Source: a virus
Strand: one strand, 5' to 3'
Virus record (IMG/VR): IMGVR_UViG_3300037343_000301
Coordinates: 1 to 41,191 of that record
Length of the DNA stretch: 41,191 nucleotides
Under the pieces are notes generated by a model. It made no database searches and was not told where the DNA came from. It saw only the letters and a list, made by a program, of their open reading frames with translations. This document shows, in pieces, positions 1 to 41,191 of this stretch. The translations under genes and the position numbers were made by a program. Every line of letters starts with the position of its first letter. Position 1 is the stretch's first letter.

Positions 1-44
1 CCCACAGGTCGTATCGTACTTGGTTTTTTCAGTAGTGTTATCAT
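1..44 (-). CDS. 5' end of 204-aa tail-tip protein that spans the window ends
   Basis: This is the first part of a gene that reads off base 1 and continues at base 41191. The ATG at 44-42 overlaps the TGA of the upstream 184-residue gene as ATGA. The first residues read MITLLKKPSTIRPV, then the frame passes without a stop into the segment ending at 40621. The 44 bases here and the 571 bases at the other end add to 615, exactly 205 codons, which supports a closed circle. I do not recognise the family. Its place between tail genes downstream of the tape measure suggests a tail-tip or baseplate component. Confidence 0.85.
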   Translation of the reverse strand, partial: MITLLKKPSTIRPV

Positions 45-595
45 TCGCTAATTTCTTCTATAGTAGTTTCCCATTTTGACTCATCGTAGCTGCATCCTAC
101 ACGTGCCGTGTAGTCAAAGTTGACCGTGACACCATATAGCTTGCCATCTACAGACACAGGACCTACAGCCTCTGTAGTCGTTTTATCTTCCATATAGCCA
201 TACTTTACGTTAAACTCAAAGTAGTTTCTTAGCCGTTCCACTATGTCACGGGCTATAGCCTCAGTCTCCGCATAGCAAGCTTTATTATCCTTTTGAGGAG
301 AAGATTTAGTGAGAATTACAAATTTGGCATCTGCGGATCTAGATGTCCCTTGAGTGGACTTGTCATCAAAGGTCACTCCCATATTTATCATCATTGGATA
401 CTTGATCTGCGATTTTATCTTATTCAGAAATCCGCTGTAGTCTATTTTACTATAGGGGTCACTGCTGATCCATATCTCAGCATAGCCTTGACCTTGCCCA
501 GGACTTACTTCTATACCGTGAAGTATATCTTTATGGTCTATGGCCAGCTGCTCCATCATAGTGCAGAAGGTGTCTATTGTACTTGGATACTTCAT
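41..595 (-). CDS. Tail-region protein of unknown function (184 aa)
   Basis: This is an intact minus-strand gene with an ATG at 595 and a TGA that overlaps the next ATG. The protein is soluble-looking, with mixed alpha/beta character and no membrane segment. It is the third gene downstream of the tape measure and is tightly packed with its neighbours, as expected for a late tail operon. I do not recognise the family. A tail-tip or tail-completion role is inferred from position only. Confidence 0.8.
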   Translation of the reverse strand: MKYPSTIDTFCTMMEQLAIDHKDILHGIEVSPGQGQGYAEIWISSDPYSKIDYSGFLNKIKSQIKYPMMINMGVTFDDKSTQGTSRSADAKFVILTKSSPQKDNKACYAETEAIARDIVERLRNYFEFNVKYGYMEDKTTTEAVGPVSVDGKLYGVTVNFDYTARVGCSYDESKWETTIEEISE

Positions 596-599
596 TGTA

Positions 600-878
600 T
601 TATGACGTTGGTAGTGAAGTTATAACTGAGCTGGTGGCAGATTTCTTACTTTCATTTGCTGCATTTTCTCGTACTATCATACTCGCATCTAGTGCTGCCT
701 TGTTAGCTTCTAGGTCACTTTCTAGTACTAGAGTGGTACGTCCGGTTATCTTGTATCTTATCTCTGTAGTGGCTGCCGCAGATACAGAGATAGACTCTAC
801 TTCTCCTGAGTAAGCTTCATTACCTGTGTACCCATATATCCATTGTCCTACGTTAAAATCTGTTGTGATTGATGCCAT
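600..878 (-). CDS. Small tail-region protein (92 aa)
   Basis: This short late gene sits 1 base before the preceding gene's stop and 4 bases before the next start. The product is rich in Ser, Thr and Ala. Its N-terminal half looks beta-rich (VGQWIYGYTG) and its C-terminal half looks helical. Such small beta proteins are common among tail proteins, but no family is recognised. The tail role is inferred from its position between the tape-measure-side genes and the tail-tip genes. Confidence 0.75.
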   Translation of the reverse strand: MASITTDFNVGQWIYGYTGNEAYSGEVESISVSAAATTEIRYKITGRTTLVLESDLEANKAALDASMIVRENAANESKKSATSSVITSLPTS

Positions 879-879
879 T

Positions 880-1752
880 TTATTTTTGTTTATTAAGTCT
901 TATTTGCTCATCATATCTGAGTATACTGTTTTCTACTTCGTCAAAGAATAGGTCCGCACGCTGTAGCTTAGTTTCATCATAATTACCAAATTTCCCTCCG
1001 CTATGGTTTTTTACAAGCACCAAGTAGCCTGGTAAATCTGGTACATCTTTCTCTTCTTCTATAGTCTTCTTTACCTTTTTGAAAAAATGAGTATACTGCC
1101 TTGTAAAATTCTCTAAATGCGAGCAGTATTGAAGGTATACAGCCATTTTAGTTTGTAGCGGAAGTTTCACTAAGAATAAGGCTGTACGCTCCTCGTGGCT
1201 AAAGCTGTCATTACGTACACGCATATCTGCCACGCTTTCTAAAGAACTTCTTTTTTTGTATTCACCATCCATAGGCCTGTATAGCAGAGCTATGAGCTCT
1301 GCTAAGTATTTAGGATCCTTATTCATCTCATACAGCTGGCTGTATATGTGAGCTTCTATGAACTCTGTAGCTGTCACGTCTGTGAGGTTAATATATGGAG
1401 CGTAATACGTCGTTATTCCTATTCGAAAATCTTTGATTATATGTTTAGACATACTCACCTTACTAAATATCCAGGGGAGGATCTCCTCGTGATGCATTAA
1501 GCTAATTCTACTATTAGCATCCATTCTCTGTATAGCTATAGCTTTTTTACTATGTCGAAAAATGCCACGTTTAAACCCGAATAATATAATAAGACACTCC
1601 TCGCGTAGGGCTCTCCATTCTTCTACTGTATGCTGTAGTTTACTGTAGTAGTATAGCAGGACTGCGGCTATATCAGTGAACTGCTGCTTACTGAGCTCAT
1701 CCCATGTACTGGGAAGTTCGTAGGTATGCTTACCGTATTTTACCTTGTTCAT
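880..1752 (-). CDS. Tape-measure-adjacent late protein (290 aa)
   Basis: The gene starts at an ATG at 1752, 54 bases after the tape measure gene ends. The protein is mostly alpha-helical, with a hydrophobic run near residues 28-36, many Lys/Glu pairs and a basic C-terminus. It carries no membrane-anchor signature long enough to call. Genes next to the tape measure in siphophages often encode assembly chaperones or tail-tip proteins. Here the gene is downstream rather than upstream of the tape measure, so a chaperone role is only a possibility. The family is not recognised. Confidence 0.8.
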   Translation of the reverse strand: MNKVKYGKHTYELPSTWDELSKQQFTDIAAVLLYYYSKLQHTVEEWRALREECLIILFGFKRGIFRHSKKAIAIQRMDANSRISLMHHEEILPWIFSKVSMSKHIIKDFRIGITTYYAPYINLTDVTATEFIEAHIYSQLYEMNKDPKYLAELIALLYRPMDGEYKKRSSLESVADMRVRNDSFSHEERTALFLVKLPLQTKMAVYLQYCSHLENFTRQYTHFFKKVKKTIEEEKDVPDLPGYLVLVKNHSGGKFGNYDETKLQRADLFFDEVENSILRYDEQIRLNKQK

Positions 1753-1806
1753 ATTACTGTCAAAATTGACACGAATAGACCGTCATAGACAAGGAAAGCA
1801 ATACTC

Positions 1807-4800
1807 CTATCCCAGGACTGCCACACTTTGACTTGCATTGCGGCTTTTTTGAGCATCTTCTAGCTCCTGCAGGCTTAGGTATGTATTAGCGGTAATGCCC
1901 TCAGAGAGTATCTTTATCAGCATTTTATTGGCAGCGGTGCTTTCTCTCATAGCTGCTGCTACTTCCGCATTATTACCTCCACCTATAGCTGTACTTCCTC
2001 CCTTACTGCTACTATCTACCGTGCTAGCTATTGCAGTCATCAGATCTGCATTAGCAGGATTACTGTACACGGTATTAGGTATCACATACTCAGGTCCACG
2101 CTCGCCCAGTATACCTATACTGGCAGTACTCACAGCACCTCCCCCGGCTATACTTCTAGCTACTCCGCTATATTTACGTCCATCTTCAGCACCTCTTACG
2201 GTAAGTCCCCCGCCATAAAACTGTGGAGCAGTAGGAGTCTCCGTAGAACTTAGTGCTCCTTTCACTTGAGCGGCAGTGCTAAGTATAGATGCACTTATGA
2301 TAGCAAACTTTACTAGTCCAGATAATCCACCTGTAGCGATGTTATCGACGGTAGGAGCCGTGGATGTGGCTAGTGCATTACTCAGAGCTATAGCTTGATT
2401 TGTTATAATTTGTACTACTGCAGCAGCTTTTTGGAAAGCAGTCATTTCTTGCCCTTGTCTGGCGGTCAAGTTGGCGAGGTCTGTAAGAATAGCACTCGTA
2501 CTCGTGGCTATATCTATCAGATCTGTTCTCTTCTTGGCAGCTGCAGCCACGGCAGTTTCAGCTTCTTTATAGCTCACACCGGCTAATTCCGCTGCTCTTT
2601 TTTTAGCTATGACTATCATAGCCTCGGCATTACCCTTAGCGAGTTCTTCTATATTATCATAGAATTTATTTATACGGTCTATCTCTATTTCGCTGTCCGT
2701 CATTAGAGATAGTCGGAGTCTCTCATTATCTGCTTTAGTTTCTTTTTCTGCTTTAGTTTTCTTAATGTCTTCTTTAGCTACACGTTCCGCATTTTGAGCG
2801 TCTTCTAGAGCTTGTATCTCGTCATCGTGAAGCGTGAGCAAATTAAGCTCTAGCTTTGTATACGTCTCCATCAGCAGTAGCCGCTCCTTCTCTGTGAGCT
2901 GGTCACTCTCTAGTATGAGTTTATTGGTCTCAGTTAGCTTTAGTAGCTCGTTTTTATACTTTTGGTTTATCTTCTCTGCCTCCTTCAGCTCTTCATCAGC
3001 AGTAAGCACCGCTAGATTATCTCTGTGCTTTTTTACTGCATCCTCTATTTTGGCAAACCCTGCGACTATCTCTTTTAATTCTTTTTCTTTGACTTCATTG
3101 CTTTCTGTTTTTGTATCATCTAATTTTGTTTTAGTGACTGGCCGAGTCTTAATTTCTTGTTCTATTAGAAGAAGATTTTCTTGCAGTTTCTTTTTAGAGC
3201 TAGCTATTTCACTCATGTTGATACCCTCTCGTTCCTTAGATTGATTCTCTAGGTGATCAGTAAGCATCTTTTCACTGGTCATTCGCTTGCTTATATTTAC
3301 CGCAGCTAACATTCCAGGTTTTATAGCTGGTCCCACCCCTTTGCTTTTCCCATCTACCTCCTTACTTATCTTAGATTTTGCATTTGCGGCTTCCTTATTC
3401 TGAAGGGTTATTACTTTAGTCGTCTTACTCTCCAGTGCATCTAACTCAGATTTAAGATTTCTCTTTATTTCCTCCAGCTGCTCTTTACTTAGCTTCTTCC
3501 TTACATTTACTTGATTCTCCAGATCAGTAGTATTCTTTAGTATTGCTTGCCCTGCAGCTGCAGCCTCATTGAATTCTTTCTGTTCGGTCTTGGCTTTTTC
3601 TACTGATGTACGGAAAAGAGAGAAAGCTGTAACAGCTGCGGTCAATACACCTATAAGAAGACCCACAGGGTTCATTTTAGTAGTTGTGTTAAACACACGC
3701 ATAGCCGCTGAAGCTCTACCTATCTTCCCACTAAAGAGTGCTTGGGCTGCCGCAGCTGCCACTGTGGCCAGTTTCTGCAACCGTAAAGCTGTTTGCGTCT
3801 TTAATAGATTTCTAACAAATTGCAAATTTGCTTTGTCAGATAAAATCACTGCTACTTTATAGCCTACCCAAGCTGTAGTGCCCACTATTAGAACTTTGGC
3901 TATTACCATTATCCCCTTTACATTATTACTCACAAAGGTTAAGAATGCTATGCTAGCTTCTCCCAGAATTGTGATGTATGGCTTTAATCCAGCTCTTAAT
4001 TTTTTAAGAGCTTTCTCATAATTAGCTGCGGCATTCTCATTACGGATATCGTATTCGTCTAGCACACTTGTGCCTTTCTTTATTTCCTCATTTGCTAGAG
4101 CTTGATTCGCTCTTACATTATCTATATTATTAGCCAGGGACAAGAATACAGAGCTTCCTCTAGCTCCATTGATGCCCATTTCTTCCAGTCTCGCTAGGAA
4201 ATCCTTAGCCTCTGGGTTGGCATCTTTTAATTGAGTAAGCATCTGAAGAAAAGCTTCATTGTAACCATCTTTGCCGGCTATAGCTTCTAGTTCGCCTTTT
4301 GCCATTCCTGCGACTTTTCCAAACTCCTCTGTATTTTTTATAAAATCACCATAAAATGTGTTGATAGCAGTGGCACTCATCTCTACTTTAAGTCCTGCTT
4401 GATCTAAGGTAGCAGCATACCCTAGCACATCTCCCGCAGCTAAGTCAGCTACTTGAGCTAGTGGAGCTACTCTAGCCATGAAGTCTACTAAGTATCCCTC
4501 TTGAGCTTCACTCGCAGCACCTACCGCATTTATCCCCGAGGCTATATTCAGCATCCCTTCGTTGAACTGCTTACTGGCCTTACTTATCTGGATTATGGCG
4601 TCATCGCCCAGGTCTTCTCCCAGAGCTACGTTTATAATATTGGCCTCCTCTACGAATTTCTTGATGTCTTCAGCAGACTCATTGCCTAGTTTGCCTGCTT
4701 CTACGGCAAGTTTCCTCAGCTCGCTTCTGCCTGTACGAGTATCTATACTGCCCAGCTGCTTGTCCAAAGCTTTCACTTCGTCATTAGCTAAGCCAGTAGT

Positions 4801-5181
4801 TTTCATAATATCAGCCACCTCGTCACTTCTGCGAGTTATGGCGTCTATGCTGCCATCTATAGCACTCCGCACTCCCATAAAGAAGCCCGTGACCAGATTA
4901 GCACCTATCACACCCGAGGCTATCGTTTTAAAATTTGTGAGAAATTTCTGCGATGAGGTGTTCACATTATTGACCTCATTATTCATTTCCCTGTACTCTT
5001 GCTTGAGCTTCTGTACCGCGAGTTTCTTTTTATTATAAGCTTCGGGATCGTCAGCTTCACGCATCTTCCCAAATTCTCTAGTCAGTGCACTTACGGCTGT
5101 TTTTATCTCAGCTAGGCTCGCTTTAGATTTCTGGCCATTTATGACTAAGTCTACTACTCTCTCGGTGTTTTTGTTTGCCAT
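1807..5181 (-). CDS. Tail tape measure protein (1124 aa)
   Basis: This is the longest tail gene. The product sets tail length and occupies the tail lumen. The first 90 residues are helical and coiled-coil, followed by a long Ala/Gly/Lys/Glu-rich helical region. Hydrophobic stretches lie near residues 95-110, around residue 400-440 and near 500-520. There is a long charged coiled coil through roughly 530-830, and a C-terminal Gly/Ser/Ala-rich part. This composition is typical of tape measure proteins of non-contractile tails. By the usual rule of about 0.15 nm per residue the tail would be near 170 nm, which is an inference. No sheath gene was seen, consistent with a siphovirus. Confidence 0.92.
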   Translation of the reverse strand: MANKNTERVVDLVINGQKSKASLAEIKTAVSALTREFGKMREADDPEAYNKKKLAVQKLKQEYREMNNEVNNVNTSSQKFLTNFKTIASGVIGANLVTGFFMGVRSAIDGSIDAITRRSDEVADIMKTTGLANDEVKALDKQLGSIDTRTGRSELRKLAVEAGKLGNESAEDIKKFVEEANIINVALGEDLGDDAIIQISKASKQFNEGMLNIASGINAVGAASEAQEGYLVDFMARVAPLAQVADLAAGDVLGYAATLDQAGLKVEMSATAINTFYGDFIKNTEEFGKVAGMAKGELEAIAGKDGYNEAFLQMLTQLKDANPEAKDFLARLEEMGINGARGSSVFLSLANNIDNVRANQALANEEIKKGTSVLDEYDIRNENAAANYEKALKKLRAGLKPYITILGEASIAFLTFVSNNVKGIMVIAKVLIVGTTAWVGYKVAVILSDKANLQFVRNLLKTQTALRLQKLATVAAAAAQALFSGKIGRASAAMRVFNTTTKMNPVGLLIGVLTAAVTAFSLFRTSVEKAKTEQKEFNEAAAAGQAILKNTTDLENQVNVRKKLSKEQLEEIKRNLKSELDALESKTTKVITLQNKEAANAKSKISKEVDGKSKGVGPAIKPGMLAAVNISKRMTSEKMLTDHLENQSKEREGINMSEIASSKKKLQENLLLIEQEIKTRPVTKTKLDDTKTESNEVKEKELKEIVAGFAKIEDAVKKHRDNLAVLTADEELKEAEKINQKYKNELLKLTETNKLILESDQLTEKERLLLMETYTKLELNLLTLHDDEIQALEDAQNAERVAKEDIKKTKAEKETKADNERLRLSLMTDSEIEIDRINKFYDNIEELAKGNAEAMIVIAKKRAAELAGVSYKEAETAVAAAAKKRTDLIDIATSTSAILTDLANLTARQGQEMTAFQKAAAVVQIITNQAIALSNALATSTAPTVDNIATGGLSGLVKFAIISASILSTAAQVKGALSSTETPTAPQFYGGGLTVRGAEDGRKYSGVARSIAGGGAVSTASIGILGERGPEYVIPNTVYSNPANADLMTAIASTVDSSSKGGSTAIGGGNNAEVAAAMRESTAANKMLIKILSEGITANTYLSLQELEDAQKSRNASQSVAVLG

Positions 5182-5235
5182 TGTAAGGCAAAGTTTTCAC
5201 CATCTCGGCAGTAGAGAAAGGAAAGGTAGTTCATG

Positions 5236-5243
5236 TATATTTG
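5236..5243 (+). promoter_or_regulatory. Bacteroidota -7 box TATATTTG
   Basis: This is an exact match to the TAnnTTTG -7 element of Bacteroidota promoters. It ends 4 bases before the ATG at 5248, so the transcript would begin at or next to the start codon. That makes the upstream in-frame ATG at 5233 unlikely, because it lies upstream of and inside the promoter. No clear TTG -33 box was found. Confidence 0.6.
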
Positions 5244-5247
5244 TGGA

Positions 5248-5772
5248 ATGAAATATATAATTACAATTACATTACTATTAACTGTTGTATTAACTAATGC
5301 TCAAGTACTATACTTTAACGATATAGAATCTCTAAAAAATGCAAGGGGGACTTTTTCAGAGTACCATGCAGAGAGTGGCGAGATTTTTAAGATAGGTGAC
5401 ACAGTAACTTTAGGCACCGCTAGTGGATTTAATGATATGTATCAATTTGTGACATTCTTAGATATAATGCTGCAGGCTTATCCTCAAAACAATATGCCTA
5501 ATACTAGTGTGGAAATAAAGAAAGTTAGATTGTATGGTAATAAAAGAACTGGATTTAAGTGTAGTCTGCAAACTAAATCATATACAAGCATAGGTAATTT
5601 ATTTATTGGGGTGGAAGATGCTTTATCCTCTGGAGAATTACTTACGGATATACTGACAAGCGACCAGGCACTTGCAAAACTTAAAAAAGAAAAAGAAAAA
5701 TTAGATCTAGGCCTAATAACACAGGAAGAATTCGATAAATCAAAGACTGAGCTTGCTCCAATTATCGATTAG
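5248..5772 (+). CDS. Secreted SHOCT-domain protein, plus-strand accessory gene
   Basis: The product has a Sec signal peptide (MKYIITITLLLTVV, cleavage after TNA), then an alpha/beta region of about 110 residues. It ends in a helical hairpin with the SHOCT pattern LxKLKxEKxKLDxGLITxEEFxxxK. SHOCT tails are short oligomerisation modules. I chose the ATG at 5248 over 5233 because it opens on the signal peptide and sits just after a TATATTTG promoter box. The gene stands alone on the plus strand beside the tape measure, with its own promoter. It is more AT-rich than the late genes. That fits a lysogenic-conversion gene expressed by the prophage, which is an inference. Confidence 0.82.
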   Translation: MKYIITITLLLTVVLTNAQVLYFNDIESLKNARGTFSEYHAESGEIFKIGDTVTLGTASGFNDMYQFVTFLDIMLQAYPQNNMPNTSVEIKKVRLYGNKRTGFKCSLQTKSYTSIGNLFIGVEDALSSGELLTDILTSDQALAKLKKEKEKLDLGLITQEEFDKSKTELAPIID

Positions 5773-5781
5773 TTTAAATGT

Positions 5782-6111
5782 TCAAATAAACAAAGAAGCC
5801 CCAGTAGTTGCTACACCTCTGAGGCTTCTTAAAATGATAGAACGTAATTCTTGATACTTTCCCATTACCTTATGGTATTCCAACATGCCGTGTTGAAATG
5901 GCATAAGCCCACAGAATATCTCTGGAGTTAATTTATTCCCTAGCCAGTGCACAGGGAATATACTTCCATTCGTGATCCCGCCTGTTTTAGTCCATACATT
6001 CACAGCTAGAGTGCCTGGGGTCAGTATTGTTCTGGTAGTAGTCAGCCCCAGATAGCTTGGGATTCCGCAGAGGAGTACCTCAGGGAGTGCCTTAGTAATT
6101 GTTAATGCCAT
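5782..6111 (-). CDS. Small late-region protein of unknown function (109 aa)
   Basis: This minus-strand ORF starts at ATG 6111 and lies between two plus-strand secreted genes. The product begins MALTITKALPEV and is rich in Thr, Gly and Leu, without a clear membrane span. Its last codons overlap a strong hairpin at 5793-5830. It is collinear with the late operon, upstream of the tape measure. It may be a real small virion protein, but no family is recognised and there is no tight junction with a neighbour to support it. Confidence 0.55.
   Translation of the reverse strand: MALTITKALPEVLLCGIPSYLGLTTTRTILTPGTLAVNVWTKTGGITNGSIFPVHWLGNKLTPEIFCGLMPFQHGMLEYHKVMGKYQELRSIILRSLRGVATTGASLFI
5793..5830. 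terminator. Strong hairpin at 3' end of convergent genes
   Basis: AAGAAGCC at 5793-5800 pairs with GGCTTCTT at 5823-5830, extended by CAG/CTG after one mismatch. It lies just past the stop of the plus-strand secreted gene at 5772 and inside the last codons of the minus-strand gene. There is no clean T-run on either strand, so it may be a weak bidirectional terminator or an RNA-stabilising hairpin. Confidence 0.45.
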
Positions 6112-6180
6112 TGGTTCAAATTTGGCACCGTTATCACCCTATTTTTAAGGACAGAAAGTACTTTTATTATATTCGCAGAT

Positions 6181-6567
6181 ATGAAACATATAGCAATCGT
6201 TCTACTAGTCTCTTTATTTAGCCTACCTGCACAAGCACAGTTGAAGCCTATTTCATCAGAACCTGCGGACTCTGGTAATACCTATATGCTGTCGATGAGT
6301 GCGAATAGCCTGGACAAAGCTGGACTACATGGAAATCTATCCATACTTCTAGGAGGAGTAGCTATAGGCACATTGATAGGAGGCAATAGACTAGAAACTA
6401 ATGGAATACTAAATGGGAATGGCAGCGGAGGAGGCACTCCATTATTTATACTCGCGGGATTATCTTCAGCTGTAAGCTTAGGGCTAAACATTTCTCATCA
6501 TAGGGAGATCCGCAAGTCCGGGTATTACCTGCGTGCGTACCTCGGCGGAGTGATCATTACATTCTAG
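6181..6567 (+). CDS. Small exported protein, plus-strand accessory gene (128 aa)
   Basis: The N-terminus is a signal peptide (basic MKH, a hydrophobic run, then PAQAQ at the expected cleavage site). After it come a Gly/Asn-rich region near residues 75-88 and two moderately hydrophobic stretches (residues 55-66 and 88-103) that could be membrane-associated. A near-consensus -7 box, TATATTCG, lies just upstream of the ATG. The gene is isolated on the plus strand among minus-strand late genes. That suggests independent expression, perhaps as a cell-envelope conversion factor. No family is recognised. It converges with a 35-residue ORF that overlaps its last 11 bases. Confidence 0.72.
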   Translation: MKHIAIVLLVSLFSLPAQAQLKPISSEPADSGNTYMLSMSANSLDKAGLHGNLSILLGGVAIGTLIGGNRLETNGILNGNGSGGGTPLFILAGLSSAVSLGLNISHHREIRKSGYYLRAYLGGVIITF

Positions 6568-6664
6568 CCATAACCCACCCCACTATACATAGGATCACTA
6601 TAGCCCATATCACATACGGAGCTATCTTCTCGTGGTCTTTAAATCTCTTACTATCTGGATGCAT
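6557..6664 (-). CDS. Tiny single-span membrane protein (35 aa)
   Basis: The ORF starts at ATG 6664 with a charged N-terminus (MHPDSKRFKDHEK), followed by one hydrophobic helix (YVIWAIVILCIVGWVMA) and ends ARM. The organisation is a classic small single-pass membrane peptide. It lies directly downstream of a terminator hairpin (6683-6704) whose U-tract ends about 10 bases before the ATG, so expression may depend on readthrough. A holin-like or superinfection-related role is possible but not shown. Confidence 0.55.
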   Translation of the reverse strand: MHPDSKRFKDHEKIAPYVIWAIVILCIVGWVMARM

Positions 6665-6682
6665 GATTTGCAAAAATACAAA

Positions 6683-6704
6683 AGCCGTGGATTCCTCCAC
6701 GGCT
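6683..6704 (-). terminator. Intrinsic terminator
   Basis: AGCCGTGGA at 6683-6691 pairs perfectly with TCCACGGCT at 6696-6704, with a 4-base loop. On the minus strand it is followed by TTTTGTATTTTT. It would end transcripts coming from the regulator genes at 6806-7950 and from the short promoter unit at 6759-6766. Confidence 0.8.
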
Positions 6705-6754
6705 CTCTACAATAACGACAGTGAAAGCAATTCACAGCGTCGAAGTCTTGGGTT
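6683..6754 (-). ncRNA. Candidate ~72-nt small RNA with two hairpins
   Basis: A perfect -7 box (TATCTTTG, minus strand, 6759-6766) is followed after about 5 bases by a short segment that folds into a hairpin and then the terminator at 6683-6704. In the first hairpin CGAC/GTCG and GTGAA/TTCAC pair between 6716 and 6742. No ORF lies in the segment. This looks like a discrete small RNA or a terminated leader for the 35-residue ORF just downstream. Function is unknown. Confidence 0.5.
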
Positions 6755-6758
6755 AATA

Positions 6759-6766
6759 CAAAGATA
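6759..6766 (-). promoter_or_regulatory. Bacteroidota -7 box TATCTTTG
   Basis: The plus strand reads CAAAGATA, which is TATCTTTG on the minus strand and an exact TAnnTTTG match. It lies in a non-coding stretch downstream of the 71-residue regulator gene. It points towards the two-hairpin segment, so it probably drives a short RNA. Confidence 0.55.
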
Positions 6767-6805
6767 CATATTCCAAGGTATTAGGATTATTTGCAAGTGA
6801 GTAAT

Positions 6806-7021
6806 TCATAACTCATCCAAAATGTCTCTATACTTCTCCAACCCCTTAGCTATTTTATCTTTCATCTTTAAGCTTAGTCGGAAGTCGCCACGTGAGGCAC
6901 TATTATAGTGCCGCACATCTATACCGCAGTCTCTTAGAAAACCGGCCTTGCTTATCCCGTCGTGAGCGAATAGTAGCTCCATCCGCTCCAGTGTTATTGC
7001 TTTAATCTTCTGATCGCTCAT
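6806..7021 (-). CDS. Small HTH-like DNA-binding protein (71 aa)
   Basis: The central part (SKAGFLRDCGIDVRHYNSA, about residues 23-41) has the spacing of a Cro/CI-type helix-turn-helix, followed by a helical basic C-terminus. It overlaps the preceding 97-residue gene by 20 bases, so the two are probably coupled. It is the last gene before a strong terminator. A role as a small transcription regulator is inferred. No closer family was recognised. Confidence 0.65.
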   Translation of the reverse strand: MSDQKIKAITLERMELLFAHDGISKAGFLRDCGIDVRHYNSASRGDFRLSLKMKDKIAKGLEKYRDILDEL

Positions 7022-7295
7022 AGGCTAGTTCTTCTTCTTTTCGTTCAAATAATGCTAAAAAATTCCAAGCATCCGTCTTTATCTCTTCTACTCGCTCTTT
7101 AGTAGGTCGCTCGCCCGTGATGAACTGTACATCTGCTATATCTGCGGAAAACTCCTCATAACTGGCGAAGTAGCTGGCGGCATAGTCTAGGCGTATACTC
7201 ACTCCCAGTTCTAAGTTAATCAGGTAAGTAGGGCGATCATTTCGTAAGATGTTCTCGCCCAGTACCCAGTGATAGTAGTCTGTGTGGTCGCTCAT
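7002..7295 (-). CDS. Acidic small protein of unknown function (97 aa)
   Basis: The gene starts with ATG 7295, one base after the stop of the 228-codon gene region. The protein is acidic, with many Glu/Asp and aromatic residues and no membrane or signal segment. It sits between a larger acidic protein and a small HTH-like protein in a three-gene unit with its own promoter at 7981-7988. Small acidic phage proteins often act as host-takeover or DNA-mimic proteins, but nothing specific is visible here. Confidence 0.7.
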   Translation of the reverse strand: MSDHTDYYHWVLGENILRNDRPTYLINLELGVSIRLDYAASYFASYEEFSADIADVQFITGERPTKERVEEIKTDAWNFLALFERKEEELAYERSED

Positions 7296-7296
7296 A

Positions 7297-7950
7297 TTAT
7301 TCGGCTGCTAAAAAATAGTACATTCCTCTATTACCTCTTTTATATTCACCGTCTTCCGATTCTTCATGATATTCTTCTTCTGTCACTACTTTAAGCCTTG
7401 CTGTAGCTCCGTCCCATATAGCATCTTCTATTGTCACACCAAAAGTGTCTATCATTATATATTGATCTGTTGTGAAAAGTTCCTCTATTTCGTAGAATTG
7501 TCCGTAATCCTGTAGTGCAGATATCTGCTTGTTATCGAGCTCTGAAATCTGTGTAATATAAACCCCATAAGAAGAATTGTATTCTCCATCAAAATCAAAG
7601 CTGTACCCAGTATCATTTGGCAGATCATATACACTACCATTTTGATCGGTGTAACATCTTTTGCCTATATCAGCCAGACTTAGTCCGTTCTGAATTAGGA
7701 TTGTTTCTAACTCACTGGAATCGTCCGTCGTCGCATCTAATACTTGGGATTTAGCGTCATCGTCTAGCTCTTTTATACTCTCACTTAGTGATGAGTAATC
7801 ATAGTTCAAAGTCTCAGTTATATGACTTAGAGTGTGTTCACCTATACCATTTACGCTAAGATGTCCACCGTTGTAAAATCTTCCCCCTCTACCTATTTGA
7901 AAATTGATAAGGATTGCTTTTTCTGTTGTTACTGCTGTTTGATTGTTCAT
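7297..7950 (-). CDS. Acidic protein of unknown function, first gene of a small unit
   Basis: I start this gene at ATG 7950 (MNNQTAVTTEKAIL). The frame is open a little further to a TTG at 7983, but that lies inside the promoter box at 7981-7988. The product of about 217 residues is strongly acidic and rich in Asp, Glu, Ser and Tyr, with no membrane segment. It heads a unit with the 97- and 71-residue genes. The promoter is preceded by an 8-bp inverted repeat that could bind a repressor, possibly the 71-residue HTH-like protein in the same unit. Function is unknown. Confidence 0.75.
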   Translation of the reverse strand: MNNQTAVTTEKAILINFQIGRGGRFYNGGHLSVNGIGEHTLSHITETLNYDYSSLSESIKELDDDAKSQVLDATTDDSSELETILIQNGLSLADIGKRCYTDQNGSVYDLPNDTGYSFDFDGEYNSSYGVYITQISELDNKQISALQDYGQFYEIEELFTTDQYIMIDTFGVTIEDAIWDGATARLKVVTEEEYHEESEDGEYKRGNRGMYYFLAAE

Positions 7951-7980
7951 AATTTTCTTTGCTTTATCGTTATTGTAGTA

Positions 7981-7988
7981 CAAAGATA
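7981..7988 (-). promoter_or_regulatory. Bacteroidota -7 box TATCTTTG
   Basis: The plus strand reads CAAAGATA here, which is an exact minus-strand TAnnTTTG. It lies about 30 bases upstream of ATG 7950 and gives a short untranslated leader. It is the second exact copy of TATCTTTG in this neighbourhood, the other being at 6759-6766. Confidence 0.6.
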
Positions 7989-8000
7989 CATGAATAATTC

Positions 8001-8026
8001 ATTTCTACTACTATTGTGGTAGAAAT
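8001..8026. promoter_or_regulatory. Inverted repeat, candidate operator
   Basis: ATTTCTAC at 8001-8008 is the exact inverse of GTAGAAAT at 8019-8026, with a 10-base spacer. It lies 13 bases upstream of the -7 box at 7981-7988, overlapping where the -33 element should be. That is a good position for a repressor or activator site. Confidence 0.5.
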
Positions 8027-8064
8027 AATTAAAGAAATAGTAAATAAATAGGCTATTAACCAAT

Positions 8065-8158
8065 CTTGCAGCTACTCGCAGCGGTGGCCAAGAAGTCTTT
8101 AGTCTCTGGTGTCCTGCCTTATTAACCCCGAGCGATGGATGGAGTAGGTATTCGCAAG
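8065..8158 (-). other. Structured non-coding segment between lysis and regulator genes
   Basis: About 190 bases between 7983 and 8171 hold no convincing gene; a 74-codon ORF there looks spurious. Paired arms are visible: CTTGC 8065-8069 with GCAAG 8154-8158, and CTACTC 8072-8077 with GAGTAG 8142-8147. An inner imperfect hairpin (CCA..GAG with CTTCTTGG, minus strand) lies between them. This could be a structured 3' UTR or small RNA. No terminator T-run is visible. Confidence 0.35.
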
Positions 8159-8171
8159 TTTGTGGTTTCAC

Positions 8172-8651
8172 CTACCTCATCTTCCATACCATAAAACCAA
8201 CAGCTAACACCAATAAGGCTATAAGTGCCATCTTTAGGTTACGAAGAACCCAGTTCCACGCCACAGCACCAGTAGATACACGCTCAGTCTTAGTACTATG
8301 CTCGCGGTATATGATCTTCTCTAGGTAGAGCGTGTCTGGATGCACCGCAGTAGTCACATTGAGTCCTTCAGGACTCGTGATTATACGCACAGTCACCTTC
8401 TCCGTGATCTGGTAGAAGGTATCTACCCTAGAGCTATCCGTATAGTAGTAGTCTGTAGTAGTATCTCTATAGACTTGGTACACCGTATCTATCAGCACAG
8501 TAGTATCACGCTCTACGGAGTATTCCGTGGAGGCTATGTACTTCTGGATGAGCTCAGGCTTCTTGGCCAGCATCCTATCAAATCTCTTCTGCGTAGCACA
8601 TCCACTTACTAGTAGCAGTGCTAAAGCAAGTATGTAATATCTATTTTTCAT
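8172..8651 (-). CDS. Unimolecular spanin (u-spanin) candidate, lipoprotein with C-terminal anchor
   Basis: The N-terminus is a lipoprotein signal with lipobox LVSGC (Cys18). The middle, about residues 45-125, is rich in Thr, Val, Tyr and Asp and looks beta-stranded. The C-terminus is a single transmembrane helix (about residues 138-156) ending in the basic WKMR. An outer-membrane lipid anchor plus an inner-membrane anchor in one protein is the defining topology of u-spanins, which fuse the two membranes at the last step of lysis. It directly follows the amidase gene, as expected. The assignment rests on topology and context, not on a recognised family. Confidence 0.7.
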   Translation of the reverse strand: MKNRYYILALALLLVSGCATQKRFDRMLAKKPELIQKYIASTEYSVERDTTVLIDTVYQVYRDTTTDYYYTDSSRVDTFYQITEKVTVRIITSPEGLNVTTAVHPDTLYLEKIIYREHSTKTERVSTGAVAWNWVLRNLKMALIALLVLAVGFMVWKMR

Positions 8652-8675
8652 TATTGGAACTATCGTCTACTAGTT

Positions 8676-9266
8676 TCATATACCTACTATCCCTTTATAA
8701 AGAGATGTGACCATATCAGTAAGGAATTTCTCCTGCTGATATAGGTCATAGTCTATCGTGTTATCAAAGAAAAAACACTCTATGAGCACAGCACTACCCT
8801 TTGTATTGCGAAGCACATAAAAATCTGATTCCTTATCACTATCTCCATCACTGATGTCTTTTCGCATAGGCAGCATATAGCCAAGGGCTATTTTAGCTAC
8901 GCTATCATAAATCCGCTGAGCAATAGGGTCCGATGGAGTATCTCCTACACTGGTGTATATCTCAAAGCCTCTAGCTAGTCCATTGAAAGCATTGCAGTGG
9001 ACAGAGACCATAAGTGCGTCTGTATTAGCATTAGCTACTCGCACGCGGTGGCCAAGGCTTACGTCTTCACTATCATTAGGGTGCACGGTAAATATAACCT
9101 CGTGACCTGCCCACTCGAGTAGGTGAGCTAGCATCCCTCCTATAGTTCTATTTAGGACACCTTCGTGTACCATCTTCCCATTTACCAGAGCTTGCTTGCT
9201 CGGAGCCGTGGTATATTTCCCATTCTTATCTATGCCACCGTGGCCGCAGTCTATTACTATCTTCAT
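8676..9266 (-). CDS. Endolysin: N-acetylmuramoyl-L-alanine amidase (Amidase_3)
   Basis: This 196-residue protein consists of just the Amidase_3 catalytic domain. The zinc ligands and catalytic Glu are visible: His9 in DCGHGG, Glu35 in HEGVLNR, His90 in SVHCNA and Glu163 in VLIECFFF. There is no signal peptide, so release to the periplasm must depend on a holin. It overlaps the upstream membrane-protein gene by 4 bases (ATGA) and is followed by the u-spanin candidate. Together these form the lysis cassette. The enzyme cleaves the bond between MurNAc and L-alanine in peptidoglycan. Confidence 0.93.
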   Translation of the reverse strand: MKIVIDCGHGGIDKNGKYTTAPSKQALVNGKMVHEGVLNRTIGGMLAHLLEWAGHEVIFTVHPNDSEDVSLGHRVRVANANTDALMVSVHCNAFNGLARGFEIYTSVGDTPSDPIAQRIYDSVAKIALGYMLPMRKDISDGDSDKESDFYVLRNTKGSAVLIECFFFDNTIDYDLYQQEKFLTDMVTSLYKGIVGI

Positions 9267-9625
9267 TCTTCCGCTATTATTTCATTGAACTTATTGAGAA
9301 GTGCTATCTGATCGGGATCATCCTTGAAAGTGATAGCGTACTGAGTGAAAATTACACTATACACCTTTTTTACAGTTTCAAATTTGCTTTCTATAGAACG
9401 TCGTAAATCTTTTTCTTTATGAAGTTCTATTTTAAGTTCTTGCACTGTAATCAGTGCTGTGTGCAGATTCGCTTTGATCTGATCTTGGTCGCTGCAGTCA
9501 CTATTCATCTCTGCTATTTTGACTTCTTTTTCAGATTTATATTTTTCTTTAACATAAATACCTAAGAATGTGAGCAGAGCTCCGCTCAGCGTCGACAGGA
9601 ACATGTATAGAGGATTGTTTTCCAT
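9263..9625 (-). CDS. Single-span membrane protein with coiled coil, lysis cassette (holin or Rz-like)
   Basis: There is one N-terminal hydrophobic helix (about residues 6-25), then a charged region and a long coiled coil (about 50-95). The length is 120 residues. It lies directly upstream of the amidase gene and overlaps it by 4 bases. This shape fits either a small holin or an i-spanin-like protein. Because a u-spanin candidate follows the amidase, a holin or holin-regulator role seems more likely, but the sequence alone does not decide. Confidence 0.6.
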   Translation of the reverse strand: MENNPLYMFLSTLSGALLTFLGIYVKEKYKSEKEVKIAEMNSDCSDQDQIKANLHTALITVQELKIELHKEKDLRRSIESKFETVKKVYSVIFTQYAITFKDDPDQIALLNKFNEIIAEE

Positions 9626-9626
9626 T

Positions 9627-10091
9627 TTAGTTCTCGTTATACTGATCAGCTGTAGCAGCCTTTTTTAAGTGATTGTTTTTGCCGTTCTCATCCTTATCTC
9701 CCAAGTATCCAAATACCCAGTCGATACCAGCTCCTATGGCTCTACCCAGTGGGTAGAGCTTATTGACTTCACTCTGTAAGTTTCCGTATGAAGTAGCGAA
9801 ATACTTATTTACTCCAAAAATGTGGCTTAGTGTCTTGTCTACCGGCCCGAATGGAACGCCTCCTGGCTTAATGAGTACCCGAGTTCCCATGTAGCGGAGC
9901 ACAGGGTTCGCTGCTTGATCTACACCCCATAGAATGTAGTACATATAAGTATTATACGTTTCTTTAAAATAGCTATAGCTACGTCTTTTACACGCTTGAT
10001 ATGCTATAAATATATACGAGTACACCCAGCTAAGTGCGAAGACTAGCAGGTATAGTGCTATGACGAATAGTGTGATTAATAGTCGTATCAT
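9627..10091 (-). CDS. Membrane protein preceding the lysis genes (154 aa)
   Basis: The N-terminal 33 residues form a long hydrophobic segment rich in aromatic residues (MIRLLITLFVIALYLLV onward). The rest is mostly soluble with Tyr-rich patches. It is one base from the next gene and heads the lysis cassette. It could be a holin component, or a phage membrane protein with a cytoplasmic tail. The family is not recognised. Confidence 0.6.
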   Translation of the reverse strand: MIRLLITLFVIALYLLVFALSWVYSYIFIAYQACKRRSYSYFKETYNTYMYYILWGVDQAANPVLRYMGTRVLIKPGGVPFGPVDKTLSHIFGVNKYFATSYGNLQSEVNKLYPLGRAIGAGIDWVFGYLGDKDENGKNNHLKKAATADQYNEN

Positions 10092-10118
10092 ATCTGTATT
10101 TTTTTAGCAGCTATAACA

Positions 10119-10430
10119 TTAATCAATGGCCACTTCGCTCCACTCGTTTGTCTTAAAATTGGCGTCTGACTTTCTAATAGAAAGATGTAATGTTTCTACA
10201 GCCTGTACCACTGCATCATAGAGGTCCTTAGCTTCTTGCGTAGGCAGCTCATCTCTAGTATAGCTAGATAACCAATTACTATTAGCATCCCCTTCAAATC
10301 TGCCAACTATATCCACTTTGTTGTTTCTGAAAGCTACTTCGTAGACTTTAGAAATTGGTTTTCCTGTGAGAACTGGACTCGTAGAAGTGTCTATTTCTAC
10401 GTCTATATCTGTGGTTAAATCTTTAAACAT
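10119..10430 (-). CDS. Small protein downstream of tail fibre (103 aa)
   Basis: The product is an acidic alpha/beta protein without signals or membrane spans. Its start overlaps the stop of a 54-residue gene upstream. Position between the tail fibre and the lysis cassette suggests a fibre-associated or virion accessory protein. No family is recognised. Confidence 0.7.
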   Translation of the reverse strand: MFKDLTTDIDVEIDTSTSPVLTGKPISKVYEVAFRNNKVDIVGRFEGDANSNWLSSYTRDELPTQEAKDLYDAVVQAVETLHLSIRKSDANFKTNEWSEVAID

Positions 10431-10587
10431 TTTCTTTTTTGTTTGGTGTTGATACTGGAACTTCTTTTACTTCCGAGCTGTTAATAATTTCACTTATTTC
10501 AGATGCAATCCAAGTGCTACTTATAGGCAACTGATTTAACAGATTGCCTAATAAATTTAGTTTCTTGTCGTTTAGATCTATTATCAT
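10423..10587 (-). CDS. Small protein (54 aa) between tail fibre and 103-aa gene
   Basis: The ORF begins ATG 10587 with MIIDLNDKKLNLLGN and ends KKENV. Its stop overlaps the start of the 103-residue gene by 8 bases, a coupling typical of this operon. It is acidic and helical, and fills an otherwise empty 177-base gap. Function is unknown, but the tight overlap supports it as real. Confidence 0.6.
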   Translation of the reverse strand: MIIDLNDKKLNLLGNLLNQLPISSTWIASEISEIINSSEVKEVPVSTPNKKENV

Positions 10588-10607
10588 TTTCTAATTTATT
10601 TGATTTT

Positions 10608-11852
10608 TTATAATTCTACCCAAGCACTACCATCATAGTAATTGAGCTTAGTCGTGGTTGTATTGGCTATCATTAAAAGAGTCGCTGGTGAAGAAATCGC
10701 ATCTCTTTGGGCCGTCGTCATTCTAGGCGGTAAAAATCCTTTTGTTGTGCTTGTTAAGTCTAAAATTGAAGTAGCTGCAGGTGTAGTTGTTCCTATTCCT
10801 ACGTTTCCATTACTATTTTTTGTTAAAAATGTTTCTACGGAATCTGTATAAATATGAAGAGCCTCGTTTCTATACCATATAGAACCTTCTTTTGTGCCGG
10901 TATAAGCAACGCCTTTAGTTAAATTAATATGAGCCTTACTAGCAGTATTGGCTCCTATGTCTAATAATGCATCACTATAAAATCCAGACACTCCTCCCAG
11001 CCTAAATGCTGCGTCAATCTGAACGACTTGGCTTCCAGAAATACCAAGTTTAATAGTTTCACTTTTAATCCTAGAGTAATTTGTAACTCCAGTCACTTCC
11101 TCTGTCTCAAATGTCAAAGGTCTAATAGTTCCTATACTAAAAATTCCGTTGTCTTGAACCTTTACTAATTGAGTACCTGCACTATTCTCTATTAATAGAG
11201 AATCGGTAGCCGCAGTAGCTCCTACTCCTTTTATTTGAAGTCTAGCGTTGGGCGAACTACTATTTCCCAGCATTAGCCCTACATTGGTCAATCTACCAAT
11301 AGGAGTTCCGTTAGCCGTAAAAATGATTACACTACTTAGCGTAACGCTAGTATTTACCGTGCTTTGCCTTATAGAAGTAGTACTAGACCCTACAATTGTT
11401 AGTTGACCCCTGTTATTATCTAGAAACATTCTACTAGCAGTGTCTACATATAGACCCGTAACTAAATTAGCCGATGAATCTCTAAAATATAAGTGTTTAT
11501 CATTTGCAGTTAATTCTAAGTTTCCACTAGAATTAACATCCCCCCGTACGTCTATTGCAGCGTTAGGTGTAGTTGTTCCTATACCTAACCTTTTATTTAC
11601 GGGATCCCATACAAAACTACTGTCTGCACCAAGGGCCTTTGGAGATCCACCCGCATTAAATTGTACTTGATTAGCTGACCCTGCGGGAGTAGCATCCTCA
11701 CCGGCATTGCCTGTATCCCCTTGCGGGCCTGCTACTGTAGAATCTGCACCCGTATCGCCAGTGTCGCCTTTCGGCCCTTCCTGCCCGAAGAAGATTAGCA
11801 CCTTGACTATGTCTTCTGAAGTATCGTTTTGTATGACTATGTTTTCAGGCAT
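10608..11852 (-). CDS. Tail fibre / receptor-binding protein with collagen-like segment (414 aa)
   Basis: After about 27 residues there is a collagen-like Gly-X-Y segment (GPKGDTGDTGADS then GPQGDTGNAGEDA). Beta-rich repeats follow, with the motif GIGTTTPNA or close variants at two sites. The C-terminus has the pattern GFLPPRMTTAQRDAI and ends in YDGSAWVEL, which is common in surface-exposed fibre proteins of Bacteroidota phages. No intramolecular chaperone domain is seen at the C-terminus. It probably trimerises and contacts the host. It lies one base downstream of a 119-residue gene that may form its attachment part. Confidence 0.85.
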   Translation of the reverse strand: MPENIVIQNDTSEDIVKVLIFFGQEGPKGDTGDTGADSTVAGPQGDTGNAGEDATPAGSANQVQFNAGGSPKALGADSSFVWDPVNKRLGIGTTTPNAAIDVRGDVNSSGNLELTANDKHLYFRDSSANLVTGLYVDTASRMFLDNNRGQLTIVGSSTTSIRQSTVNTSVTLSSVIIFTANGTPIGRLTNVGLMLGNSSSPNARLQIKGVGATAATDSLLIENSAGTQLVKVQDNGIFSIGTIRPLTFETEEVTGVTNYSRIKSETIKLGISGSQVVQIDAAFRLGGVSGFYSDALLDIGANTASKAHINLTKGVAYTGTKEGSIWYRNEALHIYTDSVETFLTKNSNGNVGIGTTTPAATSILDLTSTTKGFLPPRMTTAQRDAISSPATLLMIANTTTTKLNYYDGSAWVEL

Positions 11853-11853
11853 A

Positions 11854-12213
11854 TTAATACGATTGGTGTGTACCGTCTTCTAAAACCGTCATTATTAGCG
11901 TCATTGGAGTAGTTTGCTTTTCACCTTGGATCGTTTGCAAGTCACAGTAATATGTTCCAGCATCCCAGCTTATTGCGGTTTCTTTCAGCTTGAATTTACC
12001 TTCATCAGATTCTGTGATCTCTATAGTTAGATCATTTGTGCTAAATTTTGCTGTAATCACACCTCTCAGAGATCCACGTCTCCACCACATATCTATTTTC
12101 ATGTTCGTGATGTCTAGTGGTACATCGTCATCTCCTACCAGCTGGAAGGTAGGCCACTTCACAGTATCTCCTCGTTTCACGCTCGGCATCGTATAGGTAG
12201 CTGGTGATTTCAT
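11854..12213 (-). CDS. Small beta-rich protein next to tail fibre (119 aa)
   Basis: This is a compact Ig-like-looking beta protein (GDTVKWPTFQLVG, then alternating hydrophobic strands, ending VLEDGTHQSY). It resembles the N-terminal modules of baseplate upper proteins that describe a range of allowed input strands (BppU-like), but only in general pattern. The gene abuts the tail fibre, so an adaptor joining fibre to virion is a reasonable inference. Confidence 0.65.
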   Translation of the reverse strand: MKSPATYTMPSVKRGDTVKWPTFQLVGDDDVPLDITNMKIDMWWRRGSLRGVITAKFSTNDLTIEITESDEGKFKLKETAISWDAGTYYCDLQTIQGEKQTTPMTLIMTVLEDGTHQSY

Positions 12214-12247
12214 TATTAGTTCAAATATTACGTTAATCCGTACCTGC

Positions 12248-13183
12248 TCAAAGGAGAACTACTTTGGTATTAGGCACTACAGCTACTGTATCTTCTGCCG
12301 TAGGATTAGTAAGCTCATTCATACGGCAGTAGGCTTCTTTGCCTCTTTTTTCGCTATGGCTGATCAGTGTATTACGCTCTTGTTGGTTTAGATTTCTCAC
12401 AGAGGCGGTACTATTAGAAAAGGCCTCTATCTCTATGACTTTTAGTCCGCTCGGAGTTAGCTTAAAGTTTACCTCATTAGTAGCTTCTATTATACTGTAA
12501 TGGGCTAGTACGGCACGTATACTTTTCAGTAAAGCTAAGTTATCAGAGGTTTCAGCACCATTAGTTTTTACTTCTATCACTAGTTCATCATACTTTTGGG
12601 CACCTATCACCGGTAGTATATACTTATCTAGTACATAATCCATTTGTCCGCTGAGCGAAAAGAAGGAGTACCAAGACTCTAAGCTTCTGGTCTTATGAAA
12701 ATCCTCCATTTTCCAAAGCAGCATTTTCTCATAGGATATTCTATTAGTATCAGCTAGCCAGTCCTCATTTTGCTCTTTGTATGCCAATACTGCCATGTCA
12801 TATAAGGCAGCGTAAGCAGCTGTGTGTCGTGCTTCTTTAAATGGGCGTACTTGATTTTGATACGCAGATTTACGCTCTCCGTCTTCCATCCTATACACTC
12901 CACTTTCATCTACCTGCACAGCTCCATCATCTACGAAGAGGTAGTACGCATAGTTGGCTGTTGCTTTTTTTATGAGAAGCCAAATTTTCTCTTCAAAGTC
13001 TGTATCAAAGCTTTCTTCCTCTGCTTTGGCTACTAATCGAGTAAGTAAAGTCTCGCCCAAAACTGTAAGCACTATTTCTCTCGCTGCTCTGGTCACATAA
13101 GGCTCTATAGTAACCAGCTCATTGTTCACATTAGTGAATCCAAGTACTTCTTTTATCTGTACGTAATCGTAGAATATCTTCAT
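12248..13183 (-). CDS. Head-tail connector-like protein with duplicated domain (311 aa, DUF6712-like)
   Basis: The gene starts one base after the portal stop. The protein looks like an internal duplication. Residues about 1-150 and 175-300 share a pattern of a helical segment with V(L/I)G.., an AxYAYY/LAHYS helix and a DESGV/TPSGL turn. Two-domain proteins of this type follow the portal gene in many Bacteroidota phages and are annotated as DUF6712 or connector-like. I assign it from that resemblance and its position. It probably acts at the head-tail joint. Confidence 0.65.
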   Translation of the reverse strand: MKIFYDYVQIKEVLGFTNVNNELVTIEPYVTRAAREIVLTVLGETLLTRLVAKAEEESFDTDFEEKIWLLIKKATANYAYYLFVDDGAVQVDESGVYRMEDGERKSAYQNQVRPFKEARHTAAYAALYDMAVLAYKEQNEDWLADTNRISYEKMLLWKMEDFHKTRSLESWYSFFSLSGQMDYVLDKYILPVIGAQKYDELVIEVKTNGAETSDNLALLKSIRAVLAHYSIIEATNEVNFKLTPSGLKVIEIEAFSNSTASVRNLNQQERNTLISHSEKRGKEAYCRMNELTNPTAEDTVAVVPNTKVVLL

Positions 13184-13184
13184 G

Positions 13185-14582
13185 TTATGCTTGTACTTTT
13201 TCTTGTTTGCCTTTAGGATTTTCGTCTAAGGTCTGGCTTATATCCATGTCTATGTAGTACGGTGCCACATCGTATGGCATGTCATAGATTACAGTCCCTA
13301 TTATGGTAAGTATTTTTAGCGTAGTGATCCGTGATCTAGTCAGAGTAGCTTGTTTCAGGTTAGCAGCTACACGCTTATCGCTTCCACTGCCAGCCATACC
13401 ACTAGTGCTACCTGGCACACCTGCCCCTACTAAAGTAGGATCTACTCCATCTACAAATAGCATTTCACTATTGGCCGCAGCTGCATTAGGTAATTCTTTT
13501 GCAGAGTCTAAGAAGTTTTGTATTGGCTTTATTTCAACTCCTATTTTCTCTATCTCGTCACGGATGGTGACTATAGCCTTTCCTGCATTCTCAGCTTTGG
13601 TAAGATGCTCATTCATCGTGTTAGAGAATTCTTGCATCTTCTGTAGCTGCCACGTCTGTACCTTCTCAGGGGTATCGCAGTTAGGCGGATTCTCCCAGCA
13701 GTGATAGGTCGCTTTATAATATCCGATGTCTACTATAACGTGGTACTTGATCACCATCTGGTTTTCATACACATGGCTTAGTAGCTTAGGTACTTGCGTG
13801 GCTACGGTAGCCCATCCATTCCTATGACTAGCAGTATAATTAGGCAGGGGATAGTATTTTCTATTAAAGGATCTGTTTTGTACGGCTATCACAAATTTCG
13901 GGGGTAAGTCTGCCTTCGTCCAATAAGGTTGATATAGTGGAATTTTTGTAGCATCTTTTGCTACTATTGTGTTGTCTTTACTTCCTATGTCCGGATGAAA
14001 ATAAACGTGATTTATAACACCCTTCTTATCTCGCTTTTCGAAGCGAGTATGGCAAAAGTCAAGAATCTGTGTACTGGCCACTTTCCTAGCGAGTAGGTCG
14101 CTTTCTGTCTTGGTACTATTAGTCATTACTACTTCACAGAATGCTATATCCATAGCAGAAGTACTTTCTACACCTTGGCTCAGCACTTCTTCAAAATAGT
14201 GTGTACGCTTAAACTCTTGCCACCATTCGGGTATCACTGGTTCTAGCACTCTGAGCTTATTTACTATAGATTCTTTTTGGAATAAGATACCACTTCCGTA
14301 GTGTAGGTCTGCATTAATCTCAATGCCACGTAAGATTACTCCTATATTTTTATTGATTTCTAGAGTCTTCTGTGGATCATCATCATTAGTACCCCACTTA
14401 GCCCAGGGGTACTCTGTATCATCATTATCCGTTTCACTTTTTATGGTAGTAGGTTTAGTATCATCTACTGGTTGCCCAATGCCACCAGAATATCCCTTGA
14501 CTGTCTGTATGTGATTACCTCCTCTCGGAGTAATCACTAATCCCATTCCAGGTACGGGAACTACTATGTCTTTTCCACTCAT
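13185..14582 (-). CDS. Portal protein (465 aa)
   Basis: The protein matches the portal type found in Bacteroidota phages. It has an N-terminal acidic region (TDNDDTEYPWAKWG), a central alpha/beta core, a long helix near residues 310-360 and the landmark segment EMLFVDGVDPTLVGAGVPG followed by GSGSDKR near residues 375-405. It forms the dodecameric DNA gate of the capsid vertex. The gene is unusual in being separated from the protease and capsid genes by three plus-strand genes, and from the terminase by the whole tail module. A 7/8 promoter box (GAAATTTG, minus strand) lies just upstream of ATG 14582. Confidence 0.85.
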   Translation of the reverse strand: MSGKDIVVPVPGMGLVITPRGGNHIQTVKGYSGGIGQPVDDTKPTTIKSETDNDDTEYPWAKWGTNDDDPQKTLEINKNIGVILRGIEINADLHYGSGILFQKESIVNKLRVLEPVIPEWWQEFKRTHYFEEVLSQGVESTSAMDIAFCEVVMTNSTKTESDLLARKVASTQILDFCHTRFEKRDKKGVINHVYFHPDIGSKDNTIVAKDATKIPLYQPYWTKADLPPKFVIAVQNRSFNRKYYPLPNYTASHRNGWATVATQVPKLLSHVYENQMVIKYHVIVDIGYYKATYHCWENPPNCDTPEKVQTWQLQKMQEFSNTMNEHLTKAENAGKAIVTIRDEIEKIGVEIKPIQNFLDSAKELPNAAAANSEMLFVDGVDPTLVGAGVPGSTSGMAGSGSDKRVAANLKQATLTRSRITTLKILTIIGTVIYDMPYDVAPYYIDMDISQTLDENPKGKQEKVQA

Positions 14583-14671
14583 ATTTGATTCAAATTTCAG
14601 TCATCGTATAGGCTACCAAAAGGAAAGGCTTTCCTTGTATAGCTAGTGATAGTGGGCTGTACTTCGCATAC

Positions 14672-15394
14672 GTGTATATAGAGATCAATAGATGGATAGC
14701 AGAAGGTTGTAAGTGGGATGCTGGTACAGAACTATACAGAAAGTACGGGACTAACAGTCTACTCCTGAAGCTATGCGGTGGGAGTACCAATAGTTACTCT
14801 AGGGAAAAATTAATAACACAACTCACAGCTATGGCAGAGCTAGATAAGCCAGTGCAGGAGAGTAAAGATGTGGCATACCCCATTATTTCTGCAAGCAAGC
14901 CTAAGCCTAAGATATGGGAAAAGAAAACGGGTGTAAAAGATTACTACTCCCTTCCTGATCAGTTGAAAATGAAGAGAGATGAAATAAGCTTGATGTTTAA
15001 GGAAGTAATAAGATGGCGTGCAGAGGTTCACAAGCTCATAGGCACCAGTGATAAGAAAATGATAACACTAGAGGCTGCGTTTGCTATTATGGATCAAATA
15101 GATGAGCATGGGAATGCGGTGCCATTCTCTTTAACCTATGTTACCTATAATGATAGCACAAAAGAGGGGGGTCAGGTGATTAAGGCTCGGAGTAAAGTAC
15201 GTTTTAAAGAAACTAATATAGCCCGATACTCGGTAGGAGCTAGTAAGATAAAGAAGAATCGTAAAAACCCACACCACTCCGTACACGGCACTATGACTCT
15301 CCAGTGGGTGAATACCTTAGAAATACGTACCGTACACACCTACTTAATTTTCGAAATAAACGACAGACCTGTAAGTATAAGCAATTATGGTTAA
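14672..15394 (+). CDS. Phage protein of unknown function, first of three plus-strand virion genes (240 aa)
   Basis: The annotated start is a GTG at 14672 (then YIEINRWIAEGCKW). The frame is open upstream to base 14612 without ATG, GTG or TTG, and it encodes plausible residues (SDSGLYFAYV), so the true start may be non-canonical or further up. The middle is Lys-rich and helical, and the C-terminus is beta-rich and basic. It overlaps the next gene by 8 bases. The three-gene set is probably head completion related, by position between capsid and portal. The family is not recognised by name. Confidence 0.7.
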   Translation: MYIEINRWIAEGCKWDAGTELYRKYGTNSLLLKLCGGSTNSYSREKLITQLTAMAELDKPVQESKDVAYPIISASKPKPKIWEKKTGVKDYYSLPDQLKMKRDEISLMFKEVIRWRAEVHKLIGTSDKKMITLEAAFAIMDQIDEHGNAVPFSLTYVTYNDSTKEGGQVIKARSKVRFKETNIARYSVGASKIKKNRKNPHHSVHGTMTLQWVNTLEIRTVHTYLIFEINDRPVSISNYG

Positions 15395-15710
15395 AAATAG
15401 CGAACGATTACTAGCCTTAGCACGTAATATAGTGGAGAGCCGTAAAGCTCAGATAGCCATATGGACGGAGATAGATCACTATGAGAATACGGGTGCTCTA
15501 CTGGTGAAGGATGAGAAACATCTAGAACCTGCAGATGCAGACATCACTATGGGAATGGCGGTGCGTATATGCCTCACCTACCCGAGCTGGCTTACTAAGA
15601 ACAAGCGAAAATTGAGCACTATGAAGGATAGCGTGAAAAAGACTGAGCTCAAGCAGCGAGTAGCTAAGCGAGAGACTACACTTAATTACTTAAAAAGCCT
15701 AAAGGAATGA
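15387..15710 (+). CDS. Small basic helical protein, second of three plus-strand virion genes (107 aa)
   Basis: The gene overlaps its neighbours on both sides (8 bases upstream, 4 bases downstream), so translation is coupled. The protein is helical and basic, especially in the last third (KKTELKQRVAKRET). It has no membrane span. It may be a head-completion or assembly factor, inferred from context only. Confidence 0.7.
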   Translation: MVKNSERLLALARNIVESRKAQIAIWTEIDHYENTGALLVKDEKHLEPADADITMGMAVRICLTYPSWLTKNKRKLSTMKDSVKKTELKQRVAKRETTLNYLKSLKE

Positions 15711-16162
15711 CACCAAGACAACGAGAGCTACTGCTACGTATAGAAGAACGTGGCAAAATGGAAGGTTTTGCGAAGAACTTGATAAAGCAATTCGAAAAAA
15801 ACATGGATAAGCTGGATATAGGTGATACAGGTGCGGGTAGACGCTCATTTAGGTCTAAGCTCTTTTTTGATTCAGACAGGCACGTGAGTAAAATACGCAT
15901 ACATCACCTAGACTACCTTACCTATGTAGATATAGGCGTAGGACGTGGCGTGAGTGTATCTGACATAGGAATGCAGCGAATAGGCAGAACGCTACTTGGC
16001 AGAAAAGTGGGAGATCGTAGAGCTAAAAGATGGTACTACAAGAAGATCTACGGACAGACTATAGCACTGGCTGTGTATGTTATGGAGATACGTGGTGACC
16101 ACGCTCGGGTGATGGTAGAGGAGTACTTGGATGAGATAGGTAAGGTTGAGATAGATATTTAG
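15707..16162 (+). CDS. Virion morphogenesis / head-completion-like protein (151 aa)
   Basis: The protein has an N-terminal helix, then a basic beta region with the phrase YVDIGVGRGVSVSD, a strongly basic segment (RKVGDRRAKRWYYKK) and a C-terminal strand. The pattern of a helix followed by a basic domain with a Gly-rich 'YVDIGVGRG' loop resembles HK97 gp10-like or Mu gpG-like morphogenesis proteins that complete the head-tail joint. The assignment is tentative. It ends 50 bases before the convergent 67-residue gene. Confidence 0.6.
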   Translation: MTPRQRELLLRIEERGKMEGFAKNLIKQFEKNMDKLDIGDTGAGRRSFRSKLFFDSDRHVSKIRIHHLDYLTYVDIGVGRGVSVSDIGMQRIGRTLLGRKVGDRRAKRWYYKKIYGQTIALAVYVMEIRGDHARVMVEEYLDEIGKVEIDI

Positions 16163-16212
16163 ACTTCGGTACAATTCTCATAAATGATAATCACTCAGAC
16201 TCACTAATAGGC

Positions 16213-16416
16213 TTACATCATATAATGCACACGATTACTCAGCATCTGGTACTGGTATCCTTGCTCTTTTAGGTAGTCTATTAATACTTCTACTTCTAGG
16301 CTTTCTCCGGTGTTTGCGTATATGAGATCTAGTACGGTATTTATATCCTTAAAATCTACTTCGTGCGGCTCTCGCCCTGCTGGATAGTGTGTAGTGATAA
16401 AATCTTTCCAATTCAT
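16213..16416 (-). CDS. Small acidic protein downstream of a structured RNA (67 aa)
   Basis: I take ATG 16416 (MNWKDFITTHYP) as the start. An ORF continuing upstream would run through a terminator hairpin and a structured RNA. The protein is acidic and helical, without a signal or membrane segment. Its start codon follows the U-tract of a terminator with only one base between them. Expression is therefore likely to need readthrough or antitermination. Function is unknown. Confidence 0.6.
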   Translation of the reverse strand: MNWKDFITTHYPAGREPHEVDFKDINTVLDLIYANTGESLEVEVLIDYLKEQGYQYQMLSNRVHYMM

Positions 16417-16417
16417 T

Positions 16418-16531
16418 AAAAAAGCCCTTTTGGCGTGGGCTACACATCTATGAATAGTATAAAATACCACCGTACGATGAACACGCCGCCAGGGCAGTAT
16501 TTTAATCGTACGGTAATCAAGATGTGTAGCA
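16418..16531 (-). ncRNA. Discrete structured small RNA or attenuator leader (~114 nt)
   Basis: On the minus strand an exact TAAATTTG box (16535-16542) is followed by a segment with three long perfect pairings. The outer stem is GCTACACATCT (16520-16530) with AGATGTGTAGC (16439-16449). An inner stem is ACCGTACGAT (16505-16514) with ATCGTACGGT (16469-16478). TAAAATAC (16497-16504) also matches GTATTTTA (16459-16466), which crosses the inner stem. A terminator hairpin AGCCC/GGGCT with a T6 tract follows at 16418-16441 and shares AGC with the outer stem. GGCGTG in the central loop can pair with CACGCC in the terminator, giving a possible antiterminator. The next start codon is immediately downstream. 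Confidence 0.65.
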
Positions 16532-16534
16532 CTG

Positions 16535-16542
16535 CAAATTTA
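16535..16542 (-). promoter_or_regulatory. Bacteroidota -7 box TAAATTTG
   Basis: This exact TAnnTTTG box lies 4 bases before the first paired base of the structured RNA at 16418-16530. It therefore places the transcription start at the 5' end of the outer stem. A TTTG sits 13 bases upstream, closer than the usual -33 position. Confidence 0.6.
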
Positions 16543-16556
16543 TGAGAATATAGAAC

Positions 16557-16587
16557 AAAAAAAAGCCGCTATAAAGCGGCTTTTTTC
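16557..16587. terminator. Bidirectional intrinsic terminator
   Basis: AAGCCGCT (16563-16570) and AGCGGCTT (16575-16582) form a perfect stem with a 4-base loop, flanked by an A-run on the left and a T-run on the right. It can terminate on either strand. It closes the minus-strand transcript of the head genes at 16610-21450 and insulates the small RNA promoter downstream. Confidence 0.85.
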
Positions 16588-16609
16588 GTAATTATGTAAT
16601 TAACCAAAT

Positions 16610-17047
16610 TTAACTGATCCTGTAATCAATAGGGGTGTCTGTAAGTAAGAGATTGGAATAATGAAGCCTAGTATAACCTTGCCAATGTGTATGGTTTTGG
16701 TAATTGGGATATCTTCCTATTTGTTCTATTCTTATTTTTAAACTTCTCAGACCATTGGCATCGCTATGTATAGCTGGCGTTCCGGTATCTATCACCTCCA
16801 CCTTTCTAGTATATGATACTATGTACGTCCCTGGGACGGTACTATTAGAGAAGCTATATGCTTCTGTGTTCAAAATATCATCGTAAGATGCTGGACACTC
16901 AAGAGCTACTACCGTATACTCCACATCTACCATACTGGAAGATGTAATCTCGCTTTTTTCTGAATGGGAACCGTCAGCAGCTGAGTAGCTTACGGTGCAT
17001 AATGCGAACATCATGACAAACATCCCTATGAATCTGAATTGTTTCAT
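16610..17047 (-). CDS. Exported protein with signal peptide (145 aa)
   Basis: The N-terminus (MKQFRFIGMFVMMFALC) is a Sec signal peptide, with probable cleavage after SYSA. The mature part, about 120 residues, is beta-rich and polar. The gene is last in the head operon, right before the terminator at 16557-16587. A signal-peptide protein at the end of a capsid operon is unusual. It could be a periplasmic or surface protein made during lytic growth, such as a superinfection or lysis modulator. No family is recognised. Confidence 0.72.
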   Translation of the reverse strand: MKQFRFIGMFVMMFALCTVSYSAADGSHSEKSEITSSSMVDVEYTVVALECPASYDDILNTEAYSFSNSTVPGTYIVSYTRKVEVIDTGTPAIHSDANGLRSLKIRIEQIGRYPNYQNHTHWQGYTRLHYSNLLLTDTPIDYRIS

Positions 17048-17054
17048 GGCTTTG

Positions 17055-17282
17055 TCATTTACTTTTAATAGGTACAGTAGTAGAGTTGCTACTAGATGTA
17101 GACTCTGCTTTAGGTTTAGGTGTGAAATACTTCACTCCTTTAGCTCTGACACGCTCTACGTCTGCTAGTGTCATCTTTTCTACTTCGTACACCTTCTTAG
17201 CCACTGGCCAAAAGATGGTAGCTGATGTAGGCTCAAAGTCTACATCGTACTTTTCTGTGATTTTACTGTTAAATTTTGGCAT
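17055..17282 (-). CDS. Small head-region protein (75 aa)
   Basis: This 75-residue protein has a folded-looking N-terminal part and a low-complexity Ser/Thr/Lys C-terminus (STSSSNSTTVPIKSK). It is packed between two late genes with gaps of 1 and 7 bases. A head- or tail-completion role is inferred from position only. Confidence 0.7.
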   Translation of the reverse strand: MPKFNSKITEKYDVDFEPTSATIFWPVAKKVYEVEKMTLADVERVRAKGVKYFTPKPKAESTSSSNSTTVPIKSK

Positions 17283-17283
17283 G

Positions 17284-17820
17284 TTATGCTATGGTTAAAG
17301 TTTTATCGAATTTATGAAGGTACGCTGCTACAGAATCTATGGCTATGTCAAAACCAGCTACGTCATCTGCATCTGTAGTGAGGGTGTCATACTCAAATGT
17401 CAAGAATGCAGGAAGATCTTCTTCTCCTACTTGGAATGACTCGCCATCTGGCATAGTCACTATGGCCAGTAGAGGTATATTCCTCAACACGTTGAGCGTG
17501 CCCACCGTATCGTCTGAAAATCCTTCAATCTTACCGTATATACCGCTGGATATATTTCCATTTCCATTAGCTCCTTTTACGCCACCTTTCAGTCCGTTTT
17601 TATGCAGACTCAGTTCTACTGTGATGTGTCCTTTATCGGTCTTCGGTACATTGGCACTAGTCACTTTCCCTACTAAATCTATAGTAGCAGCGGTCATATC
17701 TTCTATGGTACCAAAGGTCTCTATATCACATATGGGTATAAGACTAAGCTTAGTCGTGAGACCTGAAGGCTTTGGATTGCCATTGCATGTTTTCTTTAAA
17801 TCTCCTAATGTAACTGTCAT
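17284..17820 (-). CDS. Structural protein, possible tail tube or head decoration (178 aa)
   Basis: The protein is beta-rich and acidic, with a Gly/Asn-rich loop (GGVKGANGNGNISSG) near residues 80-95 and an Asp-rich turn near 150. Size and composition suit a tail tube or decoration protein. No separate major tail protein was recognised elsewhere, so this is the best candidate for tail tube. That is inference. It overlaps the upstream gene by one base. Confidence 0.6.
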   Translation of the reverse strand: MTVTLGDLKKTCNGNPKPSGLTTKLSLIPICDIETFGTIEDMTAATIDLVGKVTSANVPKTDKGHITVELSLHKNGLKGGVKGANGNGNISSGIYGKIEGFSDDTVGTLNVLRNIPLLAIVTMPDGESFQVGEEDLPAFLTFEYDTLTTDADDVAGFDIAIDSVAAYLHKFDKTLTIA

Positions 17821-18329
17821 TATTTCGCTTTTTCTATAGGTTGTACTTCTATTAACTGTCCGCTATTTATGCTAAGCAGATATGCTGCATATTTAGGGAA
17901 TTTAGCAAGCTCTCTAGCAGAGATTACTTTCTTTTCTATGACTGTAGGCCAGTCAGTGCCGTTTTTGCTTTTATCAGCTACTACTTCTAGTTTGCCAATG
18001 ATACGGTACTCCACTTCATCCACTGTTACAGTAGGCTCTTCGTCAGAAGAAGACTTCTCTAGTGCTGCCAGTTTTTCTGATAGTACTATAATCTGGTCTT
18101 CTAAATTTTGAGTCTCTGATCCTTCAGGAGCTTCTGCTTTTTCTATCAAAAGATCTAGAGCGTCTACTACTTGCTGAAAACTGTCCGCCCCTGGAACTCC
18201 CAACTTTTCTTGTATCAGCTCCATAGATGCATTAGCCCCTTCTATCGATGTTTTGTACTCGGCTGCTGCTTCATTTAACTTAGCGAGTTTTTCATCCTCG
18301 CTAAGCTTGTTAAATTCTGTTTTGTTCAT
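17820..18329 (-). CDS. Coiled-coil head-region protein (169 aa)
   Basis: The N-terminal 110 residues are acidic, helical and coiled-coil-like (many Glu, Leu, Ala). The C-terminal 55 residues contain a compact region (VEYRIIGKLEVVADK then AYLLSINSGQLIEV). It directly follows the major capsid gene. This resembles small proteins that follow capsid genes and act in head completion. A scaffold role is possible but less likely, because the protease gene already carries a helical C-terminal extension. The family is not recognised. Confidence 0.65.
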   Translation of the reverse strand: MNKTEFNKLSEDEKLAKLNEAAAEYKTSIEGANASMELIQEKLGVPGADSFQQVVDALDLLIEKAEAPEGSETQNLEDQIIVLSEKLAALEKSSSDEEPTVTVDEVEYRIIGKLEVVADKSKNGTDWPTVIEKKVISARELAKFPKYAAYLLSINSGQLIEVQPIEKAK

Positions 18330-18355
18330 TTTCTATTTTCCTTTATAGGGTTAGA

Positions 18356-19378
18356 TTAAAATGATAGATCTTGGTTATTGGTCCACACATACTGAGGGAA
18401 ATAGAATCCGATACGTGTCCAGTAGTCCATCGCGAACCACACCTCGTATCCACCATCTTTTACTCCTGCTAGTGGTCTAGTACCACGTAGCTCAGACTTC
18501 ACTTTACCAAATCTATTGAAAGCTGGAGATAATATAATCTTATTACTGCCACTCATAGACTTCAAGCTCTTAGTCTTGATAGAAGTACCAGGTATGTTCA
18601 TCTCTATCTGACTAGCATCAGTAGTCAGTAGGCTATCAGTGATACGTGCATACTGAGTGTTGTATTTCTTACTCATTCCTTCTATGAATCGCTCGTGAAG
18701 CTCTGGAGAAAGCATAAGATAATCAAATGCACCCGACAAGTAAAGCTCATTAGCTTCTGTGCTAGAAGCTTTTACTGTTTTGATGAAGGTAACTAACTGG
18801 TCTACGAAATCCTCTGGAGTAGCACTAGGTGCTAGTGTGATAGGAGTGATATCTTCAGCTGTGACCCAGTCATTTATCTGCTGACCAAAACCTGTAGTAG
18901 CTCCGTACTGTGCAGTACCTGGAGTTATGGTAGCCAACGCTCCTTTATAATCCAAGTTTAGCTCTTTGAATGAGTTAGCTGCTTTAGCTGCCTCCTCTAC
19001 GTACCATCTAGAAAATGGCCAGTTTTTACGATCTGCATCGTCTAACCCCTCTAAGAATGAGTTATAGACTTCTGTAAAATCGTCTGGTGCAAATTCCCCG
19101 TTAATCTTAACGTGGTGTAATGGGTGTGCTTCGCCATCAAAAGCAAGGCTACCATCTGGAGTAAATCCTTTTTGGAAACGTTGTACTTTTTGAGTGAAAC
19201 GAGATATTACTAGGTCTACGTATCTTTTTTCTGTACGCTCTAGTCTGCCATTGCTCCCAAAGAAAGCTGCAGTCTCATTCATAACCTGAAGCTGCGTCAT
19301 GAAGCTTTTAGCCGTCTGTGTGTCGTTTTGGTATAGTGAGATTAACTCAGCAGCTATACCTGTAGTAGTGATTGCCAT
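18356..19378 (-). CDS. Major capsid protein (340 aa)
   Basis: This 340-residue protein follows the ClpP-like protease gene by 6 bases, the usual place for the major capsid protein. It shows the features of an HK97-like fold: a long acidic N-terminal part, an extended loop region, and a C-terminal segment with GTRPLAGVKDGGYEVWFAMDYWTRIGF, the kind of conserved aromatic end seen in Bacteroidota phage capsids. There is no signal or membrane segment. The product would form the icosahedral shell. The assignment rests on context, size and general pattern. Confidence 0.85.
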   Translation of the reverse strand: MAITTTGIAAELISLYQNDTQTAKSFMTQLQVMNETAAFFGSNGRLERTEKRYVDLVISRFTQKVQRFQKGFTPDGSLAFDGEAHPLHHVKINGEFAPDDFTEVYNSFLEGLDDADRKNWPFSRWYVEEAAKAANSFKELNLDYKGALATITPGTAQYGATTGFGQQINDWVTAEDITPITLAPSATPEDFVDQLVTFIKTVKASSTEANELYLSGAFDYLMLSPELHERFIEGMSKKYNTQYARITDSLLTTDASQIEMNIPGTSIKTKSLKSMSGSNKIILSPAFNRFGKVKSELRGTRPLAGVKDGGYEVWFAMDYWTRIGFYFPQYVWTNNQDLSF

Positions 19379-19384
19379 TGTATG

Positions 19385-20413
19385 TTAGTTTTGTTTTAAA
19401 ATGTTGCCGTAGTTAGAAGTGAACTGCTCTTCTAGAGTGTCATACTTCTTTTTACCTTCTGAGCCGTCACCTTCTCCACCTGCTGGAGGAGTAGCAGCTG
19501 CTGCTGGTTTTTTCTCTAACAAAACGATCTTAGCTTCTAGAGCTGTGATTGCTTCATCTTTAGTTTCTTCTGCTTTGGTAACGGCTGCAGTAACTGCCGT
19601 GTCTATATCTGCCTGGGCAAACACTTCTTCTGCGTCAAAACCATCCTTGATAGCTTTCATAGCAGCTGCTTTGTCTTCTGCAGATGCTTCTGCAGATACT
19701 AGCAAGTCTAATTTATCTTGTATTTTCATTTCTGTTGGAATGCTTGATTGTGGGTTTACTGCTCCTTGCGATAGCGAGGCAGTAATGGCGTCTGTGATTT
19801 TTGCTAAGAATGATTTCTCAGCTTTAGGCTCTTTGCGGAAAGAAGCTAATATCTCTTCTATAGATCCTGTAGGTACGTTCTCCGCTGCTATATCTATAAC
19901 CTGATCTAACAGTCCAGCCTCTAGAGCCTCTGTAGCTGTAAGAGAATGGTCTTTATCATCAAAATAGAGATCTTTTATTTCTTCACTAGTCTTGCCTGAT
20001 TTAGCAGCTACTATATCTACCATATTAGAGTTCAAAGCTTCCATAAGTCCTATAGCGTTCTTTAAGTCTGTAACAGTACCGCTAGCTCTGCCATTGCAAG
20101 CGTGAGCTAACATAGTAGTGGCTTTGTAAGCCTTTCGAGTAGTACCGCACTGTAGGGCCATAAAAGCCATACTTATAGCTACTCCCATATTGATAGTAGT
20201 TACAGGATAGTCAGAGGCTAGCATATGATTACAGATAGCTACTCCTTCGAAAAGAGAACCGCCTGGAGAGTTAATGTATACTTCCAGTTCTTCGCCTTTT
20301 TCTTTTGATGCTGCTTTGGCAATATCAAAATCTCTCATAAACGATTTAGCAGTGATACCCTCATCGGTCCACCAGTCGTACCCTATCTCGCCATCTATGT
20401 ATACTTTAGCCAT
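19385..20413 (-). CDS. ClpP-like prohead protease with scaffold-like C-terminus (342 aa)
   Basis: Residues 1-170 are an S14 (ClpP) family serine protease. The oxyanion-loop motif INSPGGS lies at 47-53, the nucleophile Ser81 is in VAISMAFM, His104 is in MLAHA, and an acidic residue lies near 152. Residues from about 205 on are an Ala/Glu/Lys-rich helical region with a Gly-rich linker near the end, as expected of a fused scaffolding domain. Such proteins assemble inside the prohead, support its shape and then cut scaffold and capsid ends. The gene lies directly upstream of the capsid gene. Confidence 0.92.
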   Translation of the reverse strand: MAKVYIDGEIGYDWWTDEGITAKSFMRDFDIAKAASKEKGEELEVYINSPGGSLFEGVAICNHMLASDYPVTTINMGVAISMAFMALQCGTTRKAYKATTMLAHACNGRASGTVTDLKNAIGLMEALNSNMVDIVAAKSGKTSEEIKDLYFDDKDHSLTATEALEAGLLDQVIDIAAENVPTGSIEEILASFRKEPKAEKSFLAKITDAITASLSQGAVNPQSSIPTEMKIQDKLDLLVSAEASAEDKAAAMKAIKDGFDAEEVFAQADIDTAVTAAVTKAEETKDEAITALEAKIVLLEKKPAAAATPPAGGEGDGSEGKKKYDTLEEQFTSNYGNILKQN

Positions 20414-20455
20414 TATTTGCTATTCGATACATCGAAAGTCGCACCAGTAGGCTGT

Positions 20456-20950
20456 TTACGTAAAGGAAAGAGTACCGTCTGCCGCTATAGTCTTCGTACC
20501 TGTATAGAAATAGATGGGGCTCTTATGTTTGGCCGATAATAGTACTGGAGTATTACCACTGCTCACTATAGTACCTGTGTCAGTGTTATACGTAATCAGT
20601 GCGTTTGACATAAAACGAAACTGGCCTTTGTGATCTTTGAATATCACGAACTGCCGAATATTGGTCATCTTCTCTAGTGCTTTCATTATACTAGCAGTAT
20701 CTTGATTGAAATCGAAATTAAGCTGATGCTCGTTATATGTACCTTGGTCGCTGTTGTTTTTTTTGCTACCAAAGGCTAATGTGTCATGTACAGGGCGTAT
20801 ATAATTTAACGGAGCTGAACTCACTAGATCCTCAGATATAATAGAATTAGTATATACCTGACCGGGTAGTGTGATATTAGCCATGGCGGTGTACCAGATA
20901 TTAGATACGCCTGGCACATTGATGATTTTACATTCTTGCTCTATATTCAT
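20456..20950 (-). CDS. Late protein upstream of protease (164 aa)
   Basis: The protein is beta-rich and neutral, with no membrane or signal segment. It overlaps the upstream gene by 4 bases (ATGA). Its pattern (YTAMANITLPGQVYTNSI, then alternating strands) suits a virion structural or assembly protein. It is second in the unit driven by the promoter at 21465-21472. No family is recognised. Confidence 0.7.
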   Translation of the reverse strand: MNIEQECKIINVPGVSNIWYTAMANITLPGQVYTNSIISEDLVSSAPLNYIRPVHDTLAFGSKKNNSDQGTYNEHQLNFDFNQDTASIMKALEKMTNIRQFVIFKDHKGQFRFMSNALITYNTDTGTIVSSGNTPVLLSAKHKSPIYFYTGTKTIAADGTLSFT

Positions 20951-21450
20951 AGGTATTTTTTGTCGCCCGAAACTGTAAGGCCTTTTTTCCTTTTATGCAT
21001 CCTAAATCTACGCTCTACGCTCTTTATCTCGTAGTGTTCGTCTGTGATATTATATCTATTTAAAAACTGCTGAATGCACTTATTTACTGATATAGCTGCT
21101 TTGACCTCGGGAATGTCCTCGAACTGTTTTTTTAATTCTTGTTTGCCTACCACATACTCTGTAAGCCGGTCATAGAACATGTCTTCTAGTAGATCTCTTA
21201 TGGCTACTTTATTCTTATAGCTCATATCTACAAGGCTATACATCTCTGCGAAATAGGTAGGTATTCTTATTTTAAAGCGATCTGTGTTGCCGTCTTGAAA
21301 ATCTTTCTCTGGCACTATATCTGACTTTCTGATTAAGTTGGCGTGGAGAAGACTTGAGATAGGATCTGTGCAATCCATTATATAGGGATTACCATACTCA
21401 CGAGCCAGATACTTATGCATCCAAGGCTTTACTGGTATTTCCATTAGCAT
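20947..21450 (-). CDS. First gene of the head operon, function unknown (167 aa)
   Basis: I choose ATG 21450 over the GTG at 21465. The GTG overlaps a TATATTTG promoter box, and transcription should start 5-7 bases past that box, just before 21450. The protein is helical and basic at its C-terminus (RRFRMHKRKKG). It has no clear enzymatic motif. As the first gene of the late unit, a regulatory or DNA-binding role is possible. Conserved genes in this place are known in related phages, but I cannot name a family. Confidence 0.7.
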   Translation of the reverse strand: MLMEIPVKPWMHKYLAREYGNPYIMDCTDPISSLLHANLIRKSDIVPEKDFQDGNTDRFKIRIPTYFAEMYSLVDMSYKNKVAIRDLLEDMFYDRLTEYVVGKQELKKQFEDIPEVKAAISVNKCIQQFLNRYNITDEHYEIKSVERRFRMHKRKKGLTVSGDKKYL

Positions 21451-21464
21451 ATTCAAGATGCTCA

Positions 21465-21472
21465 CAAATATA
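21465..21472 (-). promoter_or_regulatory. Late promoter -7 box TATATTTG
   Basis: The plus strand reads CAAATATA, an exact minus-strand TATATTTG. It immediately precedes the protease/capsid operon. A 10-bp palindrome (TCATATATGA) lies at 21492-21501, about 20 bases upstream, and could be an activator or repressor site. Confidence 0.65.
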
Positions 21473-21633
21473 TAGTAATGTGTCGTTTTTGTTCATATAT
21501 GATTATTTGCCGTGTACAATTATCATTTTTGATTAATTCTGGAGTTTTCATCCATTCAGACATAAATGATGATTTAGGTATATACAGTTACAGGCTTACT
21601 TAAAACGGTAGGGATTGTCTAAATAAAATTTAA

Positions 21634-21753
21634 ATGAACAAAAAAAAGAGTAAAAAGAAAGATGGATTTAAGGTAATTTTAAGTGTATTAAAAATACTAC
21701 CTGCAGAATGGTGGGTGGTAATTATTGAGATAGTGAAATTATTCAAATTTTAA
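21634..21753 (+). CDS. Tiny basic amphipathic/membrane peptide (39 aa)
   Basis: The ORF starts MNKKKSKKKDGFK and continues with a hydrophobic run (VILSVLKILPAEWWVVIIEIV) of about 20 residues. A very basic head and one hydrophobic helix suggest a small inner-membrane peptide. It is on the plus strand in a gap of about 285 bases, and its stop overlaps the stop of the convergent 128-residue gene. No promoter box was identified. It is plausible but unproven. Confidence 0.45.
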   Translation: MNKKKSKKKDGFKVILSVLKILPAEWWVVIIEIVKLFKF

Positions 21754-22136
21754 GGAGGCTTCATCAAGCTTTGGGCTAGTGCATACTGCATTTGTTTGAG
21801 GCAGTGGATCTGTTTATGCTTGAGCTTTATGGCTTCTTCTATCTGGGAGATAGATGTTACTCGCTTAGGGCAGTGACGCTCTATGAGTGGGAAGTGTTCA
21901 CTTATAAGTGAACGTGTCTCATTTATACTGATAAATGGAACTACTGATCCTCGGATAAGAGGATGGTACTTGTGGCTGTGCCAGAGGGCGAAGAGTTTAC
22001 CGTAGGCGTCAGGATCATCAGTCCATACGCTGAAGGAATTAATCATATACTCCTGGAGAGGTTTTCCAGAGTTATCGCCCTTGCACTGGATCCACAGTGC
22101 AGGGCGATCTTCTGATTTTGTGTAGGTTAGCCTCAC
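21750..22136 (-). CDS. Unknown protein, second gene of a two-gene unit (128 aa)
   Basis: The protein begins MRLTYTKSEDRPALWI and ends LAQSLMKPP. It is mixed alpha/beta with several His and Trp residues and no membrane segment. Its ATG overlaps the stop of the 100-residue gene (ATGA). The unit lies between the accessory region and the late promoter, where late-gene regulators are often found. I see no direct evidence of function. Confidence 0.7.
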   Translation of the reverse strand: MRLTYTKSEDRPALWIQCKGDNSGKPLQEYMINSFSVWTDDPDAYGKLFALWHSHKYHPLIRGSVVPFISINETRSLISEHFPLIERHCPKRVTSISQIEEAIKLKHKQIHCLKQMQYALAQSLMKPP

Positions 22137-22435
22137 GCTGCTATCTCTACCGGGTTAGACTTTAGGGCTGTCCCTATGGTTTCTATAAGCTCTATCATAT
22201 CTACCGCTGCCATCTTGTTACGCTTAGCTCGCTCGGCAAAGTCATGTAGATCTATCAGTGCATCTAGCTTGGACACTTCCAGTGTGTCTTGGTTTGCAGT
22301 AATCAGATCCTCGCAGTAGTAGGCTATCTGAAAGAATTTTCCGCATATCCCTGAATTGTAAAGTGTGTTCTTAGCAAATCTCAGTGTGGTGATCATTCGC
22401 TCTTCTGGTGATTGGTTTTTGATGTCGTTTTTCAT
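22133..22435 (-). CDS. Unknown helical protein, first gene of a two-gene unit (100 aa)
   Basis: This is an all-helical protein of 100 residues with no membrane segment. It starts at ATG 22435 just downstream, in the minus direction, of the large structured element at 22504-22700. If that element is transcribed leftward it would be the leader of this gene. Function is unknown. Confidence 0.7.
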   Translation of the reverse strand: MKNDIKNQSPEERMITTLRFAKNTLYNSGICGKFFQIAYYCEDLITANQDTLEVSKLDALIDLHDFAERAKRNKMAAVDMIELIETIGTALKSNPVEIAA

Positions 22436-22503
22436 TTTTTTCTTTAATTTCTAATGGTTGTACCAATCAAGGACCATTGGAAAATAAAGAGAGTAAACGA
22501 CTA

Positions 22504-22700
22504 GGAGTGGATAGCTGAAGGGTAGGCCTGAAAACGGTATGACGAAACAATAGGGAGTGTATGAAGATGTAGGAATCTTTAGTCCGCTCTGATTAGCATT
22601 CTGATACGGCACAGCCTTATCTGTATGCCAGAGCTCCTACATATTGATACACGTACTATTTTTTGGCGAACCGTTTTCGAGCACTGGGGCTATACGCTCC
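22504..22700. ncRNA. 197-base rod-like hairpin with about 56 collinear base pairs
   Basis: The intergenic gap at 22436-22776 holds one long, interrupted hairpin. Ten helices pair in strict order: GGAGTG/CGCTCC, ATAGC/GCTAT, GAAAACGGT/ACCGTTTTC, AATAG/CTATT, GTGTAT/ATACAC, ATGTAGGA/TCCTACAT, GCTCTG/CAGAGC, GCAT/ATGC, GATA/TATC and GGC/GCC around an ACA loop at 22611-22613. Internal loops are mostly 3-4 bases on each side. No ORF explains the region. Strand is undecided. It could be a structured RNA, whose overall shape recalls 6S RNA, or a DNA element such as an origin or packaging site. No terminator was found. Confidence 0.6.
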
Positions 22701-22763
22701 GTTTCAGAGCCAATCACATGAAGAGTACTATCCTCCACCTCTGATTATTTACTACTAACACAC

Positions 22764-22771
22764 TATATTTG
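22764..22771 (+). promoter_or_regulatory. Bacteroidota -7 box TATATTTG
   Basis: This exact TAnnTTTG box ends 5 bases before ATG 22777. The transcript would therefore be nearly leaderless. The box supports the reality of the 77-residue gene. Confidence 0.65.
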
Positions 22772-22776
22772 GTTAG

Positions 22777-23010
22777 ATGCGAAATGATAACAGAATAGCC
22801 GCTACTATCTTAGATGCGATTTACATAGGCAAGACACACGAAGGGTTGATCTATGACACTGAGTACAGACTTCGAGCTGTGCGTAGCCCAGGTGGTGTGG
22901 TTAAGATCAAAGTCCATAAACCAGAAGGCCCTATAGAGTTATACGGTAGTGCAGCACATTTTGAGGCTAACTGGAGCAATGTCCGAAGAATTGCAGCAGT
23001 GCTTTGGTAG
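22777..23010 (+). CDS. Small plus-strand protein with own promoter and terminator (77 aa)
   Basis: The protein is basic and beta-rich (TEYRLRAVRSPGGVVKIKV). It has no signal or membrane segment. It is a self-contained unit: an exact promoter box at 22764-22771 and a terminator-like hairpin at 23013-23067. It is the only gene between the long structured element and the origin-like repeats. Its small basic nature would suit a nucleic-acid-binding role, but this is a guess. No family is recognised. Confidence 0.7.
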   Translation: MRNDNRIAATILDAIYIGKTHEGLIYDTEYRLRAVRSPGGVVKIKVHKPEGPIELYGSAAHFEANWSNVRRIAAVLW

Positions 23011-23012
23011 CC

Positions 23013-23067
23013 ATCAGCTGAATCACTCTAGAAAAAAATATATTCTTGAGTTTCTGAGCTGATTTTT
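23013..23067 (+). terminator. Imperfect terminator hairpin
   Basis: ATCAGCT (23013-23019) pairs with AGCTGAT (23057-23063), and an inner TCTAGAA/TTCTTGA pairs with one mismatch. The stem ends in five T residues on the plus strand. It directly follows the stop of the 77-residue gene. Confidence 0.6.
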
Positions 23068-23068
23068 C

Positions 23069-23274
23069 TACTCTCCTACTCTCCTACTCTCTTTACTCGG
23101 AGCTACTCTCCGTACTCTCCACTAGTGTATATAGGTAGTAAGTAAGTATATATCTATAAATCAATGTATTATACTATCAGAGAGTAAAGAGAGTTAAGAG
23201 AGCACTTTTTTGACATTTTTGAAATCAATGTAAAAAAAAAGCTAAATTCGTAGAACCTAAAGTATATACATTGA
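23069..23274. other. Origin-like region with iterons and AT-rich core
   Basis: The gap of about 380 bases at 23011-23389 carries five TACTCTC copies at 23069, 23077, 23085, 23104 and 23113. An AT-rich stretch follows (about 23120-23180, with TATATA runs). A 13-base perfect inverse of the left cluster comes next (23086-23098 with 23182-23194). TCAATGTA occurs at 23161 and 23225, and inverted at 23267. Clustered short repeats beside an AT-rich core are the usual look of an iteron-type replication origin. No ORF was seen here. Confidence 0.45.
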
Positions 23275-23389
23275 CAGCTCTAACCATTTATTCTTGTTTT
23301 TAATTTGCAGTGGATCGCACCTAGTGAAAAGAGAGGTGTATTTTGTAGTCTAGTCGCATACAAATACTATAGGAGATTAAAAATAACTA

Positions 23390-24070
23390 ATGATTACTAC
23401 ACACATAGGGATTCCCTTAAATATTAAACTGCCGAATGTCTATAGATATATGGACAATAAATTTATCGATTTATTTTTTAAAGAAGGAAAATTACGAATT
23501 AGTTCATTCGATAAGTTCAGACACTACCCAGATGAAGTTCGTGGAGATAAATCTGAAGGAACAGGTATTATAATTGGCAAATCCAATAAAGATGAGTTTA
23601 CATTTAACGTTATGACAGATGCATGTGGTAATGGATATATGTTATCTACGAGTTTGATGCATTCTAAAGATATAATGGCTGAATTCGAAACAGATGGAGT
23701 CTTTCGTATTAAAGATCCTCTGAATTTTGCTGCTGCAATTACAAACAGTCTTGCTGGTATTGACCAAGTTTTTATCGGGTTTTGCAATTACCAAGACAAA
23801 CGCATCATAGAAAAAGAAATTAAAGACTTGTCAGTTAATGACTTTACCAATGAACAAGGAAATGTGATAGTTGGTGGATCAGGAATGTCTAAAAGGACTA
23901 ATGAAATGATTGGAAATGGAATTGACTTGATGTATTTAAAAGATAATAAGTATCAGATGCAGTCTGAATTTCGTTTTGTTTGGACAATAAAACAGCAGTA
24001 CTTTCAGATGAACGAATATTTAGATATTGATTGTAAAGAAGCTGTACAATATTGTGAGGAGATTAAATGA
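23390..24070 (+). CDS. Unknown protein upstream of the restriction-modification gene (226 aa)
   Basis: The gene is AT-rich compared with the late genes and lies on the plus strand directly before the restriction enzyme. The N-terminal part (VYRYMDNKFIDLFFKEGKL then SFDKFRHYPDEVRGD) and the later QSEFRFVW resemble the layout of DUF2971-type proteins, in which an N-terminal residence of 'Y..L.....F..P.KFNDP' and a C-terminal E-R pair recur. That is a weak similarity. No signal or membrane segments are visible. It may be a defence-island partner or an unrelated passenger. Confidence 0.65.
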   Translation: MITTHIGIPLNIKLPNVYRYMDNKFIDLFFKEGKLRISSFDKFRHYPDEVRGDKSEGTGIIIGKSNKDEFTFNVMTDACGNGYMLSTSLMHSKDIMAEFETDGVFRIKDPLNFAAAITNSLAGIDQVFIGFCNYQDKRIIEKEIKDLSVNDFTNEQGNVIVGGSGMSKRTNEMIGNGIDLMYLKDNKYQMQSEFRFVWTIKQQYFQMNEYLDIDCKEAVQYCEEIK

Positions 24071-24159
24071 AAATCACGAAAAAAAAAATGGTCATCATAA
24101 ATAAGAGTATTGCCACTGAACTTAGAGGATATAGCTTTAAAGCAAGTTCACCAGTTTGA
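24067..24159 (+). CDS. Possible 30-aa peptide in the cassette spacer
   Basis: An ATG at 24067 overlaps the stop of the 226-residue gene as ATGA and opens a 30-residue ORF (MKITKKKMVIINKS, ending SSPV). The overlap favours translation. The spacer also holds a 7-bp inverted repeat, TGAACTT/AAGTTCA, that could instead be regulatory for the restriction gene. It is listed as possible only. Confidence 0.3.
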   Translation: MKITKKKMVIINKSIATELRGYSFKASSPV

Positions 24160-24204
24160 AATCTCGGCTTCAAATAATATTTAACCAAACAACAACACAC
24201 CTAA

Positions 24205-26943
24205 ATGGCATTAAGCTGGAACGAAATAAAGGACAGAGCATTAAAATTCTCTAATGAATGGGCTGACGAATCTAAAGAGCGTGCCGAAAAGGATAGTTTT
24301 TGGAATGAATTCTTCAACGTCTTTGGTATATCACGCAGACGAGTGGCCACGTTTGAGGAACCTGTAAAAAAGCTCAGTGGCAATCAAGGCTTTATTGATC
24401 TATTTTGGAAGGGTACGCTGCTTGTAGAGCACAAATCCAAAGGGAGAAGTTTAGATAAAGCCTACGAACAGGCTAAGGATTATTTCCCTGGACTAAAAGA
24501 ACACGAACTCCCTAAATACATACTTGTTTCAGATTTCGATAAGATAAAACTCTTTGACTTGGACGAGGGTACTGATCACGTATTCCCTGTATCTGAACTT
24601 TACAAAAATGTAAAGCTATTTGGTTTCATAGCTGGATACCAAAAGCGTACCTTCAAAGAAGAGGACCCTGTAAATATAAAAGCTGCTGAGCTTATGGGTG
24701 ATCTGCACGACCAGCTAGAAGATTTCGGCTATGAAGGGCATCACTTAGAAGTATACTTAGTCCGTTTGCTTTTTATCCTCTTTGCAGATGATACCAGTAT
24801 TTTCGAAAAGGATACATTTAAAGAGTACGTAGAGCAAAAAACCAATGAAGATGGTAGTAACCTAGGAGCACTTATGGCTCAGTTTTTTCAGGTACTGAAT
24901 ACCTCACCCGAAAAACGCCAAAAAAATCTAGACGAACACCTCAGTCAGTTTCCATATGTGAATGGTAAACTTTTTGAGGAGATGCTGCCTATAGCCTCTT
25001 TTAATTCTGATATGCGTAGCATAGTACTAGAGGCATCTGCACTGGACTGGGGCAAAATATCTCCTGCTATATTTGGTTCGCTCTTTCAGAGTGTGATGAA
25101 TCCAGAAGAACGACGTAACCTGGGGGCACACTATACCTCAGAGAAAAATATCTTTAAACTCATAAAGCCACTATTCCTTGACGAGCTGCATACAGAGTTT
25201 GAAAAAGTAAAAGGCAATACAAAAAAGCTACGTGAGTTTCACAAAAAACTATCTACACTAAAGTTCCTAGATCCAGCTTGTGGTAGTGGAAATTTTCTGA
25301 TCATTACTTACCGCGAGCTACGCTTATTGGAAATTGATATTCTTAGGATTTTACAGAAAAGGCAACAAACTGCTGACTTAGGCAGTATACTGTGGCTAGA
25401 TGTAGACCAGTTTTATGGAATAGAGTATGATGAGTTTGCTTCTAAAATAGCAGAAGTAGCTATGTGGCTTATAGACCATCAGATGAATATGCTTGTGAGT
25501 GAAGAGTTTGGTCAATACTTTGCCAGACTACCGCTTAAAAAAGCCGCCAAAATAATAAATGGTAATTCGCTACGGTTAGACTGGGAAGAGGTAGTGCCCA
25601 AGACTGAACTGAGTTATATAATTGGGAATCCACCGTTTATTGGTGCTGCAATGAAAAGCCAAATACAAATTGAAGACATGAGTTTAGTTTTTGATAGTAA
25701 AATTCAATATGGAAAACTCGATTATGTAGCCGCTTGGTACTACCTAGCCGCTCAATATATAAAGGATTCAGATGTCTCGGCAGCTTTTGTATCTACCAAT
25801 TCTGTGGTTCAAGGTGAACAAGTTTCTATTCTATGGAACGAAATATTAACCAACTATAAATTGACAATAAATTTTGCTCATAGAACTTTTAACTGGAAGA
25901 ATGACGCAAAAGGGAAAGCGGCAGTTCACTGTGTTATAGTTGGGTTTTCGAAAATTAGTAAAGAAAAAAAACTATATGACTACTTAGATATTAATGGTGA
26001 ACCAGATGAGATGATTGTTAAAAACATCAATCCATATCTAGTTAATGGTCAAAACATCTTTATAGATAAGACAAGGGAACCTATATGCAACACTCCTAAG
26101 ATGATAAGAGGCAATATTCCTTATGACGATGGAAACTTATTATTATCACTTGATGAAAGGGAAGAGTTTATCAGCAACAACCCTGAGCTCTCACATCTTG
26201 TAAGGAGATATGGAGGGGCTTATGAGATGCTGAATGAAAAATGGAGATACTGTCTTTGGTTGAATGGTATAAGTCCAAATGTTATAAGAAACTCTCAATT
26301 TATAAAAGATAGAATTTATAAATGTAAAATATTCAGAGAAAATGCAAAATCAAAATCTGTTCAGTCTAAGGCAACTACACCGTCATTGTTTGGAGATGTC
26401 AGGCAACCAAAGAGTGACTACCTGTTAATTCCAAGAGTCTCGTCGCATAGAAGGTACTATCTCCCTATTGGCTACATTTCAACAGAAACTATAATAGCAG
26501 ACAGTGCATATGGTCTACCAAATGCGACAAAATTCGAATTTGGAATTTTACAATCAAGTATGCATAATTCTTGGATAAGAACTGTTGCAGGGAAACTAAA
26601 AAGTGACTACAGATATTCAAACAACTTAGTCTACAACAACTACCCTTGGCCCAAAGACCCCAGTGATAAAAACATAAAAAAAGTAGAGGATAAAGCCCAA
26701 AAAGTGCTTGATGTACGGGCCGAGTATCCAGATAGTAGCTTAGCAGATATATATGACCCTCTCACTATGCCACCTAAGCTAGTGAAAGCACATCAGGAAC
26801 TAGATAAGGCTGTGGACCTATGCTATAGACCGCAGGCATTTGGTTCTGAAGCTGTGCGTATAGAGTATCTTTTTGACTTATATAATCAGTACACTGCCCC
26901 GTTATTTAACGTAAAGAAAATAAAGAAAAAAGGCAGTGCGTAA
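24205..26943 (+). CDS. Type IIL (MmeI-like) restriction-modification enzyme (912 aa)
   Basis: This is a single-chain restriction endonuclease and adenine methyltransferase. An N-terminal PD-(D/E)XK nuclease is visible with Asp65, Glu75 and Lys77 (GFIDLF then VEHKSKG), the same spacing as MmeI. A helical connector follows, then methyltransferase motifs: GAHYTS at 307-312, DPACGSGNF at 356-364 and NPPF at 475-478. The region from about 620 on carries the target recognition domain and C-terminal helices. The length of 912 fits MmeI (about 919). All key residues are present, so it should be active. It would methylate the phage and host DNA and cut unmodified incoming DNA. No separate methylase or specificity gene is needed. 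Confidence 0.92.
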   Translation: MALSWNEIKDRALKFSNEWADESKERAEKDSFWNEFFNVFGISRRRVATFEEPVKKLSGNQGFIDLFWKGTLLVEHKSKGRSLDKAYEQAKDYFPGLKEHELPKYILVSDFDKIKLFDLDEGTDHVFPVSELYKNVKLFGFIAGYQKRTFKEEDPVNIKAAELMGDLHDQLEDFGYEGHHLEVYLVRLLFILFADDTSIFEKDTFKEYVEQKTNEDGSNLGALMAQFFQVLNTSPEKRQKNLDEHLSQFPYVNGKLFEEMLPIASFNSDMRSIVLEASALDWGKISPAIFGSLFQSVMNPEERRNLGAHYTSEKNIFKLIKPLFLDELHTEFEKVKGNTKKLREFHKKLSTLKFLDPACGSGNFLIITYRELRLLEIDILRILQKRQQTADLGSILWLDVDQFYGIEYDEFASKIAEVAMWLIDHQMNMLVSEEFGQYFARLPLKKAAKIINGNSLRLDWEEVVPKTELSYIIGNPPFIGAAMKSQIQIEDMSLVFDSKIQYGKLDYVAAWYYLAAQYIKDSDVSAAFVSTNSVVQGEQVSILWNEILTNYKLTINFAHRTFNWKNDAKGKAAVHCVIVGFSKISKEKKLYDYLDINGEPDEMIVKNINPYLVNGQNIFIDKTREPICNTPKMIRGNIPYDDGNLLLSLDEREEFISNNPELSHLVRRYGGAYEMLNEKWRYCLWLNGISPNVIRNSQFIKDRIYKCKIFRENAKSKSVQSKATTPSLFGDVRQPKSDYLLIPRVSSHRRYYLPIGYISTETIIADSAYGLPNATKFEFGILQSSMHNSWIRTVAGKLKSDYRYSNNLVYNNYPWPKDPSDKNIKKVEDKAQKVLDVRAEYPDSSLADIYDPLTMPPKLVKAHQELDKAVDLCYRPQAFGSEAVRIEYLFDLYNQYTAPLFNVKKIKKKGSA

Positions 26944-26959
26944 TAATATTACCAAGACA

Positions 26960-27277
26960 CTACTCCCACCACAGCTCTCTGCTCTCTAGCTTAGCTAGGA
27001 TATTTTCTTTTTTGATGGTTCGTTTATCTGGAGACAGCTCCCAGTGCCCTATGATCTCCGCTCCCAGATCTCGCTCTATTACGAATACGCTTCGTTTCAC
27101 TAGTCGCACTCCGTCCATCCTTTGGGTGTTCCTGGTCTTTTCGGATTCGGCTCTCTTCACGAATGCATTGATAGCATTGTGCCAGAAGTACGCTATATCT
27201 TTATCTGAGATTCCTTCTGCTTTTAGCTTAGCGACTTGCGTGTCTACGCAGGCGTGAATTAGGTTTATACTACTCAT
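26960..27277 (-). CDS. Last gene of the early operon, unknown (105 aa)
   Basis: This is a soluble helical protein with an N-terminal Cys/Asp and a Trp-rich C-terminus. It is 2 bases downstream of the primase-helicase gene and converges with the restriction gene, 16 bases between their stops. Position after the primase suggests a replication or recombination accessory role, without direct evidence. Confidence 0.65.
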   Translation of the reverse strand: MSSINLIHACVDTQVAKLKAEGISDKDIAYFWHNAINAFVKRAESEKTRNTQRMDGVRLVKRSVFVIERDLGAEIIGHWELSPDKRTIKKENILAKLESRELWWE

Positions 27278-27279
27278 AG

Positions 27280-30200
27280 TTAAAATGGTTTCTTTTCGGT
27301 ATTCATAAATTCTTCCTCCTCTGCAGCTGCTTGTATCTCCTTAGCTTTTTCAGCTGCTTTTTTATCGATCTCCTGCTTATAGCTCTCACTGGCGAGTAGC
27401 TGATCTGTGACATCTGGCAGCTCTGAGGCTACAAACATGTATGCACTGGTGCTAGGTCCTTTGGAGAAGGTCGTCTTCTTACACGGTCCTATGAAGCTCT
27501 CCATCTCACTTAGGTACTTTTTGAGCGAGCTACTATTCATACTGGCTCCTTTGCTGTTTTGCACATAGGCGATGTGCAGCAACTTTACATTGATATAGAT
27601 CACTTCTTTTGGAGTCTCAAAATACTTGCGTTCTGTTGCGTTTTCCTTGCCTAGTATCTCTACAGATGTGCAGCTTTCTATCTTGATTTCCTTGTCTCTA
27701 CTGATGATTCTACTGCTTAGCATAAAGCAAACGAAATCCCAAAACTGTTGTACTCCATCTGAACTCTTTATGATCCCATTATGCTCTATGATATCTTCCA
27801 CCATCTGATCAAAAAAAGCATCCATACTAAAGGGAAGCGTGATATGCTTGCCCATCACCTGGAGCGATGCGTATATATGCGAGTAGTTATCTACCAGTCT
27901 ACTCACTATCTTCTTGTTCCGCTTGCTGAAATCATCCTTTAGCCGCTTATAGATGGCTATGAATGTGCTATCGTACTTCTCTTTGAAGTAGTCACGGTGC
28001 TTATACATATCACACAGTAGCGAGCTCACGCCTTGGTCTAGGTAACCATCGAGGTGCTCTAGTCGCTCTCTGTCTTCTATGGTAAATATTCGTGCAGGAA
28101 ATGAGCGTATCACAGATCTATTGACTAGGGAGTTATCATCTTTAGTAAACAGGAATTGACCTGCGAGTACTAGCGTACACGTAGGCGTCTGTGTGATGAT
28201 ATTCCCTTCCTTAGTGCCCTTCTGTCTACCTATACCGTCATACGTGCCTTTGATTGCTTGCATCCGCTTTTCGTCCAGACTCTTCTCATCTAGCTCATTG
28301 AGTACTATAGGGCAATTCTGAAATCGCTGTATGCTTGCAGCCAGGGCAAAGTCTGAAACGTTGTCTAGATTTATCTGTGTCATACGCTTACCGTGTTGGT
28401 CTGTGCCGCTAAAAAAGAAGTGGAGTATATGATCTGTGAATACAGACTTACCCATATTAGTAGCTCCATATACGTATAGGAATGGGATGTTAGCTTTACG
28501 CATACATATATCTCTGAATAGAGTAATGATCTTGTAGGCTATACCGTAAGCTGCATCTTCTTTAAAGACATCCTGATATGCTTTGAAATAATCGGATATG
28601 GTAACCGGGCTCTCCGTATACGTGAAGTACTTATCTTTATCCAGGGCACTGTCTCCGTCACGTTGATCCTTTAGCTCCTCCACTACTACAGGACTTAGGT
28701 AGTTGTGCTTATTGTGAGTGAAGATGCCGAGGTCATTGTACTTCGTCAGCTGGCCATTGTATACATAATTGCTAAATGCCAAAAACCCTTCACTCTGGTA
28801 GCCCAGCTGCTTTAGCTCGTAGCACTTAGGAAACTTTTCTAAGATATACTGCACGAGTCGTATGAAGTAGGTTTTGGTGAAGTCCATTATGAAGTATGGT
28901 CCTTCCTTGATCAGTGCTTGCTCCATATACGACTGACTGCTGAGTCCTACGCTATCTACCAATATATTCACGGCAGACTTGCCTTTGCATATCTGAATGT
29001 ATCGCTTATTGTCATCTTGGCCATAGACGTGAAAGAGTGGTTTTATGACACAGTTAGCACAGGTGTCGTAGCCTTTGCCATTAGAAAAATAGTAGCCAGT
29101 GTTATCTTTTTTAGGAGCAAATCGGTGTCTGAGGTAAAAATCTATATCACAATTGGGCGGCAGTGAGGTAATGTCTGAGTCTAGCAACACGTCTTTTTGC
29201 TCCTTGAGCTCTATGATATACACACTTTTCAATGCTTTGAGTAGCGTGTTTCTGGCTATGCCCCACACACTTGCTTTGCTTAGCTTGGTGATCCATCTAT
29301 CCTGTATGGTCTCCGGATATCGCTTTAGGTAGGTTAAAAAATCTTGACGCTGTGCTTCCAGTTCATCTTCATCTGCAGCTTGCTGATCTATGGTATATTT
29401 TATTCCTTCTGGAATTAGAGCACCTAGGGGTTGGCTACTTCGAAAGATCAGTTCTTTCTCTAGCTCGTGCAGGGTTACTTCTTTATCTGCTTTTTTAAAT
29501 AGGTCAAATAATGCTGCGTTGGCTATGGTATTAGGCAGCGTGTAATCTGTAAGCGGTGCGTGTATCTGTGCATATATCCAGTCTAGAAAATGCTGTGGTG
29601 CTGGTCTTTTTTTCTTTTCTTTTACAAATTCGTCTGGATCGAACCCCAATACGTTGATCACTTTTACTTTCTGGCCAACCTCTAGTAGCATTTCTGCGGC
29701 CTTGGCGGTAGCAGCTCTTCCTGCACTATCTCCATCATACCATATCACAGTCTCCGTACAGAACCTATGCAGTAGCTTGGCTTGCTTCATAGTGAATGCC
29801 GTGCCACATCCTGCTACAGCATTGGGTATGCCTGCTGGGTGTATGCCTACTACATCCATATATCCTTCCATCAGGTATACTGAGCCATTCATTTTGCGTA
29901 TAGGAACTATCGCACGATTCAGATTATAAAGGACTTTACTCTTATCATATAGCCACGTCTGCGGGCTATTTATATACTTAGCATATTTACTTTCTGCTAT
30001 CACTCTGCCTCCAAAACCTATGAGCATGCCTCTCTCATTGTGTATAGGAAAGGTGAGTCTGTCTTGGAATGTGTCGTAGGTGGTGATTGACTTATCTGCT
30101 TGCTCCTTTTCTGAGAGTATACCAGATAGTACGCCTGCTTTTAGCTGACCTATTTTGATGAGTTCTTTCTGCAGCACATTGCCATTCTTGGCATATCCTA

Positions 30201-30666
30201 TAGAGAAGTGATCTATCGTCGCTTCGGTGATTTCTCTCTCTTTTATATAGCTCATCGCTGCGGTACTGCTCGGTAGCCCTTTGCTGTATCTACTTTGAGC
30301 GGCTATCAAGTGTAACTCTGCTTGCTTACGTACAGTTTTTTCATCGTCTGTGAGTGCCTTTTTAGTGGTATCCTCGTCGTACTCCACAGCTATAGCGTGC
30401 GTGCTGGCTATTTTCTCCAGGGCTTCTGGATAGCTCATTTTATGGTAAGCCATGACAAAGCTTACACCACTGGCTCCCCCCTCTCCACAGCCAAAGCACT
30501 TGTATATCTGCTTGCGTTTATTGACTGAGAAACTTGGCGTTTTCTCCTCGTGAAAAGGGCAGCAAGCTTGGTAGTCTGCTCCTTTTTCTTTGAGTTCAAT
30601 CTCGCGGCCTATCACCTCTTCCATAGGTAGGTCGTGTATTTCGGATATGGTCTTATTAGATATCAA
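27280..30666 (-). CDS. DnaG-type primase fused to an SF3/AAA-like helicase (1128 aa)
   Basis: The N-terminus has a CHC2 zinc finger with Cys36, His39, Cys57 and Cys60 (CPFHEEKTPSF then YKCFGCGEGG). A Toprim core follows with GYMDV near residue 270 and YDGDSAG near 315. The C-terminal half has a Walker A motif GATNMGKS near residue 737 and a Walker B-like VLNELDE about 50 residues later. One protein would thus both prime and unwind DNA at the fork. The start is a TTG at 30666, chosen because the frame begins with the expected SNKTISEIHDL run and the first ATG (residue 15) would cut into it. No DNA polymerase gene was seen, so host polymerase is probably recruited. Confidence 0.88.
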   Translation of the reverse strand: MISNKTISEIHDLPMEEVIGREIELKEKGADYQACCPFHEEKTPSFSVNKRKQIYKCFGCGEGGASGVSFVMAYHKMSYPEALEKIASTHAIAVEYDEDTTKKALTDDEKTVRKQAELHLIAAQSRYSKGLPSSTAAMSYIKEREITEATIDHFSIGYAKNGNVLQKELIKIGQLKAGVLSGILSEKEQADKSITTYDTFQDRLTFPIHNERGMLIGFGGRVIAESKYAKYINSPQTWLYDKSKVLYNLNRAIVPIRKMNGSVYLMEGYMDVVGIHPAGIPNAVAGCGTAFTMKQAKLLHRFCTETVIWYDGDSAGRAATAKAAEMLLEVGQKVKVINVLGFDPDEFVKEKKKRPAPQHFLDWIYAQIHAPLTDYTLPNTIANAALFDLFKKADKEVTLHELEKELIFRSSQPLGALIPEGIKYTIDQQAADEDELEAQRQDFLTYLKRYPETIQDRWITKLSKASVWGIARNTLLKALKSVYIIELKEQKDVLLDSDITSLPPNCDIDFYLRHRFAPKKDNTGYYFSNGKGYDTCANCVIKPLFHVYGQDDNKRYIQICKGKSAVNILVDSVGLSSQSYMEQALIKEGPYFIMDFTKTYFIRLVQYILEKFPKCYELKQLGYQSEGFLAFSNYVYNGQLTKYNDLGIFTHNKHNYLSPVVVEELKDQRDGDSALDKDKYFTYTESPVTISDYFKAYQDVFKEDAAYGIAYKIITLFRDICMRKANIPFLYVYGATNMGKSVFTDHILHFFFSGTDQHGKRMTQINLDNVSDFALAASIQRFQNCPIVLNELDEKSLDEKRMQAIKGTYDGIGRQKGTKEGNIITQTPTCTLVLAGQFLFTKDDNSLVNRSVIRSFPARIFTIEDRERLEHLDGYLDQGVSSLLCDMYKHRDYFKEKYDSTFIAIYKRLKDDFSKRNKKIVSRLVDNYSHIYASLQVMGKHITLPFSMDAFFDQMVEDIIEHNGIIKSSDGVQQFWDFVCFMLSSRIISRDKEIKIESCTSVEILGKENATERKYFETPKEVIYINVKLLHIAYVQNSKGASMNSSSLKKYLSEMESFIGPCKKTTFSKGPSTSAYMFVASELPDVTDQLLASESYKQEIDKKAAEKAKEIQAAAEEEEFMNTEKKPF

Positions 30667-30705
30667 TTGGTAGTTTTAGTTTTTGTGAAAATTAATTTCT
30701 GACAG

Positions 30706-31053
30706 CTATAAATCTGAACTGATTTTCCCGTTTATTTTTTTAAGAATATTCACCAGGGCAGCGTGGTGTTTTGAAGGAAAGGTTGAACGTTCTATAGCAG
30801 AGATCACGGCAGCTCTCATAGTCTTCAGATCGTCTAAAGTGAATACCGTCACTTTCTTATTAAAGAATCTGCGTACGAAATATCCTCTGATTATTGATAT
30901 CACGGTGAAGAACACAGTGATGCCTATATTTTTAGAGTGGGTACTCTCTATCCCAAAGAAGGGAAATATGAAGTATAGTGCTGTGAGACTAATGACGAAG
31001 CCTATTGCAGTGCTGGCTAGTATCTCTAGGATGGAGTGTTTACGTTTTTGCAT
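30706..31053 (-). CDS. DUF7220-like phage membrane protein (115 aa)
   Basis: Two hydrophobic helices (about residues 9-31 and 40-54) are followed by YFVRRFFNKK and a soluble helical tail. The phrase FPFFGI between the helices and the 'ISIIRGYFVRRFF' end fit the small phage membrane family DUF7220. The C-terminal 55 residues are additional. It is an early-operon gene upstream of the primase. Its role is unknown. Confidence 0.7.
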   Translation of the reverse strand: MQKRKHSILEILASTAIGFVISLTALYFIFPFFGIESTHSKNIGITVFFTVISIIRGYFVRRFFNKKVTVFTLDDLKTMRAAVISAIERSTFPSKHHAALVNILKKINGKISSDL

Positions 31054-31066
31054 ATTATTAACCTTT

Positions 31067-31204
31067 TTATAAATCGTTAGCTCTAATTAATTGTGCACTA
31101 AAGATCTCCAGTAGTATCTCAATGGTCTTCTTACGGAATTCTTTGCTTTCTGTGGAAGATGCGGAGAATGCCGCTTGCTGTGGACGATCAGATGGAGCTC
31201 TCAT
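31067..31204 (-). CDS. Small early protein (45 aa)
   Basis: The ATG at 31204 overlaps the stop of the 225-residue gene as ATGA. The peptide begins MRAPSDRPQQAAFS and ends LIRANDL. It is helical and basic in the middle, and fills an otherwise empty 147-base gap. The coupling pattern is the same as elsewhere in this genome, so it is likely translated. Function is unknown. Confidence 0.6.
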   Translation of the reverse strand: MRAPSDRPQQAAFSASSTESKEFRKKTIEILLEIFSAQLIRANDL

Positions 31205-31878
31205 TTCTTTTTTCGTTCTATGCGTTGGATGTCAAAAGACTGAGCATAAATGTCATAGAGATCTAGATCTCCTGTCTTTGTGAGTACACGGTATTTTACT
31301 ACCCATACCCAGGGGTTAGCCTGGCTTGATTCTTTGCCGTTGATTGATCTCCAGAGTGAGTAGAAGCTATCTCTAGCAAGGGGAAAGAATGGCAAGACCG
31401 CTTCATAATCGTGAAATCCCTGGGCGTTAGTCATAACCCCTTCAGCTATAGCTCCATCATCTGTTATATCTTCTAGTCTCTCTAGAGATACAGATTCTAC
31501 CATTAGCCAGATACGAGCTACTGCCTTAGGCATATGGATGGATGGTTTCCATTTTATATCTAAGTCGCGTGCTAACGGATTAGACTTGAATACGTAGTCT
31601 TTCCCAAATGGGGCGAAACTTTCTCTTACCCAAAGTACGTCACCTGGTTGTCCGTATGGGTTTTTGATGAAGCGGACTTTCTCTTCATTTAGGAATATAG
31701 CTTCATTGCCCTCATCTGTTCCCCAGAAGATGCTTCCATCTTCTTTGTAAGTAAGATTCCAGTCATCAGGATTCTCATTTATTTCTTTGAGATTAGTAGT
31801 TCTACGTGTCTCTGTTTTGCTGTCAGCTCGTATGCCTTGCACCATCGATGTGCTGAATAATATTGGTCTTTCTTTCAT
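31201..31878 (-). CDS. ASCH/PUA-like phage protein (225 aa)
   Basis: The protein starts KERPILFSTSMVQGI and continues KTETRR, then PYGQPGDVLWVRE, SIHMPKAVARIWL, AIAEGV and NPWVWVVKYRV. This series of motifs matches a common phage protein with an ASCH (PUA-like, RNA- or modified-base-binding) fold. It lies in the early operon between small membrane proteins and the replication genes. The biochemical role in phages is not established. The full motif series is present, so it looks intact. Confidence 0.8.
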   Translation of the reverse strand: MKERPILFSTSMVQGIRADSKTETRRTTNLKEINENPDDWNLTYKEDGSIFWGTDEGNEAIFLNEEKVRFIKNPYGQPGDVLWVRESFAPFGKDYVFKSNPLARDLDIKWKPSIHMPKAVARIWLMVESVSLERLEDITDDGAIAEGVMTNAQGFHDYEAVLPFFPLARDSFYSLWRSINGKESSQANPWVWVVKYRVLTKTGDLDLYDIYAQSFDIQRIERKKK

Positions 31879-31879
31879 A

Positions 31880-32071
31880 TTATTTCTTAAAAAATTTACG
31901 TGTTGGTCTGCCTAACGAGTTGAGCATTTCTTGGTTTTGGCGGTAGAGGTCTATCGCATACAGTGCAGTGATTGCTACTCCCGTGGCAAAGCCTATGATG
32001 AGTGTGATGACAGCTACTAAGGGCTGCTCTACGAGGTAAATGATGGTTTCTTTCATAATATCAATATTCAA
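31880..32071 (-). CDS. Small single-span membrane protein (63 aa)
   Basis: The peptide has one transmembrane helix (about residues 15-40, LVAVITLIIGFATGVAITALYAI) followed by a basic tail (GRPTRKFFKK). It is one base from the next gene in the early operon. It may be a superinfection-exclusion or host-takeover membrane peptide, by analogy only. Confidence 0.7.
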   Translation of the reverse strand: MNIDIMKETIIYLVEQPLVAVITLIIGFATGVAITALYAIDLYRQNQEMLNSLGRPTRKFFKK

Positions 32072-32284
32072 TTAGGTTGAACTCACTAATTTTTTACGTA
32101 GTTGTAACTCTAGGGATGCATTCGTAGCACGTAGATTAGCATTCATCTTTTTTATAGTTATGTAATGCTCCATCAGCTGCTCTAGTGTCATAGGCTCCAA
32201 GTGACCGTGTACGATGTGCAGTCCACGCTCAGGACTCAGGAGGTAGCACTTATCTCTTGTATTTCTGTAGATAAACTGACTCAT
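32072..32284 (-). CDS. Small early protein, unknown (70 aa)
   Basis: This is a 70-residue basic helical protein without a membrane span. It overlaps the preceding zinc-ribbon gene by 4 bases. The C-terminal half (about 33-66) is a predicted helix with heptad-like Leu spacing. No family is recognised. Confidence 0.65.
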   Translation of the reverse strand: MSQFIYRNTRDKCYLLSPERGLHIVHGHLEPMTLEQLMEHYITIKKMNANLRATNASLELQLRKKLVSST

Positions 32285-32514
32285 AGTATTCTATAGTTTC
32301 TAGAATTAGTGATAGAAAATAGTAGGTCTTTATTTACGCAGATCCGTTCTGCTCGAGTCCTATCTAGATCCTTTAAAACTTTCCTATGCATCACAGCCAC
32401 CTGGTTAAGTTTTTGGGAGAACCTCACGAAGCATTTTCCGCAGGTAGTTCTGAAAGTTGGCTGTCGATGGTGGCAGCTATTGCACTCGAGAGTGGGTTGG
32501 TTTGATGTACTCAT
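32281..32514 (-). CDS. Zinc-ribbon protein (77 aa)
   Basis: Two CxxC pairs, Cys11/Cys14 and Cys25/Cys28 (CNSC then CGKC), define a short zinc ribbon. The rest is basic and helical. The start at 32514 follows a terminator hairpin (32537-32565) by about 20 bases, so part of the transcript would stop before this gene. It probably binds nucleic acid or an RNA polymerase partner, which is an inference from the fold. Confidence 0.7.
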   Translation of the reverse strand: MSTSNQPTLECNSCHHRQPTFRTTCGKCFVRFSQKLNQVAVMHRKVLKDLDRTRAERICVNKDLLFSITNSRNYRIL

Positions 32515-32536
32515 TTTCTTTTTTTTTGGTTAAAAA

Positions 32537-32565
32537 AGCCGCTGGCGATCTAGCCTCCAGCGGCT
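32537..32565 (-). terminator. Intrinsic terminator after the tRNA-like element
   Basis: AGCCGCTGG (32537-32545) pairs with CCAGCGGCT (32557-32565), 9 perfect bp, with TTTTTT on the minus strand next to it. It lies between the tRNA-like element and the zinc-ribbon gene. Confidence 0.8.
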
Positions 32566-32621
32566 GTACTAAATATAACTACTAAATCAAAATCACGCTA
32601 TGTAAGCGATATCTTCATTGT

Positions 32622-32731
32622 GGTAAGAGGAGGATTCGAACCTCCGCTATACAGGCGTATCAGTTAGAGAGCCTACTTCCGGCTTCGTTCTGTAAGTCCC
32701 TGCACTATTGATTACTTTAGTGCCTCTTACC
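32622..32731 (-). tRNA. tRNA-like cloverleaf of 110 nt without a readable anticodon
   Basis: On the minus strand GGTAAGA (32725-32731) pairs with TCTTACC (32622-32628). The T-arm is perfect (GGAGG, loop TTCGAAT, CCTCC, at 32629-32645). A D-arm-like hairpin lies at 32702-32723 but lacks GG in its loop. A third stem GGGA-CTTAC/GTAGG-CTCTC (32667-32700) has a 15-base loop, and a class-II-like variable stem ATAC/GTAT lies at 32649-32660. No 7-base anticodon loop with U33 could be placed. CCA is not encoded. It may be a degenerate or modified tRNA, or a tRNA mimic. Confidence 0.5.
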
Positions 32732-32737
32732 ATGTCT

Positions 32738-33145
32738 TTATGTGAGCTCCTTGCAGAGCTCTAGGATAGTGTTGATTTTCTCGTGACTAGCGTTATGATT
32801 TTTAGGCAGAGCGTCTCGTAGGGTAGCTTCTCTGCGGATCATCCACTCCATAAAGTCTTGCCACTTCATATTACTTTGAGCTATATGATGATGGAGATTC
32901 TTCATAGTCTGATACCTTGGATCACCGGTAGCATTCATGGTTTCGTAAGCTTTCATTCTGCTTTTCAGGAATCGAGAGATATAGAGCTTCATTCTTGCAG
33001 CACGTATTACATTCAGCTTATGCTCTAGTCCAGATTTAAGCACCACTAAAGTATCAGAGTAGCTATCGATAAGACTCTTTACTTTCACGTGGATCTTGTC
33101 GGTGCCGTCTACTACTGTTTCTATTTTCAGGATGGAGTGGTTCAT
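32738..33145 (-). CDS. Early protein of unknown function (135 aa)
   Basis: This is a basic, helical protein, with many Lys, Arg, Met and His residues and no membrane span. It is the second gene of the early operon, 7 bases past the HTH-like gene, and the tRNA-like element starts 7 bases after its stop. A role in early regulation or host takeover is possible. No family is recognised. Confidence 0.7.
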   Translation of the reverse strand: MNHSILKIETVVDGTDKIHVKVKSLIDSYSDTLVVLKSGLEHKLNVIRAARMKLYISRFLKSRMKAYETMNATGDPRYQTMKNLHHHIAQSNMKWQDFMEWMIRREATLRDALPKNHNASHEKINTILELCKELT

Positions 33146-33152
33146 AATGATA

Positions 33153-33461
33153 TTATTTTAGGTTGATTTCATTAAGTACAGATGGATTTGAATTAATCAC
33201 AAATAGATCTATTAATTCATATTGATTAATTTGTGGATGCCTATGTCTATTGAAAAAAGCTAAGAATTTAGTAGCTATGGGGGTTTTAAGGTCCTTAGTA
33301 CGCCCTTTATAGTAATTGTTTACCGTTTTGTAATTAAGGTCGTATTCTTCTACAAATGAGGAAATTAAGCTAGGTGTATGACCATTTAGCTGGTTGAATA
33401 TCTCTCCAATCTTGTGATTAGGCTTGATTTGTGGCACTTCGTTTGTATTTTTACTCTTCAT
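33153..33461 (-). CDS. Cro-like regulator candidate, first early gene (102 aa)
   Basis: The protein (102 residues) has a helical middle with the segment LISSFVEEYDLNYKTVNNYYKGR (about residues 32-54) that has the layout of a Cro/CI helix-turn-helix. It is the first gene of the leftward early operon and is transcribed divergently from the repressor candidate. A near-consensus -7 box, TTACTTTG (minus, 33479-33486), and a perfect 14-base palindrome lie just upstream. The pairing of two divergent small HTH proteins is the usual lysis-lysogeny switch. Confidence 0.65.
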   Translation of the reverse strand: MKSKNTNEVPQIKPNHKIGEIFNQLNGHTPSLISSFVEEYDLNYKTVNNYYKGRTKDLKTPIATKFLAFFNRHRHPQINQYELIDLFVINSNPSVLNEINLK

Positions 33462-33510
33462 TGTAATTAATTACAGTGCAAAGTAATAATCATTATTAAA
33501 CAATAATCAT
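33462..33510. promoter_or_regulatory. Operator region of the lysis-lysogeny switch
   Basis: TGTAATTAATTACA (33462-33475) is a perfect palindrome touching the start codon of the leftward gene. TAATAATCATTATTA (33484-33498) is a second palindrome, and AATAATCAT is repeated at 33485-33493 and 33502-33510. The sites lie between two divergent HTH genes and overlap the leftward promoter box, as operators would. Confidence 0.65.
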
Positions 33511-33539
33511 ATTTAATTATCAACATTAAAAAAAAACCA

Positions 33540-33878
33540 ATGGCAGGCAGCTATACCCATACTCCATTTATCAAACGACTTGATATGTTTATAAAGTCTA
33601 ATCATCCTTCACGGACAGCATTCTGTGAAGAGATAGGATTTCCCGTTCCTACCTTAAATGGTTATTTCAGCAGAGGAGTTAATCCTGGCTTTACATTCTT
33701 TGATAAGTTCTTAGATGTATACAGTGTGCAGGAACTGCAATGGATTTTTAAAGGAGAACAGATTCAATCGAATCTTGCAGGTGAGCCAAAGGCTGTTTAC
33801 CTCAAGTCGGCTAATCCTTATGAGAATTTTCAATTAGCGTTCAAGGAAGTCGTACAGTACGAGATACAGAATAAATAA
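33540..33878 (+). CDS. Repressor candidate, HTH protein without protease domain (112 aa)
   Basis: The N-terminal half carries a CI-type helix-turn-helix (SRTAFCEEIGFPVPTLNGYFS, about residues 24-44). The segment VYSVQELQWIFKGE that follows is typical of phage repressors. The protein ends at 112 residues and lacks a S24 self-cleavage domain, so it would need another induction route. It is divergent from the Cro-like gene and directly upstream of attP and the integrase. A role as prophage repressor is inferred. Confidence 0.7.
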   Translation: MAGSYTHTPFIKRLDMFIKSNHPSRTAFCEEIGFPVPTLNGYFSRGVNPGFTFFDKFLDVYSVQELQWIFKGEQIQSNLAGEPKAVYLKSANPYENFQLAFKEVVQYEIQNK

Positions 33879-34080
33879 GCGACACTTAGCGACAGTAAAT
33901 GAGAAATTATGAAACTTCATTACATCCTTTAGCGTCACTAGATCTAGTCATATCAGGAGGCCCGTTATTCGATGTTAGTTCAAGTCCCGTCCCGAGTACA
34001 ACTGGGAGACGTAGCAGTCGCAACGTCTCCCTTCTTTTTAATCAAAATCACGACTCGTCAGCGACAGTAAAAGCGACAGT
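33878..34080. other. attP: tRNA 3' end core flanked by paired integrase arm sites
   Basis: TTCAAGT-CCCGT-CCCGAGT-A (33979-33998) is a tRNA T-loop, T-stem and acceptor 3' strand. No complementary 5' half lies upstream, so it is a partial tRNA, as in attP sites. AGCGACACT and AGCGACAGT occur at 33878-33886 and 33888-33896. Two more AGCGACAGT copies occur at 34060-34068 and 34072-34080. A variant AGCGTCACT lies at 33931-33939. Pairs of direct repeats on both sides of a core are the classic arm-type integrase sites. The tRNA may be a Leu type, but this is uncertain. Confidence 0.78.
34004..34039 (+). terminator. tRNA terminator carried inside attP
   Basis: GGGAGACGT (34004-34012) pairs with ACGTCTCCC (34023-34031), and TTCTTTTT follows. 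It sits 5 bases after the tRNA 3' end. After integration it would replace the host terminator and stop tRNA transcription before int. Confidence 0.8.
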
Positions 34081-34081
34081 C

Positions 34082-35260
34082 ATGAACAGCAAAAAAACCT
34101 TTAAGCCAACTCGATTGGTTATTCCTGCAGAATCATCAAAAGACCAAAGATGGTTTTTAAAAGTATACGCTATTGACCACTATAGTGGAAAACTTAGATT
34201 AAAGAAGTACTACAAAATTCTAGGAAACACAGTTTCCGAAAAAAAAAGACACGCAAAATCACTGATCAGCGAAATTGATCAAGCTTTAATAAGTGGAGCT
34301 GTCTTTAATAAGCCTGTTTCTATTTCTACGGATGTGATTACTCTAACTCTAAATGATATAGTCAATCACTACATAGCCAGTCAGTCTCATACACGCAGTG
34401 CCCTTAAACGTTTACCTTCGTACATTAAGCACTATCGAGACTTTATACTAAAGAATAAGCTAGGTCTGAAGCCAGCTGAGTCAATAACTACGTCTCACGG
34501 ATTACTATTTGATACATTCCTAAAATCAAAAGGTAATCTGTCCAATAGATCGATAAACAACTATCGCTCATATGCTAAATCTATATGGCTTCGAGCTATC
34601 TCTGATTTTGAAGATATTCCTCTACGTAATCCATTTAGAAAAGTAAGAAAACTTAAGACGGACCAGGGGAGGAATGTTGCCTATTTACCCAAGCAAGTGG
34701 CACAACTAAAACAGCAACATCTAAGGTTCCCAGACTTGTCATTCCTTGCACTCTTCATGTACTACTCTTTATGCAGGACTAATGAGATTGCTTTCCTGCA
34801 GGTTAAACACATAGGTCTATATGGACCAAATCAAATATACATCCAGTCAGACACAAGCAAAAATTCGTACGAGAGGCACGTCCAAATTCCTCCTCCGCTA
34901 GAGTCTTTGTTACAGAAACATAAAATAAGAGAGTATCCACCAGACTATTACATCTTTAGTTCTAATAAAAGTCGCGGTGGACCTTACAAGAAAATCGAGC
35001 CACAGCCTCACAGGTATAGCACATCTAGCCTTGGAGAGAAGTACCGATTGTATATTTTAAATCCATTAGAGTTGAATCGAGACTACACTCTCTACTCTTG
35101 GAAACATACCGGAGTGATCAATGCTCATAACGCGGGAGTATCAGATGCGGACATAATGCAACAAACAGGTCATCGAAGCTACGAGAGCTTCTCTACTTAC
35201 ATGAAATCTTTAGGCCTATTCGCCCAGGGGCAATATGCTGCCAAAATACCTGAGATCTAA
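34082..35260 (+). CDS. int: Tyrosine integrase (392 aa)
   Basis: This enzyme catalyses attP/attB recombination. I start it at ATG 34082. The frame is open back to an ATG at 33899, but those codons are the attP arm sites, tRNA end and terminator. From 34082 the product has an N-terminal arm-binding region, a SAM-like core-binding domain (about 85-175) and the catalytic domain. In this numbering the catalytic set is Arg232 (SLCRTNEI), Lys260 (TSKN), the YSWKHT box at 338-343, His364 (TGHRS) and Tyr373 (STYMKS). The second Arg position is Lys341 and the usual His is Tyr338, a variant I regard as typical of some Bacteroidota integrases. It converges with the terminase gene. Confidence 0.9.
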   Translation: MNSKKTFKPTRLVIPAESSKDQRWFLKVYAIDHYSGKLRLKKYYKILGNTVSEKKRHAKSLISEIDQALISGAVFNKPVSISTDVITLTLNDIVNHYIASQSHTRSALKRLPSYIKHYRDFILKNKLGLKPAESITTSHGLLFDTFLKSKGNLSNRSINNYRSYAKSIWLRAISDFEDIPLRNPFRKVRKLKTDQGRNVAYLPKQVAQLKQQHLRFPDLSFLALFMYYSLCRTNEIAFLQVKHIGLYGPNQIYIQSDTSKNSYERHVQIPPPLESLLQKHKIREYPPDYYIFSSNKSRGGPYKKIEPQPHRYSTSSLGEKYRLYILNPLELNRDYTLYSWKHTGVINAHNAGVSDADIMQQTGHRSYESFSTYMKSLGLFAQGQYAAKIPEI

Positions 35261-35321
35261 ACTTTCTTTGCTTATTTCTTACTAAGAAAGAAGTCGATTA
35301 TTTCGATTATCTAAGGGCTGG

Positions 35322-35352
35322 AAGAGCTTTCCCCTTGTAGGGTAAAGCTCTT
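35322..35352. terminator. Hairpin between convergent int and terminase genes
   Basis: AAGAGCTTT (35322-35330) pairs with AAAGCTCTT (35344-35352), with CCC/GGG inside. It lies downstream of int and of terminase. There is no T-run, so its strength as a terminator is uncertain. A weaker ACACT/AGTGT hairpin with TTTTT follows at 35485-35501 on the plus strand. Confidence 0.5.
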
Positions 35353-35437
35353 AATAAATTACAAAAGAGTTTATAAATTCACAGATAATTAACTGACATA
35401 AACCTCGATTTAATTCAGTAACACCTAGCCCATTAAT

Positions 35438-35463
35438 GTTCAATTTTGATTTCAAAATTGAAC
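35438..35463. repeat. Perfect 12-bp inverted repeat
   Basis: GTTCAATTTTGA at 35438-35449 and its exact inverse at 35452-35463 are separated by two T residues. It lies in the 305-base gap between int and terminase, which otherwise holds only hairpins and no gene. It could be a protein-binding site or hairpin. Confidence 0.6.
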
Positions 35464-35565
35464 GCTACGCAGTTATCCCCCGACACACTGTAAGTGTTTT
35501 TGCAACTTCATACTTTTTGCTACGGATATATGTACAGAGTTCTTAAAAAAAAATCCAACAAAATG

Positions 35566-37206
35566 TTATGAAAAAACTCCTTGAATCAATGTCATTCTAC
35601 CTCCGCCTAGCTTGTCTTTATAGCGGTGGTAGATGATTTGGTCAAAAGCGTCACCTGCGTCAGTAGCTTCCTCTCTATTCTCTTTCATTTTCTTTTCACT
35701 GTCTTTATTCTTGCGGACTTTCCCCCTATGGTCGTAAGCTGGGGACTGCTCCATAGAGAATAACAGCTCCTTACAGTTGTAGGTGTTGAATCTTATTTTC
35801 CACAGTTCATTATCCTGCTCTCCTAGTAAGGTATTAACGAGGTGGTATGTGTCCTGATGCTGTCGATTATACTTCATTCGGTGTCCTAGTGTTACAGACC
35901 AGCCATAAGATTTTAGAATCTTAATGGTAGTATCTATATATGTCTCTGGACTGTTTGCCCTACGATTGAAAGCTTCTGCATCTGGGTATATGATTACGTG
36001 CTTATATTTATGTGGCTTATAATACTCGCAGAAGTCCCTTACCACGTGATTGAGTATTTTAGGACTCTTAACAAAGAAATTCTTTAGCACCTTGCATGTC
36101 TTAATGCTGGCGTGTTCTTGAGCAGCAATAATCCAATTAATTGCAGATCCATAATCCGTACCCATAAACATAGGTAAATCATCCCTATGGTCGGAGTCTG
36201 CCCTACAGTCAAGGCTCTTAAGCTTATCCATATCGTAGTCTAAGTTCTCTAAGTAACTTATGTTACTATAAGACTCGCAATGCTTTATTCTGTTGAGCTG
36301 TGGGTAGAATCCGTTATCTACCTTATTGTTACGCTTATTGAGTCCCTCGATAAGGAATATCTCCTTGGGCGTATCGTTATACATATCTTGGATGTAGGAT
36401 AGTCCTAAATTCTCTATATTGTCAAAGATGTTCCACTCGGAATAGAATTTTCCCTCACTGTTTGGCTTCCATTTGTTTACCCCCATTAGGTAGAATATCT
36501 CCTTATATAGTTCAAGTTTCAGCTTATTGTCTTTTAAAGACAGGAACTCATATTGCAAATCAATCATTTGATTCTGCACTGATATCATTGATTGTAGTTC
36601 CTCACCATAGTACTCTCCGTGCTTAAATAGCCAACTATTCCCATAAGGCATAGAAGTATAATGATTGACACCGTGGTGCATTCTAACTTTACTAAAATAC
36701 TTCTCGTGCCCACGGTTGGTGAATTTAGCCTCTGATATAAATTTCTTCTGATCTAAGAGAAGGCTCTCATCACAGAATATTTTATCGGTATTAGATCCCC
36801 TGGCACTTGAATCTTGAGACAGTAGAGTATAGCCGTTACAGTATCCATCCTCGTTTTTTATTGTAATAAAATTATCCCATTTCAAAGGCTTGTAATACGG
36901 CAAGTACTTGCTCTTGACATTAGGTTGCTTATTAATCCAGTAATCTACGTCTCTAGCATATCCCATTTCTTCAAGTGCTTCAAGAGTACCTGGTAACGTC
37001 CTAGTCAGCAGTTGCTGAAAACTGGCTCCTTGAATAGTGCATGTAGCTCTGGGCATTGCCTTATTAGTCCTTCTTATGTCCTCTGCGATAGCGTAAGACT
37101 TTCCTACTCCTCTGCTGCCTATTATACTGGCATTTTTAATAAGATGATAGTAAAAGAAGAATAGCGTCTGCGGTCTATTCCACGTCAGTTTTTTAGTTGT
37201 CTTCAT
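35566..37206 (-). CDS. terL: Terminase large subunit (546 aa)
   Basis: This is the packaging motor ATPase and nuclease. Walker A is GSRGVGKS at 30-37 and Walker B is IFCDES near 138-143, followed by a coupling-like YTSMPYG. The C-terminal RNase H-like nuclease shows three acidic motifs: FMGTDYGSAI near 348, IIYPDAEAF near 413 and DAGDAFDQI near 519. It overlaps the upstream gene by 14 bases. It is the last gene of the late block, whereas terminase is usually first. On the circle it lies beside attP and int. Confidence 0.92.
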   Translation of the reverse strand: MKTTKKLTWNRPQTLFFFYYHLIKNASIIGSRGVGKSYAIAEDIRRTNKAMPRATCTIQGASFQQLLTRTLPGTLEALEEMGYARDVDYWINKQPNVKSKYLPYYKPLKWDNFITIKNEDGYCNGYTLLSQDSSARGSNTDKIFCDESLLLDQKKFISEAKFTNRGHEKYFSKVRMHHGVNHYTSMPYGNSWLFKHGEYYGEELQSMISVQNQMIDLQYEFLSLKDNKLKLELYKEIFYLMGVNKWKPNSEGKFYSEWNIFDNIENLGLSYIQDMYNDTPKEIFLIEGLNKRNNKVDNGFYPQLNRIKHCESYSNISYLENLDYDMDKLKSLDCRADSDHRDDLPMFMGTDYGSAINWIIAAQEHASIKTCKVLKNFFVKSPKILNHVVRDFCEYYKPHKYKHVIIYPDAEAFNRRANSPETYIDTTIKILKSYGWSVTLGHRMKYNRQHQDTYHLVNTLLGEQDNELWKIRFNTYNCKELLFSMEQSPAYDHRGKVRKNKDSEKKMKENREEATDAGDAFDQIIYHRYKDKLGGGRMTLIQGVFS

Positions 37207-37846
37207 TCAATATCTTCTCCATTTCACTTACACCTAATCGAGGACGCTGTAATGTAGACTCTATTGCAGTGAAATCAGACAAAGGAATTTCATCTAGACT
37301 ATCGAGATCTTGGATTACCCTTTTATCTCCTTCAGCTGTCTGGACTATAATATTGAGTTGGAAATTTCTTGGGCTTTCATCTTCGATGTTTAGGTCTACC
37401 TGATCTAATCCGAGTATCTGCACTATCTGACGTATAGCTTCTACGCTAGTTTTAAAGTCATGTTTTGCGTTAGCCAGGCTAACTAGCTCCTCTAGCCAAG
37501 AAACCATCTTAACTTTCATAAATGCCTTGTTAGCTACATTCAGGTCTCCGAATAGCTCCTGAGTGTACTTTATATCTCTATATGCTTGTCTCTCGCTTAC
37601 ATCAAACAATGAGATAAGAAGACGCACTATTTCAACCGGCTTTACTATAGGGTTATGCTTCATCATGAGCGAGTAAGCTGTCTTCCATCTTTTTAGTATA
37701 GTAAGTTCAGTTTCTGTAAGAACTTCCTCATAGTCATCATCTGTCATGTAATGATGCTTTATTTTTTCAAAAGTAGCAGTACGTCCTACGTTTCCACTTT
37801 TGGTATAGTGTCGGTTCTTGTTATATAATGTATCGAATTCACCCAT
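37193..37846 (-). CDS. Terminase small subunit candidate or packaging protein (217 aa)
   Basis: The gene ends inside the terminase large subunit start (14-base overlap). A helical HTH-like segment (VSERQAYRDIKYTQELFG, about residues 76-93) and a further helical region (VKMVSWLEELVSLANAKHDFKTSVEAIRQ) suggest DNA binding. The C-terminus is acidic and probably flexible. A protein of this kind upstream of terL in Bacteroidota phages often functions as the small terminase. The 100-residue gene before it has a competing signature. Confidence 0.65.
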   Translation of the reverse strand: MGEFDTLYNKNRHYTKSGNVGRTATFEKIKHHYMTDDDYEEVLTETELTILKRWKTAYSLMMKHNPIVKPVEIVRLLISLFDVSERQAYRDIKYTQELFGDLNVANKAFMKVKMVSWLEELVSLANAKHDFKTSVEAIRQIVQILGLDQVDLNIEDESPRNFQLNIIVQTAEGDKRVIQDLDSLDEIPLSDFTAIESTLQRPRLGVSEMEKILNEDN

Positions 37847-38141
37847 AATGGTCTAATAATTTATTAATCTTAGTTTCTTTTCTCATTTTTATCTCTAGTG
37901 TCTGAGCAGGTCCACTACCTTGTTTACTCAAAGTTTGTAGCCGTTTATCAAGCTCCGCTTTGGCAAGCAGTTTCCCTTTTTGATAAGCTGTTGCCACGGG
38001 GTTATCACCTCTAGTAATTAGTTCTATGAACTCAACAGGGTTCAATCCTAGAGCTATCGCTATTTCCTTTGGAGTAAATGAAGGTAGAACGGCAAAATCC
38101 GTCACTTCCTGTAGAGTATTGTCATTCAAGTCCATATTCAC
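37839..38141 (-). CDS. Small terminase-like protein (98-100 aa)
   Basis: The first codon is GTG at 38141; ATG 38135 is two codons in. An HTH-like segment (TPKEIAIALGLNPVEFIELI) is followed by a helical region with AYQKGKLLAKAELDKRL, then the segment QGSGPAQTLEIKMRK, which resembles the 'GNPAMQIFLLKNR' turn of many small terminases. The gene overlaps neighbours on both sides. With the 217-residue gene, two proteins look like small terminase parts, and I cannot tell which binds the packaging site. Confidence 0.65.
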   Translation of the reverse strand: MNMDLNDNTLQEVTDFAVLPSFTPKEIAIALGLNPVEFIELITRGDNPVATAYQKGKLLAKAELDKRLQTLSKQGSGPAQTLEIKMRKETKINKLLDHYG

Positions 38142-38739
38142 CTTTAGTTATTACTTGGTTAATCCAATCTATGTGAGCCATAGCAGTTTTCTTAGAGTTT
38201 AAAATAGTACAGGCTTCTTTCCTGGGGTTCTGTGTCCAGTTGGCACTGCCGCATATGGTAATGTAATCGGGATTAAGTGAGCCATTTGGCGAGCATATTA
38301 CAGTTACTTTAGCGTGGCAGTAATCTATTTTAATGTCTGAGAAAACGTTGCTAGCTAAGTGAAAAGCAGCAGGATGTCTATTTTTGGAACGGTAATCTAA
38401 GACTCCGAATACTTTTGCTACACGTCCTGAGTCTATCCAGTCTACAAGTTTTCTGGCACTGAGTTCGCTTATACTCCAAGTAGCTAAGTGAATCGTACTA
38501 CCTTGACCTGTTTGAGTTAGTATATGATCCACTAGTGTATAATGGTCCCATAAGCCACTACTGAGACAGCTATATAAAATACTTGGCTTAATACTATTAG
38601 GTAACACTTGTTGAGGTGTCATTTTCTTAGGTGCAAACAGCACCTCTTCTCCTAATAAATCTTCAGAAATAGAAAAAGAATCTATTTCTACGTTTGCTAC
38701 CTCTCCGGTGACTTTAGATATGTCAAAAAGCCTACTCAC
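38122..38739 (-). CDS. Phospholipase D-like (HKD) nuclease-type protein (205 aa)
   Basis: The C-terminal half has a single HKD-type motif: His142 and Lys144 in CHAKVTV, then GSANWTQNPRKE at 164-175 with Asn167 and Glu175. PLD-like single-motif proteins act as dimers, and many are nucleases. The Asp of the motif is replaced by the Asn/Glu pattern common in this subgroup. The gene lies between the tail and terminase genes and overlaps both (8 and 20 bases). It starts with GTG at 38739. A role in DNA processing during packaging or injection is plausible but unproven. Confidence 0.8.
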   Translation of the reverse strand: MSRLFDISKVTGEVANVEIDSFSISEDLLGEEVLFAPKKMTPQQVLPNSIKPSILYSCLSSGLWDHYTLVDHILTQTGQGSTIHLATWSISELSARKLVDWIDSGRVAKVFGVLDYRSKNRHPAAFHLASNVFSDIKIDYCHAKVTVICSPNGSLNPDYITICGSANWTQNPRKEACTILNSKKTAMAHIDWINQVITKGEYGLE

Positions 38740-40624
38740 CTCCTTCAGCTTCTTCTATACTATCTATTATCTCCTCGCTACCTAGATTGCATTCAGCACC
38801 ATATTCGACTTTAACTAGTTGTACTGTGCTAGGTTCTAATCCATATCTTACGCTTATAGGTGTTTTTATTTCTTTCCATAGATACATATGGTGTCTTACT
38901 TTCCACTTTTTCTCTGGATCTAATCCTAATATATCATCGTAGGTAAGTCTTATACTGTAGTTGTATTTCTTTATGCCATTTTTAAACAAGCTGTACCACT
39001 CTTTCAAATAGCTATTGTATGCCTGATTAGGATTTAATCCGTCCGTATCTGCAGTGTATATTTCACCAAACTTTGTACTGCTTTCAGTAAATCCCCTATA
39101 TTTTAGCAGTAGTAGAGTCAAATTATCGAAATCTCGAATTGTATATCTTATAGGCTTTTGTACTTTGGGCACAGGATATTCAGCAGTGTGAGGTCTTATG
39201 TTTACAGAGTTGGTTGTGGCACACTCTATATTCTTCTCTTCGTATCCTAATGCCACGTGTTCTGCGTTATTATTTGCGTGATTTCGATAAAACGGGTCAT
39301 TAGCTAATATGTCGTCAGAGTCATTCTTATACACAAATCTATAGTCAATAGCTGGATCTAAATCTGCGGTATTGCTATCTAGTAATTTATGAGTATAATC
39401 TACATACTTGCTTGTCTGCAACATATGTTTACGTGAGATAAATACAAGCTCATCCTTAGCATAATTGGGAACAATGCTCAAGCAAAAAAAATCTTTTAGT
39501 CCTTTTATAAAAGCACCGGAACTAATATTTGGAAGGTGATTAGTCGCTTTTATATCCGCATATAGAGCAGCTCCACTTTTAGATATGTTTGCATACTTAA
39601 CACGTATATCATTAGGTATCATGTTGGATGGACTGAAATAGAAGTAGGGATTTTCAGCATCAAAATCAAAGTAAAAGCCGGACGTAGCTACTAGTGCGTA
39701 TAAGCCACCTGTTGGTGTATATATCTTAGTAGCAAAAGCAGTTAGAAAGTTAACTACATGCACTTTCCCGTCCGCATCTATATCAGATGAGTGTACCGTA
39801 TACTCCACATCGTTATGTGTGGAATTACCGGAACTGTTCATACCATATATTTTAGCTGATACCACATCTCCCACAGCGATATCAAAAGTTTCTCGACTGG
39901 GTATAACAAAGTCTAAACCCGCTCCATTTTTGCGTATCTCGAATATAAAATTTATGGCATCTAGATTTATCACAGTATTATTATAGATGATCATATCATC
40001 TATAGTTTCCAGCCAGTCGCCTGCAATATGGAGAGTAGATATTTGACTCACTACTTCGTTAAGTATATATCTGAGACCATACTGAGGACTTAGCACATCT
40101 ACTCTCACATTAGTAGAATCTATCAGTTCCTGGTTAATGAACAAACCTTCCTGACCTAGGTACTTTTCGCCATTGATTGCTTTTACAGCTGTCGCATCTA
40201 GGTTATATATTAGTGGAAAAACAAAGTTAAATTTGGATAGTCCTCCTGTGTTAGCGTCACCTTTGGCTATACTTCCTAATGATACTGGTGTATTGGGCCA
40301 ATTTAGTTGTGTAATTTTCTCATCTAGATTTAGCTTATATATATCTGAGGATAGACTTACATCGTAATCATCATCAGATATTCTTAGTATATGGAGATTT
40401 GCAGACATAAATAGTCTACCATCTACATAAAGAGTAGCTTTACTCGCCAATTTTGCGTCACCTAGGATACGCTCATTTGCTGGAGTCTTTGGTATACTGA
40501 AATTGTAGCTACGATCTACCTCTATTTTAACATCCTCTGCAAATAATGGGTTAACCCTCACCCATTCTATCCTTGTACTATCCTTCAGCTGCAAGTCGCC
40601 CTTTGGCGTGTTCAGTCTTATCAT
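38732..40624 (-). CDS. Large tail-tip / baseplate protein (630 aa)
   Basis: This is a 630-residue protein, beta-rich through most of its length, with no membrane span. It follows the circle-spanning 204-residue gene (ATGA overlap). A large beta-rich protein downstream of the tape measure is usually the distal tail, hub or tail-associated lysin. No lysin motif was seen. The C-terminus is acidic (EEIIDSIEEAEGGE). The assignment to the tail tip rests on size, composition and position. Confidence 0.7.
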   Translation of the reverse strand: MIRLNTPKGDLQLKDSTRIEWVRVNPLFAEDVKIEVDRSYNFSIPKTPANERILGDAKLASKATLYVDGRLFMSANLHILRISDDDYDVSLSSDIYKLNLDEKITQLNWPNTPVSLGSIAKGDANTGGLSKFNFVFPLIYNLDATAVKAINGEKYLGQEGLFINQELIDSTNVRVDVLSPQYGLRYILNEVVSQISTLHIAGDWLETIDDMIIYNNTVINLDAINFIFEIRKNGAGLDFVIPSRETFDIAVGDVVSAKIYGMNSSGNSTHNDVEYTVHSSDIDADGKVHVVNFLTAFATKIYTPTGGLYALVATSGFYFDFDAENPYFYFSPSNMIPNDIRVKYANISKSGAALYADIKATNHLPNISSGAFIKGLKDFFCLSIVPNYAKDELVFISRKHMLQTSKYVDYTHKLLDSNTADLDPAIDYRFVYKNDSDDILANDPFYRNHANNNAEHVALGYEEKNIECATTNSVNIRPHTAEYPVPKVQKPIRYTIRDFDNLTLLLLKYRGFTESSTKFGEIYTADTDGLNPNQAYNSYLKEWYSLFKNGIKKYNYSIRLTYDDILGLDPEKKWKVRHHMYLWKEIKTPISVRYGLEPSTVQLVKVEYGAECNLGSEEIIDSIEEAEGGE

Positions 40625-41191
40625 ATGTATTCTGCCACTCTACCGGTAAAACCTCCTGCATATATATCAGCAGCTCTATTGCCAAACTCCACACCTCCAC
40701 TTATGGCTATAGGTAGTAGTTTGCCATCTTCTAAAAGGTACACAGTTTCGCTGTGTCCCAGTTCATTAAGCCACTGGGCCTCTACGTCTCTCTTATAGCC
40801 TGTCTTGAAATCATAAACCAGATCGCTTACCGTTTTAGCATTTATATATCTAGGACTAGTGTTAGTCTTCCACGGCATCCTTGCTTGTATAGCTTCTATA
40901 GATGCACTGTCACTTTTTATGGATCTAGTGCCTGTAAATCTGGATGTTTCCCAGTTGCCTAACTTCCCTAAGAACACAAGATTGCATTCATCTATGTAAA
41001 TAGCGTGATCTACATAGTAGGTTCTTTTCTCACTCACTTGATTGGTATCTGATTCTAACCAAACCTCATATTTATATACCTGCAGCCATTTCGCGTGTCC
41101 AGCTAATCCTATCTGAGTAGGACCTGTGCCCCAACACGCGACTTGCTTAGAACCGTTACTGCCATCTAGCTCATTTGCAGTCCCAGTGATA
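40621..41191 (-). CDS. 3' part of 204-aa tail-tip protein that spans the window ends
   Basis: This segment continues the gene that starts at base 44. The frame is open from base 41190 leftwards, so the GTG at 41037 is not the true start. The full protein has 204 residues. It is rich in glycine and aromatic residues, with no signal peptide or membrane segment. Its stop overlaps the ATG of the 630-residue gene as ATGA, so the two are probably translationally coupled. The gene lies between a 184-residue gene and the 630-residue tail protein, downstream of the tape measure, which fits a tail-tip structural protein. No homologous family was recognised. Confidence 0.85.
   Translation of the reverse strand, partial: ITGTANELDGSNGSKQVACWGTGPTQIGLAGHAKWLQVYKYEVWLESDTNQVSEKRTYYVDHAIYIDECNLVFLGKLGNWETSRFTGTRSIKSDSASIEAIQARMPWKTNTSPRYINAKTVSDLVYDFKTGYKRDVEAQWLNELGHSETVYLLEDGKLLPIAISGGVEFGNRAADIYAGGFTGRVAEYI

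Follow-up and report, generated by a model that had tools for sequence, protein, structure and literature searches.

Between the head genes and a gene for a 67-residue protein (p67) of a phage of Bacteroidota lies a strongly structured stretch of minus-strand sequence, with a promoter of its own and a U tract. The question it raises is whether it specifies a stand-alone small RNA or a regulatory leader of the following gene, acting as an attenuator or a riboswitch-like element; both possibilities had been left standing by a first-pass annotation. The DNA analysed (the window) is a 41,191-base IMG/VR virus record from a temperate tailed phage, whose gene set comprises an integrase, a primase, an MmeI-like restriction-modification protein, a ClpP-type head protease, a portal and a terminase, the last two assigned by similarity. 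Its nearest relatives are distant (portal identity of at most 36%, terminase and capsid about 30%), and the rarity of Shine-Dalgarno motifs, found in 4 of 49 genes, is consistent with the host group. To our knowledge, little has been written on small RNAs in the phages of this bacterial group.

The predicted RNA and its 3' end

A strong terminator (Table 1) lies between the head-gene operon upstream and the RNA unit, and insulates the latter. In Flavobacterium psychrophilum the sigma-A box occupies positions -12 to -5 (PMC9723704), and on this spacing the promoter box of the locus places the predicted +1 at G16530, the very base with which the outer stem begins. The earlier proposal that the start is set at the first stem base is thus borne out, its position 16531 being off by one. 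No clear -33 box is seen at this promoter, and TAnnTTTG by itself is not enriched in the contig (27 found, 37 expected).

The outer stem, a 10-bp helix (S1) and an 8-bp crossing helix (S2) are all present on the minus strand where they had been placed at first reading. The RNA folds with -44.5 kcal/mol (z = -6.5; 0 of 200 shuffles equally stable), and positions 16421-16530(-) have the largest stability excess among 1644 windows covering both strands of the 41-kb contig. The plus strand of the locus folds nearly as stably, as expected for any inverted repeat; the promoter, the U tract and the loop-tail pairing described below are all on the minus strand. The core of S1 is palindromic (CGTACG), which also makes S1 a near direct repeat. 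The crossing helix exceeds chance given the loops (p 0.001-0.006), but the predicted ensemble gives it zero probability, and it is 6.3 kcal/mol less stable than the best fold. Since the linkers at the junction shared by S1 and S2 are of 0 and 1 nt, the two helices are mutually exclusive, and the doubt already voiced about a simultaneous crossing pseudoknot was sound.

Table 1. Positions of the elements of the locus and of other landmarks in the window
Feature	Position	Strand	Sequence	Remarks
-7 promoter box	16535..16542	minus	TAAATTTG	
Predicted small RNA or leader	16418..16530	minus		about 113 nt; from folding, window rank and architecture search
Outer stem, 5' strand	16520..16530	minus	GCUACACAUCU	11 bp, perfect; pair probabilities 0.92-1.0
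Outer stem, 3' strand	16439..16449	minus	AGAUGUGUAGC	from inverted repeat and fold prediction
S1, 5' strand	16505..16514	minus	ACCGUACGAU	10-bp helix
S1, 3' strand	16469..16478	minus	AUCGUACGGU	10-bp helix
S2 crossing helix, 5' strand	16497..16504	minus	UAAAAUAC	8 bp; exclusive with S1
S2 crossing helix, 3' strand	16460..16467	minus	GUAUUUUA	8 bp
Apical-loop strand Ta	16482..16495	minus	GCCCUGGCGGCGUG	pairs with Tb
Tail strand Tb	16424..16437	minus	CACGCCAAAAGGGC	directly 5' of U tract
Local terminator hairpin	16423..16441	minus	AGCCC-(9)-GGGCU	alternative to Ta-Tb; -7.2 kcal/mol alone
U6 tract	16418..16423	minus		followed by A16417 and ATG 16416-16414
p67, 67-aa gene	16213..16416	minus		codon signal
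Bidirectional terminator	16558..16587	both		strong, perfect; between upstream head-gene operon and RNA
Integrase	33899-35260			not near the RNA locus

At the 3' end, two alternative structures are predicted for the sequence before the U tract. The first is the pairing of the apical-loop strand Ta with the tail strand Tb, a helix of 11 bp made up of GCCCU/AGGGC and GGCGUG/CACGCC (GGCGUG at 16487-16482 and CACGCC at 16437-16432, minus strand), interrupted by a 3x3 loop and abutting U6. The duplex energy of -21.9 kcal/mol exceeds chance whether the loop (p 0.0005) or the tail (p 0.008) is shuffled. The first-pass annotation had proposed the GGCGTG/CACGCC pairing only, which by itself is not significant (p 0.06-0.22); the proposal holds when the adjoining GCCCU/AGGGC is included. 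Tb starts 1 nt past the outer stem, and because of this short linker (11-16 nt in the class A RNAs described below) the full Ta-Tb helix is incompatible with S1 plus the outer stem; only its 5-bp GCCCU/AGGGC part, which leaves a 10-nt linker, could be compatible with them.

The second structure is a weak local terminator hairpin of 5 bp with a 9-nt loop. As had been noted, the outer stem shares bases with the terminator, the overlap with this hairpin amounting to 3 nt, and RNAfold favours the outer stem, the local terminator being 3.9 kcal/mol above the best fold. The U tract does end one base before the start codon of p67, again in agreement with the first reading.

The p67 frame has a coding signal of +0.36 bits per codon, which ends at ATG16416, the same frame upstream giving -0.25; judged by codon usage, p67 is coding and the RNA stretch non-coding. 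On the same grounds, we discarded the idea that p67 begins further upstream and runs across the RNA, although the frame is open there. No promoter other than that of the RNA is visible before the p67 coding frame, and the RNA is the sole 5' leader available to the gene. Control of a Shine-Dalgarno motif by the terminator arm was also dropped, given the rarity of that motif in the genes of the contig.

RNAs of the same architecture in related phages

Searches for sequence relatives of the window RNA returned only chance matches, whether by blastn, by an 18-nt exact loop pattern or by a covariance model derived from its sequence alone (R1) and run on loci totalling 2.4 Mb, on 50 genomes or records and on another 395 genomes. 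Other candidates were rejected as well: a match in locus L240 is an ordinary terminator, and the genome pattern matches L374-L378 are due to chance, having neither promoter nor tail partner. The Rfam search that had been suggested (Rfam 15) matched no family at either gathering or permissive thresholds.

The architecture, in turn, does recur. A first descriptor, requiring a stem that begins at the +1 of TAnnTTTG and a U tract after it, gave many matches in which the apical loop pairs with the strand immediately preceding the U tract, and two groups emerged, here called class A and class B. A stricter architecture was then sought in loci picked solely by portal or capsid similarity: a first stem anchored to the promoter, a second one, and a loop pairing with the segment next to the U tract on its 5' side. 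It was matched 8 times among 2681 promoters, by four class A RNAs, the window RNA (ranked 4th) and loci L124, L057 and L016, against 0, 0, 1, 1, 0, 0, 0 and 0 matches in eight shifted controls, one of the control matches lying in L123, a locus with a true match. Class A and the window were already known when the thresholds were fixed, so that the window's own match is not independent evidence; the contrast between the eight matches and the shifted controls is.

Class A is a family of phage RNAs with 25 aligned members (among them those of the IMG/VR loci L097, L108, L123, L252 and L335), laid out as two stems of about 11 bp, a loop AGAAGRC..GYCCUCC and a tail GUYGGAGGRC-U6. A pattern scan of IMG/VR gave at least 24 distinct members, 23 of which, among the matches listed, have a correctly placed promoter. 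In the alignment, all cells of the loop-tail helix (100%) are paired and 5 of its 10 pairs show two-sided changes; the whole structure is 93.5% paired, as against 84.3% when shuffled and 40-48% when slid, being better than all 500 shuffles and every slid version. On this alignment, the loop-tail pseudoknot of class A covaries strongly. No Rfam family corresponds to it, and blastn of three class A RNAs against GenBank phages gave no match; it is a covariation-supported RNA family absent from Rfam and present in many uncultured phages. Moreover, the helix preceding the U tract is in this class a pseudoknot, which raises the question of whether a long-range pseudoknot can drive intrinsic termination.

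The gene past the class A terminator is convergent with the RNA; as it faces the opposite way, these RNAs are taken to stand alone. On their other side, they are divergent from phage DNA-modification genes (L260, L272, L278, L297, L344, L126 and others), the neighbours encoding D12, C5 and N6/N4 methyltransferases, Mom and a thymidylate-synthase-like protein. This frequent link with DNA methylation, Mom and thymidylate-synthase-like genes points to a control of phage DNA modification.

With class A, the window RNA has in common a TAnnTTTG box that sets the +1 at the foot of the outer stem, a length of about 11 bp for both the outer stem and S1, some 90 nt outer-to-outer, an apical loop that pairs with the strand directly 5' of the U tract and, in many loci, a small-protein gene as neighbour. 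It differs in lacking the conserved loop motif, in the linker between the outer stem and Tb (11-16 nt in class A; 1 nt for the full Tb and 10 nt for the last 5 bp in the window) and in the interruption of the loop-tail helix, which in class A is contiguous and of 10-12 bp; nor is it convergent with the next gene or divergent from DNA-modification genes. A covariance model of class A (R2) does not match the window RNA at E <= 1; the genome search with R2, in which scoring reached 9 of up to 2616 candidates in each genome, carries no weight. As there is neither a homologue in the sequences searched nor an R2 match, membership of class A could be claimed on architecture only: the layout is shared and the sequence is not, and homology is not implied.

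Class B (L010, L234, L118, L175, L064, L085, L051 and others) combines a promoter-anchored outer stem, a long first loop and loop-tail pairing with a small gene that is co-directional. Of 14 members, 11 have a copy of the RNA 5' end at or near the start of the next gene, with which the 3' strand of the outer stem could pair over 7-16 nt, one of these matches (L209) not being significant singly (p 0.13). The copies mostly begin at, or at most 2 bases from, the G of the ATG. The strand is thus antisense to the start of the next gene over up to 16 nt, often more than the length of the stem. The window RNA resembles class B in its promoter-anchored outer stem, in the pairing of its loop with the strand 5' of the U tract and in the co-directional small gene downstream, but its copy of the 5' end is limited to 7 nt inside the ORF (p 0.06); membership of class B by way of CTACACA in p67 (p 0.03-0.06) was not accepted.

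Tentatively, and with less than even confidence, a single type of RNA may be widespread in Bacteroidota phages, with class A, class B and the window RNA as its variants; its transcription would be ended by a loop-to-tail pseudoknot in place of a local hairpin, and in class B it would also be antisense to the start region of the next gene. If this were true, termination and RNA release would hinge on how the entire molecule folds.

The small genes offer a further link. No match for p67 was found in PHROGs, in Pfam at the cut-off, in the PDB or by fold search, nor any homologue by pattern and tblastn; its sole genome match, inside a 986-aa frame, was rejected, and it resembles no enzyme, transporter or toxin. 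A family of small proteins (80-120 aa, FxPsxPxxxxVKxxT..LxELGY) is found in phages related to that of the window, its gene lying at most 1.5 kb from the RNA in 15 of the 16 loci that hold both (3.0 expected). A profile of 39 of these proteins, built without p67, matches residues 5-67 of p67 (single-target E 6e-5, hhalign P 0.0003), p67 reaching only E 0.1-2.5 when the same profile is used in a whole-ORF search. On this sequence likeness, p67 is probably a diverged member of the small-protein family accompanying these RNAs.

Small RNA, leader or DNA site

The best explanation, to which we give slightly better than even credence, is a small RNA of the phage, terminated through loop-tail pairing, past which some transcription would leak into p67. 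It is supported by the sequence, the folding energetics, the recurrence of the architecture, the covariation of the related family and the coding signal of the ORF, and from these we infer transcription, termination, read-through and any function in trans. Polymerase would start at G16530 from a housekeeping-type promoter, and the two-tier hairpin of outer stem and S1 would form behind it, burying the 5' end of the RNA. As the tail emerged, it would be paired by the loop strand Ta or by the weak local arm, and polymerase would stop in U6, releasing an RNA expected to be stable, with its 5' end in a stem and its 3' end structured. Termination would be partial, so that some read-through transcripts would express p67. 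Small RNAs of phages and prophages, such as the OOP RNA of lambda, are short, have their own promoter and an intrinsic terminator, and lie between phage genes; ordinarily they terminate in a local hairpin. The window RNA is like them in all but this last respect, its predicted ending being of the loop-tail type, and bears no sequence relation to them.

The main rival, which we consider rather unlikely, is a cis-acting attenuator: the RNA would be the 5' leader of p67, and the extent of read-through would be set, in response to a protein or to folding kinetics, by the choice between helices that exclude each other (the outer stem or the local terminator; S1 or one of S2 and Ta-Tb). Its attraction lies in the U tract placed one base from ATG16416, in a coding frame with no other promoter, in the 3 nt common to the outer stem and the local terminator and in the excess of S2 over chance; furthermore, class B RNAs directly precede a co-directional small gene. 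Like the transcription attenuators surveyed in PMC2965389 and riboswitch leaders, the locus combines promoter, exclusive helices, terminator and ORF, but it has no known sensor, ligand or regulated pathway. The energetics of S2 speak against this rival, as do the lack of a conserved sensor and the convergent gene of class A, which implies that the architecture needs no downstream gene. Class A thus argues for a stand-alone RNA, and the co-directional genes of the window and class B may leave room for attenuation.

A chance fold, or an ordinary hairpin-plus-terminator devoid of function, is improbable: it would account for the lack of a homologue of the exact window RNA, but not for the first rank among the windows of the contig, the exact anchoring to the promoter or the recurrence of the architecture in related phages. 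Still less probable is a site that acts as DNA, be it in recombination, as an operator or in replication, the RNA helices being a misreading of its inverted repeats. The perfect repeats and the palindromic, nearly directly repeated S1 would suit such a site; the integrase, however, is not nearby, the motifs do not recur in the rest of the contig, the U tract and the spacing of the promoter agree with an RNA made from one strand, and relatives alter bases yet keep the pairing. Finally, a metabolite riboswitch controlling the 67-aa gene, as a form of the riboswitch-like control envisaged at first, is hardly credible, since the structured leader, exclusive helices and terminator before an ORF are accompanied by no Rfam match, conserved aptamer or sequence homologue, nor by any metabolic gene, p67 being unlike any enzyme or transporter. 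In type III toxin-antitoxin systems (ToxIN), an RNA made of tandem repeats precedes the gene of a nuclease toxin; this type was rejected too, the RNA having no tandem repeats and p67 no toxin match.

Other features of the window deserve mention. Related phages carry homologues of the 240-aa and 151-aa genes at 14672-16162 (+) on the strand of the portal, here the opposite one, as if this gene cassette had been inverted relative to them. The MmeI-like protein (24205-26943, +) is a phage-borne combined restriction-modification protein in which every MmeI domain is present. A second promoter-hairpin-terminator unit lies at 6766-6675 (-), with TATCTTTG, a hairpin and a strong terminator AGAGAGCCGUGG..CCACGGCUUUU; it has a z of -4.7 and ranks second among the structured loci of the contig. 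On its 3' side come another TATTTTTG and an ORF of 36 aa, whose product probably has a membrane helix.
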